DNA of 64,000 nucleotides from Pseudactinotalea sp. HY158 (GTDB lineage: Bacteria; Actinomycetota; Actinomycetes; Actinomycetales; Beutenbergiaceae), in the NCBI RefSeq assembly GCF_009660225.1, contig NZ_CP045920.1:2740079-2804078 (forward strand), read 5' to 3'. A program made the translations under genes and the position numbers. Below, one piece after another: positions 1 through 64,000 of the stretch. Below the pieces are notes generated by a model. The model was not told where the DNA came from, made no database searches, and saw only the letters and a program-made list of their open reading frames with translations. Position 1 is the stretch's first letter, and each line of letters begins with the position of its first letter.

Positions 1-486
1 CTCCTGGCGGGCCCGGACGACTGGATCGACGCCGCCAACCGCACGGCGGGCTGGCGAACGACGCTCACGGCCGCGGGCCGGCGCGCGCCCGCCCCGCACC
101 ACGGCGACTGGAGCCCCGAGTCCGGATACCAGGCGGGGCTCGCGCTCGGGCGCGATCCGGACGTCACGGCCATCCTCGCGGCGAGCGACGACATGGCCTT
201 CGGCGTGATCCGGGCCCTCCACGAGCTCGGGCTGCGCGTGCCGGAGGACGTCTCGGTCGTCGGCGTGGACGACATCGACCTGGCCGCCTACTGCAGCCCG
301 GCACTGACCACCGTGGCCCAGCCGTTCCGGGAGCTGGGCCGGGCCGCGGTCGACCACGTCGTGGCCCGGCTCGAGCACCGGCACCCGAGCGACGAGCCGC
401 CGGTCCCGGCGCCGCGCCTGGTGGTGCGCTCCTCGACCGGCCCGGCGCGCCGCCCGGATCGGCCGGGGGCCGCGCCCCGCCGATAG
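1..486 (+). CDS. LacI-family transcriptional regulator, C-terminal part (start lies outside the window)
   Basis: The reading frame is open from base 1 and ends at a TAG. It encodes the second half of the periplasmic-binding-like effector domain of LacI/GalR repressors. Visible family marks are AILAASDDMAFGVIRAL, the strongly conserved VPEDVSVVGVDDIDLAAY, and PALTTVAQPFRELGRAAVD. The N-terminal helix-turn-helix is outside the window, so the operator specificity cannot be read. The tail after residue 145 is Pro/Arg-rich and not conserved. A ribokinase-type gene lies 0.7 kb downstream on the other strand, which would suit a sugar regulator, but this link is inference. TGACA-N4-TGTCA palindromes of the LacI kind occur at 54.1 and 57.4 kb; nothing ties them to this protein. 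Confidence 0.9.
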   Translation, partial: LLAGPDDWIDAANRTAGWRTTLTAAGRRAPAPHHGDWSPESGYQAGLALGRDPDVTAILAASDDMAFGVIRALHELGLRVPEDVSVVGVDDIDLAAYCSPALTTVAQPFRELGRAAVDHVVARLEHRHPSDEPPVPAPRLVVRSSTGPARRPDRPGAAPRR

Positions 487-497
487 GCTGGGCGGCC

Positions 498-1163
498 ATG
501 AGCCATCACGGCGCGGTCCACACCGCGGACGACCTGTCCACCCGGGCGCTGCTGCGCACGACCCTCATCGTGGTCGGATCGCTCGCGCTCGCGGCCCTCG
601 TCGCGTTCCCGCTGCGCGAACCGATCTTCGTCGCCGTGGCCGGCGGGCTCGGCGGCTCCCCGCTCGGCCCGCTCTTCGCGGCCGTCGCCGAGCACGGCAT
701 GTACCTGTTCGTGCTCGCCGCGGCCGCCGGGGCGGTGTGGACCTGGCTGCGCGACCGCGCCCGGTTCTGGCTGCTGGCCACCGGCGGGATCGGCGTCATC
801 GCGGCCTATCTGCTCAGTGAGCTCGTCAAGGTGATCGTGACCGAGGAGCGCCCGTGCCGCACCCTCGACGTGCAGGGGGCCCTCGCCTGCCCCGCGGTGG
901 GCGACTGGTCGTGGCCCTCGAACCACTCGGTGCTCGCCGCGGCGTTCGCGACCGCGCTGCTGCTCACGTTCCCGTGGGCCGCGCGCTGGCTCATCGCCTG
1001 GGCCGCCCTGCTCGCGTTCTCCCGGCTCGCCGCCGGCGTGCACTACCTGCACGACGTGCTCTCCGGGCTCGCGCTGGGCACGCTCGTGGTCGTGGCGGTC
1101 GTGCTCGCGATGCGCGCGCTCGTGCTGCGCGTCGGCGCGCGGCCGGGCTCCGGCCTCGGCTGA
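498..1163 (+). CDS. PAP2-superfamily membrane phosphatase
   Basis: A 221-residue integral membrane protein starts 11 bases after the LacI stop. The phosphatase signature is present in order: a Lys then EERPCR near residues 113-122 (first motif), WPSNHS near 138-143 (second motif, with Asn where the family usually has Gly in PSGH), and SRLAAGVHYLHDVLSG near 175-190 (third motif with the catalytic His and Asp). About five hydrophobic segments surround them. Members remove phosphate from lipid pyrophosphates such as undecaprenyl pyrophosphate or from phosphatidic acid at the membrane. The exact substrate cannot be read from sequence. The Asn replacement in motif two occurs in some active members, so loss of activity is not implied. 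Confidence 0.87.
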   Translation: MSHHGAVHTADDLSTRALLRTTLIVVGSLALAALVAFPLREPIFVAVAGGLGGSPLGPLFAAVAEHGMYLFVLAAAAGAVWTWLRDRARFWLLATGGIGVIAAYLLSELVKVIVTEERPCRTLDVQGALACPAVGDWSWPSNHSVLAAAFATALLLTFPWAARWLIAWAALLAFSRLAAGVHYLHDVLSGLALGTLVVVAVVLAMRALVLRVGARPGSGLG

Positions 1164-1165
1164 TC

Positions 1166-2725
1166 TCAGCGGCGCCGCGCCAGCACCACCGCGTCGGTCA
1201 GCTCGGCGAGCTCCCCGGCCGGCGAGGTCGCCGAGCGCACCCGCGATTCGGCCACGAGCACCTCCCAGTCCGGCCCGTCGAGCCCGAGGCCGGTGACCGC
1301 CTCGGCGGCGCTCGGGAAGGCGTGCAGGTTCTCCCCCGCCTCGTGATCGTGCCCGTGATCGCGCGCCGCCCACGGCGGGAAGTCCACGTGTCCCACGATG
1401 AGGAACGCGCCCCCGGGGGCGACGGCGGCGGCGGCCCCGCGCAGGATCTCGTCCCGCGGGAACTCGAGCTGGGAGTGCAGGAAGCAGGCCGACACGAGGT
1501 CGTAGGTCGCGGCGGGCCGCCAGTGCGCCAGGTCGGCGCGCTGCCACGTGATCCGATCCGCGACCCCGCGCCTGCGGGCCTCGGCCTCGGCTCGCCCGAG
1601 CGCGGTGGCCGAGATGTCCACGCCGGTCACGTGCCAGCCCTGCTCGGCGAGCCAGATCGCATCGGCCCCCTCCCCGCAGCCGAGGTCGAGGGCGGTGCCG
1701 GGGGTGAGCGCGCCGGTCTCCTGCACGAGCGCGGCGTTCACGCGCCCGCTCCACATCGCGCCGCGTTCCCGGTAGCGGCCCTCCCAGTAGGCCTTGGTCT
1801 CGCTCGCCGGCCCGGTCGGCTGCTCGAGCCCGAACCGCGTACGGACGACGTCCCGGTCGGCCTCGTAGCCCTGTGCGCCGTCGCCGGTGGTCGCCATCGC
1901 CCCGACCGCGGCGGCGAAGTCGATCGCCTCGGCGAGCGGGTGCCCCTCGGCCAGGAACGTGGCGAGGCCGCCGACGAACGCGTCCCCCGCCCCGGTGGTG
2001 TCGATCGGGTCGATCTCGAATGCCGGCCGCTCGCCGGGGCCCTCCGCCGTGTGCCAGAGCACGCCCGCCGCGCCGAGGGTGACGACCACGTCGACGCCGT
2101 GTCGCGAGTGGATACGGGCGGCCAGGTCGGTCGTGGCGGCGGACTCGTCTTCGAGCACGATCCGGGCCTCGGTCTCGTTGACCACGAGCAGGCTCACATC
2201 GCCCAGCAGGTCCGCGACCGGGGCGCCGGGGGCCGCGTTGAGCACCGTGACCAGGCCGCGGGAGCGCCCGTAGGCGAGGGCCGCGGCCGTGGCCGCCATC
2301 GGGATCTCGAGCTGGCACACGAGCACGTCGCCGGCCTCGGCGAACTCGAGTCGCCCGGGGACGCCGGCCGGGGAATGGGAGCCGTTCGCGCCGGCGATGA
2401 GCACGATCTGGTTCTCCCCGTCCGCGTCCACGGTGATGAGGGCCTGACCGGTGGGGGTGTGCGGCTCGGAGCGCAGCCGGCTCAGGTCGAGACCCGGCTC
2501 GGCTGCCAGGGCGAGGCGGACGGCCTGGCCCCGGGCGTCGTCCCCGATCGATGCGACGATCACGGCCTCGGCGCCCATGCGGGCGGCGGCGACGGCCTGG
2601 TTGAGGCCCTTGCCGCCGGGCGCGGAACTCGACCTGTGGGCGTGGATCGTCTCGCCGGGGCGGGGGAAGGCCTCCACCCACACGGACGTGTCGAGGTTGG
2701 CGCTGCCGTAGACGATGACCCTCAC
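1166..2725 (-). CDS. Ribokinase-family (PfkB) kinase fused to a SAM-dependent methyltransferase
   Basis: One uninterrupted 519-residue frame carries two complete domains. Residues 1-300 are a PfkB sugar kinase: GSANLDTSVWV at the N terminus, the GGKGLNQAVAAARMGA substrate-binding signature near 38-53, and DTTGAGDAFVGGL near 241-253 with the catalytic Asp and anion hole. Residues 310-519 are a class I methyltransferase beginning at the typical AYWEGRYRERGAMWSGRVN, with motif I LDLGCGEGADAIWLAEQGW and the acidic GVDIS strand. The kinase half resembles ribokinase; the methyltransferase half resembles small-molecule methyltransferases, substrate unknown. Both halves are normally separate genes. 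No stop or start codon is needed at the join, so this is a true fusion or an in-frame loss of the kinase stop. The kinase active-site residues look intact. Confidence 0.85.
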   Translation of the reverse strand: MRVIVYGSANLDTSVWVEAFPRPGETIHAHRSSSAPGGKGLNQAVAAARMGAEAVIVASIGDDARGQAVRLALAAEPGLDLSRLRSEPHTPTGQALITVDADGENQIVLIAGANGSHSPAGVPGRLEFAEAGDVLVCQLEIPMAATAAALAYGRSRGLVTVLNAAPGAPVADLLGDVSLLVVNETEARIVLEDESAATTDLAARIHSRHGVDVVVTLGAAGVLWHTAEGPGERPAFEIDPIDTTGAGDAFVGGLATFLAEGHPLAEAIDFAAAVGAMATTGDGAQGYEADRDVVRTRFGLEQPTGPASETKAYWEGRYRERGAMWSGRVNAALVQETGALTPGTALDLGCGEGADAIWLAEQGWHVTGVDISATALGRAEAEARRRGVADRITWQRADLAHWRPAATYDLVSACFLHSQLEFPRDEILRGAAAAVAPGGAFLIVGHVDFPPWAARDHGHDHEAGENLHAFPSAAEAVTGLGLDGPDWEVLVAESRVRSATSPAGELAELTDAVVLARRR

Positions 2726-2812
2726 GCTGCTCCTTCGGTCGGTTCCCTCAACCTAGCCGGTCGGGGGCGCGCCGCGGTGCTTCGTGCCACAGCGAGAGCC
2801 GCCCGGAGCGGT

Positions 2813-3062
2813 TACACTACGAGGGTCATTATCGCCGCGAGACGCACCGAAGGGGGATGGCCATGGAACCCGGCAGTAGTCGAGATCATCACGCCATCAG
2901 GAGTGCGTACCGCGCCGGCGCTTCCTGACCTGGGCGTTCAGGGCGCACCCGGGCCGCTCCCGCAGCGGGCCCGCCATGGCGGCGGGTTCGAGGTAGGAGG
3001 CATCGGCCACCGATAGCGGCCGCGCCGATGCCGGCCGCTGGCAGCAGCGCGGAGGATGACCT
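2813..3062 (+). promoter_or_regulatory. mgtE promoter and long structured leader
   Basis: A TACACT -10-like box (2813-2818) would start a transcript with about 240 untranslated bases before mgtE. No good -35 is seen. The leader contains a possible 23-codon upstream frame (2857-2928), a GC-rich imperfect stem around 2945-2975, and a perfect 8-bp stem AGCGGCCG/CGGCCGCT (3015-3022 with 3032-3039) ending 11 bases before the mgtE Shine-Dalgarno GGAGG (3051-3055). This layout suits leader-mediated control by Mg2+ or translation. I could not match the sequence to the M-box riboswitch. The rest of the 2726-2812 gap holds nothing recognisable. Confidence 0.45.
2857..2928 (+). CDS. Possible 23-residue leader peptide upstream of mgtE
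   Basis: An ATG preceded directly by a purine run (GAAGGGGG) opens a 23-codon frame ending at TGA, inside the presumed mgtE leader. A second in-frame ATG lies two codons later. The peptide begins MAMEPGSSRDHH and has no proline run like the known MgtL/MgtP leaders. The ribosome binding site is almost without spacing to the first ATG and better placed for the second. I do not recognise the peptide. It may be a regulatory uORF or chance; codon bias is not informative at this length. Confidence 0.25.
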   Translation: MAMEPGSSRDHHAIRSAYRAGAS

Positions 3063-4403
3063 ATGACGATGACCGAGACCCTCACCCACGTCCACGACCT
3101 CGTGGAGCGCACGGACCTGCTCGAACTGGCCGGATTCCTCTCGGATGCGCCGTTGCCCGAGGTGTCCGAGCTGCTCGACCGGCTCCCGGCCGCCGACGCG
3201 GCCGTGGTGTTCCGGCTGCTGTCCAAGGACACGGCGATCGACGTGTTCGAACGACTCGAACCGGCCGCCCAGGCGGACCTGATCACCGAGCTCGGCGACG
3301 CCGAGGTGGTGGGGGTCTTCGAGGCGCTCGACCCGGACGACGTGGTCGGGCTGCTCGACGAGCTGCCCGCGAAGGTGACGAAGCGGTTCCTGCGCGAGCT
3401 CAGCCCCCGCCAGCGCCGCGCCACGGCCCCGATCCTCGGCTTCCCGCAGGGGTCCATCGGACGCCGGATGACCCCGGAGTACCTCACCGCCCACCCGGGC
3501 GAGAACGTGGCCACGGTGCTCGAGCGGGTCCGGCGCAACGAGGCGAGCGCCGAGACCATCTACGTGGTGCCCGTGGTCGACGCCTCCCGCACCCTCGTCG
3601 GCATCGCCAGCCTGCGGGACCTGCTGCGCGCCGAGCCGGAGGAGTTCGTGCACGAGGTGATGAACGCGGCCACCTCGGTCGTCGCGTACGAGGACGACGA
3701 GGCCGCCGCGCGCCGCTGCCTCGACGTCGGCCTCATCGCGATGCCGGTGGTGGACCGGGAGGAGCGGCTCATCGGGCTGCTCACCATCGACGACGCCGTG
3801 CGGATCATCCGGGCCGCCGAGGACGAGGACCGCGCCCGCGCCGGCGGCCACGAGCCGCTCCGGCGCACCTATCTGCTCACGCCCATCCTCTCGATCACGA
3901 AGGCGCGGGGTCCCTGGCTGCTCGTGCTGGCGATCTCGGCGATCCTCACGGTGCAGGTGCTGCACATCTACGAGGCCCCGCTCGAGGAGCTGACGACGCT
4001 CGCCCTGTTCATCCCGCTGCTCACCGGCACGGGCGGGAACACCGGCTCCCAGGCCGCCACCACCCTGACCCGGGCGATCGCGATGAACGAGATCGGCAAC
4101 CGGGACGTGGGGCGGGTGGCCTTCAAGGAGTTGCGCACCGGGTTCTCCCTCGGGATCGCGCTCGGCACCCTCGGTTTCGTGATCGCGACCCTGGTGTTCG
4201 GGATCGACATCGGGACGGTGATCGGGCTGACGCTGCTGGCGATCTGCACGATGTCGGCGGTGGTCGGCGGGGTCATGCCGATCATCGCGAAGCTGTGCCG
4301 GGTCGACCCGGCCGTCTTCTCCACGCCGTTCATCTCCACGTTCTGCGACGCGACCGGACTCATCATCTACTTCTCGATCGCCAAGGCGATCCTCGGGCTG
4401 TAG
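3063..4403 (+). CDS. mgtE: Magnesium transporter MgtE
   Basis: A 446-residue protein of normal MgtE length. Residues 1-125 form the helical N domain (repeated LxxLPAxxAAxVFxLL-type helices). Residues 130-255 form a CBS pair, with MTPEYLTAHPGENVATVLE and a second module around ATSVVAYEDDEAAARR. Five membrane segments follow, with the family signature PLLTGTGGNTGSQAATTLTR that lines the Mg2+ pore. MgtE is a Mg2+ channel that is closed when Mg2+ occupies the N/CBS domains. The start is set by GGAGG eight bases upstream; a second ATG two codons later (MTMTE) is an alternative. An MgtC-like protein is encoded at 56.6-57.3 kb, but the two are not linked in an operon. Confidence 0.96.
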   Translation: MTMTETLTHVHDLVERTDLLELAGFLSDAPLPEVSELLDRLPAADAAVVFRLLSKDTAIDVFERLEPAAQADLITELGDAEVVGVFEALDPDDVVGLLDELPAKVTKRFLRELSPRQRRATAPILGFPQGSIGRRMTPEYLTAHPGENVATVLERVRRNEASAETIYVVPVVDASRTLVGIASLRDLLRAEPEEFVHEVMNAATSVVAYEDDEAAARRCLDVGLIAMPVVDREERLIGLLTIDDAVRIIRAAEDEDRARAGGHEPLRRTYLLTPILSITKARGPWLLVLAISAILTVQVLHIYEAPLEELTTLALFIPLLTGTGGNTGSQAATTLTRAIAMNEIGNRDVGRVAFKELRTGFSLGIALGTLGFVIATLVFGIDIGTVIGLTLLAICTMSAVVGGVMPIIAKLCRVDPAVFSTPFISTFCDATGLIIYFSIAKAILGL

Positions 4404-4461
4404 GCCTGCCTCGGAACGGGCGGACGCGGCGAATGCCGGCGGTCGCCGTTAGGCTGGCCGG

Positions 4462-5196
4462 GTGAGTGTGAAGATGCAGAGCCCCAGCAGCGACCCGATC
4501 GTGTGGATCGACTGCGAGATGACCGGGCTGGACCTGACCAAGGACGCCCTGATCGAGATCGCGGTGATCGTGACCGATTCCGAGCTGCACCCGCTCGGGC
4601 CCGGGCTCGATCTCGTGATCGCTCCCCCGCCGGGGGCCACCGACGACATGGTCCCGATCGTGCAGGAGATGCACACCGCCTCGGGCCTGCTCGACGAGCT
4701 CGCCTCGGGCACCACGCTCGCCCACGCGCAGCAGCAGGTGCTCGACTTCATCAAGCAGTGGGTGCCGAAGGCGGGAACCGCGCCGCTGGCCGGGAACTCG
4801 GTGGGCACCGACAAGATGTTCCTCGATCGGGACATGCCCGAGCTCACCGCGTTCCTGCACTATCGGATCATCGACGTCTCCTCGATCAAGGAGCTCGCGC
4901 GGCGCTGGTACCAGCGGGCGTACTTCCAGTCGCCGAAGAAGGCCGGTGGGCACCGGGCGCTCGCCGACATCGCCGAGAGCATCGACGAGCTGCGCTACTA
5001 CCGCAGCGTGCTCTTCCCCGCCGACCCCGGGCCGGACTCGGCGACCGCGAAGGCCGCCGCCGCAGCGATCCTCGCCTCCCCCACCCCGGCGGTCCAGGTG
5101 GACGAATCCGGCGCGCTGGACGGCGACGCCACTGTGATTCCCGACACGCCCGTAGCCGCGGAATCCAGCGGAACCGGCGAGGCGTTCGGCCTCTGA
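4462..5196 (+). CDS. orn: Oligoribonuclease (DEDDh 3'-5' exoribonuclease)
   Basis: Starts at GTG and encodes 244 residues. The DEDDh exonuclease core is clear: WIDCEMTGLDL (Asp17 and Glu19), a middle AGNSVGTDKMFLDRDMP with the third acidic residue, and HRALADIAESIDELRYYR with the catalytic His and last Asp. The enzyme degrades two- to five-nucleotide RNAs, including the pGpG from cyclic di-GMP breakdown. The core occupies about 200 residues, as in other bacteria; the last 40 residues are an Ala/Pro-rich tail without a known domain, a common extension in actinobacteria. The gene stands alone between mgtE and tRNA-His, with a small GC hairpin (5202-5216) behind it. Confidence 0.95.
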   Translation: MSVKMQSPSSDPIVWIDCEMTGLDLTKDALIEIAVIVTDSELHPLGPGLDLVIAPPPGATDDMVPIVQEMHTASGLLDELASGTTLAHAQQQVLDFIKQWVPKAGTAPLAGNSVGTDKMFLDRDMPELTAFLHYRIIDVSSIKELARRWYQRAYFQSPKKAGGHRALADIAESIDELRYYRSVLFPADPGPDSATAKAAAAAILASPTPAVQVDESGALDGDATVIPDTPVAAESSGTGEAFGL

Positions 5197-5201
5197 GCAA
5201 C

Positions 5202-5216
5202 CACCCCGGCGGGGTG
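5202..5216 (+). terminator. Short GC hairpin behind orn
   Basis: CACCCC and GGGGTG form a six-pair stem with a three-base loop, six bases after the orn stop. There is no T-run, so termination would be weak. Confidence 0.35.
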
Positions 5217-5228
5217 AGGCGCCCCCGA

Positions 5229-5258
5229 TTCGTGAGGGTGACGAATCCTCGCTACACT
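5229..5258 (+). promoter_or_regulatory. Probable promoter of tRNA-His
   Basis: TTCGTG (5229-5234) and TACACT (5253-5258) are 18 bases apart and end 29 bases before the tRNA. Between them and the tRNA, GCAGCGG and CCGCTGC (5267-5284) can form a hairpin in the tRNA precursor leader. Confidence 0.45.
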
Positions 5259-5287
5259 GGGCGCGCAGCGGGAGACCGCTGCACATG

Positions 5288-5363
5288 GTGGGCGTAGCTC
5301 AGCAGGTAGAGCGCCGCGTTGTGGTCGCGGATGTCGCGGGTTCAAGTCCCGTCGTCCACCCCA
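5288..5363 (+). tRNA. tRNA-His (anticodon GTG)
   Basis: A full cloverleaf can be drawn: the acceptor GTGGGCG pairs with CGTCCAC, the anticodon stem CCGCG/CGCGG closes the loop TTGTGGT with GTG at 5321-5323, and the T arm reads GGGTTCAAGTCCC. The CCA end is encoded (5361-5363). A G precedes the acceptor at 5287, matching the extra G-1 of histidine tRNAs. Confidence 0.97.
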
Positions 5364-5367
5364 ATCC

Positions 5368-5395
5368 GAGCCCCAGCGTGTCGACGCTGGGGCTC
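5368..5395. terminator. Strong hairpin between tRNA-His and the convergent membrane-protein gene
   Basis: GAGCCCCAGCG and CGCTGGGGCTC make a perfect 11-pair stem with a six-base loop, four bases after the tRNA CCA. It can terminate the tRNA transcript and the gene arriving from the right. Confidence 0.75.
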
Positions 5396-5416
5396 GATGC
5401 TGTGTGAGTCGGCACG

Positions 5417-6112
5417 TCACGCGGGCGTGGGGTGGTCATGACGGTGATCATCGAAATACCGCTCCGGGCTCGCCGAGGCACGGGCCCCCGAGGCCAGCCA
5501 CGCCTCGAGCGCGATGGCGTCGCGGGCCTCCAGTTCCTCGAGGATCTGCTGCCGCCGCATGATGACGCTCAGCTTCTCAACGACCGAATCCGCCTGCCAC
5601 AGCTCCCAATAGCTGTGGCGCCACGCGAAACACAGCATGACATCGGACATATACCGCGGCTCCGCCACGGGCACGAGCGATGGCGGCAGCTCCGGGCTCG
5701 GCTCGACCGCCGCTGATGGAGTCTGTACCAGGGGGTCCGGCGCCTCGACGACACGGTCACGCAAGGCGCGCACCGGCGGACTCGTCGCCGCCGCGACGGC
5801 CAGCACCACGAGCGCGAGTCCCGGAAGCAGCGAGAGCACCGCCACCGTCGACAGCACGAATGCCACGACGCACGCCACGACCCGGCCGATGCGGCGTGCG
5901 GGCACGACCCACGGCTGCGTGGAATCGAGGTGACGATCGTGCTCCGCCGTCGCCAGAATCACGACGAGCGGGATCGCCACAGCGAGAGCGATCCCCATGA
6001 CCGCATCGGGGCCCCAGAGCAGGACCGCCAGGCCACAGCCGGGGATGCAGAGAAGCGTCCATCTCCTGACCCACCACGACCAGCTGCCGAGTGTCAACGA
6101 ATCCGACCTCAC
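5417..6112 (-). CDS. Membrane protein of unknown function
   Basis: Encodes 231 residues. The first 110 residues contain about four hydrophobic segments in two pairs (around residues 18-53 and 74-110) separated by a polar stretch with EHDRHLDSTQPW. A Pro/Glu-rich linker (residues 110-145) leads to a soluble, charged C-terminal region predicted to be cytoplasmic, containing CFAWRHSYWELWQADSVVEK and a coiled-coil-like RRQQILEELEARDAIALEAW. I do not recognise a family. It is slightly less GC-rich than its neighbours and stands next to a broken toxin-antitoxin locus, so it may be accessory. Confidence 0.6.
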   Translation of the reverse strand: MRSDSLTLGSWSWWVRRWTLLCIPGCGLAVLLWGPDAVMGIALAVAIPLVVILATAEHDRHLDSTQPWVVPARRIGRVVACVVAFVLSTVAVLSLLPGLALVVLAVAAATSPPVRALRDRVVEAPDPLVQTPSAAVEPSPELPPSLVPVAEPRYMSDVMLCFAWRHSYWELWQADSVVEKLSVIMRRQQILEELEARDAIALEAWLASGARASASPERYFDDHRHDHPTPA

Positions 6113-6270
6113 TGCCCCGCCTCCGCGTCTTGTCCAGGGTCGCTGGGGCCCGCACCAACAGCATCTATATCTCGACGCTAAATTCGGTGACCGCGGCGCA
6201 CAAGGATGCGCGTGGACATTTCTGTGGACCCTGTGAACCCCGCGACCCCGTCCACCTACGCTGCCCGCGA

Positions 6271-6339
6271 TCAGGGCCGTGCGGTCACCGGCGCAGCGAG
6301 CGTATCGGCGTCCAGGAAGAGCAGCGGTGCTTCACTCAC
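6271..6339 (-). pseudogene. Remnant of a PIN-domain toxin
   Basis: A GTG overlaps the stop of the antitoxin gene and opens a frame reading SEAPLLFLDADTLAAPVTARP before a stop after 22 codons. The LLFLDADTLAAPVT stretch matches the start of PIN-domain ribonuclease toxins, whose first catalytic Asp lies in this strand. A one-base shift after PVT gives RTALIAGSVGG, the expected continuation, after which the similarity fades. The toxin is therefore frameshifted and truncated before the rest of its active site. This is inference from a short stretch; a profile search of the shifted translation would settle it. Confidence 0.5.
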
Positions 6340-6661
6340 CGAACAGCTCGGCCTCGATGTCGGCAGCGGACGCTTCGGTCATGCGCCGCATCAGCTCGCG
6401 ACTGTATCGCTCGTACTCGTTCAGCGGGATGCGATGGTGGGTGCCGACCTTCGTAGCGGTGATCTCGCCTTCGGCGATCCGGCGCAGCACGGTGGATCGC
6501 GACATCCCCAGCCGTCCCGCGACCTCGGCGGGGGTCAGCAACTCCACGCGGGTGGAGAAGTCGACGACCTCGCCGCGATTCTTTGCCGAGTCCAGGAACG
6601 CGCGCACGCGCGCCCAGTCGTCGTTCGACAGGTGCGCCGGGTTCACCGTCATGCTGTTCAT
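6332..6661 (-). CDS. Excisionase-type HTH antitoxin, now without a working toxin
   Basis: Encodes 109 residues when started at MNSMTVNPAHLS, preceded by GGGGA. A longer frame exists upstream but runs into an AT-rich promoter-like stretch. Residues 43-90 contain the excise-type DNA-binding domain: LLTPAEVAGRLGMSRSTVLR followed by the wing KVGTHHRIPLNEYERY. Proteins of this kind act as antitoxins and autorepressors for PIN-domain RNase toxins. The next frame overlaps its stop by a GTGA junction and is a degraded PIN toxin (6271-6339). The antitoxin is thus probably an orphan that survives as a small regulator or is itself decaying. Confidence 0.75.
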   Translation of the reverse strand: MNSMTVNPAHLSNDDWARVRAFLDSAKNRGEVVDFSTRVELLTPAEVAGRLGMSRSTVLRRIAEGEITATKVGTHHRIPLNEYERYSRELMRRMTEASAADIEAELFGE

Positions 6662-6835
6662 GTTCCCCAGCGTACTCTGCCATGACCACTTACGTATTAC
6701 CAAGTGTTCATTGAGGCAGACAGGCGACGGAGCCCCAATCAGCCATCCTCCTCGCGCGATGCCCAGTTGTGGCTCATTCGGGCTCCCCGATCGCACCGGA
6801 TCCGACCTGCGCGCCGTGATCGGGACATTCCCGAC

Positions 6836-7978
6836 TCAGTACGTGACCCAGTCTGTGCCGAACCAGCGGCGAGCGCGGGACCGGCCGAACTCGGCCTTGT
6901 CACGCGACAGTGATCCCGACGGGGCCTCGAACGTGCCGAACGGCCGCTCGCCGCTGCGGAACGTCACCTCGACCCGGCCGACGGTCTCGTTGCCGTATTC
7001 GACGTAGCAGACGCCGGTGCCGTCGTAGGTGGAGATGGCCTCCGTTCCGCGCTGCCGGGCGATGAGTCGATCGGCCACGACGCGGGCCTGCCGTTCGGAG
7101 AAGACGCCCGCCTTCGGCGTCCCGACGCTCGTGACGTCACCGACGGCGTACACGTTCGGGAAGCCGGTCTCGAGGGTGAGCGGGTCCACGGGCACCCAGC
7201 CGTCCACGCACAGGCCCGAATCCGCCACGACCCGCGGCACCCGATGGGCCGGTACCCCGAGGAACAGGTCGAAGGGGAGTTCCTCCCCGTCCGCGCAGAC
7301 GGCGAGGCGGCGGTCCGGGTCGAGCGAGCGCACGAGCCGGTTCGGGTACCAGCGGATGCCGCGCTCGGCGAAGGCGGCCAGGAGCGACTCGGATGCCCCC
7401 GGCGAGGGCGGAATCGGGCTGGGCAGCGGCATGACCAGGGAGATCTCGCTCGCCTCGCGCAGCCCGCGGGCGGTGAGGAAGTCGTGCATCATCAGCGCCG
7501 TCTCGCTCGGCGCCGGCGGGCATTTGAAGGGCGTGGACGTGACACCCACGACGACGCGGCCACCGCCGAACGACTCGAGCACCGCGCGCGCCGCGAACGC
7601 CCCGGCGGGCGTGTAGTAGTCGACACCCGCCTCGACCAGTCCGGGCGTCGCCGCGGGATCGAGGTCGGCACCGAGGGCGACGACCACGACGTCGCCCTCG
7701 AACCGGCCGGCGTCGGTGTCGACGGCGCGACGCACCGGGTCGATCGCCCGCACCTCGGCCCGGACGAACCTCACCCCGGGCCGGGCGATGTCGGCGTAGG
7801 AGTGGCGCACGGCCGCCTCGCTCGTGCGCCCGAACATGACGTCGAGCTTCGAGAACCCCAGGACGAACCCGTCGGCACGGTCGATGAGCACGACGTCGGC
7901 GTCGTCCCCGAGTTCCTCCGACACGCGGGCCGACAGTTCGAGCCCGCCGAATCCTGCGCCGAGAACCAGCACTCGCAT
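6836..7978 (-). CDS. FAD-dependent oxidoreductase related to sulfide:quinone reductase
   Basis: Encodes 380 residues. The N terminus MRVLVLGAGFGGLELSARV is the FAD-binding Rossmann motif. VVVALGADLDP and FPNVYAVGDVTSVGTPKAG are the ATG and second FAD-binding motifs of the two-dinucleotide-domain flavoproteins. The overall pattern, including TSTPFKCPPAPSETALMMHDFL, matches the sulfide:quinone reductase / flavocytochrome c group. Only the Cys in KCPPAP is obvious, so sulfide oxidation is not assured. It likely passes electrons to quinone or another acceptor at the membrane. The start overlaps the stop of the upstream CocE-type gene by TAATG, so they were one transcription unit. The transposon that broke that gene may have changed its expression. 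Confidence 0.8.
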   Translation of the reverse strand: MRVLVLGAGFGGLELSARVSEELGDDADVVLIDRADGFVLGFSKLDVMFGRTSEAAVRHSYADIARPGVRFVRAEVRAIDPVRRAVDTDAGRFEGDVVVVALGADLDPAATPGLVEAGVDYYTPAGAFAARAVLESFGGGRVVVGVTSTPFKCPPAPSETALMMHDFLTARGLREASEISLVMPLPSPIPPSPGASESLLAAFAERGIRWYPNRLVRSLDPDRRLAVCADGEELPFDLFLGVPAHRVPRVVADSGLCVDGWVPVDPLTLETGFPNVYAVGDVTSVGTPKAGVFSERQARVVADRLIARQRGTEAISTYDGTGVCYVEYGNETVGRVEVTFRSGERPFGTFEAPSGSLSRDKAEFGRSRARRWFGTDWVTY

Positions 7979-8904
7979 TATTGCTCCTTCGGGTCATTCC
8001 GTTCGGACCGAGCCGTCTCGACCGGCGCCGCCGATGGCGCGGTGGGGATGCGGGGAACGAGCAGGTGGGCGGGCCGCTCCGGGCCCCAGCGGAGGGTGCA
8101 GCGGCCGGCGCCGACGCAGCGGTATCGGGCCGGGAAGTTCCCGGTGAGCGGGTTGGCCGGCCAGAGCCATCGCCCGCCGATCACGAGACGCAGCGACTCC
8201 CCGGGCCGGAACAGGGTCGCGGAGTGGCCGAGGGCGACGTCGACGGGCACGACCTCACCCGGCCGCAACGGTTCCCGAGTCCGGTACGTGTGCACGGGCT
8301 CGCCGATCCTCGAGGCGTCCTCGTCGAGCTCCCGCAGCGAGGCCCGCTGCCAGCCGGTCGCGACCCGGTCGCGTCCGAAGCCGTAGGAGCCCTCGAAGCC
8401 GACGTAGCGGGAGCCGCGCCACTTCTCGACCCCGGCGACGAGGTCGACGTCGTCGCCATCCTCGACGGCGAGCCAGATCCGCAGCGCCATCGGCCCGGTG
8501 AGTTCGAGGTCGGCGGGGGCCGTGAACGTGAACGCCGCGGCGCGCCGGCGCGGCCGGAAGGTCACCGAGCCGGGCACCTCCGCGGGCTCGGGGCGCAGGA
8601 GTCCGCCGGGCGCCAGGTACAGCGGGGTCCAGTCCGTACGGGCGAGCGGCCACTCGTGCTCCTCCCGCACCTCGACGATCCGATCGCCGGCCTCGCGCAC
8701 CTCGAGCCGCACCTCGACCGACCCGGCCGGTTCTGCCACCTCAGCCGGTTCCGCCGCCTCGACCGGTTCTGCCGCCTCCGCAGGACCCGGTATCCCCGCC
8801 GGACCCGGGACCCCACGCAGGTGGCGGTCGAAGAAGGCGAGCTGGGCCCGCCGGGCCGGCTCACCGTAGAACGTCGTCCATTTGCTGTTGCCGGCCGCGT
8901 CGGG
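7978..8904 (-). pseudogene. CocE/NonD-family hydrolase, C-terminal fragment
   Basis: Translated on the minus strand, this stretch runs from the transposon edge as KWTTFYGEPARRAQLAFFDR, the end of the alpha/beta-hydrolase part, into the jelly-roll PepX C-terminal domain ending in ERNDPKEQ. KWTTFYGEP and AFFDRHLRG are typical of CocE/NonD esterases (X-Pro dipeptidyl peptidase/cocaine esterase relatives). An Ala/Glu/Pro repeat lies between the two parts. A GTG at 8739 could allow translation of the jelly-roll alone, but no nucleophile would be present. The matching N-terminal fragment lies on the other side of the transposon (12228-12506). About 200-250 codons with the catalytic Ser are missing from both. 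Confidence 0.8.
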
Positions 8905-8952
8905 TGATGATGTGCGCGTCGTGATCGGTGAGGACGGATTGTGCTGAGAAGT

Positions 8953-8980
8953 GGCCCCGCCGGTGGTTCCCGGCGGGGCC
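8953..8980. terminator. Hairpin at the left inside edge of the transposon
   Basis: GGCCCCGCCGG and CCGGCGGGGCC form a perfect 11-pair stem with a six-base loop, 45 bases past the end of the ATPase gene. It would end the transposon transcript before the hydrolase fragment. Confidence 0.7.
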
Positions 8981-8981
8981 T

Positions 8982-9021
8982 TGGTGGTCAGGGTGTCGCG
9001 GTGGTGGTCAGTGTGTCGGGG
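8982..9021. repeat. Two 20-bp direct repeats near the transposon left end
   Basis: Two tandem units, 8982-9001 and 9002-9021, share TGGTGGTCAG-GTGTCG with two or three differences. A related TGGTCAG...GGTGTCG lies at the right tip (about 12204-12220). Subterminal repeats of this kind are binding sites of TniA/TnsB-type transposases, which is the likely role here. The second unit lies just before the ATPase stop codon. Confidence 0.5.
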
Positions 9022-9024
9022 TGG

Positions 9025-9838
9025 TTATTCGGCGGTGACCTCGGTGACGGCGGCGCGGGCTGAGGACTCGTCGACGATGGCCTTGCCGGTGGCGAAGGCG
9101 GCGACGAGTGCCTGTACGGCGAGGTTGTTGACCGCTCGTGGTGTGCCGCGCCCGACTTGGTGGATGAGGGCGGTAGCGTCGTCGGAGAACAGCGTGTCTG
9201 AGCGCCCGGCCAGGGCCAGATGGTGGGCCAGGTAGCTCTTGGTCTCGGCGTCGTTCATCGCGGTCAGTGCGTAGCGCAGAGCGATGCGCTGGTCCAGCGC
9301 GGCGAAGGTCCCGAGCTTGATCCGGCGGCGCAGGGTCGGCTGGCCGATGAGCAGGCAGGCGAAGGTGAGTGGGAGTCCATTTCGCGTTCGTCAGCAGACG
9401 CAGTTCCTCGAGCTGTTCGGCGGTGAGCAGGTGGGCCTCGTCGAGGATGAGGATGACGGTGCGGCCGCGTTCGTGTTCCTCGGCGGCCAGCAGGTCGGCG
9501 GTCTGGGGGATGAGGCTGGCCTTGTGGAAGCGCGGGACGGCGCCGAGGGCGGTGACGATCTGGCCGTAGATGCCTCGGCCGCCGACGGCGGGGTTGCCTA
9601 TGTAGATGGTGGTGTGCCGGGAGGCGTCCAGTGTGGCGAGGGCGGCGCGGACGGCGACGGTCTTGCCGGCGCCGACCTCGCCGGTGATCACGCCCAGGGC
9701 GCGTTCACCGATGCACCAGGAGATGCGGGCGACCGCTTCGGCGTGGGCGGTGTGGCGGTGCAGCATGCCGGGGGCCAGGGCTCGGCCGAAGGGCATGCGG
9801 GTGAAGCCGTAGTGGGCCTGGAGGCGGTCGAGAGTCAC
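9025..9838 (-). pseudogene. Transposition ATPase (TniB/ExeA-type AAA), one-base frameshift
   Basis: The N-terminal half (from 9838) has Walker A GEVGAGKTVAV near residue 54 and Walker B VILILDEAHLL near residue 127. The frame then shifts around 9370-9390: after LRLLTNA the protein-like continuation LPLTFACLLIGQPT, then MNDAETKSYLAHHLALAGRS and GTPRAVNNLAVQALVAAF, is in another frame and ends at TAA 9025. Together they give the normal length of about 270 residues. The unshifted frame runs on as Arg/Pro-rich nonsense. No slippery heptamer is seen at the join, so a mutation or sequencing error is likelier than programmed shifting. The start overlaps the transposase stop by ATGA. Such ATPases choose the target and activate the transposase. 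Confidence 0.75.
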
Positions 9839-11373
9839 TGGGTCTCCTGAAGATCGTCGTCGTGAGTGGTGGCCAGCAGTTCGATCAGGTCGGTCTGTCC
9901 GGGCAGGACCGGTATGTCGCCGGTGGCGGCAGCGAGCCGGTCGCGGTGGGTAGCGAAGGAGGCGATGTCAGCCGCGAGGGCGGCGTTGACGTCCTCGGCG
10001 GCGGGCTCGTCGGTGAGTGGCTCGCCGGACATGGCGGCGTAGTTGACGCGCTGGGCCAGGGTGGTGGTGTGGCGGTCGCGGACCAGGGCCAGGTAGTCGA
10101 TCCCGGTCACCGGCGCCGGGCCGGTGGCCTCGGCGGGTGTGGCGGCGGGGTGGACGTGCCGGCCGACCTGGTGAGCGACGGCGGCGCCCATGTCGCGTCC
10201 GGCGTAGCGGACGGTGATGTCAGTCAGGTCGAAGGGGTCGAAGACCAGCTCGACGCGTCGGCCGGTCAGGGCGGCGTCGACTTCGTAGGTGTTGCCGTGC
10301 AGGGAGACGGTGGCGGTCTTGGTCACCGCGCGGTGCTCGGACCACAAGAACGCCTCACGCAGCTGAGCCGGAGTCGGTAGGTGGGGTGTCCCGCCGGCCA
10401 GGAACCGCTCGATGGGCGTCTGGTCGGTCTCGGAGTGGACGCGCTGGTGGTAGACGCTCTCCACCCAGGCGGCGAACAACTCGTTCAACGCGGCCAGGTC
10501 GGTGATCTTCTCGGCGGCGCCGGGGGCGGTCAGCTCGATGAGGAACTGCTCGCGGACGGTGCGGAAGAACCGTTCGATCTTGCCCCTGCCCTCCGGCTGG
10601 CCCGGCCGGGAGTGCGTCATCCGGATCCCCAGGACGGCCAGGGCGCGCAGCAGCTGCTTGGAGACCATCGCCGCCCCGTTGTCCAGATAGAGGACGGCGG
10701 GGGTGCCGCGGGCGGCCAGCCCCGCGCGCAGCGCGGCGGCCAGGTGCAGGGCGTCCTCGCTGTGGCCCCACCGATACCCGGTCAGGGCCCGGGAGTGGTC
10801 ATCGATGAACGCCATCAGGTAGGTCTTGCGCCCGGCGATCACCGGCCCGTGCAGCGCGTCCCCGGTCCACCGCTCGTTCGACGCGGCAGCCTCGAACCGG
10901 CCGAACGCCGTCGGTGCCTGCCCGTCGGGGCGAGTGTTGAGCTCCAGGCGGGCGAAGTGCCGCTGCAGCGTCCGGTCCGAGGGCACCGAACCCGTCCCGT
11001 GCTCGGTCAGGATCCTGGCGATCTGCGCTGCGGTGCGCCCCGGGACCTCGCGCTTGAGCGCCGCGGCCAGCTCCAGCACCGCCGCCGGGGTGCGGGGCTC
11101 GACGTGCCGGGCGGTGGGAATCAGCGCGTCGAACCCGCCAGCACGCCAGGCTCGGATCCACCGATCCAGGCTCACCCGCGAGACGCGGACCTTCTGCCCG
11201 TGCGGGCCGGTGTGCTCGGCGGCGGCCAGCCGGCGCACCAGCGCCCCGCGTTGGCGGGTCGTCAACGACACGTCCGCCGCCTCGCGGATCAGCGCATACC
11301 GGAACAGGGCCACGTCTCGTGCCCGCTCGGCCCGGCGCGCTTCGTTACCTCCGGGTCTGTCCTTGTGCTTCAT
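9835..11373 (-). CDS. DDE transposase with integrase catalytic core (TniA/Mu type)
   Basis: Encodes 512 residues. Two N-terminal helix-turn-helix regions (about residues 40-90 and 100-145, including RVSRVSLDRWIRAWRAGGFDAL) bind the transposon ends. The rve core has the first Asp in WTGDALHGP, the second in AVLYLDNGAAMVS, and the Glu in PEGRGKIERFFRTVREQFL, all with normal spacing. A Mu-transposase C-terminal beta-barrel follows (EHRAVTKTATVSLHGNTYEV). The enzyme cuts and joins the transposon ends, normally together with the ATPase encoded next. The catalytic core looks intact, so the element could still be mobilised if the ATPase is supplied in trans. Confidence 0.92.
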   Translation of the reverse strand: MKHKDRPGGNEARRAERARDVALFRYALIREAADVSLTTRQRGALVRRLAAAEHTGPHGQKVRVSRVSLDRWIRAWRAGGFDALIPTARHVEPRTPAAVLELAAALKREVPGRTAAQIARILTEHGTGSVPSDRTLQRHFARLELNTRPDGQAPTAFGRFEAAASNERWTGDALHGPVIAGRKTYLMAFIDDHSRALTGYRWGHSEDALHLAAALRAGLAARGTPAVLYLDNGAAMVSKQLLRALAVLGIRMTHSRPGQPEGRGKIERFFRTVREQFLIELTAPGAAEKITDLAALNELFAAWVESVYHQRVHSETDQTPIERFLAGGTPHLPTPAQLREAFLWSEHRAVTKTATVSLHGNTYEVDAALTGRRVELVFDPFDLTDITVRYAGRDMGAAVAHQVGRHVHPAATPAEATGPAPVTGIDYLALVRDRHTTTLAQRVNYAAMSGEPLTDEPAAEDVNAALAADIASFATHRDRLAAATGDIPVLPGQTDLIELLATTHDDDLQETQ

Positions 11374-11458
11374 CCCTTGCCCTCACCTCGTCGGAAACAC
11401 CCATCCCGGCCGAGCATGGCGGGCCGATATGGCCCTGCCCAGGGTCAACTCGTGTTGC

Positions 11459-12034
11459 TCACCACCCCACCCCGAGCGAGGGAGCCAGCAGCCGCCCGCC
11501 GCTGACCCGGGCAGCGAACTCCCACGGGGCCACCAGCGACAGCCTGACCACCGCGGCGGCCGCTGCCCGGCCGATCGCCTCCACCGCGTCAGCCAGCGCT
11601 GAGCCCCGCGGCCTCAGCGCTGCCGCCAGCGGGTCCAGCGCCCCCAGCAGCCGGGTGAACTCGACGCGGACCTGCTCGGCGTTGACGGCCGCGCGGCGCA
11701 GCCAGCCCCGCACCGTCGAGGCCGGCCGTCCCAGCGCCGCCGCGATCGGCCGATGACCCGAACCGGCGGCCTTGGCCTCCAGCGCCGCTCCGATCACCGC
11801 GCCCGCATCCGCCCGACGCGACAGCCAAAGCTGGGCCAGCAGGACATGCGTCGCCCCGCAGGAGATACAGCGCGCCCGCCGCGGACGATGGCGCACCATG
11901 CCCGTCGGCCCGCGCGTAGACCGCTGGCGGGCATGGCCCCACGGACCCAGCACGCCTCGACACGAGGGGCAGGACAACTCCCCCGACACCAGCGACCGCT
12001 CGACCTCGACCGGGTCGCTACCTACCATCAACAT
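11459..12034 (-). CDS. Transposon-encoded zinc-ribbon/HTH protein of unknown role
   Basis: Encodes 191 residues when started at MLMVGSDPVEVERSL; a longer frame to 12190 is open but runs through a hairpin. The N terminus has four spaced cysteines, CPSCRG...RARCISCGATHVLL, typical of a zinc ribbon. A homeodomain-like helix-turn-helix follows, GHRPIAAALGRPASTVRGWLRRA. The rest is Ala-rich helix. Proteins of this build (I believe the DUF6431 group) accompany TniA/TniB-type elements in actinobacteria. A role in end recognition, target choice or regulation is inference. It is the first gene of the element and is followed by the transposase after 85 bases. Confidence 0.7.
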   Translation of the reverse strand: MLMVGSDPVEVERSLVSGELSCPSCRGVLGPWGHARQRSTRGPTGMVRHRPRRARCISCGATHVLLAQLWLSRRADAGAVIGAALEAKAAGSGHRPIAAALGRPASTVRGWLRRAAVNAEQVRVEFTRLLGALDPLAAALRPRGSALADAVEAIGRAAAAAVVRLSLVAPWEFAARVSGGRLLAPSLGVGW

Positions 12035-12057
12035 CGGGTGCCCCCAAGCACCAAGTG

Positions 12058-12093
12058 ACGGCCCTCCTGCTCGCCAAAGCATGGGAGGGCCGT
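12058..12093. terminator. Hairpin at the right inside edge of the transposon
   Basis: ACGGCCCTCC and GGAGGGCCGT form a perfect ten-pair stem with a 16-base loop, upstream of the zinc-ribbon gene. Placed between the host promoter and the transposon genes, it could insulate them from outside transcription. Confidence 0.5.
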
Positions 12094-12227
12094 CGCGCTT
12101 CAACAGAACGTGGTCACGCCCTTGACGCCGACCATAGAACCAGGCCAGCCCCCGCGACGCCGAACACGTCCTCATATTCGATGACGCCAACCCACCTACA
12201 CGTGGTCAGCCACGGTGTCGCTCAACA

Positions 12228-12506
12228 CCCGCGCCGGGTCGGCAGACGGTCCTTGCCGTACGGGTGGGCCGAGAGCAGCACGGGCAGGCGCTCCTCGCCG
12301 GGCGGCCGGTAGACGTTGACGCGCAGCACCGTGCCGTCGGCCATCGGCACGGCCACGTCGCGATCGCTCAGCACGGAGCCGGGTGCCGGTTCGTACACGG
12401 ACACGGGCGGGCGCGCGATCCCGCCGAGCCGAGCGAGCGCGTACCGGAATGCGCCGGGCCGGTGCCACGCTCGATCGAGGACCGGGGCGGGTGCGGAACG
12501 GGCCAT
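12228..12506 (-). pseudogene. CocE/NonD-family hydrolase, N-terminal fragment
   Basis: Starts at ATG 12506 behind GGAG and encodes MARSAPAPVLDRAWHRPG, then the first strands of a CocE/NonD hydrolase, DVAVPMADGTVLRVNVYRP and LPVLLSAHPYGKDRLP. The host frame is lost at TRRG, where the transposon tip supplies a TGT-TGA stop. The nucleophile elbow (GxSYxG) that should follow about 100 residues later is absent from the window. The C-terminal part continues at 7978-8904. The perfect palindrome TTGAGTG-A-CACTCAA lies 16 bases upstream of the start, and the divergent TetR gene suggests it was an inducible esterase. Confidence 0.8.
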
Positions 12507-12522
12507 GTCACATCTCCGAGAT

Positions 12523-12537
12523 TTGAGTGACACTCAA
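12523..12537. promoter_or_regulatory. TetR-type operator between the hydrolase fragment and its regulator
   Basis: TTGAGTG-A-CACTCAA is a perfect seven-base inverted repeat with one centre base. A second degenerate half site (ACTTGAATCACACTC) follows. Its position between the divergent esterase and TetR genes fits autoregulation; the assignment is inference. Confidence 0.65.
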
Positions 12538-12581
12538 GTAGACTTGAATCACACTCTAATCCTCGCTCCCGGGATCCGTCC

Positions 12582-13361
12582 ATGCCCTCCCCCGCCCCCC
12601 GTCGCCCGAATAATCGACCGAACCATCGTCCGGTCGGTCGAGCGACCGATCGAGCGAGCGGCCGACCGACCGATCGACCGACCCGGCGGCAGGAGGCCGC
12701 CGCGGCCTCCCGGGCCGAGACGCGCCGGCGGCTGCTCCGGGCCGCGGGCGCGGAGTTCGCCGACCGCGGTTATCACGCGGCCACCGTCGCCCGGATCGCG
12801 GACCGGGCCGGCGTCACGGTCCAGACCCTCTACCTCGCCTGGGGAAGCAAGCGCGCCCTCCTGCGCGCGCACCTGGACGCCGCACTCTCGGGCGATGCGG
12901 GCACGGACTATTCCGAGCAACTCCCGCGTCTCATCAGCCAGTCGTTCGGCGGCACCGAGTCCGATGCCCGGGCCGTGGTCGAGCGCATCGCGCGGTTCTA
13001 TGTCGGACTCGCCGGTCGCGCGGCCCTCGGCTGGCGCCTCTACCGGGACGCGGCGGCGACCGACGCCGAGGTCGCGGCCGACTGGCGGGCCCTGCAGGAT
13101 CTGCGCCGCCGCACCGTCGCCGACCTCGTCGGGCGGATACCGGCCGCCGAGCTGCGGGCGGACCTGACGCCCGAGGCCGCGGCCGACACGGCGTGGGCCA
13201 TCGCGAGCCCGGAGACCTATGAGCTCCTGGTCACCACGGCCGGCTACGACCTGGCGGCGTACGAGCACTGGGTCGGCCGCACCCTCGCCGCGGCGCTCCT
13301 GGCCCGACCGGCCCCACCCGGCCCCGACCGGCCCCAACCCCGTGAGGGCCACGACACCTGA
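12582..13361 (+). CDS. TetR/AcrR-family transcriptional regulator
   Basis: Encodes 259 residues. The DNA-binding part is at residues 44-90: RAETRRRLLRAAGAEFADRG, then ATVARIADRAGVTVQTLYLAWGSKRALL, the standard TetR helix-turn-helix with Leu-Tyr-Leu-Ala-Trp in the recognition helix region. The C-terminal ligand domain is helical and unassigned. The first 40 residues are an unusual Arg/Pro/Asp-rich extension coded by a CGAC/CGAT-type repeat; the true start may be further in, for example near the Arg-rich start of helix 1. It faces the broken CocE-type gene across a perfect palindrome, so it probably repressed that gene, which no longer makes a full product. Confidence 0.88.
   Translation: MPSPAPRRPNNRPNHRPVGRATDRASGRPTDRPTRRQEAAAASRAETRRRLLRAAGAEFADRGYHAATVARIADRAGVTVQTLYLAWGSKRALLRAHLDAALSGDAGTDYSEQLPRLISQSFGGTESDARAVVERIARFYVGLAGRAALGWRLYRDAAATDAEVAADWRALQDLRRRTVADLVGRIPAAELRADLTPEAAADTAWAIASPETYELLVTTAGYDLAAYEHWVGRTLAAALLARPAPPGPDRPQPREGHDT
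12613..12690 (+). repeat. Degenerate four-base repeat (CGAC/CGAT/CGGT) in the TetR N terminus
   Basis: About 78 bases consist of irregular four-base units such as CCGACCGACCGATCGACCGA. They encode the Arg/Asp/Pro-rich head of the TetR protein. Slippage during replication would change the frame of the N-terminal extension. No known regulatory role. Confidence 0.6.
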
Positions 13362-13364
13362 CCG

Positions 13365-13763
13365 TCAGCGGCGGCCGGGCGCGCGTCCGTCCGCGCGGAG
13401 CAGCCGGAACTCCTGCCGGCGCAGCAGCCGCAGGATGAGCCGGGCCGGAAAGCCGAACGCGCGCCGCCCGTCGTCGGCCGGATAGGGCTCGATCGCGACG
13501 ATCCGGTACACGGTGCCGCCGACGAGGATCCGGCAGCTACCCGCCGCGACGACGTTGCGGTACCAGTCCACGCCCGCGCCGTAGGTGAGCTCGGCGACGA
13601 ACCCCTGCGGCACGCGCGCCACGATGATCGGCGTCTCGTAGACCTTCCCGGACCTGCGCCCGACGTGTCGCACGAGCGAGATCGGCCCGACGCCGGACTT
13701 CGCGAGCCGGATCGTGAACCGGTTGAGCGTGTTCTTGACCAGCCAGAGGAATGTCCGCCGCAT
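13365..13763 (-). CDS. Deazaflavin (F420)-dependent nitroreductase-family protein
   Basis: Encodes 132 residues from MRRTFLWLVKNTLNRF; a longer in-frame start at 13832 is unlikely. HVGRRSGKVYETPIIVARV and GVDWYRNVVAAGSCRILVGGTVY match the Ddn-like split-barrel family, in which the first stretch contacts the cofactor phosphates and WYRNV precedes the conserved turn. Members bind F420H2 (or other flavins or haem) and reduce quinones, nitro compounds or similar substrates. The length is close to the family norm. The gene lies 84 bases downstream of the ogt-sigma-ogt operon and may be co-transcribed, though no functional link is known. Confidence 0.82.
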   Translation of the reverse strand: MRRTFLWLVKNTLNRFTIRLAKSGVGPISLVRHVGRRSGKVYETPIIVARVPQGFVAELTYGAGVDWYRNVVAAGSCRILVGGTVYRIVAIEPYPADDGRRAFGFPARLILRLLRRQEFRLLRADGRAPGRR

Positions 13764-13847
13764 CCGCCCAATCTCGCATCGCCCTCGAGGCGGGTCAATG
13801 GGCACCCCGGTGCGCGGGCCGTCGAGCGGCACGTGGACGCCGGCCCG

Positions 13848-14564
13848 TCACGCGGCCCGCTCGAGCGCGAGCAGCGCGGCCTTCGCCTCGAGCCCGCCGA
13901 CGTAGCCGCCGAGCGTGCCGTCCGAGCGCAGCACGCGGTGGCACGGCACCACGACCGGGAGCGGATTGGTGGCGCAGGCGGTGCCCACGGCGCGCACGGC
14001 CCCCGGACTGCCCACGGACGCGGCGACCTCACGGTAGGAGCGGGTGTGGCCGTAGGCGATCTGCGGCAGCGACCGCTGCACCCGCTCCCTGAACCCGGCG
14101 GAGAGCGCGTGGTCGAGGGTCAGGTCGAAGGCCCGGCGGTCCCCGGCGAAGTACTCCGCCAGTTCCCGGGCGGCGGCCGCGAGCCCGGTCGGGGTCTCGA
14201 GGATCCGCGCGCCGATCCGGCCCGCGAGCGCGGACAGCACCGCCTCGAAACCCTCCCGCTCGAACGCGACCCGCACGAGCCCGCGGGCCGTCGCCGCGAG
14301 CAGCAGCGGCCCGATCGGGCTGTCGATCACCCGATAACGGACGTCGAGGATCGCCTCGGCCTGCGCGCTCGCCTCGAGCCGGGCATGCAGTCTCGCCAGG
14401 TCCGCGTGCGTCACCGGGAACAACTCGCCGTCCGTCGCGTCGGGGGCGGCTCTGTCCGCCCGGCCGGGGCCGCCGAGGGCGGGGCCGCCGAGGCCGCCGG
14501 GGCCGTCGGGGCCGGCTCTGTCCGCCCGGCCGGGGGATCCGGGCAGATCGGGTCGCGCGTTCAT
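13848..14564 (-). CDS. ogt: Methylated-DNA--protein-cysteine S-methyltransferase (second copy)
   Basis: Encodes 238 residues from ATG 14564, preceded by GGAGG. The C-terminal half is the alkyltransferase: SYREVAASVGSPGAVRAVGTA then PVVVPCHRVLRSDGTLGGYVGG, with the acceptor Cys in PCHR and the Asn-hinge region. The suicide enzyme takes alkyl groups from O6-alkylguanine. The first 50 residues are a Gly/Pro/Arg/Asp-rich tract (GRADRAGPDGPGG repeated) not found in typical Ogt. The start overlaps the stop of the sigma-factor gene by ATGA, so translation is probably coupled. A separate, more standard Ogt is the first gene of the same operon. Confidence 0.92.
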   Translation of the reverse strand: MNARPDLPGSPGRADRAGPDGPGGLGGPALGGPGRADRAAPDATDGELFPVTHADLARLHARLEASAQAEAILDVRYRVIDSPIGPLLLAATARGLVRVAFEREGFEAVLSALAGRIGARILETPTGLAAAARELAEYFAGDRRAFDLTLDHALSAGFRERVQRSLPQIAYGHTRSYREVAASVGSPGAVRAVGTACATNPLPVVVPCHRVLRSDGTLGGYVGGLEAKAALLALERAA

Positions 14565-15136
14565 CGGGATCCTCCCTCGTCGTGATAGATCGTGCGCAGC
14601 CGTCGAATGCCGTCCGCGGCGGCGCGGCGAACCGATTCGGGCGTGCCGCCGATGAACTGCGCGGTCTCGGTGTGGGCGAGCCCGCCGAGGTAGTGGTAGC
14701 CGAGCGCGAGACGCTGCCGCTCGGGCAGGGCCGCGACCCGGCCCCAGAGGGTGGCCGAGTCGATCGCCGCATCGCCTCCCGGGTCCCCGCCGCTCGATCC
14801 ACCCGACCCCGATCCACCGGCCCCCGATCCACCGGGCCCGCTCGATCCACCGGGCCCCGCGCGTGCGGGCGGTTCCGGGAGCGTCTCGGTGGGGACGGCC
14901 CGCCGGTCGCGGGCGCGGATGACGTCGATCGCCTTGCGTCGGGCGATGCGCACGAGCCACGCCTCGACGTTGGCGCCCTCCTCCAGGTCCGGCCAGGCAC
15001 GCAGCGCCGCGAGGAACGTCTCGGACCACGCGTCCTCGGCGTCGGCCCCCGGCCCGAGCACGGCCCGGCACACCCGCAGCACGGTGACCCCGTGGCCGGT
15101 GACGGCGCACTCGAACGGTTGCTGCGTCGTCCTCAC
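14561..15136 (-). CDS. ECF-type RNA polymerase sigma factor in an alkyltransferase operon
   Basis: Encodes 191 residues from GTG 15136, two bases after the upstream ogt stop. Region 2 is AEDAWSETFLAALRAWPDLE followed by EAWLVRIARRKAIDVIRARD. Region 4 is LPERQRLALGYHYLGGLAHTETAQFIGG then the recognition helix SVRRAAADGIRRLR. Between them is a Gly/Ser-rich linker of about 25 residues (repeated GGSGPGGSG-type units) that is much longer and more repetitive than usual. No anti-sigma gene is seen; the neighbours on both sides are alkyltransferases, so the sigma factor probably drives an alkylation response, perhaps controlled through the Ogt proteins. That control mechanism is inference. Confidence 0.88.
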   Translation of the reverse strand: MRTTQQPFECAVTGHGVTVLRVCRAVLGPGADAEDAWSETFLAALRAWPDLEEGANVEAWLVRIARRKAIDVIRARDRRAVPTETLPEPPARAGPGGSSGPGGSGAGGSGSGGSSGGDPGGDAAIDSATLWGRVAALPERQRLALGYHYLGGLAHTETAQFIGGTPESVRRAAADGIRRLRTIYHDEGGSR

Positions 15137-15138
15137 CC

Positions 15139-15663
15139 CTAGAACAGTCGGGAGGCGGCCGCGGCGGCCGGCTCCTCGAGCTCGAGCAGGCGCCGCTTGC
15201 GTTCGAGGCCGCCGGCGTAGCCGGTGAGCGAGCCGTCGGCGCCGACCACGCGATGACACGGGATGAGGATGCTCACCGGGTTCTTGCCCACGCACCCGCC
15301 CACGCGCTGGGCGAGGTGGCGGTTGCCGAGGCGCCGGGCGAGGTCGCCGTAGGTGGTCGTGTGCCCGTACGGGATCTCGGCGAGCAGGCCCCAGACGCGC
15401 TCGGAGAAGGCATCGCCGCGGGTCGACACCGGAACATCGACGCGGCTCCGCTCGCCGGCGAGGTAGGAGCGCAGCCGGCTCGCGGCGAGCCGGAGCACGG
15501 GCAGGGCGCGCTCGGTCACGAGCTCGCCGAACGCCGGTTCGGCGGGCAGGTGCGGGTGCCCGGGGAAGTACAGGCCCGTGATCGCCTCGCCGTCCGTGAC
15601 GAGGGTCAACTCCCCCAGGTCGGTCTCGATCCGGGCATGGTTCGTCATGGTCGTGGTGGTCAC
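15139..15663 (-). CDS. ogt: Methylated-DNA--protein-cysteine S-methyltransferase (first copy)
   Basis: Encodes 174 residues, normal Ogt length, beginning at GTG 15663 or at an in-frame ATG 15 bases later. The C-terminal domain has IPYGHTTTYGDLARRLGNRH, the DNA-binding helix-turn-helix with RVGGCVGKNP, and the acceptor motif ILIPCHRVVGADGSLTGYAGG. It repairs O6-methylguanine in DNA by transferring the alkyl group to its own Cys. It is the first gene of a three-gene operon with an ECF sigma factor and a second alkyltransferase, spaced by 2 bases and then an ATGA overlap. Confidence 0.94.
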   Translation of the reverse strand: MTTTTMTNHARIETDLGELTLVTDGEAITGLYFPGHPHLPAEPAFGELVTERALPVLRLAASRLRSYLAGERSRVDVPVSTRGDAFSERVWGLLAEIPYGHTTTYGDLARRLGNRHLAQRVGGCVGKNPVSILIPCHRVVGADGSLTGYAGGLERKRRLLELEEPAAAAASRLF

Positions 15664-15830
15664 CGCGCCTCACCGCCTCTCACCGGGTAGACGCCCCGGA
15701 GCGCGCGAACGTGAGGCGGCGGGATGCGCCGATCGCGGATCCGCGCCGGGGAACCTCGCCCGGCCCCCTGGCCCTTCTGCGTGAACCGGCGGAGAATGAG
15801 ACACGGTTCCCTTTCTCGGAGGTGTCGATC

Positions 15831-16508
15831 ATGACGACTACACCAATGATGATGCCCATGCTGGCGCGTGGGAAGCACCGCAAACCCCGACGCGGGGCGT
15901 GCTTCATGGAATTGGCCTCGTATCTGGCGGGCCAGCCGTGGAGCGACCATCCCGCCTGCACGGACCCGGCGCTGGCGCAGCTGGCGCGACTGGTCAACGA
16001 TCTCACCACGGATGCGGGGCGCCCGCAGCTCGCGCCGATGATCCCGTCGGTGATCGGCATCGTCGATCTCGGCGACGAGTACATCGAGGAGGTCGCGGTC
16101 ATCGCCGCCCTCCGGGCGCTGCCGATCGCGGCGCTCGAGCATCAGCACGGCCTCGGCGTGGGCCTGCTGCGGATCCTCGGTGACTCCGGCCCGTACCCCG
16201 TGGCCGTGCGGGAGCCGTGGCGCAGTCGTGCCGAGGCGGAGCTGGCCGACCACACCGCCCTGCGCTCCTGGTCGGTCGCGTTCATGCGCCGGATGAAGAT
16301 CGCGCTGCCGCCGCTGTCGGTGGCCATCCCGCTCACGGTGATCGCCGCCCGGGCGCTCTCCGAGGCGTGCGTGGGCGATCCCGACGCGGAGCTGCGCGCC
16401 GTGCTCGGCGAGGCGATCGACTGGGCGCGCGCATGCGCCGGGTCCGACGCGCCCGAGGCGTCTCCGCTCGAGCCGCACCAGTGGGCGGGCATGGTCCGCT
16501 CCGCCTGA
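15831..16508 (+). CDS. Conserved actinobacterial protein of unknown function
   Basis: Encodes 225 residues from an ATG preceded by CGGAGG. No signal peptide or membrane segment is visible. The N terminus has GKHRKPRRGACFMELASYLAG then WSDHPACTDPALAQLARLVND, a block I recognise from uncharacterised actinobacterial proteins, followed by a mostly helical region with VIGIVDLGDEY. The remainder is Ala/Leu-rich helix. The conserved Cys-Phe-Met-Glu and the second Cys could be functional, but no reaction is known. It is divergent from the ogt operon, with 167 bases between, and is followed by an M50 peptidase gene 34 bases later. Confidence 0.65.
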   Translation: MTTTPMMMPMLARGKHRKPRRGACFMELASYLAGQPWSDHPACTDPALAQLARLVNDLTTDAGRPQLAPMIPSVIGIVDLGDEYIEEVAVIAALRALPIAALEHQHGLGVGLLRILGDSGPYPVAVREPWRSRAEAELADHTALRSWSVAFMRRMKIALPPLSVAIPLTVIAARALSEACVGDPDAELRAVLGEAIDWARACAGSDAPEASPLEPHQWAGMVRSA

Positions 16509-16542
16509 TCCGGCCACCGCGCGGTTCACGTAGGCTGCGCCG

Positions 16543-17259
16543 GTGGAGATTCTGAGCGAGGTCTGGGTCCGGGTGCTGCCGGTCGACGCCCCCGAGGTCG
16601 AGGCCCGCTCGCTGCTGCTCGCCGCCGCGGTGGCGCTGGCGATCGTCGTGATCGGGCCGCTGTGGCGGCTCGCGCGGCTCGGGGTGACGCTCGTGCACGA
16701 ACTCGGGCACGCCCTCGTCGGGCTCGCGTGCGGGCGCTCGTTCACGGGCCTCGTGCTGCGCGCCGACGCCTCCGGCCATGCCGTCACCCGCGGCCCCGAG
16801 CGCGGTGCCGGGCGGGCGCTGACGACCTGGGCGGGCTATCCGGCGCCGGCGATCGCCGGGGCCGCGGCGATCGCGGCGGCCACGTGGGGATGGGCCGCCC
16901 CGGTGCTCACGCTCGCGCTCGTCGCGGCGGCCGCCGCGCTCGTGCGCGCACGATCCTGGCTCACCGGGTCGGTCACGCTCGCCGTGACGGCCGGGCTCGG
17001 CCTGCTGTGGTGGCGTGGGGACGACGCCTGGCAGGCCTGGGTGCTCATCGTCGCCGGGGGCGTGGGGATCGTGGGCGCGTGGCGGCACCTCGGTGCCGTG
17101 GCCGGCTCCCGGTCACCCACGAGCGATCCGGCCGTGCTCGCGTGGCTGACGAGGGTGCCCGCGGCGGTCTGGAACGTGAGCTTCGCGCTCGCCTGCGGGG
17201 CGGCGACCTGGTTCGCCGGGAGCAGGCTGTGGGCCCTGTGGCCGGGGTCGTTGCTATGA
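16543..17259 (+). CDS. M50-family intramembrane metallopeptidase-like protein
   Basis: Encodes 238 residues from a GTG. LVHELGHALVGLACGRSFTGL near residues 50-70 contains the HExxH zinc site (His52, Glu53, His56) inside a membrane segment, as in M50B-like proteins. Some six more hydrophobic segments follow. AGYPAPAIAGAAAI resembles the YxGPPxxN region that precedes the third ligand in the family, but a clear third zinc ligand (NPDG/LDG motif) is not seen. It may therefore be a peptidase, or a non-proteolytic relative. It ends within the convergent beta-lactamase-fold gene (six-base overlap). Confidence 0.75.
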   Translation: MEILSEVWVRVLPVDAPEVEARSLLLAAAVALAIVVIGPLWRLARLGVTLVHELGHALVGLACGRSFTGLVLRADASGHAVTRGPERGAGRALTTWAGYPAPAIAGAAAIAAATWGWAAPVLTLALVAAAAALVRARSWLTGSVTLAVTAGLGLLWWRGDDAWQAWVLIVAGGVGIVGAWRHLGAVAGSRSPTSDPAVLAWLTRVPAAVWNVSFALACGAATWFAGSRLWALWPGSLL

Positions 17260-18156
17260 GGCCGACGCATCCGGTGCGTCGTCCCGGCTCATGCGCAGCG
17301 GGCCCGCCGCGGCGCGGGCGATCGCTCCGATCGCCGCATCGACGCGCGGCAGGTGCCGCTCGGCCCGGGCCGAGCGGGTGAGCACGGCCACGGCGATCGG
17401 GAACTCGCCCGGGAAGGTGACGACGGCGGCCTCGTGCCGCAACCGTGCCAGCGTTCCGGTCTTCCCCTGCACGAGCACGTCGTCGTGCGGGAACGCCGAG
17501 GCGATCCGGTGCCGCCAGGCCTGATGGGCCATCGCGCCGCGGACCGCCTCGTGCGCCCGGCCGGTCCGGCCCCACAGCAGCGCGAGCACCCGGCACAGCT
17601 CGCGGGCGGTGGAGGAGCTGGCCAGCGCCGGTTCGAACTGGCTCGTGAGGCGTTCCTCGTCGACCGTGGCCAGGGCCCGCTCGGCCGCCGCCGGATCGGG
17701 TGCCCCGGTCTCGGCCTGGACGATCCGCAGGGTCTCGGCCGACCCGTGTCGAATGTGGGTCTGTTCGAGCCCGTCGGCGGCGAGGGCCGCATTGGCCGCC
17801 CGGAGGCCGACGATCCGGAGGATCTCGTCCGCGCAGGTGTTGTCCGAGACCGCGAGCATGAGCCGGACCGCGTCCCGCTGACTGAGCGCGACGTCGTCCC
17901 ACAGCATGGCGACCCCCGTCGGGCCGGCGGCGCGCTGCTCCGCCCGCAGGACCAGCCGCGAGTGGGGGTCGAGCGCGCCGGCCTCCACGAGATCCGCCCA
18001 GACGAGCGCGAGGGGGAGCTTGTACAGCGAGGCGACGGCGACGGGGACGTCCGCGCCGGCGGAGGTCGATGCGGGGGGCCCGCCGAGCCGGGTCGCGTGC
18101 ACCCAGGCCGTGATGCCGGCCTCGCTCGCCAGCCGGGTGAGCCTGCCCTCACTCAT
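17254..18156 (-). CDS. Class A beta-lactamase-fold serine hydrolase
   Basis: Encodes 300 residues. The three serine-penicilloyl motifs are present: SLYK with nucleophile Ser43, SDN at 104-106, and KTG in VQGKTGTLARLRHEA near residue 230. There is no signal peptide, which is odd for a beta-lactamase. The omega-loop ExxLN element that supplies the deacylating Glu is not evident either. It may thus be a penicillin-sensing or peptidoglycan-related relative, not a hydrolysing lactamase. The start overlaps the LysR stop by ATGA. This LysR-lactamase pair is divergent from a MecA-like PBP gene. The 3' end overlaps the M50 gene by six bases. Confidence 0.82.
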   Translation of the reverse strand: MSEGRLTRLASEAGITAWVHATRLGGPPASTSAGADVPVAVASLYKLPLALVWADLVEAGALDPHSRLVLRAEQRAAGPTGVAMLWDDVALSQRDAVRLMLAVSDNTCADEILRIVGLRAANAALAADGLEQTHIRHGSAETLRIVQAETGAPDPAAAERALATVDEERLTSQFEPALASSSTARELCRVLALLWGRTGRAHEAVRGAMAHQAWRHRIASAFPHDDVLVQGKTGTLARLRHEAAVVTFPGEFPIAVAVLTRSARAERHLPRVDAAIGAIARAAAGPLRMSRDDAPDASAS

Positions 18157-18968
18157 GTCAGCGCGGTCTCGAGCAACTCGGCGGCTCGCAGGTGCGGCAG
18201 GTCGCGGCGGCGATCGGAGGCGACCGGCAGGATCACCCGCAGCCGCAGCGGGAAGTTCGCACCCGTCGCGTCCGGCGCGCCGCCCAGCCCGAGCACGCGG
18301 CCGGCGGCGACGAGCGCGCGGCGGGCCATGAGGTCGGCCTCCTCGATCACCTCACCCGAATGGCGGTGGCGCCGCAGGGCGTCGACGAGCTGGTCGTGGG
18401 CGGCCGGCTGCCAGCGGCGCGGCGGCACCACGACGGGCAGATCGGTGCCGGGCGGGGCCACCCGCCCGCCGGCCGAGCAGATCGTCCGCGGGATCGTCAG
18501 CACGCCGCGGGCGTCGGTGCCGTCGACGATCCCCGGGTGGCGCACCACGGCCAGGTCGAGGCCGCCGTCCCGCACCGCATCGACGAGCCTCACGCTGCCG
18601 GCGATCAGCGGCGAGACCGCCACCCCGAGGCCGCCGAGCGCCTCGACCGCCCGGCACGCCCGGTCCTCCACATCGGCGGCGATGCCGACGCGCAGATCCG
18701 GTTCGCTCGACCATTCCGTGGCCTCCTCGAGGAAGCCCTCCGCGGCCTCGAGCACGTCGCGCATGCGCGGCAGGAGCGCATCGCCGGCGGGCGTCGGACG
18801 CACCGCGCGGGCATCGCGCTCGAAGAGCCGGACACCCAGGCGGCGCTCCAGTCGCTGCAGGCCTTGCGACAGCGGCGGCTGACTCATGTCGAGGCGCGCC
18901 GCCGCACGGCCGAAGTGGCGTTCCTCCGCGATCGTGATCGCGAACCGCAGGTGGCGCAGCAGATCCAT
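18153..18968 (-). CDS. LysR-family transcriptional regulator
   Basis: Encodes 271 residues from MDLLRHLRFAITIAEERHFG. The N-terminal winged helix is typical: RAAARLDMSQPPLSQGLQRLERRLGVRLFERD. The effector domain (residues 88-271) is shorter than average. It is co-transcribed with the beta-lactamase-fold gene through an ATGA overlap, and divergent from the PBP gene. A nested dyad between the two (18982-19008) is the probable binding site. The arrangement recalls ampR-ampC and other LysR-controlled lactamase systems; the ligand is unknown. Confidence 0.92.
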   Translation of the reverse strand: MDLLRHLRFAITIAEERHFGRAAARLDMSQPPLSQGLQRLERRLGVRLFERDARAVRPTPAGDALLPRMRDVLEAAEGFLEEATEWSSEPDLRVGIAADVEDRACRAVEALGGLGVAVSPLIAGSVRLVDAVRDGGLDLAVVRHPGIVDGTDARGVLTIPRTICSAGGRVAPPGTDLPVVVPPRRWQPAAHDQLVDALRRHRHSGEVIEEADLMARRALVAAGRVLGLGGAPDATGANFPLRLRVILPVASDRRRDLPHLRAAELLETALT

Positions 18969-18976
18969 CCTCGGAT

Positions 18977-19013
18977 GATACTCAAATGCTATGAATACAT
19001 TCATTTGATACTC
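18977..19013. promoter_or_regulatory. LysR-type operator in the LysR/PBP intergenic region
   Basis: The AT-rich centre of an otherwise GC-rich region has a nested dyad: TCAAATG (18982-18988) pairs with CATTTGA (19002-19008), and inside it ATGAAT-AC-ATTCAT (18991-19004). GATACTC occurs on both flanks (18977-18983 and 19007-19013). This matches the layout of a LysR box serving divergent promoters. Confidence 0.65.
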
Positions 19014-19049
19014 TTTGACACTTCTTCGGCGCCTCCGGATACTTGGGCG

Positions 19050-20975
19050 ATGCCCCGTCGCCGCTCCCTGCCCCCGCTGCTCGCCTGCGTCCTCGTCTCG
19101 CTCTCGGCGTGCTCGATCGAATCGACTCGCGCCGACGAGACGGCCGCGGCACTGACCGCCGCCCTCTCCGAGCACAGCCTCGAGGGTGTGCCGCTCGCCG
19201 ACCCCGCCGCCGCGGCCGCCTTCACCGATCAGGTCGAGCCGCTCGCCGGCTACGACGTGCGGGTCGACGCGGGCACGATCCGCTACGAGGACGACGAGGC
19301 CACGGTGCCGCTCCACTGGACCTGGTCGATCGAGGATCGTGACTGGGAGTACGAGACGTCCGCCCGGCTCGCGCTCACCGACGGGCAGTGGCGCGTGCGG
19401 TGGGAGCCGAGTGCGCTGCTGGCCGAGCTCGGTGAGGGCGACCGGTTCGACGTCGTGCGCACGTTTCCCGATCGGGCCGAGATCCTCGGGGCGCGCAACA
19501 CCGTGCTCGTGACCGACCGGGCCGTCGGACGCTACGGGCTCGACAAGACCCTGATCGAGCCGGGCGAGGTCGCGGCCGCGGCCGAGCGGATCGCGGCGGC
19601 GACCGGCGTCGACGCCGAGCGGTTCGTGGCCGCGGCCGAGGCCGCCGGCCCGAAGGCCTTCGTCGAGGCGATCGTCGTGCGCCCCGAGGACGCCGAGGGC
19701 CTCATCGACGCCGACTTCCCCGACATCCCGGGCGCGCGCAAGGTCGACGACTCGCTGCCCCTGGCCCCGACCCGCGACTTCGCCCGCGAGCTGCTGGGCA
19801 CCGTGGGGCCGGCGACCGCGGAGATCATCGACTCATCCGGCGGCGCCGTCCGGGCCGGAGACCTCGTCGGCCGCTCGGGCCTGCAGGCGCGCTACGACGA
19901 GGAGCTCCGCGGCCGGCCCGACGTCGAGATCGTCGTGCTGCGCGCCGGCGGCTGCGAGGACGGGGCGGAGTGCGACGACGTCGAACGCACGTCCGTGGCC
20001 CACTGGGACACGAAGCCGGCCCCGCCGCTGCGCCTCACCCTGGACCCGACCCTGCAGACGACCGCGGAGACTCTCCTCAGGGACGCCGCGGACGCCACCG
20101 GCGACGCGGACGAGGAGCCCGCGAGTTCGATCGTGGCGATCCGCCCCTCGACCGGTGCGGTGCTCGCCGCGGCGAGCGGCCCGGGAAGCGCGGGCCTGAA
20201 CACCGCCACCGAGGGCCGGTACCCGCCGGGGTCGACGTTCAAGGTGGTGAGTGCGCTGGCGCTGCTGCGGGCCGGCGTCGCCGCGGACGACGTGCTGCCG
20301 TGCCCGGCGACGATCGACGTGGACGGCCGGAGCTTCAAGAACTACGACGGCTACCCCGACTCGGCGCTCGGCGAGATCTCGTTCCGGAACGGATTCGCCC
20401 ATTCCTGCAACACCAACCTGATCGGCGCGCGCGATCGCCTCGAACCCGACGACCTGACCAGTGCCGCCCGAGCGCTCGGCCTCGGCGGCGACTCCGAGGG
20501 CCTCGGCTTCCCGGCCTTCCTCGGGGAGGTGCCGGCCACCGACGGGCAGACCGACGCGGCCGCAGCGATCATCGGGCAGGGGCGGGTGCTCGCGAGCCCG
20601 CTCGCGATGGCGACCGTGGCCGCCTCGGTCCAGGCGGGCACCGCCGTCGTGCCACACCTGATCGAGGACGTCACCGTCGCCGCCGACGTGGGTGAGCCCC
20701 TGACCGCCGAGGAGGCCACCGTGCTGCGGGAGCTCATGCGCGGCGTCGTGACCGACGGCACCGCGTCCTTCCTGGCCGGCGTTCCGGGCGAGGAGGTCCG
20801 CGCCAAGACCGGCACCGCCGAACACGGGGCCGCCGACGAGTCCACGGACCCGCACGCCTGGATGATCGCCGCCCAGGGCGACCTCGCGGTCGCGGTGTTC
20901 GTCGACGCCGGCATCGCCGGGGCGCAGACCGCCGGCCCGATCCTCCAGGCGTTCCTCGAGGCCGCCGGCGAATGA
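19050..20975 (+). CDS. MecA/PBP2a-like penicillin-binding lipoprotein
   Basis: Encodes 641 residues from ATG 19050. The N terminus is a lipoprotein signal (LACVLVSLSACSIES, lipidated Cys about 24). An NTF2-like MecA N-terminal domain covers residues 30-130, a dimerisation domain 140-300, and the transpeptidase about 330-641. Active-site motifs are STFK (Ser395), SCN (Ser452) and KTG (Lys586). Class B PBPs cross-link peptidoglycan outside the membrane; the MecA-type domain order is typical of low-affinity PBPs, though such domains also occur in intrinsic actinobacterial PbpA. The divergent LysR and beta-lactamase-fold genes support a beta-lactam or wall-stress role (inference). Confidence 0.92.
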   Translation: MPRRRSLPPLLACVLVSLSACSIESTRADETAAALTAALSEHSLEGVPLADPAAAAAFTDQVEPLAGYDVRVDAGTIRYEDDEATVPLHWTWSIEDRDWEYETSARLALTDGQWRVRWEPSALLAELGEGDRFDVVRTFPDRAEILGARNTVLVTDRAVGRYGLDKTLIEPGEVAAAAERIAAATGVDAERFVAAAEAAGPKAFVEAIVVRPEDAEGLIDADFPDIPGARKVDDSLPLAPTRDFARELLGTVGPATAEIIDSSGGAVRAGDLVGRSGLQARYDEELRGRPDVEIVVLRAGGCEDGAECDDVERTSVAHWDTKPAPPLRLTLDPTLQTTAETLLRDAADATGDADEEPASSIVAIRPSTGAVLAAASGPGSAGLNTATEGRYPPGSTFKVVSALALLRAGVAADDVLPCPATIDVDGRSFKNYDGYPDSALGEISFRNGFAHSCNTNLIGARDRLEPDDLTSAARALGLGGDSEGLGFPAFLGEVPATDGQTDAAAAIIGQGRVLASPLAMATVAASVQAGTAVVPHLIEDVTVAADVGEPLTAEEATVLRELMRGVVTDGTASFLAGVPGEEVRAKTGTAEHGAADESTDPHAWMIAAQGDLAVAVFVDAGIAGAQTAGPILQAFLEAAGE

Positions 20976-21015
20976 GCCGGAGGCGAGGCGGCGGTCCAGG
21001 TCCTAGATTGGAACG

Positions 21016-22248
21016 GTGGGTGACGATCACGACGAGGGCGAGCGGGCGCCGTCCCTGAGCATGAACCGCGGCGGGGTCGCGCTCATGTCGACCTCGCACC
21101 TGGTCAACGACTTCTATCAGGGCGTCGTGCCGGCGCTGCTGCCGTTCCTCGCGGCGGAGCGTCACTACAGCTACGCGGCGATCGCGGGGCTCACCCTCGC
21201 CGCGACGCTCATCTCCTCGGTCGCGCAGCCGGTCTTCGGGGTGCTCGGGGACCGCCGGCCGCGGCGGTGGCTCATCGGGGCCGGGATGCTCACCGCGGGC
21301 GTCGGCCTGGCGCTCGTGGGCCTGGCCCACTCGTATCCGCTCACGTGGATCCTCATCGCGATCTCCGGCTTCGGGATCGCGGCGTTCCATCCCGAGGCCG
21401 CGCGGGCGGCACGGCTGGCGGGCGGCCCCAGCAACCGGGCGATGAGCATCTTCGCGCTCGGGGGCAACGGCGGGTACGCGCTCGGCTCCCTCGTGGCCAC
21501 GCCCGTGTTCCTGCTGCTCGGCGTGCGCGGGACCCCGCTGTTGCTCATCCCGGCGGCGGTCATGGCGACGATCCTGGCGCTGCGGCTGCGACGCGTGCTC
21601 GACGGCCGGTCCGGCCGGCGCCGTGCCGCCGCGATGCCGACGGGCCGCGACGACTGGCCCGAGTTCGTCAAGCTCATCGTGGTGGTGGTGATCCGCTCGA
21701 TCCTCTTCCTGGGGATCACCTCGTTCATCGGGCTCTATTTCATCCGCGAGCTGCACACGAGCGAGTCGGTCGGCGGGGCGGCGCTCACGGTCTTCCTCGT
21801 GACCGGCGCCGCGGGCACCCTGCTCGGCGGTTGGGTCGCGGACCGGTCGAATCGGCTCATGAGCATCCAGGCGGGGTTCGTGCTCACCGTGCCCGCGCTG
21901 GCCGGGCTCGTGTTCACCCGATCCTGGCCGGCGACGCTCGCCTTCGTGGCGCTCACCGGGATCGCGCTGTACCTGCCGTTCGCCGTGTTCATCATGCTCG
22001 GCCAGGACTACCTTCCGAACCGGATCGGCACCGCGAGCGGGGTCACGGTCGGGCTGGGCGTGAGCGTCGGCGGGCTGTTCAGCCCGCTGCTCGGCACCTT
22101 CGCCGATCACACGAGCCTGCGGGTCATGTTCACCGCCCTCATCGTGCTGCCCGTGCTCGGGCTGGCCCTCACCTGGTTCATGCGCGACCCGAGCGGGCCC
22201 GGGACTCGCGCGCGCCCCCGATCCGGCCGGCCGGTTCCGCGAGCCTGA
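21016..22248 (+). CDS. MFS efflux transporter, fosmidomycin-resistance (Fsr) type
   Basis: Encodes 410 residues from a GTG, with about 12 membrane segments. HLVNDFYQGVVPALLPFLAAE at the first segment, QPVFGVLGDRRPRRWLIGAG at the loop 2-3 signature, and GIAAFHPEAARAARLAG are typical of the Fsr subgroup of the major facilitator superfamily. Such pumps export drugs in exchange for protons; the natural substrate is unknown. It stands 40 bases after the PBP gene and may be transcribed from the same promoter. It ends just before the remains of a ClpP gene. Confidence 0.87.
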   Translation: MGDDHDEGERAPSLSMNRGGVALMSTSHLVNDFYQGVVPALLPFLAAERHYSYAAIAGLTLAATLISSVAQPVFGVLGDRRPRRWLIGAGMLTAGVGLALVGLAHSYPLTWILIAISGFGIAAFHPEAARAARLAGGPSNRAMSIFALGGNGGYALGSLVATPVFLLLGVRGTPLLLIPAAVMATILALRLRRVLDGRSGRRRAAAMPTGRDDWPEFVKLIVVVVIRSILFLGITSFIGLYFIRELHTSESVGGAALTVFLVTGAAGTLLGGWVADRSNRLMSIQAGFVLTVPALAGLVFTRSWPATLAFVALTGIALYLPFAVFIMLGQDYLPNRIGTASGVTVGLGVSVGGLFSPLLGTFADHTSLRVMFTALIVLPVLGLALTWFMRDPSGPGTRARPRSGRPVPRA

Positions 22249-22309
22249 GCCGCGCCGCTCACGGCGGAGCCGCCCGCAGCAGAACCGGTGGCGCCCGGGC
22301 CGGCCGGCG

Positions 22310-22807
22310 CAGCAGGCTGACCGGCCCACCGACGACATCGCCCTGTGGATCCACTCCCCCGGCGGGTCGGTGCCGGCGATGTTGGCCATCCGGGATGTCA
22401 TGCGGCTCGTCCCCAACGACGTCTCGACCCTCGCGCTGGGCATCGCCTACAGCGCGGGCAAGTTCCTCCTGTCCGCGGGCACGCCGGGCAAGCGCCGGGC
22501 GCTGCCGCACGCTCGGGTCCTCATGCACCAGGGCTCGGCGGGCATCGGCGGCACGGCGGTCGACATCGAGCTGCAGGCCGACGACCTCCGCCACACCCGG
22601 GACACGGTGCTCGGGATCATCGCCCACGACACGGGCCGGCCGATCGAGCGGGTGTTCGAGGACTCGCTGCACGATCACTGGTACACGGCCCGGCAGGCCC
22701 TCGAGTACGGCTTCATCGACGCAATCGTCCAGGACTTCGACGAAGTCGGCCCCGCACGGCGAGACTCCGCCGGATTCGGCCCCACGCGAGGCGGGAGCGG
22801 GCGATGA
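22310..22807 (+). pseudogene. ClpP-like protease subunit lacking its N terminus
   Basis: The frame reads QQADRPTDDIALWIHSPGGS and continues through LGIAYSAGKFLLSAGTPGKR with the catalytic Ser, VLMHQGSAGIGG with the His, and EDSLHDHWYTARQALEYGFID with the Asp. All of the triad is there, but the first 45 or so residues of ClpP, including the axial loop and first helix, are not, and no start codon exists in this frame between the MFS stop and GTG 22370. That GTG would begin inside the oxyanion-loop region and is unlikely to give a folding protein. The lost part was probably deleted together with the original intergenic region. Its stop overlaps the next ClpP start by ATGA. Confidence 0.75.
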
Positions 22808-23391
22808 GCGGCTACACGATTCCGCACGTCGTTCAGCACCACCCTCGCGGCGAGCGGGTCCTGGATGTGTATTCACACCTGCTGACCGAGCGGATCATCT
22901 ACCTGGGAACGGCGATCGACGCGGGTGTCGCCAACGCGCTCATCTCACAGTTGCTCTACCTCGAGTCCGATCAGCCCGACCGGCAGATCCAGCTCTACAT
23001 CAACTGCGAGGGCGGCGATCCGAGCGCGATGCTCGCCGTCTACGACACCATGCGCTATATCCGCTCCGAGGTGGCGACCAGTTGCGTCGGACAGGCGGTC
23101 GGGGTCGGTGCCGTGCTCCTGGCGGCCGGCGCCGCCGGGGCGCGCGCTGCGCTCCCGCACGCCCGGATCGTGCTGCATCAACCGGCCGCCCAGGGCAGGG
23201 GCAGCATCCCGGACCTCATCCTTCAGGCCGACGAAGTGGTCCGGATCCGCACGGACATCGAGGGCGTGCTCGCCCAGCGCACGGGACGCAGTGTCGAGAC
23301 GCTGCGCGCCGACACCGACCACGACCGCGTCTTCACGGCGACCGCCGCCCGCGACTACGGGCTGCTCGATCACGTGATCGAGCAGCGGTGA
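22804..23391 (+). CDS. ClpP-like protein with Gly in place of the catalytic Ser
   Basis: Encodes 195 residues, full ClpP length: ERIIYLGTAIDAGVANALIS, LYINCEGGDPSAMLAVYDTM, CVGQAVGVGAVLLAAGAAG, HARIVLHQPA, ADTDHDRVFTATAARDYGLL. The His and Asp are kept, but the nucleophile position in the usual GQAAS-xxA is Gly100 here, and the oxyanion-loop Ser-Pro-Gly-Gly is Cys-Glu-Gly-Gly. It should be proteolytically dead. Such subunits can form mixed rings with an active ClpP, as ClpR does in cyanobacteria and plastids. Its partner here, encoded directly upstream, is truncated, so it may pair with the housekeeping ClpP elsewhere, or the whole locus may be decaying. Confidence 0.85.
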   Translation: MSGYTIPHVVQHHPRGERVLDVYSHLLTERIIYLGTAIDAGVANALISQLLYLESDQPDRQIQLYINCEGGDPSAMLAVYDTMRYIRSEVATSCVGQAVGVGAVLLAAGAAGARAALPHARIVLHQPAAQGRGSIPDLILQADEVVRIRTDIEGVLAQRTGRSVETLRADTDHDRVFTATAARDYGLLDHVIEQR

Positions 23392-23397
23392 GGCGCC

Positions 23398-23751
23398 TCA
23401 GGCCGCGAGGCTGAGCGCGGCCCGGCCGGAGGCCCCGCGCGGAGCGCCCGCGGCGGGCGCATGCAGCTCCCGCGCGACGGCGGACGTCAGGTCGATGAGC
23501 GAGACCCCGAGCGCGCCCGCGACGGCCGCGATCATCTCGCTGGAGGGGTCCTTGACCCCGCGTTCCATCTCGGACAGGTACTGCGCGGAGACCCCGGCGC
23601 GCGTCGAGGTCTCGCCGAGGGTCTCCCCGCGTCCGTGGCGGAGCCTGCGCAGTTCCCGCCCGAGCACGGTCCGCCAGAGCGGCTCACGTTCACCGTCCTC
23701 GCCGAGGGGGAGGCGGGGAACCGGGCGGAGGGGCGGTGCGATGTCGGCCAT
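23398..23751 (-). CDS. PopR/ClgR-like XRE-family regulator with a C-terminal Ala-Ala
   Basis: Encodes 117 residues. The HTH is LGRELRRLRHGRGETLGETS-TRAGVSAQYLSEMERGVKDPSSE, closest in pattern to ClgR and PopR, the actinobacterial regulators of clp genes (ClgR has VSLGYLSEVERGRKEASSE). The protein ends in ALSLAA; in Streptomyces, PopR and ClgR end in Ala-Ala and this makes them Clp substrates. It is convergent with the clpP pair, seven bases apart. By analogy with clpP3-clpP4-popR, it likely activates these clpP genes and is destroyed by ClpP1P2 when housekeeping proteolysis is normal. The function is inference from sequence and context. Confidence 0.82.
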   Translation of the reverse strand: MADIAPPLRPVPRLPLGEDGEREPLWRTVLGRELRRLRHGRGETLGETSTRAGVSAQYLSEMERGVKDPSSEMIAAVAGALGVSLIDLTSAVARELHAPAAGAPRGASGRAALSLAA

Positions 23752-23813
23752 GATCCATGCTAAGACGATCCCGCGGTCGCGCCCTGCGAGTTCTGCCGAC
23801 AGCAGCGCCGGGC

Positions 23814-25925
23814 TCAGGCCGCGGGCAGGAACTCCTTGACGCTCTCCTGCGGGTGCAGGTCGAGGCGGCGCAGCAGCTGGGCGTTGAGCGCGACGACGAC
23901 CGTCGAGGCGGACATGAGGAGCGCGCCCACGCTCATCGGCATCGTGAACCCGACCGGGGCGAGCGCGCCGGCGGCGAGCGGCACGGCCACGAGGTTGTAG
24001 CCGGCCGCCCACCACAGGTTCTGCTTCATCTTGCGGTAGCTCGCGCGCGAGAGCTGGATGACCGAGAGCACCGAGCGTGGGTCGGAGGAGGCGAGGATGA
24101 CCCCGGCCGAACCGATCGCCACGTCCGTGCCGGCACCGATCGCGATGCCCACGTCGGCGCGGGCGAGGGCCGGGGCGTCGTTCACACCGTCGCCGACCAT
24201 CGCGACCCGGTGGCCCCGATCCTGCAGCTCGGCCACCGTGGTCGCCTTGTGCTCGGGCCGCACGCCCGCGAACACCCGGTCGATGCCGAGCTCGGTTGCG
24301 ACGGCGTGCGCGACGGCCGGGGCGTCCCCCGTGATCATCACGACCTGGATCCCGGCGGCGTGGAGCGCGTCGACCGTCTCGCGTGACTCGGGCCGGATCG
24401 CATCGGCGAGGCGCAGCGCCCCGGCGATCTCGTGGTCGACGAGCACGTGCAGGACGATGGCCCCGGCCGCCCGCCAGGGCTCGCGGCCGGGCAGTTCGCT
24501 CAGGCCGTGACGTTCGAGCAGGTTCGGCCCGCCGACGGCGACCGCGTGGTCGCCGACCGTGGCCCGCACGCCGATCGCGGGTTCGGAGGCGAAGCCGCTC
24601 GCCGCGGGCGGCTCGAGTCCGCGGTCCGCCGCGGCCGCGACGATGGCCCGCGCGAGCGGGTGCTCGCTGTCGGCCTCGGCCGCGGCCGCGAGCGCGAGCA
24701 CCTCGTCCGGGTCGTGGCCCTGGGCGGGCTCGACCCCGGTCACGGCGGGCTCGCCGGCGGTCAGGGTGCCGGTCTTGTCGAAGAGCACCGCATCGACCCG
24801 GCGCATCCCCTCGAGGGCGAGCCGATCCTTGATGAGCACACCGCCCCGGGCCGCGCGCTCGGTCGACAGCGCGACCACGAGCGGGATCGCCAGGCCGAGC
24901 GCATGCGGGCAGGCGATGACCAGCACGGTGATGACGCGCAGCACGGCCTGGTCCGGGGTGCCCACGAGCAGCCAGGCGACGAGCGCGACGAGGGCCGAGC
25001 CGAGCGCGAACCAGAACAGCAGGGCGGCGGCCCTGTCGGCGAGGCGCTGGGCGCGGGAGGAGGAGTTCTGCGCGTCGGCCACGAGCCGGCGGATCCCGGC
25101 GAGGGCCGTGTCCTCGCCGATGGCACTCACCTCGACCCGCAGCCCCGAGTCGGTGGCGATCGTGCCGGCCACGACCTGGTCGCCCGCGGTGCGGCGCACG
25201 GCCCGCGCCTCCCCGGTGATCATCGATTCGTCCAGGTGGGCCTCGCCGTCGATGATGCGGCCGTCCGCCGGGACGGCCGAGCCCGGGCGCACGAGCACGA
25301 CGTCGCCCACCTTGAGGTCGGCCGGCGTCACCGCCTCGGTGCCGGCCGCGGTGACCCGCTCGGCGTCGTCGGGAAGGAGCGCGGCGAGGGAGTCGAGCGC
25401 CGAACCGGTGCGGGCCAGGGATCGCATCTCGATCCAGTGGCCGAGGAGCATGATGACCACGAGGAGGGCCAGCTCCCACCACAGGCTCATGCCGGCGTCG
25501 ATCCAGCCGAGGGTCGCGGCCCACGAGGCCACGAACGCGACCGTGATCGCCAGGCCGATGAGCAGCATCATTCCGGGCGTGCGGGCGCGGAGCTCGCCCA
25601 CCGCGCCGGTGAGGAACGGCCGCCCGCCCCAGAGGTAGATCAGCGTGCCGCCCACGGGCGAGACCCACGCGATCCAGGCGGCCGTCGGCAGGTGATAGCC
25701 GAGCAGGTGGGCGAACGCGCCGTCGAGGGCGATGACCGGGATCGAGATCACGAGCATGACCCAGAACAGTCGGCGGAACCGGCCGGCGTGGTCGCCATGG
25801 TGCCCGGCATGACCGGCATGATCGGCGTGATCGGCGCGATCGGCATGGTCGGCGTGACCGGCCTGCGGGCCGCGGTCGCCGCTCGCCTCGGTCCCGTGGG
25901 CGGAGTGATCGATCGTGTGGGGCAT
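23814..25925 (-). CDS. copB: CopB-type copper-translocating P-type ATPase
   Basis: Encodes 703 residues. The first 50 residues are very His-rich (HADHADRADHADHAGHAGHH), a metal-binding tail that replaces the usual CxxC domain. The metal site in membrane helix 6 is CPH (VIACPHALGLAIP), the mark of P1B-3 CopB pumps. The actuator TGE (SMITGEARAVRR), phosphorylation DKTGT (LFDKTGTLTAGEP), HP (SEHPLARAI) and GDGVND motifs are intact. It exports copper or silver. A perfect CsoR-like palindrome overlaps its promoter 13 bases before the start. A CueP copper protein is encoded at 59.6-60.3 kb. Confidence 0.94.
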   Translation of the reverse strand: MPHTIDHSAHGTEASGDRGPQAGHADHADRADHADHAGHAGHHGDHAGRFRRLFWVMLVISIPVIALDGAFAHLLGYHLPTAAWIAWVSPVGGTLIYLWGGRPFLTGAVGELRARTPGMMLLIGLAITVAFVASWAATLGWIDAGMSLWWELALLVVIMLLGHWIEMRSLARTGSALDSLAALLPDDAERVTAAGTEAVTPADLKVGDVVLVRPGSAVPADGRIIDGEAHLDESMITGEARAVRRTAGDQVVAGTIATDSGLRVEVSAIGEDTALAGIRRLVADAQNSSSRAQRLADRAAALLFWFALGSALVALVAWLLVGTPDQAVLRVITVLVIACPHALGLAIPLVVALSTERAARGGVLIKDRLALEGMRRVDAVLFDKTGTLTAGEPAVTGVEPAQGHDPDEVLALAAAAEADSEHPLARAIVAAAADRGLEPPAASGFASEPAIGVRATVGDHAVAVGGPNLLERHGLSELPGREPWRAAGAIVLHVLVDHEIAGALRLADAIRPESRETVDALHAAGIQVVMITGDAPAVAHAVATELGIDRVFAGVRPEHKATTVAELQDRGHRVAMVGDGVNDAPALARADVGIAIGAGTDVAIGSAGVILASSDPRSVLSVIQLSRASYRKMKQNLWWAAGYNLVAVPLAAGALAPVGFTMPMSVGALLMSASTVVVALNAQLLRRLDLHPQESVKEFLPAA

Positions 25926-25937
25926 GCCGCCACCTTA

Positions 25938-25954
25938 ATACCCCCAGGGGGTAT
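25938..25954 (-). promoter_or_regulatory. CsoR-like copper operator upstream of copB
   Basis: ATACCCCC-A-GGGGGTAT is a perfect eight-base inverted repeat, matching the G/C-tract palindromes bound by CsoR. A TATTAA -10-like box lies at its edge on the minus strand, so CsoR binding would block copB transcription until Cu(I) appears. csoR itself is not in the window. Confidence 0.8.
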
Positions 25955-26053
25955 AAGACCAGAGGTGATGGCCGGTCTCTCGCGCCGGGCTCGCCGCGCC
26001 GGCTTCCGCCGACCCGGCGCCGTCGCCGCGGTCGGCGGCGGTCCCGCACGACG

Positions 26054-26087
26054 CGCGTGGGATGGCCCGGACGGGCCACCCCACGCG
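26054..26087 (-). terminator. Terminator of the alkaline phosphatase gene
   Basis: CGCGTGGG-A-TGGCCC and GGGCCA-C-CCCACGCG form a 15-position stem with one mismatch and a GGAC loop, 30 bases beyond the phosphatase stop. No clear T-run follows. Confidence 0.7.
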
Positions 26088-26116
26088 TGGTCATCGGGGC
26101 AACGGGCCCCGTTCGA

Positions 26117-28120
26117 TCAGGCGGCGCTGCGGCGGTGGCGCGCGCGCAGCATCAGCCCGGCGGCCACGAGGCCCGCGGCCATGAGCGCCGCGCCGGTCAG
26201 CTGCATCCCGGTCACCGGGAGCCGGTCTCCCCCGGCGGAGACCCCGCCCCCGCCGGTGTCTCCGACCTCCTCGGAGCCGGCGGTCCCCTGCGAGTCGTCG
26301 GAGCCGTCGGCCCCGTCCGTCCCGTCGGTCCCGTCGGCACCGTCGGTCCCGTCGGCACCGTCGGTCCCGTCGGCACCGTCGGTCCCGTCGGCACCGGCAC
26401 CCGCGTCTCCGCCGGTACCGGCGTCACCCTCGTCGCCGTCCGTGCCGATCTCGACGGTGCCCGTCACGGTCACGTCGCTCTGGACCCCGACGAGTTCCAC
26501 CTCCGCCACGCCGGTTGCGGCGGGGGCCGTGGCGGGGAGCGAGACCCGCCCGTCGATCACGTCGACCGTTCCCAGGTCCTCGCCGGCGAGGCCGACGCGC
26601 ACCTGCCGGTCACCGGCGAACCCGGTTCCCGCGATCGTGAACTCGGCGGCCGGTGCCACCAGGGCCTCGGGCAGGTCGAGGGCCGCATCCGCGCTCAACG
26701 CGGGCAGGTCGGTGGCCAGGCCGAGGGTGTTGACCACGGTGAAGAAGGTGTCGGTCTGGTCGGTCAGGCCCACGACGTTCGCGGCACCGGGGCCGTAGCC
26801 GGCGATCGGAACCTGGGCACCGGTGTGCTGCTGCGATCCGGTGGTGGCGGTGCCGTAGGCGACGTTCATCGGGGAGCCGTCGGCCGTGAGCAGGGTGTTG
26901 CCGAGGGTGTGGTCGGGAACGGAGCCGACGATCTGGCTCGTGTGGGCGTGGTCCGCCGTCACGATCACGAGGGTCTCGCCGTCCTGCTGCGCGAACTCGA
27001 GCGCCGCCTGCACGGCCTCGTCGAGGTCGACGGTCTCGCCGATCTGGCCGCAGACGTCGGCGGCGTGGTTGCGCTTGTCGATCGAGGCGCCCTCGACCTG
27101 GAGGAAGAACCCCTCGGTCGAGTCCGGATCGTCGAGCAGGTCGATCGCCTTCTGGGTCATCGATCCGAGGGAGAGCTCCTCCGCCAGCCGGTCCGGGTTC
27201 GCCTGGCACTCGATCGGCGCCTCCGGGTTACCTCCCGGCACGGCGACGGACTCGGACATGCGGGTGGGCATGTTGCCGGGGGTGAACAGGCCCAGGAGCG
27301 GCTCGGCCTGGTCGGCGTGGGTCACCTCGCCGAGTTCGGCGGCGGTGGTCACCACCTGGTAGCCGCGCTCGCGCGCCTGCTCGAAGAGGGTTTGTCCCTC
27401 CCACTGGCCGGCGCGGGCGGTCTGGCTGAAGGAGGCGCTGCCTCCGCCGAGGACGACGTCGGCGCGCGCCCCGAGGATCTGCTCGCTGATCGATCCGGCG
27501 CCGCCCGCGTCGAGCGCGTCGGCTCCGCAGCGATCCACGGAGTCGGGGCCGTAGCACTTGCGGTCGTCCACGTGGGCCAGCTGCACGGCCGGGGTCGCGT
27601 CCTGGATCTCGGCGGTCGACACGTTGCCGGTGCGCAGCCCGTTCGCCTTGGCGAGTTCGAGCACGGTGTCGTGCGCGACCGAGTCGAGGTCGACCGAGAT
27701 GGCCCCGTTGTAGGACTTCGTGCCGGTGGCCCATGCGGTGCCGGTGGCGGCCGAGTCGGGAACGTAGTTCGGCTTGCCCGCGTAGTCGCCGCCGCGGTGC
27801 AGGCTGTAGGTGGAGTAAGACCCGGACAGTGGCAGGGCGTCGATCCCCGGGAGCTCACCGCCCGCGCCGTAGGCGTAGTTGTGGGCGATGGTGATCTCGC
27901 TGTCGCCCATGCCGTCGCCGATGAGCAGGATGACGTTCTTGGCGGACGCGTCCTCGAGCGCCTCGCGCACGAACGCGGTGTTGTCGCCGTCGTGTCGGGC
28001 GGCGCCGCCGTGATCGCTCACGGCGGCCGAGGCCGCTGCCGGGGCGAGGATCCCGAGCGCCGTCACGGCGCCGGCAGCCAGGACCGAGTGTCGGACTCGG
28101 CGGGAATGACGTGATGTCAT
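26117..28120 (-). CDS. phoA: Sortase-anchored alkaline phosphatase
   Basis: Encodes 667 residues from ATG 28120, chosen because GGAGAAG precedes it. A signal peptide (residues 10-35, [11 protein letters not shown]) leads to a PhoA domain: [14 protein letters not shown], the phosphorylated Ser in [30 protein letters not shown] and [11 protein letters not shown] supply zinc and magnesium ligands. Residues 480-575 are a beta-domain with FTIAGTGF. A (Thr-Asp-Gly/Ala-Asp-Gly) repeat region follows, then LPVTG, a hydrophobic segment and RARHRRSA, so sortase links the enzyme to the wall. It releases phosphate from esters outside the cell. PHO-box-like repeats lie upstream. Confidence 0.94.
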
Positions 28121-28198
28121 CGAAGACTTCTCCAATTCGAGCGGTGTGGTTCGAACGGCTCTATTGGAGTGGGCGCAGGCGTCGGGAACGTGGCGTGA

Positions 28199-28220
28199 GG
28201 ACGAACCCCGGACGAACTGT
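28199..28220 (-). promoter_or_regulatory. PHO-box-like direct repeats upstream of phoA
   Basis: On the minus strand GTTCGTCC occurs twice exactly 11 bases apart (28206-28199 and 28217-28210). Streptomyces PhoP boxes are 11-bp direct repeats of the GTTCACC type. The site lies about 80 bases before the phoA start, suitable for PhoP activation at low phosphate. The match is to the pattern, not exact. Confidence 0.6.
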
Positions 28221-28227
28221 CGATGAC

Positions 28228-28264
28228 GCCTGAGCGCCCCGCCCGGGGCCGGGGGCGCTCAGGC
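28228..28264. terminator. Strong hairpin between the macrodomain gene and phoA
   Basis: GCCTGAGCGCCCC and GGGGCGCTCAGGC make a perfect 13-pair stem with an 11-base loop. It includes the stop codon of the macrodomain gene and separates that transcript from the phoA promoter region. Confidence 0.75.
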
Positions 28265-28798
28265 CAGGGCGGCGGCGAAGAGCGCCCGCATCGGTTCGTC
28301 GATGAGCACGAAGACCACCCGGTCGAGCCGGCCGAGCTGGTCCGAGGCGCGCACGGCGCGCGCCGCGACCTTCGCCACCCGGACCGGGTCCCAGCCGTAC
28401 ACGCCGGCGCTGATCGCCGGGAACGCCACGGATCGGGCCCCCACCCGCACCGCCTCGGTCAGCGAGTTCGAGAAGCAGGCGGCGAGCAGCCGGTCCTGGC
28501 GCTCACCCCGGTGCCAGTTCGGCCCGACCGTCTGGATCACCCAGGTCGCGGGCAGGCGCGCGCCGGGGATTGCGGCGGCCTCCCCGACCGGGAAGCCGCC
28601 CGGATAGCGGGCCCGCAGCTCCCGGCAGTGCTCGAGCAACTCGGGCCCGGCGGCGCGGTGGACGGCGCCGTCGACCCCGCCCCCGCCCAGGAGGGAAGAG
28701 TTGGCCGCGTTGACGATCGCATCGACCCGCGCGCGCGTGAGGTCGCCGCGGACCGCCTCGATCGCGGCGGCACCGCCCGGTGATCCCGTCCGCGTCAT
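28259..28798 (-). CDS. Macrodomain (ADP-ribose-binding) protein
   Basis: Encodes 179 residues, behind GAGGAGGAG. The whole protein is one macrodomain: EAVRGDLTRARVDAIVNAAN, SSLLGGGGVDGAVHRAAGP, which binds the ADP-ribose diphosphate, and AFPAISAGVYGWDPVRVAKV, the distal ribose loop. This pattern belongs to the YmdB/MacroD group, which remove ADP-ribose from proteins or hydrolyse O-acetyl-ADP-ribose. The Asn-Ala-Ala-Asn and Gly-Val-Asp residues needed for catalysis are present. It stands alone, divergent from the large glycosidase gene. Confidence 0.92.
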   Translation of the reverse strand: MTRTGSPGGAAAIEAVRGDLTRARVDAIVNAANSSLLGGGGVDGAVHRAAGPELLEHCRELRARYPGGFPVGEAAAIPGARLPATWVIQTVGPNWHRGERQDRLLAACFSNSLTEAVRVGARSVAFPAISAGVYGWDPVRVAKVAARAVRASDQLGRLDRVVFVLIDEPMRALFAAALA

Positions 28799-29013
28799 GA
28801 TCTCCTCCTCGTCGCCGTCCTCTCGAGCCTGACACGCGGCGTTCACCTGCGCCACAGTTTGCCGACCGCTCGACGGCAGGGGCCGTCGGGGCCGGTCGGG
28901 GCCGGGCCCGCAGGGCCGGGGACCTGCGGCCGGGCATGGGGGCCGGTGCCGATAATCTGGCGGGTGCAAACCACCAGCGAGATTCCGAGCTGGCCGTGAG
29001 AAGTGGAGATTCA

Positions 29014-32000
29014 ATGGCGATGTTTTCTCGAGCGTGCGGTGCTGTCGCAGCCGTCGTCGTAGCTGCCGGCATGGTTGTGGGAGCGGGTGATGCCCACGCC
29101 GCCGACCCGCCCGATGCGCCGGACCACACGGCCGGCGCGCTGCTGACCGGCTTTGCCGACATGACGGACTGGGCGATCGTCGAGGGCACGTGGGAGGTCT
29201 CGGGCGGAGAGCTCGTCGGCACCGGCTCCGTGAGCTCCGAGATCTGCGGCGAGTGTTCCAGGGAACGGCCGCTGACGAGCGCGCGGGTGACCTATCAGGT
29301 CGAGATGCCGTCCGTGTCGTCCGATTCGCCGGCCACGCTCACGCTCGGTCTCCGGAATGCATCCGGGCTCGAGCGCATCGGCGTCGAGCTCGCCGACCTC
29401 GGCAGGGACACGGTCTCGTCGGTCCTCGTGAAGACGACCGACGGCGAATCCCGGCCGCTCGACGACGGCGCGCGAAGCACGGAACGGTCCTGGTCCGCCC
29501 CTCCCGGCAGCATCCAGAACGTCGAGATCGAGTGGTACGCGAGCAACGTGCTCTACCGCATCTGGCCGGCGGATTCACCGCGGCCGGGCGCTCCGACGGG
29601 TGGCCACACGCTCGCCGGCCTCGACGTCTGGCCCGATCGGGCCGAGATCACCACCTCGGCCGGCCAGGACGTGCGGATCACGGGGTACGCCGTCGATCTC
29701 GTCGAGGCGGGCTACCCCGCGGAGCTCGATGCGCCGGAGCCGATCGATCCCCACGCCTGGCAGCAGTTCAGCGGTTCCTGGGAGGAACAGCAGGACGGCG
29801 GGGTGCGCTCCACGAGCGACGGCGCGGACGCCGCGATCGCCCGGGCGCTGTGCCCGGACTGCAGCCCCGGCTCGACGATCGACTCGGCCACGGTCTCGGC
29901 CGAGTTCGTCGTCCCCGTCGCGGAGGAGCTCGCGGACTCGACGTGGGCCTCGACCAGCCTCATGCTCGTCGCCGCCGACACCAGTCAGCGGCTGTATCTG
30001 GCCGGGCTCGTCGGTTCCCAGTCGAAGTTCGAGGCGATCCGCAGCGACCGGGGCTCCGAGACCCGACTCGACAGCACCGGCTTCGCCTGGACCCCGGGGG
30101 AACGCTATCGGGTCGAGGCCGCCTGGAGCGGCACGTCCTACGAGGTGCGTGCGTGGCCCGCGTCGCAGGAGCGGCCGGAGGATGCCCAGCTGACGTTCGC
30201 CGCACCCGCCTTCTCGCCCGCGCTCGGCGGATTTCGTCAGTGGGGCGTGAGGACGGCCGCCTATTCCGATCTCGAGGTGGCCGGCGCCGTCACGACGCCC
30301 GGCGACCCGCCCCCGTTGGTCACCACGGGCACGCAGGGACTGTTCCTCCCCGTCGAACGCGAGATCGTTCCGGCGCCGAGCTACGAGGAGATCCGCTCGC
30401 AGCTGCCGACGCCGGTCGTCGACGGCGATCCCGACTACGTCGAGGCCTACGAGAAGACGTGGCAGATCCTCGTATCGGAGAACCTGCTCGAGCCGGATGA
30501 GGACTCACCGCTCGTGCGCACCTACGTCGATGCCGGCTTCGACCCGTCGATCATGTTCCAGTGGGACACGCTCTTCTCGCTGCGGTACGCGCTGTACGGC
30601 CAGGGCGCCTTCGACATGATCAGCACGCTCGACAATTGGTATGCGTTCCAGTCCCCGACCGGTGAGATCCGCCGCGCCTACGACACGAACACCGGACAGG
30701 TCCACCCCTGGGCAAGCGGACCGAACGGGGTCAACCCACCGCTGTTCGCCTGGGTGGAGCTCGCCGGCTTCCACATGACCGGTGACGTCGATCGCGTCGA
30801 GCGTGTCCTACCCGCGCTGCGGGCCTATGCGGACTGGGTCTCGATCCAGCAGTGGTCCCAGAACACCCCGCACCAGCTCTTCTGGAACAACGGCAACGGC
30901 AACGGCATGGACAATCTGCCGACGCAACTGGGCCAAGGCGGGGACGGCACGTCCAACCCCGTGGGAAACATCGACATCAGCAGCCAGATCGTCCTGATGC
31001 GCAACAGTCTCGCCGAGCTCGAACTCGTGGCCGGGAACGAGACCCGCGCCGCGCTCGATCGCGCGTGGGCGAGCGCCATCGCCGATCGGATTCAGGAGTT
31101 CGGCTGGAACGAGGACGACGGCCGCTTCTACGAGGTGGACGCTCAGGGCGAGCAGTGGAAGGTCGACAGCCTCGCCGGCTTCTGGCCCCTCCTCGCCGGC
31201 GTCGCCTCGGAGGAGCAGTCGAACCGACTCGTCTCCGCGCTCGCGGATCCGTCCGTGTACTGGACCGACATGGTGTTCCCCACCCTCGCCAAGACCGACG
31301 AGCGCTACGACCCGAAGGGGCACTACTGGCTCGGTGGCGTCTGGGCTCCGGCCACCTTCTCCACGATCAAGGGCGTGGAGGCCATCGGGAATGCAGAGTT
31401 CGCGCGGGACGCCTCGACGCGGTACCTCGACGGGATCGTCGACGTCTTCGACTACTCCGGAACACTGTGGGAGATGTACGCACCCGAGGCGCAGCCCGCG
31501 TCCTGGATCGGCCATTCATATACGGGTCGCAAGAGCGGCGAACGGATTCCGGTCGTCGCCCCCGGCGTCGAGCTCGCCGACGGGCTTCACATCGCGCCCG
31601 GCACCGACGAGGGCGGGTCGGAACCGAACGCGGAGGGCGGATCCGACCTCATCTCCAAGCCCGACTTCGCCGGCTGGACCGGATTGGCCCCGATCGCCCT
31701 GCTCATCGAGAACGTCATCGGCATCCAGGCCGACGTGCCGAGCGGCACGATCGAATGGGACCTGACCCGGACCGACCGCAACGGTCTCGAGAACCTGTCG
31801 CTCGGGGAGGCCGGCTCGCTCTCCATGATCGCGGACGCACGCGCATCGAGCACGTCCGAGACGAGGATCTGCTTCGAAGGAGACCTCTCGAGCCCGTTCA
31901 CGGTCGACGTCCGCTTCGGGGAGGCGGTCACGCCCGTCCTGTTGGACGCGGGCGCCGTCGACACCTGCCGGACCGTGGGACCGGACGGTGACGACCTGCC

Positions 32001-32346
32001 GGGTTCCGGCGGCGACCACAACGGATCCGACGACGCGGATGACGACGACGCAGCTCAGGGCGGCGACGACGGTGCCGATCACGGTGACGACGACGCCGCG
32101 GCCCAGGGCGACGACGACGGCGCCGATCACGGTGACGACGACGCGGCAACGGGCACGAGCGGCGCGGATCGCGGCGACCAGGACGACACTCGGGGCGATG
32201 CCCCCGACGAAGCCGGACCGTCCGACGCCGGTGGGCGGCTGCCGCAGACGGGCGCGGGGGTCGACACCCTCCTCCTGAGCGGCTCGCTCCTGCTGCTGGC
32301 GGGGTGGCTCCTCGTCGCCCGGCATCGCCGGAGTCGTCGGGCATAG
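29014..32346 (+). CDS. Large sortase-anchored glycosidase of the GH37/GH63-like alpha-barrel type
   Basis: Encodes 1110 residues behind GGAG. A signal peptide (cleavage after AGDAHA, about residue 30) is followed by two beta-sandwich repeats (about 40-235 and 245-430) resembling concanavalin-type domains. Residues 450-900 are an (alpha/alpha)6 barrel with FQWDTLFSLRYALYGQGAFD, IRRAYDTNTGQVHPWASGPN, QLFWNNGNGNGMDNLP and HYWLGGVWAPATFSTIKG, patterns of trehalase/MGH-like hydrolases. A C-terminal domain, a long Asp/His/Gly-rich acidic repeat (about 1000-1060), LPQTG, a hydrophobic helix and Arg-rich tail follow, so it is wall-attached. Substrate unknown; an alpha-glucosidic or mannosyl glycan is likely. 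Confidence 0.82.
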   Translation: MAMFSRACGAVAAVVVAAGMVVGAGDAHAADPPDAPDHTAGALLTGFADMTDWAIVEGTWEVSGGELVGTGSVSSEICGECSRERPLTSARVTYQVEMPSVSSDSPATLTLGLRNASGLERIGVELADLGRDTVSSVLVKTTDGESRPLDDGARSTERSWSAPPGSIQNVEIEWYASNVLYRIWPADSPRPGAPTGGHTLAGLDVWPDRAEITTSAGQDVRITGYAVDLVEAGYPAELDAPEPIDPHAWQQFSGSWEEQQDGGVRSTSDGADAAIARALCPDCSPGSTIDSATVSAEFVVPVAEELADSTWASTSLMLVAADTSQRLYLAGLVGSQSKFEAIRSDRGSETRLDSTGFAWTPGERYRVEAAWSGTSYEVRAWPASQERPEDAQLTFAAPAFSPALGGFRQWGVRTAAYSDLEVAGAVTTPGDPPPLVTTGTQGLFLPVEREIVPAPSYEEIRSQLPTPVVDGDPDYVEAYEKTWQILVSENLLEPDEDSPLVRTYVDAGFDPSIMFQWDTLFSLRYALYGQGAFDMISTLDNWYAFQSPTGEIRRAYDTNTGQVHPWASGPNGVNPPLFAWVELAGFHMTGDVDRVERVLPALRAYADWVSIQQWSQNTPHQLFWNNGNGNGMDNLPTQLGQGGDGTSNPVGNIDISSQIVLMRNSLAELELVAGNETRAALDRAWASAIADRIQEFGWNEDDGRFYEVDAQGEQWKVDSLAGFWPLLAGVASEEQSNRLVSALADPSVYWTDMVFPTLAKTDERYDPKGHYWLGGVWAPATFSTIKGVEAIGNAEFARDASTRYLDGIVDVFDYSGTLWEMYAPEAQPASWIGHSYTGRKSGERIPVVAPGVELADGLHIAPGTDEGGSEPNAEGGSDLISKPDFAGWTGLAPIALLIENVIGIQADVPSGTIEWDLTRTDRNGLENLSLGEAGSLSMIADARASSTSETRICFEGDLSSPFTVDVRFGEAVTPVLLDAGAVDTCRTVGPDGDDLPGSGGDHNGSDDADDDDAAQGGDDGADHGDDDAAAQGDDDGADHGDDDAATGTSGADRGDQDDTRGDAPDEAGPSDAGGRLPQTGAGVDTLLLSGSLLLLAGWLLVARHRRSRRA

Positions 32347-32456
32347 CCACGACGGGCACGTCCGGGTGGGGTCGATCGGCTCCACCCGGACAGGTCCGCA
32401 CGCGGGCCGCGCCCGCCGCGATAAGCCCCCGCCCGCCCATATGGAAGGCTGACCTC

Positions 32457-33587
32457 GTGCCCCTCCCTCACGATGACATCGACCCCGGCGGCCTACTCGA
32501 GTACTCCGTGGTGTTCACGGACCACTCGCTCAACCACATGTCGCGGCGCTTCACCGGCGTCATGGCCGAGCTGCTGGGCATCCTGCGCGATGCGTACGGG
32601 GCCGCCGAGGCAGCGATCGTGCCCGGCGGCGGCACGTATGCGATGGAGGCGGTGGCCCGCCAGCTCGCGACCGGGCGCCGCGTGCTCGTGCTGCGCAACG
32701 GCCTGTTCTCCTACCGCTGGTCGCAGATCCTCGAGGCCGGTTCGATCACGGACGACGTCACGGTCTGCCGGGCGCGTCCCGTCGCCGGGGGCAGGCAGGC
32801 GCCCTGGGCGCCGGCACCGATCGAGGACGTCGTCGCCACCGTTCGCGAGCAGCGTCCCGGCGTCGTGTTCGCGCCGCACGTCGAGACCGCCTCGGGCATC
32901 GTGCTGGGGGCGGAGTACCTGCGAGCGCTCGCGGCGGCCACCCACGAGGTGGGCGGGGTGTTCGTGCTCGACTGCGTCGCCTCCGGGGCGCTGTGGGTCG
33001 ACATGGGCGACCTGGGCATCGACGTGCTGCTCACCGCCCCGCAGAAGGGGTGGAGCGGCTCCCCCGGCGCCGGCTACGTGCTCCTGGGCGAGGCGGGCGC
33101 GGCGGCGGTGCGGGAGTCGACGTCGACGAGCTTCGCCGCCGACCTCGGCCGGTGGCTGGCCATCGCCGAGGCATACCGGCGCGGGGAGGCGCCGTATCAC
33201 GCGACGATGCCGACCGACACCCTCACCCACAACCTCGAGCTCGCGCGCCGCACCGTCGCGGCCGGACTGCCCGCGCTGCGGCGGGCACAGCTCGACCTCG
33301 GCGCCCGCGTGCGCGCGCTCCTCGCCGATCGCGGCCTCCCCTCGGTCGCCGCGCCGGATTTCGCGGCGGCCAGCGTCGTCGTGGCCCACACCGACGACCC
33401 GCGGATTCACAGCGGGGCGCGGCTGAAGGAGGCGGGCGTGCAGGTCGCCGCGGGCGTGCCGCTGCACTGTGGGGAGGGCACGGACTTCTCCACGGTGCGG
33501 CTCGGCCTGTTCGGCCTGGACAAGCTCACCGACGTCGACGGCGCCGCCGGCCGCCTCGAGGCGGCGTTCGACCGGCTCGGGCTCTGA
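32457..33587 (+). CDS. Class V aminotransferase (serine/alanine-glyoxylate type)
   Basis: Encodes 376 residues from a GTG. PLP-binding features are the Gly-rich AIVPGGGTYAMEAVARQL, HVETASGIVLGAEYL, FVLDCVASGALWVDMGDLGI with the Asp that contacts the pyridine N, and LTAPQKGWSGSPGAG with the Schiff-base Lys. These fit the alanine--glyoxylate/serine--pyruvate group of class V enzymes. The substrate pair is not readable. It lies 110 bases after the glycosidase and is convergent with an EamA exporter gene. Confidence 0.87.
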   Translation: MPLPHDDIDPGGLLEYSVVFTDHSLNHMSRRFTGVMAELLGILRDAYGAAEAAIVPGGGTYAMEAVARQLATGRRVLVLRNGLFSYRWSQILEAGSITDDVTVCRARPVAGGRQAPWAPAPIEDVVATVREQRPGVVFAPHVETASGIVLGAEYLRALAAATHEVGGVFVLDCVASGALWVDMGDLGIDVLLTAPQKGWSGSPGAGYVLLGEAGAAAVRESTSTSFAADLGRWLAIAEAYRRGEAPYHATMPTDTLTHNLELARRTVAAGLPALRRAQLDLGARVRALLADRGLPSVAAPDFAAASVVVAHTDDPRIHSGARLKEAGVQVAAGVPLHCGEGTDFSTVRLGLFGLDKLTDVDGAAGRLEAAFDRLGL

Positions 33588-33596
33588 GCCCGGCCC

Positions 33597-34484
33597 TCAC
33601 GCGGTGGCGATGACGCCGATGCCGGCGAGCACGACCGCGGCCCCGGCGATGCGCCGCACCGGATGCGGCTCCCTGAACAGCCACCAGGCGAGCAGGGAGC
33701 CGATGATGATCGAGGACTCCCGCAGCGGTGCGACGATCGAGACCGGCATCGTCTGCATCGCCACGAGCACGAGGATGTAGGCGAGCGGGGAGAGCACCCC
33801 GATGAGGACCACCTCCCGCCGGTTGCGGCGCAGCACCGGCCGGATCCGCTCGACCCGGCGGAGGGCGCCGGGCGCGAGCAGGAGGGTCTGACCGAGCACC
33901 GTCGCCGCGAAGTAGGTGAGCGGCGACAGCCCCCAGGCCACCACGGAGTGGTTGTCCCAGAGGGTGTAGGAGGCGATGATCACCCCGGTCAGGGCGCCGT
34001 AGCCGAGACCCGTGCGGGTCGAGCCCGGCCCGCCCGCCCGCCGGGGGCCGGGCCGCCAGGCCGTGACGACGATGCCCGCGAGCACCACGCAGCCGCCGGC
34101 GACGGCGCGCCAGCCGGGCCGCTCCCCCACGACGAGCAGCGCGAACGCCATCGTGAGTACGGGCCCGACGCCGCGCGCGACCGGATAGACGAGGCCCAGC
34201 TCCGCCCGTGCGTATCCGCGCTGGAGCGTGAGGGAGTAGGCGATGTGCAGGACCGCGGCCACGAGCGGGCCGGCGAGCAGGTGCCAGGTCATCGGCCACC
34301 CGCCGGCGCCGAGCTCGACGAGGGCGAGTGGCACGCACAGCACCGCGGAGACCGCCAGGTAGCACCACACGAAGACGAGCGAGTCGGCGTCGTCGCCCTC
34401 GTGCCGCTTGGCGGCGATGTTCCAGACGGCGTGGAAGACGGCCGCCGCGATCACCAGTCCCAGGGCGCCGAGCATCACCGGCAC
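33597..34484 (-). CDS. EamA/DMT-family membrane transporter
   Basis: Encodes 295 residues with about ten hydrophobic segments in two EamA repeats (residues 5-140 and 160-290). RGVGPVLTMAFALLVVGERP and PLRESSIIIGSLLAWWLFRE close the repeats, as in RhaT/YdcZ-like metabolite exporters. Such proteins export amino acids or other metabolites; the substrate is unknown. It is followed downstream by the convergent aminotransferase gene, nine bases away, and preceded by trpF on the same strand with a 27-base gap, so it may share the trpF transcript. Confidence 0.85.
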   Translation of the reverse strand: MPVMLGALGLVIAAAVFHAVWNIAAKRHEGDDADSLVFVWCYLAVSAVLCVPLALVELGAGGWPMTWHLLAGPLVAAVLHIAYSLTLQRGYARAELGLVYPVARGVGPVLTMAFALLVVGERPGWRAVAGGCVVLAGIVVTAWRPGPRRAGGPGSTRTGLGYGALTGVIIASYTLWDNHSVVAWGLSPLTYFAATVLGQTLLLAPGALRRVERIRPVLRRNRREVVLIGVLSPLAYILVLVAMQTMPVSIVAPLRESSIIIGSLLAWWLFREPHPVRRIAGAAVVLAGIGVIATA

Positions 34485-34511
34485 CCTCTCCGCACGGCGC
34501 AGCGGCGCGCG

Positions 34512-35126
34512 TCAGGCACCGGCGCGGGCGGCCGCGACGAACTCGGTGATGAGGCGGGCGCTCTTGACACCCCGGGAGGACTCGACCCCGCTGGAGACGT
34601 CGACCCCGCTCGGTCGCAGGCGCGCCACGAGGCCCGCCACGTTCGCCGGGGTGAGCCCGCCGGCGAGGAGCCAGAAGCCCGCTGGACGCGCCTCCTCGAG
34701 GAGGGCGGCGTCGAAGGTCTCCCCGGCGCCGGGCCGCACGGCATCGAGCAGGATCCGCCGGGTGGCCCAGCGGGCGATCCGCTCCGGGCTCAGCCGCAGG
34801 TAGTCCTCGGCGGAGAACGCCCGCAGCCCGGCGAACCCGGCCTCGATCACGCGAAGGTGAGCTGCGTCGTCCTCACGCCCGTGCAGCTGCACGGTGCTCA
34901 CGCCCGCGGCGCGGGCGAGGGCGAGCACCTCCTCGATCGGCTGATCGCGGAAGACGCCGACGGTCTCGACCGACGGCCCCGCGGCGGCGACGAGCGGGGC
35001 CGCGATCTCCGGGGTGATCGTGCGCGGGCTCCCCGGGGCGAACACGAACCCGACGGCGTCGGCCCCGGCGGCCACGGCGGCGGCGAGGGTGGCGGGGGTG
35101 CTCAGCCCACAGATCTTGACGTACAC
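34512..35126 (-). CDS. trpF: Phosphoribosylanthranilate isomerase
   Basis: Encodes 204 residues, the normal TrpF length. MYVKICGLSTPATLAAAV contains the catalytic Cys-Gly at the first strand, ADAVGFVFAPGSPRTI follows, then TVQLHGRED with the conserved His-Gly, ILLDAVRPGAGETFD with the catalytic Asp, and WLLAGGLTPANV and SGVDVSSGVESSRGVKS that bind phosphate. It converts phosphoribosylanthranilate to CdRP in tryptophan synthesis. No other trp gene is nearby, as is common for trpF in actinobacteria. Confidence 0.95.
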   Translation of the reverse strand: MYVKICGLSTPATLAAAVAAGADAVGFVFAPGSPRTITPEIAAPLVAAAGPSVETVGVFRDQPIEEVLALARAAGVSTVQLHGREDDAAHLRVIEAGFAGLRAFSAEDYLRLSPERIARWATRRILLDAVRPGAGETFDAALLEEARPAGFWLLAGGLTPANVAGLVARLRPSGVDVSSGVESSRGVKSARLITEFVAAARAGA

Positions 35127-35182
35127 CGCTCACCTCGGATCGAGACAAGAAATCCCCAGCCGGTCGAGCCGGCCGAGGATCC

Positions 35183-35257
35183 TGGTACGCCCCCTGGGAT
35201 TCGAACCCAGAACCCAGTGATTAAGAGTCACTTGCTCTACCGTTGAGCTAGAGGCGC
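35183..35257 (-). tRNA. tRNA-Lys (anticodon CTT)
   Basis: The minus strand gives acceptor GCGCCTC/GGGGCGT (two G-T pairs), an anticodon stem GTGA/TCAC with loop CTCTTAA, anticodon CTT at 35223-35225, T arm GGGTTCGAATCCC, discriminator A and an encoded CCA (35183-35185). Confidence 0.96.
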
Positions 35258-35402
35258 TTGCGAGGATCAACAGTACCCGAGCCACACGGGTTCGTGCGAC
35301 ACGGCGACCCCCGGACGCGCACTCCCCTCCCCCAGGAAACGCCAAGGATCGCGCCATATCCTTGAACACGTCCCCGTCGTCCATGATCGAGATCACAGCC
35401 TC

Positions 35403-36104
35403 ATGCCCTACGAATCAACCGGATCCGACCTCGTGCCGTTCGGCGACCTCCCCCTCGACACCGACGAGATGCAGCGCCGCCACCACGAGCTCACCGGCGT
35501 GCTGCTCGGCTACCAGTACGCGATCGACCAGATGGTCACGCGGCTCGGGGTGCTGCGGGAGGACTTCAACCACAGCCACGGGGACAACCCGATCGAGTCG
35601 ATCTCCTCCCGGCTCAAGTCGCCCGCGTCGATCATCGCGAAGCTGCACCGCAAGAACTTCCCGATGACGATCGAGGGCATCCGCGAGAACATCCTCGACA
35701 TCGCCGGGATCCGGGTCACGTGCTCGTTCATCGCCGACATCTACACGGTGCGCGACCTGCTGCTCGGCCTGCCGGACGTCACCCTGATCGAGGAGCGCGA
35801 CTACATCGCCGTGCCCAAGCCGAACGGGTACAAGAGCCTGCATCTCATCGTGGCGGTGCCGGTCGTGCGGGCCGCGGGCACCGAGCTCGTGACCGTCGAG
35901 GTGCAGATCCGCACGATCGCCATGGACTTCTGGGCCAGCCTCGAGCACAAGATCTACTACAAGTACGACGGCGCTGTGCCCGAGCACCTCGTGGACAACC
36001 TGCGCCAGGCCGCGGTCGCCGCCAATCACCTGGACGAGCAGATGCAGGAGCTCCACCAGGAGGTGCAGGCGCTGCGGGATCACCCGCCGCGCGTGGTCGC
36101 CTGA
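35403..36104 (+). CDS. Small alarmone synthetase (RelQ/SasB-like)
   Basis: Encodes 233 residues. It has only the (p)ppGpp synthetase domain: IIAKLHRKNFPMTIEGIREN, DIAGIRVTCSFIADIY with the Mg2+-binding Asp, ERDYIAVPKPNGYKSLHLIV where NGYKSLH contacts GTP/GDP, and VEVQIRTIAMDFWASLEHKI with the Glu and Tyr-equivalent positions. There is no HD hydrolase, TGS or ACT domain, which sets it apart from the long Rel protein. It makes alarmones from GTP/GDP and ATP under wall or other stress. The C-terminal helix QEVQALRDHP fits a tetramer-forming RelQ. Confidence 0.93.
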   Translation: MPYESTGSDLVPFGDLPLDTDEMQRRHHELTGVLLGYQYAIDQMVTRLGVLREDFNHSHGDNPIESISSRLKSPASIIAKLHRKNFPMTIEGIRENILDIAGIRVTCSFIADIYTVRDLLLGLPDVTLIEERDYIAVPKPNGYKSLHLIVAVPVVRAAGTELVTVEVQIRTIAMDFWASLEHKIYYKYDGAVPEHLVDNLRQAAVAANHLDEQMQELHQEVQALRDHPPRVVA

Positions 36105-36186
36105 GGATCCGCCCGCGCGGCGACTGTGGCGGGTTCCACGGGCCGAACCGCACCGGCCGCCGGAAAAAGGAGGTAACTTCGTCACT

Positions 36187-37137
36187 GTGACGACGACGCC
36201 TCGAATCGCCCTGGTGATCAGCTCCAGCCTGCCCCTTCTCGAGGACGAGAGCGGCCCGCTCGCGGCGGCACTGACCGAACGCGGCGGCCTGCCGGAGGTG
36301 CACGCCTGGAACGCCACCGGGGTGCCCTGGAGCGACTACGACCTCGTGGTGCTCACCTCCACCTGGGGTCACAACGACCACCGCGAGGAGTTCCTCCAGT
36401 GGTGCACGACCGTGCCCCGGCTCACCAACCCCGCGAACGTCATCCGCTGGAACAGCGACAAGCACTACCTGCAGCCGCTGAGCGAGCACGGCCTGCCCAC
36501 GATCGAGACGACGTGGCTCGAACCCGACCGCAACTACAACAAGCGCGACCTGCACAACCGCTTCCCCGCCCAGGAGGAGTTCGTGATCAAGCCGGCCGTC
36601 GCGATCAGCGCGCACGGCAGCGGCCGGTACACGGCCACCGACGCGGACTCGCGCCGGTACGCGATCAACCACGCCCACCGGCTCCTCGGCGAGGGGCACT
36701 CGGTCATGGTCCAGCGCTACATCCCCGAGATCGACTCCCACGGGGAGATCTCGCTGACGTTCTTCCACGGCACGTACTCCCATGCCGTGCGCAAGGAGCC
36801 GATGCTCAGCCCCGGGTCCGAGGTGGTGAACACGAGCTCGATGGCCGCCGAGGTGAGCGCCCACCGGGCCTCGAACGTCGAGATCGAGGCCGCGCAGACC
36901 GCGCTCGCCTTCGCCCGCGCCCGCATCCCGGGCCGCAGCGTCACCTCCCGGCCGCTGCTCTACGCGCAGGTCGATCTCGTGCGCCCGAGCGACGGGCCGC
37001 CGCTCATCATGGAGCTCGAGCTCACCGCCTCGTTCGTGCACGAGTCGTGCAGCCCCGGCGCGCTCGCCCGGTTCGCCGATGCGATCATGGCCGAGGCGCG
37101 CATGGGGCCCGATTCGCAGAACATCGACCTCGCCTGA
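36187..37137 (+). CDS. ATP-grasp protein of unknown ligase activity
   Basis: Encodes 316 residues from a GTG, 12 bases after a strong AAAGGAGGT. The N-terminal pre-ATP-grasp part has YDLVVLTSTWGHNDHREEFL and RLTNPANVIRWNSDKHYLQP. The ATP-grasp core follows: EFVIKPAVAISAHGSGRY, VMVQRYIPEIDSHGEISLTF with the metal-binding Glu, and LYAQVDLVR...IMELELTASF with the final Glu/Glu pair. This arrangement resembles the RimK-like/DcsG group. It probably joins a carboxylate to an amine using ATP, but the substrate cannot be told. It lies between the alarmone synthetase and bcp genes. Confidence 0.82.
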   Translation: MTTTPRIALVISSSLPLLEDESGPLAAALTERGGLPEVHAWNATGVPWSDYDLVVLTSTWGHNDHREEFLQWCTTVPRLTNPANVIRWNSDKHYLQPLSEHGLPTIETTWLEPDRNYNKRDLHNRFPAQEEFVIKPAVAISAHGSGRYTATDADSRRYAINHAHRLLGEGHSVMVQRYIPEIDSHGEISLTFFHGTYSHAVRKEPMLSPGSEVVNTSSMAAEVSAHRASNVEIEAAQTALAFARARIPGRSVTSRPLLYAQVDLVRPSDGPPLIMELELTASFVHESCSPGALARFADAIMAEARMGPDSQNIDLA

Positions 37138-37170
37138 GCCGCACCACCCGCCACCGATCCGAGGAGTCGC

Positions 37171-37653
37171 GTGTCCCGTCTTGCCGTGGGCGATCCCGCC
37201 CCCGAATTCACCCTGCCGAGCGCCGACGGCCGCGAGGTGAGCCTCGCCGAGTTGCGCTCCGGAGCCGAGGCCGGCGTCGTCGTCTACTTCTACCCGGCGG
37301 CGGGCACGCCCGGGTGCACGAAGCAGGCGTGCGACTTCCGCGACAGCCTCGCCTCGCTGCGCGCCGCCGGCTACGGGGTGATCGGCGTCTCCCCCGACCC
37401 GGTGGCCAAGCTCGCGAAATTCGTCGAGTCCGAGTCCCTCACGTTCCCGGTCGTCTCCGACCCCGAGCACGCGGTGCTCGAGGCCTACGGCGCCTGGGGT
37501 GAGAAGAAGAACTATGGGCGCATCTACGTCGGCGTCATCCGCTCGACGATCGTCGTCGCCCCGGACGGCACCGTGGCGCTCGCGCAGTACAACGTGCGGG
37601 CGAGCGGACACGTGGCCAAGCTGCGCCGCGACCTGGGCATCGACGCGGCGTAG
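37171..37653 (+). CDS. bcp: Thiol peroxidase of the Bcp/PrxQ type
   Basis: Encodes 160 residues from a GTG. AAGTPGCTKQACDFRDSL holds the peroxidatic Cys49 and the resolving Cys54 four residues on, the hallmark of atypical two-Cys PrxQ proteins. YFYPAAGTP and GVSPDPVAKLAKFV are also conserved. It reduces hydrogen peroxide and organic hydroperoxides, using thioredoxin. Length is normal. It follows the ATP-grasp gene by 33 bases and precedes tRNA-Leu. Confidence 0.95.
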   Translation: MSRLAVGDPAPEFTLPSADGREVSLAELRSGAEAGVVVYFYPAAGTPGCTKQACDFRDSLASLRAAGYGVIGVSPDPVAKLAKFVESESLTFPVVSDPEHAVLEAYGAWGEKKNYGRIYVGVIRSTIVVAPDGTVALAQYNVRASGHVAKLRRDLGIDAA

Positions 37654-37702
37654 GCGCGCCGGCCGGACTCGGACCGGCGGCTAGACTGGCCGCTGGTTTC
37701 AC

Positions 37703-37785
37703 GCGCGAGTGGCGTAATTGGCAGCCGCGCAGGATTTAGGTTCCTGTGTCCGTAGGACGTGTGGGTTCGAGTCCCACCTCGCGCA
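37703..37785 (+). tRNA. tRNA-Leu (anticodon TAG)
   Basis: The acceptor GCGCGAG pairs with CTCGCGC. The anticodon loop TTTAGGT has TAG at 37737-37739. A long variable arm (TGTCCGTAGGACGT) marks a class II tRNA, and the T arm is GTGGGTTCGAGTCCCAC. Discriminator A; CCA is not encoded (CCC follows). Confidence 0.95.
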
Positions 37786-37933
37786 CCCGATGAGCGATGG
37801 CGTAACGCCTGCCTGACTGAACGGCTGGGCGACGCAGCCGGCCAGACGGTCCTGGCACCGGCATGTCCGGACCGGGCTCGAGGCCCTGGCCAACATCCGC
37901 CGAACCGAGTTCGTCCAGTGCAACAGCCGCGCA

Positions 37934-39535
37934 TCAGCTGCGATCATGGTCGTCGCTCCGGGGTTCCAACATCTTCCAGGCCGTCCAGATGAGATCGATG
38001 ATGTACACGACGACCCACGTGCGCATGGCGGCGCCCGCGAGCGCAGCAATGTCGGGGTCGCCGTCGAAGAGTTCACGGACGGCGCGCACGACGCCGGGGG
38101 CTTCGGTGCCGAAACCCAGGATCGAGGAGAACGAGGACTCGGGGACGGCGAACCGGGCGATCAAGAGCCCAACTGCAAGTAGTCCGCTGTGGGCCGCAAG
38201 ATCGGTGAGGAGTGTTCGGCGTGATTTCTGCGCCATGGATTCGTTCGCGTCGGAGCGGGCACTCAGGTCCACGTCCTGCGCGGTGGAAGGGCGCCCGTCC
38301 GAGTGAATCGTCGGCCTCGCGGGGCCGGAGAGGGCCGCGACCGCTGCAGCTTCTGGGTCGTCGGTCACACCGAGTCGTCTCACCGCCGCGGGGATAAGGG
38401 CCGCACCGGATGAGATCACGAGGGCGCAGATGAGGCAGGCGAGGAGCCAGCTTCCCGACTCGTAGAGAAGACCCGCGACGAGAGATCCGATGAACGCTCC
38501 TGCCAGGCAGGCCGCCTCGTACAGACTGAGGCCGCGACCAAGGTGCGCGCGGCCCGCAACCTCTGCGATCACCGACTGCTGTACGGGGATCACTGCCGCC
38601 CATGCGACCGCGGACAGTACCCATAGTGCTGCGATCCAGGGTGGGCTCGGTGCGAATGCAAGACCGAGTGCGAACAGGGCGCTGCTCACCGAGCCGAGCA
38701 TGAGCATCCGGCGGCGACCGAACCGCACGGCCAGGCGATGCAGAGGGGCCGGGAGGACGCTCATTGCGATCGCTCCGGGAAGGAACACGTAGGCGATCTC
38801 GACGAGTCCGAGACCGAAGCCGCGTTGCAGGTGGAGGATCAGTAGCAGACTGATCGCCGCTTCAGCGGTCATCGTAACCACTACGGCAAGCAGCATTGGT
38901 CGTAGCGATGTGCCGAGTCGTCTCAGCGAAACGCTCGATAGCTCTGTTGCCGCGGTCCTCGCGTCGTCCGTCGATGAATCTCGATGACGTGTTCGGAACA
39001 GCCCCCACGCCGCGAGGAGGCAGCACAGGGCGATGCCGGCGAATACCCACTGATACCCGGCGATGGAGAGCAGGATGATGGCGGGCACGAGGATCAGCCA
39101 TCCGCCCGTTTCCTCCGCTGCGACAAGCTTCGCGAACACGCTCGAATCCTCGTGGAGGCGTTCCCCGATGATCGAACGGATTGCGACCCACAGAAACGCA
39201 CCTGCCCCGCCGGTCACGACCGCCGCGATCACGGCCGATGAGAACCCCGTCGAGAGGGCGAAGAGTCCGCATCCGACCGCGAATGCACCTGCCCCGAGCG
39301 CGCCGACGACCGAGCGATCTGCGCGGTCGACCACCACACCGGCTACGGGGCGAATCAGGAATGCCGTCAACTGACTCGCTGCGATCAGCAGGCCGGTCTC
39401 CCACGCAGAGAGCCCGAGTATTGCGCCCGCGAAGAGTGGCAGCACGAAGTCGACGACCTGCTCAGCACCGCTGGCGAGCGTTGCACTGTCCAGCGTGCGC
39501 CGCTCGCGCCGTAACGCGAGGGTCGCAGCAGCCAT
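37934..39535 (-). CDS. MFS efflux transporter in a lower-GC islet
   Basis: Encodes 533 residues from ATG 39535 with GGAGG before it. About 12 membrane segments cover residues 20-405, with loop 2-3 VVDRADRSVVGALGAGAFAV. A polar linker (410-460) and two or three further hydrophobic segments follow (GLLAVGLLIARFAVPES and WVVVYIIDLIWTAW), an uncommon tail. Third-position GC is visibly lower than in the flanks, so the gene was probably acquired. It is divergent from a TetR gene with a palindromic operator between them, a typical regulated drug pump. Substrate unknown. Confidence 0.85.
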   Translation of the reverse strand: MAAATLALRRERRTLDSATLASGAEQVVDFVLPLFAGAILGLSAWETGLLIAASQLTAFLIRPVAGVVVDRADRSVVGALGAGAFAVGCGLFALSTGFSSAVIAAVVTGGAGAFLWVAIRSIIGERLHEDSSVFAKLVAAEETGGWLILVPAIILLSIAGYQWVFAGIALCCLLAAWGLFRTRHRDSSTDDARTAATELSSVSLRRLGTSLRPMLLAVVVTMTAEAAISLLLILHLQRGFGLGLVEIAYVFLPGAIAMSVLPAPLHRLAVRFGRRRMLMLGSVSSALFALGLAFAPSPPWIAALWVLSAVAWAAVIPVQQSVIAEVAGRAHLGRGLSLYEAACLAGAFIGSLVAGLLYESGSWLLACLICALVISSGAALIPAAVRRLGVTDDPEAAAVAALSGPARPTIHSDGRPSTAQDVDLSARSDANESMAQKSRRTLLTDLAAHSGLLAVGLLIARFAVPESSFSSILGFGTEAPGVVRAVRELFDGDPDIAALAGAAMRTWVVVYIIDLIWTAWKMLEPRSDDHDRS

Positions 39536-39576
39536 CTGACCTCCATCTTGGTGACACGAATGAACTAGCAAATGGA

Positions 39577-39600
39577 TATTAGCACGACCGTGTTAGCATC
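39577..39600. promoter_or_regulatory. TetR operator between the MFS and TetR genes
   Basis: TAGCACGACCGTGTTA (39580-39595) is an inverted repeat of the form TA-n-CACG-nn-CGTG-n-TA, extended by GAT/ATC on the outside. The sequence (C/T)TAGCA also recurs three times at 14-base steps (39565, 39579, 39593). Confidence 0.65.
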
Positions 39601-39605
39601 ATGAG

Positions 39606-40199
39606 ATGCCGAAGCTCATCGATCACGATCAGCGACGTGAACAGATCGCTGAAGCAACCTGGCGTGTTGTTCTGGCCGAGGGCATCAGCAGCGTGTCCAT
39701 TCGTACGGTCGCAGCAGAAGCAGGCATCTCCACCGGGTCGCTACGCCACGTTTTTCCCACCAAGACCGAGCTGCTGGTTCACGCCATGCAACTGGTGGAT
39801 CAGCGCGCGTGGGAGCGCATCCAACACCACCTCGAGGAGCCGGACCCGCGCTCCCTTGTGATCGCCGTCATCAGGGAGCTTCTCCCGCTCGACGCCGAGC
39901 GCCGCGCAGAGATGCAGGTCAACATCGCGCTGATCGCCGAAGCACCCGGCAATGACCAGATCAGGCAGGTCCGTGACGAAACCTATGCGGTGCTCCGAGA
40001 TGCGTGCAGGCGCATGGTCACCCACATCCACCAAGCTGACCTGGCCGCGCCGGAACTCGACATCGAAGCAGCGACGACCGCGCTGCACGGACTTGTCGAC
40101 GGATTGGCCGTTCACATGCTCGTCAACCCTGAACCGACCTTCGCGCAACAGGCGCTCCAGGCAATCGAAGACAACATCGATGGGCTGAAACGCTTGTGA
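39606..40199 (+). CDS. TetR-family regulator (BetI-like helix-turn-helix)
   Basis: Encodes 197 residues. HDQRREQIAEATWRVVLAEG then VSIRTVAAEAGISTGSLRHVFPTKTELLVHAM is a classic TetR DNA-binding domain; Gly-Ser-Leu-Arg-His-Val-Phe in the recognition helix is the BetI/CymR-like pattern. The C-terminal TetR_C domain is helical, with VNIALIAEAPGNDQIRQVRD. It is divergent from the MFS pump and shares its lower GC. It likely represses the pump and itself until a substrate binds. Confidence 0.92.
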   Translation: MPKLIDHDQRREQIAEATWRVVLAEGISSVSIRTVAAEAGISTGSLRHVFPTKTELLVHAMQLVDQRAWERIQHHLEEPDPRSLVIAVIRELLPLDAERRAEMQVNIALIAEAPGNDQIRQVRDETYAVLRDACRRMVTHIHQADLAAPELDIEAATTALHGLVDGLAVHMLVNPEPTFAQQALQAIEDNIDGLKRL

Positions 40200-40276
40200 G
40201 ATGGGGCGTCTATCGGGGTCACAACACTGCAGACCAACGGTGAACGAGGATGCGGCTGCGCCCAGGTCGGACCACC

Positions 40277-40879
40277 TCAGATCCAGCCGCGTTCCTCCGC
40301 GAGCAGCACCGCCTGCTGGCGCGTGGCGACCTGGAGCTTGCCGAGCACGGTCGAGATGTGGTTGCGCACCGTTCCGGGCGCCAGCGAGAGGGAGCGGGCG
40401 ATCTGCCCCGTGGTCTGACCGCGGCGGCCCGCCCGCAGCACGTCGAGCTCCCGGTCGGTCAGGGGGCTGCGTTCGTCGCTCAGGGCGTCGGCGGCCACCT
40501 CCGGGTCGACGTACCGGGCACCGGCCGCGACGCGGCGGATGACCTGGGCGACCTCCTCGGCCCCGCGCGACTTGGGCAGGAATCCGGCGACGCCCGAGGC
40601 GAGCGCGCGGCGCAGCACTCCGGGCCGCGCATGCCTCGTCACCACCACGCACCGGGACGCGACGGTGCGGCGCAGCCGTTCGGCGACCTCGACCCCGTCG
40701 AGGCCCGGCATCTCCAGGTCGAGCAGGCAGACGTCCGGCTCGAGCCTGAGCGCGAGGTCGACGGCTGCCTCGCCGTCGGCGCACTCGGCGACCACGTCGA
40801 TGTCGTCCTCGAGGCGGAGCAGCGCGGCCAGAGCCGACCGGATCATCGCCTCGTCGTCGGCGATCAGGATGCGGATCAT
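40277..40879 (-). CDS. DesR-like response regulator (NarL/LuxR family)
   Basis: Encodes 200 residues. The receiver has MIRILIADDEAMIRSALAAL with the acidic pair, VCLLDLEMPGLDGVEVAERL with the phosphorylated Asp about 54, and a final Lys in GFLPKSRGAEE. The LuxR-type HTH is LTDRELDVLRAGRRGQTTGQ then IARSLSLAPGTVRNHISTVLGK. TRHARPGVLRRALASGVAGF closely matches the DesR group. The start overlaps the kinase stop by ATGA. DesR-type regulators turn on a fatty acid desaturase in response to membrane order, and a desaturase is encoded 2 kb away. Confidence 0.92.
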   Translation of the reverse strand: MIRILIADDEAMIRSALAALLRLEDDIDVVAECADGEAAVDLALRLEPDVCLLDLEMPGLDGVEVAERLRRTVASRCVVVTRHARPGVLRRALASGVAGFLPKSRGAEEVAQVIRRVAAGARYVDPEVAADALSDERSPLTDRELDVLRAGRRGQTTGQIARSLSLAPGTVRNHISTVLGKLQVATRQQAVLLAEERGWI

Positions 40880-42141
40880 CGTCGCTCGCTCCCCTCCGCG
40901 GGCACGGTCACCGGTCCGGCCGGCCGGCCGGTAGCCGGCACCCGCACCGTGACCGTGAACTCGCTCCGCCCGCGCTCCACGCGGACCTCGCCGCCGGCCT
41001 CGCCCACCCGCCGGGCGATGCCCGTGAGCCCGGATCCGTCCTCGCTCGCCGCGGCGGGCGAGGACGCGTCGTTGGTGATCTCGTAGCGCCAGCCGGCGCC
41101 GTCGCCGGTGAGCAGCAACCGGGCCCACCGCCCGCCCCCGTGCCGGAGCACGTTCGTGGTCGTCTCGCGGATCACCGGCCCGAGGACGTCGGCGGGCGCT
41201 CGGCGCGAGTCGGGGTCGATCGTCGCCTCCGCGGTCGTGCCCGCGGCCCGGAGCAGGTCGACCGCGTTCGCGATCTCGTGCTCGAGGGGGACGCCGCGGA
41301 ACCGCGTCGCGAGATCCCGCGTGCCCTGCTGCGCGGCGGCGACGCTCGTTCTCGCCGCCCGCACCTGCTCGAGCGCGGCGCCGGCTCGACCCTTGTCGAT
41401 GAGTCGCTCGGCGAGTTCGAGCTGCAGGGCGATGACCTGAAGGTGATGCCCCTGCAGGTCGTGCACGTCGGTCGCGACGCGCAGCCGCTCCTGGGTCGCC
41501 CCCAGGCGCGATTCGGCCGCCCGGGCCCGGTCGAGCCGCACGAGCACATCCCACCACCACAGCGAGAGCACGGTCACGCCGGGGAGCAGGACCGAGTACA
41601 CGACCATGACCGGCCAGTTCGACTCGGCGGAATCGCCCCCCGTGAAGACCGAGCGGGCGTCGATCGATGCGAGCACGGCAAGCAGCGCGGTCGCGGCCAC
41701 CACCACCCGCAGCCGGATCCCCGCCGCCCAGTCGAGCATGACCGCCACCTGCACGACGGGCGTGATCGCGACGATCCAGATACCGGTGGACGCCCAACCG
41801 AGGGCGCCGAGGACCGCGGCCGTCGACAGCGGCAGGAGCGCCGAACGCCACGGCAGGAGTGGGGCGGAATCGGTGCGGTGCCGGTAGGCGACGAGGGCCA
41901 CGCCCGTCGCGACCAGCCACAGGAGCCCGCCGGCGGCGACGGCGCGCACCACCGCGGGGCGAAAGCCCTCCAGGTGGAGCACCGACACCGTCATCAGAAC
42001 GAGCATCAGCTCGAAGAAGACGATCGCCGAGACCGTGTACCACCAGGTCACGGTGATGCTCCGGGTGAGCCGACGATCGCTGCGGAGACCGGGCGCCGCG
42101 GGAGCTGCGGCGGCACGGTCGTCAGGGCTGGTCACCGCCAC
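40876..42141 (-). CDS. DesK-like sensor histidine kinase
   Basis: Encodes 421 residues. Five or six membrane segments occupy residues 30-180, with no extracellular sensor domain. The dimerisation helix contains TDVHDLQGHHLQVIALQLEL, the HisKA_3 box with the phosphorylated His; Gln replaces the usual Leu before Gly-His. The ATPase has ETTTNVLRHGGGRWA (N box) and DGSGLTGIARRVGEAGGEV (G box). Kinases of this type, such as DesK, read the state of the bilayer through their membrane segments. It forms a pair with the response regulator that overlaps its end. Confidence 0.91.
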   Translation of the reverse strand: MAVTSPDDRAAAAPAAPGLRSDRRLTRSITVTWWYTVSAIVFFELMLVLMTVSVLHLEGFRPAVVRAVAAGGLLWLVATGVALVAYRHRTDSAPLLPWRSALLPLSTAAVLGALGWASTGIWIVAITPVVQVAVMLDWAAGIRLRVVVAATALLAVLASIDARSVFTGGDSAESNWPVMVVYSVLLPGVTVLSLWWWDVLVRLDRARAAESRLGATQERLRVATDVHDLQGHHLQVIALQLELAERLIDKGRAGAALEQVRAARTSVAAAQQGTRDLATRFRGVPLEHEIANAVDLLRAAGTTAEATIDPDSRRAPADVLGPVIRETTTNVLRHGGGRWARLLLTGDGAGWRYEITNDASSPAAASEDGSGLTGIARRVGEAGGEVRVERGRSEFTVTVRVPATGRPAGPVTVPAEGSERR

Positions 42142-42281
42142 AGCCTACGGGCATGACAGTTGTCACCCCTCGTGCGGGTCATGTTCCCCCGCGCGGGTGA
42201 CACGGCGGCACTTCCCGCTCCTCGCCCGAACCGATGGACTGGTGGCACACCGACACCCGGTGCCCCACGACAGGAGAACCC

Positions 42282-42872
42282 ATGGACCTCATCGCCTTCT
42301 TCCAGGACCTCGTTGCTCAGGTTCCGGAGCTGCTGCAGCCGGTCATCGTCTCGGCCGCCGCCGCCATCCCCTTCATCGAAGGCGAGGGGGCCGCCACGAT
42401 CGGGATCGTCGGTGGAATCCACCCGGTCCTCGCCGCCCTCGCCGCCATCGCCGGCAATCTCCTGTGCGTCACGGTGCTCGTGCTCACCACGACCCGCGTG
42501 CGCCGGGCGGTCATCATCCGCCATCACACCCGCGTGCTCGCCGGCACCGGCGGTATGGACTCGACCGACGCGACCGACCAGACCGGCACTGCCGGCACCG
42601 GCCTCGGCGGCGTCGTCGATCCGGCCGCGCACGTCGAGACCGGCCGCAAGGCGGCCCGGCGAGCCAAGTTCCAGCGGGCGTTGGAGCGGTACGGGGTGCC
42701 CGGGGTCAGCCTGCTCGGCCCGCTCCTCATTCCCACCCAGTTCACCGCGACGATGCTCGCCGCCGCCGGTGTGCGCAGGCAGCGCATCCTGTTGTGGCAG
42801 GGGATCGCCATCACGGGCTGGACGACCCTCGTCACGGTCCTCGTCGTCGGCGCCCTCTCGGCCCTCGCCTGA
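42282..42872 (+). CDS. Small multi-spanning membrane protein, possibly Sm_multidrug_ex-type
   Basis: Encodes 196 residues from ATG 42282, behind CAGGAGA. IVSAAAAIPFIEGEGAATIG contains a conserved Pro-Phe-Ile-Glu-Gly-Glu in a membrane hairpin, and LERYGVPGVSLLGPLLIPTQ repeats the pattern near the C terminus. This re-entrant-loop arrangement is known from the small multidrug export and DedA-like groups. A low-complexity Thr/Gly/Asp loop (residues 85-120) lies between. It probably moves an ion or lipid across the membrane. It is divergent from the DesK-like kinase and convergent with the desaturase gene, 15 bases apart. Confidence 0.65.
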   Translation: MDLIAFFQDLVAQVPELLQPVIVSAAAAIPFIEGEGAATIGIVGGIHPVLAALAAIAGNLLCVTVLVLTTTRVRRAVIIRHHTRVLAGTGGMDSTDATDQTGTAGTGLGGVVDPAAHVETGRKAARRAKFQRALERYGVPGVSLLGPLLIPTQFTATMLAAAGVRRQRILLWQGIAITGWTTLVTVLVVGALSALA

Positions 42873-42887
42873 GCGGGTGGGCCGGTG

Positions 42888-43979
42888 CTAGGCGCTCAGG
42901 CGCAGCTGGCTGGCCAGGGGGCAGTCGAACGGGTCGCGCTCGCCGAGGCCGACCTTGTTCAGGTACTCCACGAGGATCCGGTAGGACTCCCCCATCGAGG
43001 TCTCGGTGTACTTGACGCCCTTCTCCAGGCAGTACGCCTTGACGATCGGGGCGACCTCGCGCATGGCGATCCGGGGCATGCTCGGGAAGAGGTGGTGCTC
43101 GATCTGGTAGTTGAGCCCGCCGTAGAGCGCGGCCATGAACCAGCCGCCGCGGATGTTGCGCGACATGAGCACCTGCCGGCGCAGGAAGTCGATCGACATG
43201 TCCTTGGGAACGATCGGCATCCCCTTGTGGTTCGGGGCGAACGAGCAGCCCATGTAGAACCCGAAGACGGCCAGCTGCACGCCGAGGAACGCGAAGGCGA
43301 GTCCCGGGGAGAGCACCAGGAACACCGCGGCGACGAGGCCGCCGATCCGCAGCACCAGCAGCGCGAACTCGAGCCAGCGACGCTCCGCCCGGCCCGCCTG
43401 ATCCTTGCGGAAGAGGCCGCGGATGCTCTGGTAGTGCAGGTTGATTCCCTCGAGGCACACGAGCGGGAAGAACAGGTAGCCCTGCCGCTTGTACCAGAAC
43501 CGCTGCAGGGGCGACGCGCCGTCGGTCTGCCCGGGCACGAACGCGATGACGTCCATGTCGATGTCCGGGTCGGCCCCGACCTTATTCGGCTGGGCGTGGT
43601 GCTTGGAGTGCTTGACCTGCCACCAGCCGTAGCTCAGCCCGACGAGCACGTTCGCCAGCAGCAGGCTCGCCCATTCGTTCTTGCGGCCCGAGCGGAAGAT
43701 CTGCATGTGGGCGGCATCGTGGCCGAGGAAGGCCGTCTGCGTGAGCGTGACGGCCAGCGCGCCCGCGACGAGGAGCTGCCACCAGCTGTCACCGAGCAGC
43801 ACGAACGCCGTCGCGATCGCGCCATAGGCCAGGAGCAGGCCCCCGAATGCGGACCAGTAGAACGTGTAGCGCCGCCGCATGAGACCCTGCGCGGTCACCT
43901 TCTTGCGCAGTTCGGTGAAGTCCCGCACGAAATTACGCTGGCGCTCGCCCGGTCGGACGGCGGCCGTGGAAATAGACAT
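42888..43979 (-). CDS. Acyl-lipid/acyl-CoA fatty acid desaturase
   Basis: Encodes 363 residues from ATG 43979, chosen for AGGAG upstream. The three histidine boxes of a membrane di-iron desaturase are HDAAHM, HSKHHA and QIEHHLFPSMPR, plus a further ligand in NHKGMP. Four membrane segments are seen. QIEHH with no cytochrome b5 domain is typical of bacterial front-end/linoleoyl-CoA-like desaturases. It inserts a double bond into membrane acyl chains, using O2 and an electron donor. A DesK/DesR-like pair is encoded 2 kb away. A 181-base gap separates it from the esterase; nothing recognisable is there. Confidence 0.93.
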   Translation of the reverse strand: MSISTAAVRPGERQRNFVRDFTELRKKVTAQGLMRRRYTFYWSAFGGLLLAYGAIATAFVLLGDSWWQLLVAGALAVTLTQTAFLGHDAAHMQIFRSGRKNEWASLLLANVLVGLSYGWWQVKHSKHHAQPNKVGADPDIDMDVIAFVPGQTDGASPLQRFWYKRQGYLFFPLVCLEGINLHYQSIRGLFRKDQAGRAERRWLEFALLVLRIGGLVAAVFLVLSPGLAFAFLGVQLAVFGFYMGCSFAPNHKGMPIVPKDMSIDFLRRQVLMSRNIRGGWFMAALYGGLNYQIEHHLFPSMPRIAMREVAPIVKAYCLEKGVKYTETSMGESYRILVEYLNKVGLGERDPFDCPLASQLRLSA

Positions 43980-44160
43980 GAACTCCTGCTCGCGTCGGTT
44001 GTGGCCGAGAATCAGCCCTGGAGGGACGCGATACCCGCAGGCAAGACGTCTGGGCACTTGGACCAGCGCCCGTTCTTCGATCGTAGCCCGCAAAGAGCCC
44101 GCGGGAAACACGACCGACGTATAGGCACGGGACGTTCATCCTTCGACCACATCTCGCGTC

Positions 44161-45642
44161 TCAGGGGCGCACGAGCGGCGCCACCGCCGCGTAGGCGCCC
44201 GCCAGGTCCCGGGTGGTCTCGTCGAACACCCGGGAGATCATGGACGGCGCCCGGTAGCGTTCCCATCCCGGCTCACCCGTCCGCATCAAGCGGACCGCGG
44301 CGCCGTGCACCGCATCGGCGAGCGCCTGCGGCGGCTCGGGCCCGGTGACGGGGGGCACGTCGTCGCGGTCGAGGCAGTCGAAGAAGAAGGGCACGTCGAG
44401 GCAGTGCTGGGCGTGGCCGGCCGCGCGGGAGGGCCACGCGAACCGGTACAGCCAGGTCGCCGCCTCCGGCGCCTCGGCCCGGGCGGCGGCGAACCGCAGC
44501 GCCGGGGCCCGGAACACGGCGTCGGTGAGGAATCGACCGGCGATGCGGGCCGTGCCCGCGCGGGCGAGCGCTCGGTTGGCCGCGAGATAGTCCCCGAGGC
44601 GGGCGCGCTCGAGGCCCATGACCCGCAGCACGAGCCGGGTCGGTGCCCACCTGAGCCGGCGGGCCAGCGGGGCGACGGCGCCGAGGAACTCGTCGTCGGT
44701 GGTGCCGAGCACGAGCGGCTTGTCGGCGCCGACGCCGGCGCGGATCGAGTCGAGGGTCGGGGCGGGCAGGAGGTCGCCGTCGACCATCGGCCCGATCGGC
44801 AACCCGTGCGTGGTGACCTCGGCGACCTGCCACGGCCGGGAGAGGGTGGTCAGCTCCCGTTGAATCGGCAGGAGACGCTCCTCGGGCACGGACCGCAGGG
44901 CGGCCGCGGTCGGCTCGACCCCGGCCCGGGCGGCGATGGCCCGCCCGAGGCGCTCTGCCCGGCCGGCCGGGACGTCCGCCAGCGCCCCGGAGAGCGCGTA
45001 GACGCCGTGGAAGAGGTGGGCGGCCGCGGGCATGCCGAGCAGCGTGAGCACGGCCCCGCCGCCGGCGGACTGGCCGGCGATGGTCACCCGCGCGGGGTCG
45101 CCGCCGAAGGCCGCGATGTTCTCCTGCACCCATTCGAGTGCGAGCAGCCAGTCCCGCACGCCCCGGTTCGCCGGCGCGCCGTCGATCCAGCCGAATCCGT
45201 CGTGCCCGAGCCGATAGGAGACGGTCACGGTCACGACGCCGTCGCGGTTGAACGCGGCCCCGTCGTACCAGGGTCCGGCCGGCGATCCCGCGGTGAACGA
45301 GCCGCCGTGGAACCAGACGAGCACCGGCAGTCCGCAGGCGCTGCCCGGGCGCTCGGGTGAGGGCGTGAACACGTTGACGTTGAGGGTCGAGTCCCCGGCG
45401 ATGCTCGGCTCGGGGATCGTCGTGGGGCCCGTCGCTCCCCGTTGGGGCGTGGCCCCGTACTCGAGGGCGCCGAGCACGCCCCGCCAGGGCTCCTTGGGCC
45501 GGGGCGCGGCGAACCGCAGCTCGGCCACCGGCGGCTCCGCGAACGGAATACCCAGGAAGGCCGCGGACCCCTCCTCGGCCCCGCGCCACCGGCCCCGCAC
45601 GCGGCCGGCGGGCGCGGTCACCTCGACGAATTCCGTGGACAT
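44161..45642 (-). CDS. Type B carboxylesterase (alpha/beta-hydrolase)
   Basis: Encodes 493 residues, typical length. FLGIPFAEPPVAELRFAAPR starts the domain, VLVWFHGGSFTAGSP supplies the oxyanion hole, GQSAGGGAVLTLLG the nucleophile Ser, and a Glu in TTDDEFLGA and His in ADAVHGAAVRLMRTG are likely members of the triad. No signal peptide, so it is probably cytoplasmic. It hydrolyses carboxylic esters; the substrate is unknown. A TAGGGT -10-like box (45651-45656 on the minus strand) lies nine bases before the start. Confidence 0.9.
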   Translation of the reverse strand: MSTEFVEVTAPAGRVRGRWRGAEEGSAAFLGIPFAEPPVAELRFAAPRPKEPWRGVLGALEYGATPQRGATGPTTIPEPSIAGDSTLNVNVFTPSPERPGSACGLPVLVWFHGGSFTAGSPAGPWYDGAAFNRDGVVTVTVSYRLGHDGFGWIDGAPANRGVRDWLLALEWVQENIAAFGGDPARVTIAGQSAGGGAVLTLLGMPAAAHLFHGVYALSGALADVPAGRAERLGRAIAARAGVEPTAAALRSVPEERLLPIQRELTTLSRPWQVAEVTTHGLPIGPMVDGDLLPAPTLDSIRAGVGADKPLVLGTTDDEFLGAVAPLARRLRWAPTRLVLRVMGLERARLGDYLAANRALARAGTARIAGRFLTDAVFRAPALRFAAARAEAPEAATWLYRFAWPSRAAGHAQHCLDVPFFFDCLDRDDVPPVTGPEPPQALADAVHGAAVRLMRTGEPGWERYRAPSMISRVFDETTRDLAGAYAAVAPLVRP

Positions 45643-45820
45643 GCCTGCACCCTAGCGATCCTAAAGGGTTCAAACTTGACGCCAGTCTTGAGTTCTAGGC
45701 CCCGGTTCCCAAGCGGGCACGGTCGGCGTAGTCGGTGATGTGCTGGTCGGTGGTGCACAGGGCGGCCCACGGTGCGCGTGGAGCCGGTGGTTGGGCGGCG
45801 GCCCGCGGACGCAGGAGTCA
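45643..45820. other. Spacer with a possible transposase remnant
   Basis: No intact gene. On the minus strand, roughly 45775-45692 reads as PWAALCTTDQHITDYADRAR and ends at a stop, which looks like the end of a protein and may be the 3' remnant of an insertion sequence. The sequence is too short to place. GCACCCTAGCGA at 45648-45659 recurs at 48010-48021, just outside the right miniature element. Confidence 0.3.
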
Positions 45821-46230
45821 GTGCGTGGGTCAGAACCGTTCCGGTGACGTGCTGAGAGCGGCCGGTGAATCCGCTACAGGCTCTGGGGGCGCCCGTCCGG
45901 TGCGGTGATCGTGGACCGTTTGGCAGTCTCTGCTGCGTTGATGGGCGCGATATTCGCCGATACCACCCCGGGCGGCTGGGTCAGTACCAGGCCACGTAGC
46001 CCGTTATCCAGACTCGGCGGAAGTAGAAGCGACTGCACCGGGTCATAGCCACGGAACGTCTTCGCGACCGGCGCCGCCAGCGATAATCCTCGGCCTGGAC
46101 CGGCAACCGACAGAGCCATCTCGAACAAGCCGCACTGCGAGCCGCCGTCACGATCCAATGCTCCCAGTACCCGCGACAGCAAGCCCGATTCAACTCGGCG
46201 CGTTGACCGCCCAAGTTCCGACCCGCGCAC
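45821..46230 (-). repeat. Left miniature element (IS1182-like derivative)
   Basis: The element has ends of the form GTGCGYGGGTCRGAAC (outer 45821-45836, inner copy near 46230 on the minus strand). CTAG flanks the inner end (46231-46234); the outer flank is AGTCA instead. On the minus strand it encodes AKTFRGYDPVQSLLLPPSLD, the characteristic start of IS1182-family transposases, and then leaves the family, so it looks like an internally deleted insertion sequence. It carries one more G than the right arm near 46212. The matching right arm is 47604-48013. Confidence 0.75.
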
Positions 46231-46234
46231 CTAG

Positions 46235-46610
46235 CGGTCAGGCAACCGTCCCCAAAGCACCGAGGGTCACGGCGCCCGTAGTCGACGATAGCGGCGCCCT
46301 CTCCCGCCCGAGATGGGACCGCATGGCATTGGCCTATACCTGACGGGTTGATCTCGCATTCCTTAAGATTTTGGCCAACAGAGAAGTTCCGAACTGGGAG
46401 CTACCGCCGTGGCCTGCGCGGAATGTACGCCCTCATATATGGGTACGCAGAACCGCCGCGTCCGCCTGACGACTTCCATATAGACGAGGAGCACATCTAC
46501 ACATGCGGCGCCGCCGCACGAAAATCACCGTTATCAAGTTGCACAGCCGTCAGAATCACCTACATCCACGAAGCCGCATTCCCTCACGACCGCGACCCAA
46601 GCACGCCTCC
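46235..46610. other. Lower-GC stretch without a recognisable gene
   Basis: The 376 bases between the left arm and the cargo gene contain AT-rich patches and only an unconvincing 110-codon frame on the plus strand that runs across the 3' end of the cargo gene. No RNA or repeat was recognised. Confidence 0.4.
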
Positions 46611-47495
46611 TCAACGGAGCGTGACTCCTTCAGGAATCGGCACTGAAGTAGGTACCCAAATGCCGCAGCCATCCGACTGAAATGCGTAGTCGCTGGGCTG
46701 AATTACAACTTCAACGCGACGCGCCTCAACGATAAAATCGTTATCGATGGCACTGCCCGACTTTCCCTGACGCTCCCAATAGCAATTTGCGACACCCCCT
46801 TCCACGTAGTAGGTTCCTGGCTGCACCTCTTCTCCAACGAGGGCGTCATCTGCGCTAATCAAAAGAGGAAGAAGGTCTTCCATGAATGTCGCCATCGTCT
46901 GAACTCTCTCTGCCCATGGGTGGCTTGGACACAGTGCAAGCATTGCGCTCAATTCAGCAATAGTACTCTCACTTATCGCACCAACCGAAACTTCCCGCAG
47001 CCGCCCTTCATTCCGACCCGAAGTACTTGCGCAAAGATGGTAGGCGACATTGATTGCACCGTCATATTCATACATCTTCACCACCGCTTGCTCCGCCGCA
47101 GTTTCGGGAGACATTGGAGCATCATCGATTTGCGAAACGCATTCACGGGCACGGCCCCACGCCTCGGAGAAGTCCACTGGGTCAACTCGCTCCACAGTCA
47201 CGCTAGTCGGAGAGCACCTAATCTCAACGCTTGGAACTGGCGGCTCGGTGGGCTTCGGTTCGGTTGGTGAAGCGACAGCGGTCGGAGGAGGCGCCACGCT
47301 TAGAGCTGCAGCGGTTCTCGTTTCACTTGGGGTCGACTCAGCGGGGACGGAGTCGGGGACACCCAGGCGCGAAAGGGCCCAGGCAACAGCAAGCAGAAAT
47401 ACGATTCCAACGATAATGGCGACACGAATGAGGCGTCTGCGGCTATACTGCCGAGTTGAGAAATGGTTGTCGCCCTCATCTAGCGCTTCGCTCAT
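46611..47495 (-). CDS. Membrane-anchored extracytoplasmic protein of unknown function (cargo)
   Basis: Encodes 294 residues. A cytoplasmic head of 22 residues is followed by one membrane segment (LIRVAIIVGIVFLLAVAWAL), a Pro/Thr/Ser linker (about 48-88) and an outside domain with six or so cysteines. The end, from VQPGTYYVEGGVANCYWERQ to NDFIVEARRVEVVI and SDYAFQSDGCGIWVP, resembles a small Cys-containing module I recall from secreted actinobacterial proteins (GTY..CYW...NDF..I..SD..F.S.GCG.W). Codon use is far less GC-biased than in the surroundings, so it came from elsewhere. No function can be assigned. Confidence 0.65.
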   Translation of the reverse strand: MSEALDEGDNHFSTRQYSRRRLIRVAIIVGIVFLLAVAWALSRLGVPDSVPAESTPSETRTAAALSVAPPPTAVASPTEPKPTEPPVPSVEIRCSPTSVTVERVDPVDFSEAWGRARECVSQIDDAPMSPETAAEQAVVKMYEYDGAINVAYHLCASTSGRNEGRLREVSVGAISESTIAELSAMLALCPSHPWAERVQTMATFMEDLLPLLISADDALVGEEVQPGTYYVEGGVANCYWERQGKSGSAIDNDFIVEARRVEVVIQPSDYAFQSDGCGIWVPTSVPIPEGVTLR

Positions 47496-47603
47496 GCGGC
47501 CCTTTCGTGCATGTCATGTCCCGCCAACACCCTGATCGCTCTGGCACGGCGAGCAAGTCTGCGGATACTCCTGACACAAGAGCGTAGCGCACGTTTGACC
47601 TAG

Positions 47604-48013
47604 GTGCGCGGGTCGGAACTTGGCGGTCAACGCGCCGAGTTGAATCGGGCTTGCTGTCGCGGGTACTGGGAGCATTGGATCGTGACGGCGGCTCGCAGTG
47701 CGGCTTGTTCGAGATGGCTCTGTCGGTTGCCGGTCCAGGCCGAGGATTATCGCTGGCGGCGCCGGTCGCGAAGACGTTCCGTGGCTATGACCCGGTGCAG
47801 TCGCTTCTACTTCCGCCGAGTCTGGATAACGGGCTACGTGGCCTGGTACTGACCCAGCCGCCCGGGGTGGTATCGGCGAATATCGCGCCCATCAACGCAG
47901 CAGAGACTGCCAAACGGTCCACGATCACCGCACCGGACGGGCGCCCCCAGAGCCTGTAGCGGATTCACCGGCCGCTCTCAGCACGTCACCGGAACGGTTC
48001 TGACCCACGCACC
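47604..48013 (+). repeat. Right miniature element (IS1182-like derivative)
   Basis: Begins GTGCGCGGGTCGGAAC and ends with the complement of GTGCGTGGGTCAGAAC, so its ends are 16-bp inverted repeats with two differences. CTAG lies on both sides (47600-47603 and 48014-48017), a probable four-base target duplication. Inside, the frame AKTFRGYDPVQSLLLPPSLD resembles the first residues of IS1182-family transposases, but GTC stands where a start codon is expected and similarity ends after about 20 residues. It is a non-autonomous, MITE-like element, nearly identical to 45821-46230 in reverse. Confidence 0.75.
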
Positions 48014-48036
48014 CTAGCGAGGCGGCCCGACAGACG

Positions 48037-48075
48037 CCTCGCCCGCCGCCTCCGGTGTGGAGACGGCGGGCGAGG
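48037..48075 (-). terminator. Terminator of the GH92 gene
   Basis: CCTCGCCCGCCG and CGGCGGGCGAGG form a perfect 12-pair stem with a 15-base loop, 18 bases after the GH92 stop. Confidence 0.75.
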
Positions 48076-48093
48076 TGCCGGTCGTTCGTGCTG

Positions 48094-51000
48094 CTATTCG
48101 GCGGTGGAACCGAACCGGCGTCGCAGCGCGATCACCAGGCCACCGGCCGCCAGCAGCGCGCCGAGGGCGATGACCCAGCCGGTCACGCTCGCCCCGGTCG
48201 AGGGCATCGACCCGTCACCCGAGCCGTCGGCCGCGGTGTCCGCGCCCGATGCGTCACTCGATCCCGAGTCGTCGCCCTGGTCCGAGCCCGCATCCGATCC
48301 GTCCGAGCCGCCGTCCGACCCGTCCGAGCCGCCGTCGTCCCCGCCGATGGGCGCATCGCCCACGGTGAGCACGAGCGCCGCGGAGGTCGACGGCGCGAAG
48401 GCATCCTCGTCGTCCGGGGTGAACCGGGCGGTGTAGGAGTGCTCGCCCGAGGTCGCCGGGGTGACGTCGACCGAGGCCGTGCCACCCGAGACCGGGGCGG
48501 TTCCCACGACCTCGTCGCCGTCGAGGATCTCGATCATTCCGCTCGCCTCGGCGGGCGCGACGGTCGCGGTGAGCGTGACCGAGGATCCCGCCACGGGGGC
48601 GTCCGAACCGGCGGTGAGCGTCACGCTCGTGTCCACCGGGCCGGGCACCTCGAGGGCGACGACGATCTCGGCGCGGGCCGGCACCTGCGACTCGGCGCCC
48701 GTGGCCACCACGGGATACGTGCCCGCGACGGCAGCGGCCGGGATCGCCAGCTCGTAGGCGAACCCGCCGTCGGCATCGGCGGTCACCGTGCCTTCGCCGC
48801 CCTCGCCACCCTCAGCACCGGCGAGGGTCATCGCCTCGCCGAGGTCCACGGCCACGGTCTCGCCCGGGGCGAAGCCGGACCCGGTCACGCCCACGGTCCC
48901 ACCCGGGGCGACCGTCTCGGCGTCGAGGGTGATCGCCGGCTCGTAGAGCACCGGCGGGTCGGTCACGACGATCTCGAGCCGGGCGACCTGCGAGGTCACG
49001 CCGTCGTCCACCGTGACCGCCACCTGATAGGTGCCGGGCGCGGCGTACGTGTGCGTGCCGGTCACCGAATCGGTCACGGCATCGATCAGGTCGACGGCGC
49101 TGCCGTCGCCCCAGTTGACGACCGCCGTCGTGTCATCGGTGCCGACGCCGCCCGAGACGGTGGCGAGGACCTCGGTGAAGGCGACCTGCGTCGTCTGTTC
49201 GCCGACCTCGGCCGGGGAGACCGCGAGCGCCGCGCTCTCCTGCCGGTCGCCGTCGGATGCGATCGCGAAGAGGTGCGCGCGGCCGTCGTTGCGGAGCGTG
49301 CCCTCCTCGGCGGGCAGGGTCAGGCTGACGACGCGCTTGGCCGCGCCGCCGGAGTCCGTGGCGAGGTCGACCGGGGCGGTCGCGAAGATCCCGGAGTTCT
49401 TCACGGTGCCCTCGGCCTGGGTGCCGACGAGGCGCCCCTTCGAGAGCCCGACCAGGATGTTGCCGTAGGCCGGGCTGCCCGAGGCGCCGACCCAGTCGCC
49501 GAACTGGATCGGGAGGTCCTGGGTCGTGCCGTCGGCGTAGGTGAGCACGCCCGTGAGGTCCTTGCCGGACTCGGTGGCCGTGCCGATGAGGGAGATCTGC
49601 GTGGCCCCGTCACCGAGGTCGATCGCGACACTCTGGCCCTCGCCGGTGATGTTGTCCGGCTCCCCCGCGGGGATGTCGGGCAGGTCGAACGTCACGTCCG
49701 TGCCGGGAACCTCGACCGTCGTGCCCTGCACGAAGCCCGAGTCCGCGAGCTTGTCGCGGAAGTAGCTCGAGCTTTGCCCGTCGCAGTTGCCGGCGGTCTC
49801 GTTCAGGTCGCCGATGCACACGTTGTTGAACTGACCGGTGAACGTGTCGTCGCGGTAGACCTCGATCGACGTGGTGCCACCGGCCCTCGCGCCGCCGTCG
49901 GCGGTCGCGGTGACCGTCACCGTGTAGACGCCCGGCCGGTCGTAGGTGTGCGACGCGGCCGCTCGCCAGCCGCCGAAGCCGTTGTCGGTGAGGGTGGCCG
50001 GCTGCGCGTCGCCGCCGTCGCCGAAGTCGACGGTCACGTCGGAGTCGGCATTCACGCCCTCGCCCCGGATCGTGGCGACCTGGCCGTCGAACTCCTCGCC
50101 CATGCGCACGCGCTGGGCGTCCGCCCCGGTGACCTCGAGGTCGCCGGTCGCGGCACCCGTGGCGAACAGCTCGAGCTCGGCGAGGGCGAGGTCGCCCTCG
50201 GCGGCCGAGACGGTGAGCCGGTACTGGGTGTAGCCGGCCGCATTATCGCTGCCGGGCACCGAGAACGGACGGGTCTGGGTTCCGAACGGGAAGGTCTCGC
50301 CGCTGCGGGAGTCCAGCTCGGTCCAGTTCTCGCCGTCGCTGGAGGCCTTGAGGGTCCACGCCGCGGGTGCGGCGCCGGCCGTCGTGGCGGTGAGCGTGTA
50401 TGAATGGACGGCGACCGGTCCCGATTCGGAGGTCCAGGTCAGTTCCGCGTCGGTTCCCTCGAACGTGACCGAGGAGCGCATGAGGTCGTCGGTCAGCGGC
50501 GCCGAATCGACGGTCTCGCCGGCGCCGTCACGCGCGGTCAGGGTGCCGATGCCGGGCTTCGTGGCGTCGCGCATCGTCTCGGGCACGGACAGGTCCTCGT
50601 CGAGGTCCTTGGCGCCCCAGTCGCTCGGGCTCTCACTCATGGTGAAGGTGAGGGTGCCGCCGGAGCGGATGAGGTCGCCGTCGATGGTCGTCTCGGTCAG
50701 CGGCGTGCCGTTGTGGGCGACACCGTCGACGTAGACCTTGCCCTCGCTCGCGCCGGGCGCCTCGATCCGCAGGGTCGTATCGCCGAGGTTGAGGGTGGCG
50801 GCGTCGAAGATCGGCGAGCCGATCGTGTAGTCGCCGGAGCCGACCTGGAGCGGGTAGAAGCCGAGCGCGGAGAAGATGTACCAGGCGGAGAACTCGCCGT
50901 TGTCCTCATCGCCGGGGTAGCCCTGGCCGATGTCGGAGCCGGCGAAGAGCCGCTGCATGATCTCCCGGATGAGCTCCTGGGCGCCGGAGGGGTCCCCGGC

Positions 51001-54000
51001 CTCGGCGAGCACGTAGGGGATGTGGTGGGCGACCTGATTCGACAGCCCGAGCATGCCCAGGCGCACGTCGCGCGCCTCGCGGGCCTCGTGGATGCCGGAG
51101 TAGTCGGCCTTCTCGGGCGTGGTGAGGAACTCGTGCAGTTCGTCCACGAGACCTTGGCGGCCGCCGTAGAGGGCGGCGAGGCCGTCGACGTCCTGCGGGG
51201 CGTGGAAGGCGAAGGTCCATCCCGAGGCCTCGGTGAACGCCCCGCCCCACTCCTTCTTGTCGAAGTCGGCCCCGTCGGAGAACGAGCCGTCGGCGTTGCG
51301 GGAGGTGAAGACCCCGGCCTCCGGGTTGTACATGAGGGCGAAGTGCTCGGAGCGGGCGTCGAAGTAGGCGGCCTCCTCGCGCAGCTGCGCCACGCGGTCG
51401 GCCGGGGTGTTCGGGTCGTCGGCGAGCTTGTGCGCCATCTGCGCGATGCCGTAGTCGTTGATGAAGCCCTCGAGGCCCCACGAGGCGCTCTGGTGGGTGC
51501 TCGCGTCGGTGTAGCCGAGGAAGATCGACCGGTCGAGGCCCTTGCGGCCCACCGCGTTCGAGTCGGGCAGCACCGTCGCGTTCTTCACGGCGGCGTCATA
51601 GGCGTCGAGCGCGAGGTCGGTGTCGATCGCGCCGGCGAGGTAGGCCTCGGCGAAGGCGACGTCGGAGCTCGTGCCGGTCATGAGGTCGGCGTAGCCGGGC
51701 GAGGACCACCGGGCGACCCAGCCGCCGTCGCGGTACTGCTGCACGAAGCCGTCGACCAGTTCCTGGGTGATCCCGTCCGGGTAGAGCAGCGCGTACGCCG
51801 GCCAGGCCGTGCGGTAGGTGTCCCAGAAGCCGTTGTTGACGTAGATCTTCCCGTCGACGATCGGCGCGTTCGTCTCGGTGTCGGTCGCATCGCCCACGGT
51901 CGGCGAGACCGGGCTCGCGTACTGGTACACCGGCGCCTCGGCCGTGCCCGTGTTCTCGAACTGGGAGTTCGGGTAGAGGTTGAGGCGGTACAGCCCCGAG
52001 TAGAGGTTGACCAGTTGCTCGTCGGTCGCGCCCTCGACGTCGGTGATGACCGAGAGCCGCTCGTTCCAGGCGTCGGTCGCGGCCGCGTGGAGCTCGTCGA
52101 AGCTGCGGCCGGTCACCTCGAGACCGAGGTTCTTCTCGGCCTGGGCCTGGGAGATGAAGGAGCTTGCCACGCGCAGCTCGACCGTCGAGTCCTCGCTCGT
52201 GTCGAAGGCGGCGTACCGGGCGCTGTCCCGGTCCCCGCGCGGTGCGGCGCCCGCCGCCGTGGGCGCGGCGTCGAACTGGCCGGCGACGAACATCCGGGTC
52301 TTGCCCGGGTAGCCGGAGCCGTCCTCGACCCAGCCGCTCACGTGGCCGTCGGCGGAGACAGTGAGGCCGGACTTTCCGTCCTTGTCACTGATGCCCTGAT
52401 CGACGAGCACGCTGCCGGTGTCCCCGGTGAAGGTGAAGGCGAAGACCGCGCCGTGGTCGGTCGGGGTGACCGCCGTGGCGAGCCCGTTGTCGAATTCGAC
52501 CTCGTAGATGTCGGGCCGGGCGGTCTCGTTCTCGTGGCCGAAGGCGAGCTTGCGCTCGCTCAGCTTCGAGGTCGGATCGCTGCCGTCGGCGGGGAGCACG
52601 ATGAACTGGTTCCGGTCGCCCATCCAGATGCTCGGCTCGTGCGAGAAGCCGATGCCCTCGAGGGTGGGCCGGTTGTCGGAGTTGTTCCGGGCCTGGTACT
52701 CGTACAGTGTCCCGGTGGTGCTCGCGTTGGTGAACGGGGTGATGAAGTTGAACCCGTTCGGCCAGGCGGTCGCCGGGATATTGTTGCCGCGGGAGAAGCC
52801 GCCGGAGGAGTTCGTGCCGCGGCGGGTGTCCACGTAGCTGACGAGCCCGTCGGAGGTGTCGCGCTCGACCGCGTGATCGAGCGTCACGTCGTCGAGGTAG
52901 CCGCCCACCGTCGTGCCGGCCGGGGCGTCCGGCTGGTCGTAGGCGAGGAGCACGTCGGTGACCGTGCGCCCGGCGAAGGCGGACAGGTCCACGGTGACCG
53001 AGTTCCACTGGTCGGGCCAGAGGATGTCGCCGGTGCCCTGCGCGCGGGCGTTCGCGCCGAAGCCGTACGCGTCGGTGGCGCCGGTCTCGGACAGGCGGGT
53101 GCCGTCGTCGAACACGAGGTCGACCGCGGCGTGGGTCGAGGCGTAGGTGAGCCCGCGGTCGAGCTCGGGGAAGATCTTGTAGGTGAGCTGGGAGTCCGCG
53201 GTCAGTTCCACGTCGGTCTCGAACAGCGTGTTGACGGCGCTCGCGCCCCCGTCGCCCGTGACCTGGCCGCCGTAGTGCAGCGAGCGGGTGCCGGTGAACC
53301 CGACGCCGGTCTTGGCCGTGGAGGACGAGCTGGGGCCGCCGGCGACCTCGGTGAGCATCGGCGTGATGGGCGTGCCCAGGTCGGAGTCGAGGAGCTCGAA
53401 ATCGGCGAGCTGGATGAGGCTGGTGCCCTGGTTCGCGGCGATGTTCAGGCGGACGTAGGTGTACTCCGCGCTGCGCTCGTCGAGCTCGTAGTCCTTGGTC
53501 ACGAATCGGTTCTCGCCGTCGTCGTCCTGCCAGACCTCGCCGGTGCGGGCGTCGAGCTCGACCCAGTCCTCGCCGTCGGTGGACCCCTCGACGGTGAAGT
53601 CGCGCGGGTCCCGGTCGGGGGCGTCGTTGGCAGAGGTGAGCGCGTAGCCGGTGATCGAGGCGGCCTCGGAGAGCTCGTAGGTGAGCCAGGCGCTCGTCGC
53701 GTGGGCGAGCCACTTCGTTTTCGGGTTGCCGTCGGCGGCCTTGACGGCGGTCTCGCTCGGCGGGTTCTCGTCGCTCGCGGTGACGCCGGCGACGAGCCCG
53801 AGGAGGCTGCCGGCCCGGTAGGAGGCGCCGGTGAAGTTCACCGGGGCATCGTATGACGCGCTCAGGGCCGGCTGGGAGTCCCCGGCCTCGAAGGACGAGG
53901 CGAATTCGCTCTCGGCGGCTGCGGCGGGAACGGTGGCACCGATGAGCAGGGTGCCGACCAGCGCGCCGGTGGACGCGACCGCGGCGGCGGCTCCGGCCCT

Positions 54001-54048
54001 TCGGCGGGGACCGCCCGCTCGGGTCGTTCGTGACCTCGGTAGTGACAT
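48094..54048 (-). CDS. Wall-anchored GH92 alpha-mannosidase with accessory domains
   Basis: Encodes 1984 residues from ATG 54048. After a signal peptide (cleavage about AAAAES) comes an F5/8-type carbohydrate-binding domain (near 95-200, NPKTKWLAHATSAWLTYELS), another beta-sandwich, then the GH92 enzyme (about 390-1130): RRGTNSSGGFSRGNNIPATA, NNGFWDTYRTAWPAYALLYP, QSASWGLEGFINDYGIAQMA and GYPGDEDNGEFSAWYIFSAL are family signatures. A discoidin-like domain, PKD-like repeats, an SGNH-unrelated NPCBM-like part and Ig-like domains follow, then a Gly/Ser/Asp linker and MPSTG, a hydrophobic segment and RRRFG. GH92 enzymes remove alpha-1,2 and other mannose from N-glycans or mannans. MPSTG departs from LPXTG but has the full sorting layout. 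Confidence 0.93.
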   Translation of the reverse strand: MSLPRSRTTRAGGPRRRAGAAAAVASTGALVGTLLIGATVPAAAAESEFASSFEAGDSQPALSASYDAPVNFTGASYRAGSLLGLVAGVTASDENPPSETAVKAADGNPKTKWLAHATSAWLTYELSEAASITGYALTSANDAPDRDPRDFTVEGSTDGEDWVELDARTGEVWQDDDGENRFVTKDYELDERSAEYTYVRLNIAANQGTSLIQLADFELLDSDLGTPITPMLTEVAGGPSSSSTAKTGVGFTGTRSLHYGGQVTGDGGASAVNTLFETDVELTADSQLTYKIFPELDRGLTYASTHAAVDLVFDDGTRLSETGATDAYGFGANARAQGTGDILWPDQWNSVTVDLSAFAGRTVTDVLLAYDQPDAPAGTTVGGYLDDVTLDHAVERDTSDGLVSYVDTRRGTNSSGGFSRGNNIPATAWPNGFNFITPFTNASTTGTLYEYQARNNSDNRPTLEGIGFSHEPSIWMGDRNQFIVLPADGSDPTSKLSERKLAFGHENETARPDIYEVEFDNGLATAVTPTDHGAVFAFTFTGDTGSVLVDQGISDKDGKSGLTVSADGHVSGWVEDGSGYPGKTRMFVAGQFDAAPTAAGAAPRGDRDSARYAAFDTSEDSTVELRVASSFISQAQAEKNLGLEVTGRSFDELHAAATDAWNERLSVITDVEGATDEQLVNLYSGLYRLNLYPNSQFENTGTAEAPVYQYASPVSPTVGDATDTETNAPIVDGKIYVNNGFWDTYRTAWPAYALLYPDGITQELVDGFVQQYRDGGWVARWSSPGYADLMTGTSSDVAFAEAYLAGAIDTDLALDAYDAAVKNATVLPDSNAVGRKGLDRSIFLGYTDASTHQSASWGLEGFINDYGIAQMAHKLADDPNTPADRVAQLREEAAYFDARSEHFALMYNPEAGVFTSRNADGSFSDGADFDKKEWGGAFTEASGWTFAFHAPQDVDGLAALYGGRQGLVDELHEFLTTPEKADYSGIHEAREARDVRLGMLGLSNQVAHHIPYVLAEAGDPSGAQELIREIMQRLFAGSDIGQGYPGDEDNGEFSAWYIFSALGFYPLQVGSGDYTIGSPIFDAATLNLGDTTLRIEAPGASEGKVYVDGVAHNGTPLTETTIDGDLIRSGGTLTFTMSESPSDWGAKDLDEDLSVPETMRDATKPGIGTLTARDGAGETVDSAPLTDDLMRSSVTFEGTDAELTWTSESGPVAVHSYTLTATTAGAAPAAWTLKASSDGENWTELDSRSGETFPFGTQTRPFSVPGSDNAAGYTQYRLTVSAAEGDLALAELELFATGAATGDLEVTGADAQRVRMGEEFDGQVATIRGEGVNADSDVTVDFGDGGDAQPATLTDNGFGGWRAAASHTYDRPGVYTVTVTATADGGARAGGTTSIEVYRDDTFTGQFNNVCIGDLNETAGNCDGQSSSYFRDKLADSGFVQGTTVEVPGTDVTFDLPDIPAGEPDNITGEGQSVAIDLGDGATQISLIGTATESGKDLTGVLTYADGTTQDLPIQFGDWVGASGSPAYGNILVGLSKGRLVGTQAEGTVKNSGIFATAPVDLATDSGGAAKRVVSLTLPAEEGTLRNDGRAHLFAIASDGDRQESAALAVSPAEVGEQTTQVAFTEVLATVSGGVGTDDTTAVVNWGDGSAVDLIDAVTDSVTGTHTYAAPGTYQVAVTVDDGVTSQVARLEIVVTDPPVLYEPAITLDAETVAPGGTVGVTGSGFAPGETVAVDLGEAMTLAGAEGGEGGEGTVTADADGGFAYELAIPAAAVAGTYPVVATGAESQVPARAEIVVALEVPGPVDTSVTLTAGSDAPVAGSSVTLTATVAPAEASGMIEILDGDEVVGTAPVSGGTASVDVTPATSGEHSYTARFTPDDEDAFAPSTSAALVLTVGDAPIGGDDGGSDGSDGGSDGSDAGSDQGDDSGSSDASGADTAADGSGDGSMPSTGASVTGWVIALGALLAAGGLVIALRRRFGSTAE

Positions 54049-54084
54049 GCAGGGGGCTCCTTCGGCTCCAACGGATCTTCCGAT

Positions 54085-54102
54085 CCTGACATCGATGTCA
54101 GG
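54085..54102. promoter_or_regulatory. LacI-type operator upstream of the GH92 gene
   Basis: CCTGACATCGATGTCAGG is a perfect 18-bp palindrome, 37 bases before the GH92 start. The same TGACA-TCGn-TGTCA core, with seven-base arms, lies upstream of the SGNH hydrolase gene at 57429-57446, so one LacI-family repressor probably controls both. Confidence 0.75.
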
Positions 54103-54199
54103 TTTGGTCGAAGCTATCACGCCCACCCGCGCACCCGTCAACCCCCACCCTGTCGGCGTCAGGCGTCCCTGGCCATCGGGCGAGAACGCGCTACTGGGC

Positions 54200-55345
54200 T
54201 CACCCGAGCGCGAACGCGACGATCCGGTCGTCCCCGGGGCGCGGGTCGCCGCGGCCGTCGGTGTTGTTCGTGAGGAACCAGAGGCCGCCGTCCGGGGCGG
54301 GCACGACCGTGCGGATGCGCCCGTACTCACCCGCGAACAGCTCGGTCGAGGTCGCCGGGTCGGCGATCGGCACGACCCGCAGCCGCTCGCCGCGCAGGTT
54401 CGCGATCACGAGGCTGTCCCCGGAGCGGGCGATGCCGCTCGGGCTCGCCTCCTCGGTCGCCCACACCTGCACCGGATCGGTCATCCCGTCCCCGCCGCCC
54501 ATGCCCTCGACGTCGGGCCAGCCGTAGTTGCCGCCCGCGGTGATGATGTTGAGCTCGTCCCACGTGTTCTCGCCGAACTCCGTGGCGAAGAGGGTGCCGT
54601 CGCCCGACCAGGCGAGGCCCTCGACGTTGCGGTGACCGTAGCTGTACACGAGCGATCCCGGGAACGGGTTGTCCGCGGGCACCTCCCCCGCCGGGGTCAT
54701 CCGCAGGATCTTGCCGCTCAGGGAATCGAGGTCCTGGGCGTTCTCCCGCTCGGTGGCATCCCCCGTGGTCACATACAGCATGCCGTCCGGGCCGAACGCG
54801 ATCCGCCCGCCGTTGTGCACGCGCGCGGCCGGGATGCCCGCCAGGATCGTCTCCGGGTCCCCGAGGGCGATGTCGCCCGGGTGCCCGGAGAGCGCGAACC
54901 GCTGCACCCGGTTCCCGCCCTCACCCGTGGAATAGACGTAGAGGCGGTCGTCGTCGGTGGCCATGCCCAGGAGGCCGCCCTCGCCCCCGTGCACGATGCC
55001 CGCCACGGTCGCCACCTCCCGGACGTCGCCGGCGGCGGTGAGCTCGAGGATCCGGCCGCTGTCGCGTTCGCTGATGAGGGCGGACGTGCCCACGAACACG
55101 ATCGACCACGGCGCCTCGAGGCCGGTGGCGATGTCGACCGGTTCGGCGGGCGTGGGCGGCGGCGCGGCCGTCGGCATCGTGGTCGGCGCCTCCGACATGC
55201 GGGGCGTCGGCGCGCTCACCTGGGCCGACCGCTCCGGCTGCCGCTCCTGCCCCGGGCCGGAACACCCGGCGACGAGCAGGAGCATCACGATCGGCACGGC
55301 GGCCATCCCCCGTGCCCCGCGGGCCACCCGCTGCAGCCGCCGCAT
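54200..55345 (-). CDS. PQQ-dependent sugar dehydrogenase-like lipoprotein
   Basis: Encodes 381 residues from ATG 55345 behind GGAGGCGAGG. The lipobox is LLLVAGCSG. A Pro/Thr-rich linker leads to a six-bladed beta-propeller: VDIATGLEAPWSIVFVG, IVHGGEGGLLGMATDDD, IPAARVHNGGRIAFGPDGML, SYGHRNVEGLAWSGDGTLFA, and ELNIITAGGNYGWPDVEG are the repeat signatures of the soluble glucose/sorbosone dehydrogenase family. Members oxidise aldoses with PQQ; whether this strain has PQQ is unknown. It lies outside the membrane. Its stop is 97 bases from the GH92 operator, so it is transcribed towards that gene. Confidence 0.88.
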   Translation of the reverse strand: MRRLQRVARGARGMAAVPIVMLLLVAGCSGPGQERQPERSAQVSAPTPRMSEAPTTMPTAAPPPTPAEPVDIATGLEAPWSIVFVGTSALISERDSGRILELTAAGDVREVATVAGIVHGGEGGLLGMATDDDRLYVYSTGEGGNRVQRFALSGHPGDIALGDPETILAGIPAARVHNGGRIAFGPDGMLYVTTGDATERENAQDLDSLSGKILRMTPAGEVPADNPFPGSLVYSYGHRNVEGLAWSGDGTLFATEFGENTWDELNIITAGGNYGWPDVEGMGGGDGMTDPVQVWATEEASPSGIARSGDSLVIANLRGERLRVVPIADPATSTELFAGEYGRIRTVVPAPDGGLWFLTNNTDGRGDPRPGDDRIVAFALG

Positions 55346-55635
55346 CCTCGCCTCCTCGCTCACGTCCTGCCACACGTCCGCCTCCTGGCCCGCCGCCTGC
55401 CCTGGCGGTCACAGGCCGGCCTGCTCCGAACATTCTCCCCGACGAGGTGCCCGGGCGCGAGGGGTGAGCCGCCAACGGCGGTCTGTCCGCTCTCTCGATT
55501 CTGCCCGCGTCGGCGCCCCACGACGAGGGGCACGCCCGCGCGGAGGGCGAGCCGCGCCGTCCACACGGGCACCTGAGCGAGGGGCGGGCAGCGGGCGAGT
55601 GGCGTTCGGCGGGCGCGCACGCTAGAAATTGAGGG

Positions 55636-56175
55636 GTGAGCGACATCGGATCCGACGACATCGGCAGCTGGTTCTCCGAGGAGGAGCTGACGGTGCTGCG
55701 GCACCGGCTGCCCTTCCTCTACCTCGACATCCTGCCCGTGCGGGTCGACGCCGACGGGCAGATCACCGAGATCGCCACCCTGCTGCGCACGCCGCGCGAG
55801 GGCGGGATCCGGCGGGCCCTGTGCTCGGGCCGGGTGATGTACCACGAGCGGCTGCGCGACGCGATCGCCCGGCACCTCGACAAGGACCTCGGGCCGATGG
55901 CGCTGCCGCGGCTGCCGGTCTCGATCGTGCCGTTCACCATCGCCGAGTACTTCCCCACCCCGGGCATCACGCCGTATCACGACCCGCGCCAGCACGCGGT
56001 CTCGCTCGCCTACATCGTGCCCGTGGACGGCGACTGCGTGCCCTCCCAGGACGCGCTCGAGATCGCCTGGAACGCCCCGGAGGAGATCATCGACCCAACC
56101 GTGCTCGGCGAGATGGTCGACGGGCACGCGGCGCTCATCCGCACCGCGCTGGCCACGACCGGGCGGCTCGTATGA
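55636..56175 (+). CDS. Nudix-fold DUF4916 protein
   Basis: Encodes 179 residues from a GTG. LPFLYLDILPVRVDADGQIT, LLRTPREGGIRRALCSGRVM, YHERLRDAIARHLDKDLGP and EYFPTPGITPYHDPRQHAVS are typical of the DUF4916 Nudix-like proteins of actinobacteria. The usual Nudix box (GX5EX7REUXEEXGU) is replaced by the degenerate GRVMYHERLRDAIARHLDKD, so phosphohydrolase activity is doubtful. The next gene starts within its stop codon (ATGA). Confidence 0.8.
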   Translation: MSDIGSDDIGSWFSEEELTVLRHRLPFLYLDILPVRVDADGQITEIATLLRTPREGGIRRALCSGRVMYHERLRDAIARHLDKDLGPMALPRLPVSIVPFTIAEYFPTPGITPYHDPRQHAVSLAYIVPVDGDCVPSQDALEIAWNAPEEIIDPTVLGEMVDGHAALIRTALATTGRLV

Positions 56176-56600
56176 GCGCCGCGGACCGGACCGGCTCTCC
56201 CGCCGAGGTCCGCGCCGGGCTCGCCGGCTGGGGCGCGCCGCTCGCGTTCCTCTTCGACGCGCTGCTCGTGCTCGCCTTCGTGCTGGCCGGGCGGGGCACC
56301 CATTCCGAGGACGGCGGGCTCGCCGGCGCCGCCGGCACGGCGTGGCCGTTCTGGGTGGCGCTCGTCTTCGGCTGGGCACTGGCGCGGGCGTGGCGCCGGC
56401 CGGTGGCGCTGTGGCCGGCGGGCGTGATCGTGTGGGCGACCACGGTCGCCGGCGGACTCGCGCTCAGGTACCTCACCGGCGGGGGCCTGGCGGGCGGCTT
56501 CCCCTACGTCGCGGCCGGGGTGCTCGCCGTATCGCTTCTCGGCTGGCGGCTCGTGGCACTGCTGGCCGCCCGGCTGCGGCTGCGGCGCGAGCTGCGCTGA
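56172..56600 (+). CDS. DUF3054-family membrane protein
   Basis: Encodes 142 residues with four hydrophobic segments. FLFDALLVLAFVLAGRGTHSE near the N terminus, WPFWVALVFGWALARAW, and LRYLTGGGLAGGFPYVAAGV are the features of the actinobacterial DUF3054 family, whose function is unknown. It overlaps the DUF4916 gene by ATGA and is convergent with an MgtC gene, 10 bases apart. Confidence 0.83.
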   Translation: MSAADRTGSPAEVRAGLAGWGAPLAFLFDALLVLAFVLAGRGTHSEDGGLAGAAGTAWPFWVALVFGWALARAWRRPVALWPAGVIVWATTVAGGLALRYLTGGGLAGGFPYVAAGVLAVSLLGWRLVALLAARLRLRRELR

Positions 56601-56610
56601 CGCCTGCGCC

Positions 56611-57321
56611 TCAGGCGCCGGCGTCCTCCTCGTCGTCGTTGTCGTCGCGGCGCACCTGCACCGAGCGGACCCCCTCGATGTCGTCGAGGTTCGGGATGAG
56701 GTTGCGCAGCGGCGCGCGCCCCTTGAAGCGGACGTCGAGCTCCACGAGGTCGGAGTCGTCCTTGCGGCGGGTGCCGAGGATGAAGGCGCTGAAGCCCACG
56801 GTCGTGGCCTCGGTCAGGAGCCGGCGCAGCACGCCCTCGCCGTCGACGTAGGTGATGCGCAGCACCCGGTTCGAGTCGCGCGTGGGCACGTGCGCCACGA
56901 GCGGGGCCACCACGATGAGCGCGAACAGGTGCGCCACCGTCAGGCCGATCGCGAGCGAGACCATGCCCGCCCCGGCCGCCATCCCCACCGCCGCGGCCAC
57001 CCAGATGGTCGCCGCCGTGGTGAGCCCGCGCACGACGTCGCGCCGGGTGAAGATGACCCCGGCGCCGAGGAAGCCGATCCCCGAGACGATCTGGGCCGCG
57101 ATCCGGGAGGGGTCGAGCACCACCTCCTCCCCGAGCACCGGGGCGAATCCGAAGGCGGACACGAGCGTGAACGTGCACGCACCCGTGCCCACGAGCACGT
57201 GCGTGCGGAATCCGGCGGCCTTCTGCCGGAACTGCCGCTCGAGGCCGATGAAACCGCACAGCACGAACGACAGGCCGAGCAGGCCGAGCTGCAGGCCCGA
57301 GGTCGACATCCACCAGCTCAT
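56611..57321 (-). CDS. MgtC/SapB-family membrane protein
   Basis: Encodes 236 residues. Four or five membrane segments cover residues 8-140 with the family signature FIGLERQFRQKAAGFRTHVL and SGIGFLGAGVIFTRRDVVRG, then TTAATIWVAAAVGMAAGAGM. A soluble ACT-like domain (150-230) follows, as in MgtC of intracellular pathogens. MgtC proteins help cells survive low Mg2+ and inhibit the F1Fo ATPase; they do not transport Mg2+ themselves. No Mg2+-leader is recognised upstream. A MgtE gene is elsewhere in the window. Confidence 0.9.
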   Translation of the reverse strand: MSWWMSTSGLQLGLLGLSFVLCGFIGLERQFRQKAAGFRTHVLVGTGACTFTLVSAFGFAPVLGEEVVLDPSRIAAQIVSGIGFLGAGVIFTRRDVVRGLTTAATIWVAAAVGMAAGAGMVSLAIGLTVAHLFALIVVAPLVAHVPTRDSNRVLRITYVDGEGVLRRLLTEATTVGFSAFILGTRRKDDSDLVELDVRFKGRAPLRNLIPNLDDIEGVRSVQVRRDDNDDEEDAGA

Positions 57322-57428
57322 CCGACCAGCCTAGCCGCGGCGCACCGGGCGGGCCCTGGTCGCGGCGGGCTCTGGTCGCGGCGGGCTCTGGTCGGCTCGG
57401 CCGGATCACGGGGACATCGCCGCGAGGC

Positions 57429-57446
57429 CTTGACATCGTTGTCAAG
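57429..57446. promoter_or_regulatory. LacI-type operator upstream of the SGNH hydrolase gene
   Basis: CTTGACA-TCGT-TGTCAAG has perfect seven-base arms and lies 48 bases before the SGNH start. It has the same core as the palindrome before the GH92 gene. Its TTGACA could also serve as a -35 box, giving repression by overlap. Confidence 0.7.
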
Positions 57447-57493
57447 ACGGTGTCATCGTGGCGGGCGACACGATCGAAGACGATTGGAATGCA

Positions 57494-59629
57494 ATGTCGC
57501 CCCTTCTCGCTAGACCCCTTCGCATGGCGGGCGCCGCGCTGCTGCTCGCCGGCATCGTGCTGGCTCCCGCCGCACCGGCCACCTCGGCACCGCCCGACGA
57601 CGGCTGGTTCACGTCCTGGGCCCAATCCCAGCAGCGCCGGTCGGACAACACGTTCACCGAACAGACGTTCCGCATGATCACGCACCTGAGCCAGGGAGGA
57701 GACTCCCTCCGGGTACGCCTCCAGAACGAGTTCGGCGCCGGCCCGATCACGATCGACGCGGCGGGCGTGGCCCTGTCCACGGGCGAGGCCGGGACGGTCG
57801 AGGGCACGAGCCGTCCGCTCAGCTTCGACGGCTCCCCCGCGGTGACCATCCCGGCCGGCGGCGAGGCGTGGAGCGATCCCGTCGAGCTGCAGACCGACGC
57901 CCAGGACGACGTCGCGGTGAGCATGTATCTGCAGGAGCCCACCGTGCCGAGCCTGCACGACGCCCCCTACCGGAAGAACTACGTCTCGCCCCGCGGATCG
58001 GGGAATCAGGTGGCGGACACGACGGGCGATCCGTTCACCGAGGTGATGTCGTGGACCTACCTCGTCAGCGCAGTCGACGTGCACAATCCCGATCTGCTCG
58101 GCACGACCGTGGCCTACGGCAGCTCGGTCGTCGACGGCGAGGGGAGCCAGAACTGCGGCCCGGGCTGCACCGCGCTCGGCACGGATCGCCGCTGGACCGA
58201 CGAACTCGGCCGGCGCATCAACAGCGAATTGCCCGCCGACGCGCAGCTGGCGGTCGCGAACGCGGGGATCGGCGGCACCACGAGCTCTCCGGACTGCGCC
58301 GGGGGCGGGAACGACGGCGTCACCCGGCTCGACCGTGACGTGCTCGCGCTCCACGGGGTCACCGCGGTCCTTTTCTACTACGGAACGAACGACCTGGCCT
58401 ACGGCGCGTGCACCGACCGCGAGATCGTCGAGAGCTATGTCGACATCTTCGACCGCCTCCACGACGCGGGCATCGCCGTCTATGTCACCCCGATCACGCC
58501 CCGTCCGTCCTATTCCGCCGACCAGAACGCCTGGCGCGGCGAGGTGAACGAATTCGTGCGCGCCGGCGGGAACTGCAGCGGCACCTGTGACGGCGTGATC
58601 GACTTCGACGCCGTCCTCAAGGACCCGGTGCGCCCGAACTCGATCCTGCCGAGATACGACACGGGTGACGGCGTCCACGTGAACGTCGCCGGACAGCAGG
58701 CGCTCGCGAACTCGATTCCCCTGTCGCTGCTGGCCGCAACGGGCGGCGGGGAGAGCCCGGCGCCCGTCGACTACTCGGTCTACGACTTCGAGAACGGCTA
58801 CCAGGGGTGGCGCGCCGGGCAGGGCGTCGGGGCGCTGCTGTGGGCCCGCGCCGACGGCGACACGGGTGCGCACGCCCTTCAGGCGCGGTCGCGGCCCCTT
58901 CCCGCTCATCAGAAGCGCGCGCTCACCGTGACCCCACCGGTCCCCTTGGACCTGTCCCGCTCGAGTGAATTCATCGCGCACATGACGATGCGCGAAGGGC
59001 TCGGCGACGACGTGGGCTACGAGGCCTCGATCAAGCTCTGGTCGGCCGACGGCGACAGCCGCCTGCACGTCGTCCCCGTCGCCGCCGACGCTGCCGACGA
59101 CCGGAACGAGCTGCGGTTCGCCCTGCCCGATTGGCAGGGCCTGGGCGCCGTGACCCGGATCGAGATCGGCCTGCGCGCGCCGGCCTCGTCCGCGCCGTGG
59201 ACCTCCGTCTTCCAGATCGACGACGTCTCCTGGCCCGCGGACCAGGAGCCAGGGGAACCCACCGACCCGGGCACCGACGAGCCGACCGACCCAGGCACCG
59301 ACGAGCCGACCGACCCCGGAACAGGCGAGCCGACCGACCCCGGCACCACCGAACCCACCGACCCCGGAACAGGCGAGCCCACCGACCCCGGCACCACCGA
59401 ACCCACCGACCCCGGCACCGGCGAGCCCACCGACCCCGGCACCACCGAACCCACCGACCCCGGGACAGGCGAGCCCACGGACCCCGGCCGCACGGACGAC
59501 TCCGCGGCGGCGCTGCCCCGCACGGGATCGTCCGGGGCGCTGCCGTGGGCCGTGTGCGCCGGATCGGTCACCCTGATCGGGTTGATCCTCGCCGTGCGCC
59601 GGGGTCGGTACGCCCGATCGCTCAGGTGA
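57494..59629 (+). CDS. Wall-anchored SGNH/GDSL-family hydrolase with EPTDPGT repeats
   Basis: Encodes 711 residues from ATG 57494. A signal peptide (about 10-37, LLAGIVLAPAAPATSA) is followed by an N-terminal beta-domain and an SGNH hydrolase (about 200-420): VAYGSSVVDGEGSQ (block I Ser), NAGIGGTTSS (Gly), LFYYGTNDLAYG (Asn) and DGVHVNVAGQQAL (Asp and His). Residues 435-580 are a beta-sandwich, possibly sugar-binding. About ten EPTDPGT-type heptads then span the wall, ending in LPRTG, a hydrophobic segment and RRGRYARSL. Likely an acetyl- or acyl-esterase on glycans. The 3' end overlaps the CueP gene by eight bases. Confidence 0.88.
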   Translation: MSPLLARPLRMAGAALLLAGIVLAPAAPATSAPPDDGWFTSWAQSQQRRSDNTFTEQTFRMITHLSQGGDSLRVRLQNEFGAGPITIDAAGVALSTGEAGTVEGTSRPLSFDGSPAVTIPAGGEAWSDPVELQTDAQDDVAVSMYLQEPTVPSLHDAPYRKNYVSPRGSGNQVADTTGDPFTEVMSWTYLVSAVDVHNPDLLGTTVAYGSSVVDGEGSQNCGPGCTALGTDRRWTDELGRRINSELPADAQLAVANAGIGGTTSSPDCAGGGNDGVTRLDRDVLALHGVTAVLFYYGTNDLAYGACTDREIVESYVDIFDRLHDAGIAVYVTPITPRPSYSADQNAWRGEVNEFVRAGGNCSGTCDGVIDFDAVLKDPVRPNSILPRYDTGDGVHVNVAGQQALANSIPLSLLAATGGGESPAPVDYSVYDFENGYQGWRAGQGVGALLWARADGDTGAHALQARSRPLPAHQKRALTVTPPVPLDLSRSSEFIAHMTMREGLGDDVGYEASIKLWSADGDSRLHVVPVAADAADDRNELRFALPDWQGLGAVTRIEIGLRAPASSAPWTSVFQIDDVSWPADQEPGEPTDPGTDEPTDPGTDEPTDPGTGEPTDPGTTEPTDPGTGEPTDPGTTEPTDPGTGEPTDPGTTEPTDPGTGEPTDPGRTDDSAAALPRTGSSGALPWAVCAGSVTLIGLILAVRRGRYARSLR

Positions 59630-60275
59630 GGTGGACGGTGGTGAGGCAGGTCGGGTCGTCGGCGCCGGTGGCGAGCGGAACCGTGGCGGTGCGCTCCCCC
59701 TGCGTCACGGTCAGGGTTCCGGCGAGGTCGCGCGGGAGCCACAGCCCGAGGAAGCCGTTGTCGTTCGTGCTCGCGGTCTCGGCGAGCACGACGCTGCCGT
59801 CGTCCGCGAGCACCTGCACGTCGAACTCCTCCCCGGAGAGTTCCCCGAGGCAGGTGGTCAGGCTGTGGAAGTAGCACTCGTGGGTCTGGTCCACGAACGG
59901 CGCGATCGACACGTAGAACTCGTCGGCGGGCAGCGGCACGGCGGCCTCGCGGCCGTCGGCCCCGGTGACGAGCACGGCGTCGGATCGCACCGAGGCGATG
60001 AGCCCGGTGGGGCGTTCGGTGATCGGGGTCGCCTCGAGCCGGTCCACGAGCTCGCGTCCGTCGAGGCCGGCGAGGTCGTATTCGGCGAGGATCCCCTCGG
60101 CTGTCGCCGAGCCTGTGGACGACGCCTGCTCGCCTCCCCGCGCAGGTTCCGGCCGGTCATCGGTCGGGGTACACGCGGACAGCACCGTGAGCACGGCGAC
60201 GGTGAGAACGGTGGCGAGTGCGGCGGCGAGCGGGGAGCGCCGCCCGGGCGCGCCGGGGTGGGGTCGTGTCGTCAT
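59622..60275 (-). CDS. CueP-family copper-binding lipoprotein
   Basis: Encodes 217 residues from ATG 60275. A lipoprotein signal ends in VLTVLSACTPT. From EFYVSIAPFVDQTHECYFHS through LTTCLGELSGEEFDV and ASTNDNGFLGLWLPRDL to TGADDPTCLTTVHLT the protein follows Salmonella CueP closely, including the Cys-rich copper-binding residues (CYFHSLTTC and a third Cys near the C terminus). CueP holds copper outside the membrane and protects against copper toxicity. It is far from copB, and no CsoR palindrome was seen before it. Confidence 0.85.
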   Translation of the reverse strand: MTTRPHPGAPGRRSPLAAALATVLTVAVLTVLSACTPTDDRPEPARGGEQASSTGSATAEGILAEYDLAGLDGRELVDRLEATPITERPTGLIASVRSDAVLVTGADGREAAVPLPADEFYVSIAPFVDQTHECYFHSLTTCLGELSGEEFDVQVLADDGSVVLAETASTNDNGFLGLWLPRDLAGTLTVTQGERTATVPLATGADDPTCLTTVHLT

Positions 60276-60279
60276 GAGG

Positions 60280-60930
60280 TCATACTCTGGCAGGCCCGCC
60301 CGCGGACCCGCTGGGACGATGGTCATGCCCCAGGGCGCGGCCGATGTGCGGCGTGAGTGCGCGGAAGGCCTGGCCGCGGTGGGAGATGGCGTTCTTCTCC
60401 TCGGCGGGGATCTCGGCGGTGGTCACGTCGCGGCCGGTCGGCATGAGGATCGGGTCGTAGCCGAAGCCGCCGTCGCCCCGGGGCTCGGTGGTGAGCGTGC
60501 CCGCGAGGTAGCCGTGCTCGACGTGTTCGTGGCCGTCCGGGGTCACGAGGGCGGCGGCGCAGACGAACGCCGCCTGGCGGTGGCCGGGGGCGATGTCGGC
60601 GAGTTGGGCGAGCAGCAGTTCGAGGTTCGCGCGGTCGTCGCCGTGGCGGCCGGCCCAGCGGGCGGAGAAGATGCCGGGTGCGCCGCCAAGCACGTCGACG
60701 GCGAGGCCGGAGTCGTCCGCCACGGCCACGAGCCCGGTGGCGCGGGCGAGGGCGCGGGCCTTGATCAGGGCGTTCTCGGCGAACGTCACCCCGGTCTCCT
60801 TGACGTCGGGCGTTCCGAGCTCCGCCGCGGAGGTGATCTCGTCGGCCGCGAGCACGCCCGCGAGGATCGCCCGCAGCTCGGTCAGCTTGCCCGGATTGTG
60901 GGTTGCGAGCACGAGCCGGGCAGCGCTCAT
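60280..60930 (-). CDS. rdgB: XTP/dITP (non-canonical purine NTP) diphosphatase
   Basis: Encodes 216 residues from ATG 60930. [18 protein letters not shown] starts the Ham1/RdgB fold, [20 protein letters not shown] supplies the metal-binding Glu, [20 protein letters not shown] the catalytic Asp-Asp, [12 protein letters not shown] the lid, and [13 protein letters not shown] with [18 protein letters not shown] the base-recognition residues. It removes inosine and xanthosine triphosphates. The start overlaps the RNase PH stop by ATGA; this rph-rdgB order is standard in actinobacteria. Confidence 0.96.
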
Positions 60931-61712
60931 GCGCCGGTCCCGGTCGGCGCGGCGGCGATCGGGGCGGGGGCGGTGCGGCCGGGCAGGTCGGCGGCGAGGG
61001 CCCGGTGCTGCAGCTCGGTCAGGCTCGCCGTGCCGGCGAGGGCGAGGTCGAGGAGGGAGTCGAGTTCGGCGCGGTGGAAGGGCACGCCCTCGGCGGTGCC
61101 CTGCACCTCGACGAAGGAGCCCGAGCCCGTGACCACGACGTTCATGTCGGTGTCGGCGCGGACGTCCTCGACGTAGGGCAGGTCGAGCATGGGGGTGCCG
61201 TCGATGATCCCGACCGACACGGCGGCCACGGAGTCGGTGAGCACGGTCGCGGAGGCGGCGATGTCGCCGGTCCGCTGGCCGTGGGCCACGGCGTCGGCCA
61301 GCGCCACGTAGGCACCGGTGATCGCGGCGGTGCGGGTGCCGCCGTCGGCCTGGAGCACGTCGCAGTCGAGCACGATCGTGTTCTCCCCGAGGGCGGCCAG
61401 GTCGATGATCGCGCGCAGGGAGCGGCCGATGAGCCGGGAGATCTCGTGGGTGCGGCCGCCGATCTTGCCCTTGACCGATTCCCGGGACGAGCGGGTGGTC
61501 GTGGCCCGGGGCAGCATGGCGTACTCGGCGGTGACCCAGCCGAGACCGGACCCCTTGCGCCAGCGCGGCACCTCGGCCGTGAACGAGGCGGTGCACAGCA
61601 CCCGGGTGCCGCCGAATTGCACGAGCACCGAGCCCTCGGCGTGGTCGGACCACCCCCGCTGGAACGTCACGGATCGCAGTTCATCGGGGCGGCGCCCATC
61701 GGCGCGGGTCAT
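60927..61712 (-). CDS. rph: Ribonuclease PH
   Basis: Encodes 261 residues from [20 protein letters not shown]; an alternative ATG is nine bases earlier. [38 protein letters not shown], and [20 protein letters not shown] with the phosphate-binding Arg-Thr-His-Glu are family blocks, followed by [20 protein letters not shown] with the catalytic Asp. The enzyme trims tRNA 3' ends using phosphate. It is longer by about 20 Ala/Pro-rich residues at the C terminus, which carry no motif. Co-transcribed with rdgB. Confidence 0.96.
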
Positions 61713-61811
61713 CGAACTCATGGATTCGAGCCTACTGGGTTCCGCTCTCCACCCCGACTCGGGCCGGCCGTGCCGGGCCGTCTCCCCCGCCACCCGGCGG
61801 AGCGGCACGCA

Positions 61812-62696
61812 CTATCCGCGCGGTTCCCGCCACCGGGCGGCCGGGACGCCCCGCGTCAGCGCGGTGCCCTTCTTCAGCCGCACCCGCACCCCGTTGTTCG
61901 CCAGCCACTCGAGGGCCAAGGCCGCAGCCGCCTCCAACGACTCGGGCCTCGCGTCGAGTTGGCGCTGCGCCTCCCGCTCCCACCAGGCGTCGAGTGCGAC
62001 ATAGATCTCCTCGGCATCGGTCCGGCGCGTGAGTCCCGCCAACGGGTCGTGATGCTCCAAGAGCAGGCCGGCGGCGTCGGAGGCCCGGCCCCGCCGCCAC
62101 AGCAGGATCGCCCAGACGCCCGCGCCGCACATCATGAGCGAGCCGGCGATCACCCGCGTCCACCCCTCCGGATCGCGAATATCGTCCAATGCGAAGACGG
62201 CCTGATAGATCGGGAACCCGACCAGGATGGATCCGGGCACGAGGTAGCCGGCCGCCTCCCAGCCGCCGTGATAGATCCTTCCGCGGGCACGCAACGGCTC
62301 GAGCCATGCCAGCAGCGCGATCGAGATCAGCGCCAACATGCCGGCCGGAATCATCCACTCCTCGGCCGAGAACAACGGGGCGCTTCGGCGCGTGATCGTG
62401 CCCTGGTTGAGAAGCGGCACGATTCCGGCGGCCCCGAGCAGGAATCCCACGAACGTCAGCGTCAATGCTCCGCGCGGCACGGGTCGGATCGGTTCGATCG
62501 AGGGATCGCGACGCCGGTTCGCCTCATCGACCGCCGCGACCCGTGCGCGTTCTCGATCCCGGTACGCGGTGCTCGAGAGCGCCACGAGTGCGAGCCGCCG
62601 CGCGTCCCCGACCTCGGCGTCGCGGGAATGACCCTGCATCCACTCCTGGATGAGAATCATGAGGCGGAAGCGTGTCCGCGCGGGAATCCGCCGCAT
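61812..62696 (-). CDS. Membrane protein of unknown function
   Basis: Encodes 294 residues. A charged N-terminal third (residues 1-75, helical) precedes four membrane segments between about 75 and 205 (ALTLTFVGFLLGAAGIVPLL, MIPAGMLALISIALLAWLEP, AAGYLVPGSILVGFPIYQAV, and GSLMMCGAGVWAILLWRRG). The C-terminal region is soluble, with AEEIYVALDAWWEREAQRQL. I do not recognise the family. It is separated by 100 bases from rph and preceded by the inverted repeat behind ppc. Confidence 0.65.
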   Translation of the reverse strand: MRRIPARTRFRLMILIQEWMQGHSRDAEVGDARRLALVALSSTAYRDRERARVAAVDEANRRRDPSIEPIRPVPRGALTLTFVGFLLGAAGIVPLLNQGTITRRSAPLFSAEEWMIPAGMLALISIALLAWLEPLRARGRIYHGGWEAAGYLVPGSILVGFPIYQAVFALDDIRDPEGWTRVIAGSLMMCGAGVWAILLWRRGRASDAAGLLLEHHDPLAGLTRRTDAEEIYVALDAWWEREAQRQLDARPESLEAAAALALEWLANNGVRVRLKKGTALTRGVPAARWREPRG

Positions 62697-62753
62697 GGGC
62701 TCCTCCTATCCGACGTGATCGACGCTGCCGGCGCATCCGCTCCTATACAGCCC

Positions 62754-62859
62754 AGCGGGGAGGATCGACCACCTCACGAGTGGCCGACCGCCCCCACACC
62801 GGGCCGCACAGCCGAGCGGGGAGGATCGTCCACGCACCGGGTGGTCGATCCTCCCCGCT
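62754..62859 (-). terminator. ppc terminator with a duplicated left arm
   Basis: GTGGTCGATCCTCCCCGCT (62841-62859) can pair with 62815-62833 (one mismatch, seven-base loop) to form a strong hairpin 18 bases after the ppc stop. A second copy of the partner arm, AGCGGGGAGGATCGACCACC (62754-62773), pairs perfectly with 62840-62859 over 20 bases. The two foldings exclude each other. Confidence 0.75.
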
Positions 62860-62876
62860 GGCAGGGGCGATGCGCA

Positions 62877-64000
62877 CTACCCGGTGTTCTGCACCCCGGC
62901 GGCCACGCCGTTGACGGAGATGAGCATGAGTCGGCGGTTCTGCTTATCGGCGCTCTCGTCGGAGCCGTCGGTCGAGCGCAGCCCGCGCAGTGCGCGCAGC
63001 TGGATGAGGCTCAGGGCGTCGACGTAGGGGCTGCGCAGCTGCACCGCCCGGCCGAGCACCCGGTGCCCGGCCAGCAGCCGCTCCTGGCCGGTGATCTGCA
63101 CGATCCAGTCCCGGGTGAGGGCCATCTCCTCGAGCACCATCGTGGCCAGGTCCTCCCGGTCACCGAGGGCGAGATAGCGCTTGGCGATCCGGGTGTCGGT
63201 CTTGGCCAGCGACATCTCGACGTTGTCGATCATCGTGGCGAACAGCGGCCACTCGGCATAGGCCCGCTGGAGCTCCGCCAGGTCGCCGACGCCCGCGAGC
63301 GCGGCGCCCAGCCCGAACCAGCCCGTCAGGTTGATGCGCGCCTGGGTCCAGGCGAACACCCACGGGATCGCCCGCAGGTCCTCGAGGGATTCCACGCTCA
63401 GCCCGCGACGGGCCGGGCGGGAGCCGATCGGCAGCCACCCCACCTCCTCCTGCGGGGTCACGGTGGCGAACCACGGCGCGAAGCCCTCGGAGTGCACGAG
63501 ATCGTAGAACCGCGCCCGGGAGATCTCGTCGAGGCGACCGGCCAGGCCCGCGAAGGTGTGGGCGGCGTCGTCGTTGCGCTGGGAGATCGCCTCGGTGCCC
63601 TGCATGAGGGTGGCCGCGGCGACCTGCTCGATGTGCCGGGTGGCGATGACCGGGTCGCCGTAGCGGGCGGAGATGACCTCCCCCTGCTCCGTCAGCTTGA
63701 ACCGGCCGTCGACCGAGCCCGGTGGCTGCGCGAGCACGGCCCGGTTCGCGGGGCCGCCCCCACGCCCCAGCGCCCCGCCGCGGCCGTGGAACAGGGTGAG
63801 CTCGATGTCGTTGCGCCGCGCCCAGGCGGCGATCTTCTCCTGCGCCTCGTACAGGGCGAGGGTCGCCGAGACCGGCCCCACGTCCTTGGAGGAGTCGGAG
63901 TAGCCGAGCATCACCTCGACCCGCCGGCCCGTCGCCTCGAGCCGGGCACGGTAGGGCTCGAGGGCGAGCATGTCGTCGAGCACGCCCGGGGCCGCGTGCA
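62877..64000 (-). CDS. ppc: Phosphoenolpyruvate carboxylase, C-terminal part (5' end outside the window)
   Basis: The last 373 residues are present. VMLGYSDSSKDVGPVSATLA, then LTLFHGRGGALGRGGGPANR with the catalytic Arg-Gly-Gly loop, KLTEQGEVISARYGDPVIAT, and IGSRPARRGLSVESLEDLRA, are PEPC signatures. The extreme C terminus is QNTG, which enters the active site in all PEPCs. The enzyme forms oxaloacetate from PEP and bicarbonate to refill the TCA cycle. The N-terminal half with the first catalytic His is outside the window. A strong hairpin follows the stop. Confidence 0.96.
   Translation of the reverse strand, partial: HAAPGVLDDMLALEPYRARLEATGRRVEVMLGYSDSSKDVGPVSATLALYEAQEKIAAWARRNDIELTLFHGRGGALGRGGGPANRAVLAQPPGSVDGRFKLTEQGEVISARYGDPVIATRHIEQVAAATLMQGTEAISQRNDDAAHTFAGLAGRLDEISRARFYDLVHSEGFAPWFATVTPQEEVGWLPIGSRPARRGLSVESLEDLRAIPWVFAWTQARINLTGWFGLGAALAGVGDLAELQRAYAEWPLFATMIDNVEMSLAKTDTRIAKRYLALGDREDLATMVLEEMALTRDWIVQITGQERLLAGHRVLGRAVQLRSPYVDALSLIQLRALRGLRSTDGSDESADKQNRRLMLISVNGVAAGVQNTG

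Follow-up and report, generated by a model that had tools for sequence, protein, structure and literature searches.

An alkyltransferase as candidate anti-sigma factor of an ECF122-like sigma factor in actinobacteria

In a 64,000-nt stretch of the Pseudactinotalea sp. HY158 genome (contig NZ_CP045920.1; referred to here as the window), an ECF sigma factor is encoded together with two alkyltransferases, Ogt1 and Ogt2. We consider it somewhat probable that Ogt2 serves as the anti-sigma factor of a self-regulated alkylation-repair switch, which would be relieved by its own alkylation. Ogt2 alone, not both alkyltransferases, is likely the regulator candidate, because it has an extra N-terminal helix, is a near-universal neighbor of the sigma factor, and shows coevolution with it. 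This coevolution supports a direct sigma-Ogt2 contact, from which, along with the other sequence evidence presented below, we infer inhibition of sigma by Ogt2 and relief of this inhibition by alkylation.

Layout and conservation of the locus

Inspection of the open reading frames and of the sequence bore out an arrangement of three tightly spaced genes, with junctions of +2 bases between ogt1 and the sigma gene and −4 bases (ATGA) between the sigma gene and ogt2 (Table 1). The latter overlap suggests translational coupling of sigma and ogt2. Pfam searches assigned PF01035 to Ogt1 (P0001) and only PF02870 and PF01035 to Ogt2 (P0003). The sigma protein (P0002) matched PF04542 (Sigma70_r2) and PF04545 (Sigma70_r4), i.e., regions 2 and 4 only, as expected for an ECF sigma factor, and scored above the model cutoff of TIGR02937. 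PF01035 occurs at three places in the genome of the window, two of which are those at the ogt1/ogt2 locus. Consistently with the initial annotation, which placed no anti-sigma gene beside sigma, a Pfam scan of the seven window proteins encoded in 12582-17259 detected no anti-sigma domain.

Table 1. Coordinates (window numbering) of the genes and predicted elements of the ogt1-sigma-ogt2 locus
Feature	Position	Strand	Description
ogt1 (P0001)	15139-15663	minus	174-aa alkyltransferase (PF01035); probable regulon effector
ECF sigma gene (P0002)	14561-15136	minus	191 aa, regions 2 and 4; ECF122-like
ogt2 (P0003)	13848-14564	minus	238-aa alkyltransferase (PF02870 and PF01035) with N-terminal extension; proposed anti-sigma factor and sensor
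ATGA overlap, sigma stop/ogt2 start	14561-14564	minus	From sequence
Ogt2 active-site PCHR, residues 207-210	13935-13946	minus	Conserved motif; methyl-acceptor Cys208
Ogt2 helix, residues 53-70	14355-14408	minus	AlphaFold model; couplings at residues 55, 56, 58, 60, and 64; proposed sigma-binding element
Predicted sigma-dependent promoter	15690-15715	minus	CTCAC (15711-15715), 17 bases, CGTC (15690-15693); upstream of ogt1

Some local features of the window accompany this layout, among them low-complexity expansions in both sigma and Ogt2. The sigma factor is longer here (191 aa) than in its relatives (median, 163 aa), and tandem repeats at 14795-14859 encode a Gly/Ser-rich linker between its regions 2 and 4. 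A second set of tandem repeats, at 14438-14535, encodes the N-terminal tail of Ogt2, which is of low confidence in the AlphaFold model. Downstream of ogt2, 13365-13832 encodes a deazaflavin-dependent nitroreductase-like protein (PF04075). A 265-aa open reading frame (15711-16508), for which no Pfam or NCBIfam match was found, lies on the strand opposite to the operon and shares sequence with the distal end of the promoter element.

A scan of named genomes placed an Ogt2-like gene directly 3′ of the sigma gene at 75 of 77 loci, a shared order that is not attributable to chance. The other two correspond to a contig edge (L067) and an unrelated sigma factor with 26% identity (L110). By their titles, the named loci belong mostly to actinobacteria, along with metagenome bins labeled Rokuibacteriota (L081, L083, and L091) or Acidobacteria (L104). 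When loci were pooled, Ogt2 came next in 286 of 288 distinct sigma genes (sigma score of at least 120 and at least 350 nt of downstream DNA), a count that takes in three pairs missed by automated pair finding (L222, L226, and L228). One of the two exceptions, L304, has the sigma gene but neither Ogt2 nor the promoter-like element described below. The other, L345, belongs to a genome (G926) in which the extended Ogt2 is encoded at an unlinked locus (L369) behind an element of the same CTCAC-N17 type; each of the two separated genes thus has an element copy of its own, which makes this genome a natural test of the pairing. In a sample drawn evenly from the phylum (396 genomes), 61 genomes carried the sigma factor at an E value of 1e-30, at 62 places, and Ogt2 was adjacent at 60 of these. 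Contig ends account for the remaining two: in G361, sigma and Ogt2 fall on two contigs, one of which begins with Ogt2, and in G310 the locus is cut, leaving a partial Ogt match. In a strict yes/no test, a start codon in the Ogt2 frame overlapped the sigma stop by exactly 4 nt in 254 of 294 distinct pairs. No natural sigma-Ogt2 fusion was found among 313 pairs.

The association was also evident from the side of the alkyltransferase. Across the phylum sample, Ogts with the extension had sigma upstream far more often than Ogts without it (P = 2e-6). Of 31 places matching the Ogt2 model without sigma at an E value of 1e-30, 16 were N extended, and all of these except the split G361 pair were inspected. 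At nine of the 15, inspection revealed a sigma gene directly upstream that is more divergent; one (L189) is truncated where its contig ends; and at five (L187, L192, L196, L200, and L201) no sigma gene was found. At L187, two ogt genes lie side by side, and neither a sigma gene nor the element was found, an apparent joint loss.

The gene order thus recurs in other actinobacteria, as the initial annotation had proposed to check, but its description of a sigma factor sandwiched between two alkyltransferases holds for the window and not as a rule: ogt1 is adjacent, completing the ogt1-sigma-ogt2 order, in only 29 of 76 loci. The conserved core is the sigma-ogt2 pair, and ogt1 is optional. A three-gene circuit with both Ogts as partners is ruled out by this count and by the occurrence of Ogt1-like genes alone elsewhere.

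The promoter-like element and the genes behind it

The initial annotation had proposed a search for an ECF-type promoter upstream of ogt1, and a promoter-like CTCAC-N17-CGTC sequence is present there (Table 1). The CTCAC-N17-CGTC/T element was found in 72 of 77 upstream regions (76 loci and the window), where the spacing of the gene-nearest site was always 17, even though 14 to 20 were allowed. In a larger set, CTCAC-N17-CGTY preceded 239 of 289 operons and CTCAC-N17-CGWY, which also admits A in place of the first T (as in an observed CGACT variant), preceded 260; among operons whose sigma factors scored at least 165 bits, the latter form was present in 231 of 237. Control spacings of 14 to 16 and 18 to 20 matched 1 to 19 of the 289 operons, and the reversed pattern matched 2. 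Many of the 29 operons that lack the element have the most divergent sigma factors. Likewise, at the nine divergent-sigma loci the CGTY element was missing in seven and present in two (L198 and L199), and eight of nine inspected Ogt loci without a found sigma gene had no CGTY site, the match at the ninth (L196) lying 1.1 kb upstream. We infer that the sigma factor reads the CTCAC-N17-CGWY element. At loci without an adjoining ogt1, the usual distance from the site to the sigma start is ∼34 bases, suggestive of a leaderless transcript.

To outline the regulon, we used a stringent form of the element, which returned 36 sites in 33 of the 76 sigma-bearing genomes; its reversed control returned none in all 76. 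By coordinates, the sigma operon accounts for 23 of these sites and the stretch immediately 3′ of ogt2 for 4, and the other 9 are unlinked. The nine unlinked sites precede Ogt1-like genes (two sites, L365 and L366; identified by eye), an Oxygenase-NA (PF09859) gene (two sites, in one case with an Ogt1-like gene in divergent orientation), an Ogt2-like gene whose product is 61% identical to Ogt2 of the window (one site), short-chain dehydrogenase genes (two sites, one recognized by domain scan and one by eye), a SnoaL-like gene (one site), and a transporter-like gene (one site, by eye). Among the four sites after ogt2, three precede a similar short-chain dehydrogenase gene (by eye). Among the named loci, L103 has in addition an AlkB-type gene (PF13532) immediately upstream of sigma that is preceded by such a site; the PF13532 match at L054 is weaker and below the family cutoff. 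The element therefore marks direct-reversal repair genes and a dehydrogenase. Because it precedes unlinked ogt1, ogt2-like, and Oxygenase-NA genes, the set looks like an alkylation-repair regulon, which supports the link to alkylation repair drawn initially. Ogt1 appears to be a regulated effector, given that in other genomes Ogt1-like genes at separate locations stand behind the same element.

The short-chain dehydrogenase gene follows the element in two members of the family of the window and, in three genomes of another genus, comes directly next to ogt2 on its 3′ side (L363, L364, L371, L372, and L373; the domain scan covered the L363 protein only). The strict form matches nowhere in the genome of the window, not even at the operon itself, and a looser N17 form has two sites there, one at the operon and one without a clear gene.

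Coevolution of sigma with the extra helix of Ogt2

Ogt2 is an O6-alkylguanine alkyltransferase by both its PCHR motif and its fold, the best fold match being the Mycobacterium tuberculosis OGT (4wxd). PCHR or PCHK was present in all 75 Ogt2 and all 29 Ogt1 sequences, and the P, C, H, and R columns of Ogt2 were at least 0.99 conserved in 292 pairs; the Ogt2 active site is, to judge by these residues, intact. The proteins differ ahead of this motif, which is preceded by a median of 170 residues in Ogt2 versus 129 in Ogt1. In the AlphaFold model, only one helix, spanning residues 53 to 70 with a mean model confidence near 90, precedes the Ogt domain. Natural solved Ogts align to Ogt2 from residue 73 or later, with earlier starts only in fusion constructs.

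Inter-protein couplings were computed from 313 sigma-Ogt2 pairs, which yielded 295 distinct rows and, after three were dropped for gaps, 292 (effective number, 205), a small set for such an analysis. By pseudo-likelihood, five of the six best inter-protein couplings fell in the Ogt2 extension, which holds 9.5% of the pairs (P of about 4e-5 on the assumption of independent positions, which positions are not). Counted deeper into the ranking, the extension had 5 pairs in the top 10 and 6 in the top 20. Its main couplings (window numbering; sigma residue first) are E34-D55, E9-H60, E9-E64, R178-R58, and V17-L56. The column pair of E9-H60 mostly combines E or D with H or R, with Q-A and W-L as alternatives, and the spacing of Ogt2 positions 56, 60, and 64 fits one face of a helix. 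Outside the helix, sigma 106-Ogt2 105 (model columns) ranked fifth among the inter-protein pairs by pseudo-likelihood.

The signal from the extension was weaker when partners were permuted within clades. Across 20 pseudo-likelihood permutations, the extension never held more than 2 pairs in the top 6, 3 in the top 10, and 5 in the top 20; with the true partners and identical settings, it held 4, 5, and 6, respectively. The best inter-protein pair had an overall rank of 12 in the real data and of 19 or lower after permutation. The top score exceeded the real one in 2 of 20 pseudo-likelihood and 1 of 20 mean-field permutations, never with a better rank. Mean-field analysis agreed more weakly: the extension held 4 of the top 10 pairs versus at most 2 after permutation, and the best rank was 14 versus 30 or lower. 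Among 17 mean-field subsamples of 80%, E9-H60 was in the top ten in 14 and E34-D55 in 13; outside the extension, two column pairs recurred as often, 65-138 in 14 and 106-105 in 13. A matched sigma-Ogt1 control comprised 96 triples, too few, and all three pairings looked like noise.

By our reading of the alignment, the coupled sigma positions appear to lie in regions 2 and 4. According to Casas-Pastor and coworkers (PMC7406223), the parts of sigma touched by class I anti-sigma factors are region 4 and regions 2.1/2.2, the latter being those that bind the polymerase clamp. Contacts with the same two regions, by a partner likewise encoded beside its sigma factor, are predicted for Ogt2. The class I partner is a four-helix domain; Ogt2, in contrast, is an alkyltransferase with an intact active site and one extra helix, and its PF02870 and PF01035 matches include no four-helix anti-sigma domain. 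Of the Ogt-sigma inhibition circuit envisaged at the outset, the part retained is that one Ogt likely contacts sigma, as the couplings indicate; the participation of both Ogts is not.

The proposed switch and its alternatives

We propose that CTCAC-N17-CGTC is the promoter from which the sigma factor drives transcription of the operon that encodes it and, in genomes other than that of the window, of unlinked ogt, ogt2-like, and damaged-DNA oxygenase genes as well. Autoregulation, here predicted for the window sigma factor, is common among pairs of ECF sigma and class I anti-sigma factors. Ogt2, made in step with sigma via the ATGA overlap, would bind it through the extra N-terminal helix, cover the polymerase-binding surface of region 2, and touch region 4, a placement by which it would act as an anti-sigma factor. 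Irreversible transfer of an alkyl group from DNA to the active-site cysteine of Ogt2 would then cost it its hold on sigma, and the freed sigma factor would direct synthesis of repair proteins and of fresh Ogt2, which would shut the response off again. Rather more tentatively, a self-consumed repair enzyme acting as anti-sigma factor could mean that one inhibitor is lost per alkylation event, so that O6-alkyl lesions are counted stoichiometrically and repair is kept proportional, as an Ada-independent adaptive response across actinobacteria. This reading and the three alternatives considered next overlap, and the likelihoods that we attach to them are not meant to add up to unity.

Ogt2 might instead be a methylation-dependent coactivator, in the manner of Ada and Cada2, that upon alkylation binds sigma or polymerase and switches transcription on; we regard this as unlikely. 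The known precedents do switch on by methylation in the accounts on which we rely (PMC10957082 and PMC4437013), and near-universal pairing with direct contact would fit a coactivator equally well. However, the couplings map to sigma regions that bind polymerase and promoter in other ECF sigma factors, which fits blocking better, and a self-transcribing sigma factor without an inhibitor would be expected to run away. Cada2 of Caulobacter is, nonetheless, a precedent for a methylated PCHR cysteine as the switch of a regulator: as far as the consulted part of its description goes, methylation of this cysteine activates the protein, a Cys-to-Ala change renders it inactive, and a Cys-to-Gly change renders it constitutive (PMC10957082). 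Cada2 thus has its regulatory switch in a PCHR cysteine within a PF01035 domain, as is proposed for Ogt2, but Cada2 is described in the same source as a DNA-binding activator with B-box and RLHD regions, and P0003 has no such domain. We read the RLHxRL helix of Ogt2 as a putative sigma-binding element.

Slightly less probable still is that Ogt2 acts as an anti-sigma factor that responds to a signal other than cysteine alkylation, e.g., that sigma is set free when Ogt2 binds damaged DNA or when spent Ogt2 is degraded. The same pairing and coevolution would be expected in that case. Moreover, sigma K68 (column 65) couples with Ogt2 T174 (column 138) and with V206 (column 170), which is only two positions away from the active-site Cys208. 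Such couplings would allow DNA and sigma to compete for Ogt2; the column pair 65-138 was in the top ten in 14 of the 17 mean-field subsamples. By pseudo-likelihood, however, 65-138 and 65-170 rank only 77th and 57th overall, below the helix pairs. Improbable, finally, is that Ogt2 is a mere repair enzyme of a regulon whose sigma factor is controlled by transcription or by an unlinked regulator, since, even though Ogt1-like and oxygenase genes also stand behind the element and some ECF groups are listed without an anti-sigma factor in the available text of a review (PMC8999054), ogt1 is optional and found unlinked, Ogt2 is almost never apart from sigma, and the extension and its sigma couplings would be left unexplained.

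Inhibition by Ogt2 with relief by alkylation would amount to a second logic of the adaptive response, a sigma/anti-sigma pair with the repair enzyme itself as the sensor, and would define a new class of anti-sigma factors that carry their own irreversible sensor. Ada-type activators underlie the adaptive responses to DNA alkylation that are described in the portions of the literature cited here. The initial annotation knew of no circuit of this kind. The neighborhood is in fact on record as ECF122, for which O6-methylguanine DNA methyltransferases are listed among possibly regulatory neighbors, with Cellulomonas sp. Root930 as the example; the mechanism is given as unknown in the text available (PMC8999054). 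The Cellulomonas loci in our set (L095 and L097) also have the methyltransferase neighbor. ECF122 resembles the locus of the window in its ECF sigma factor with a methyltransferase neighbor and in its lack of a recognized anti-sigma factor, and the window sigma factor accordingly resembles ECF122, membership being judged from the neighborhood. That review (PMC8999054) was the only source tying this sigma group to methyltransferases that turned up in the open-license literature searched, and its accessible text gives no promoter, regulon, interaction, or mechanism for ECF122. The group would gain from the system of the window a predicted promoter, regulon, contact surface, and signal, although a predicted promoter for ECF122 may already stand in the primary classification (NAR 2021).

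Ada of E. coli is, like the proposed Ogt2, a self-methylating protein that regulates alkylation-repair genes, including its own. Ada has an Ada_Zn_binding domain, whereas P0003 lacks it and the system of the window uses a dedicated sigma factor; no Ada_Zn_binding match was found in the genome of the window. A general replacement of Ada by the sigma-Ogt2 system is ruled out, as the two did not exclude each other in the 396 phylum genomes: Ada_Zn_binding occurred in 12 of 61 genomes with sigma versus 88 of 335 without (P = 0.34). Within the family of the window, with sigma presence judged by eye from the best E values, the domain was present in 2 of 17 genomes with sigma (3 of 17 if a weak match in G009 is included) versus 6 of 7 without (P = 0.0013).
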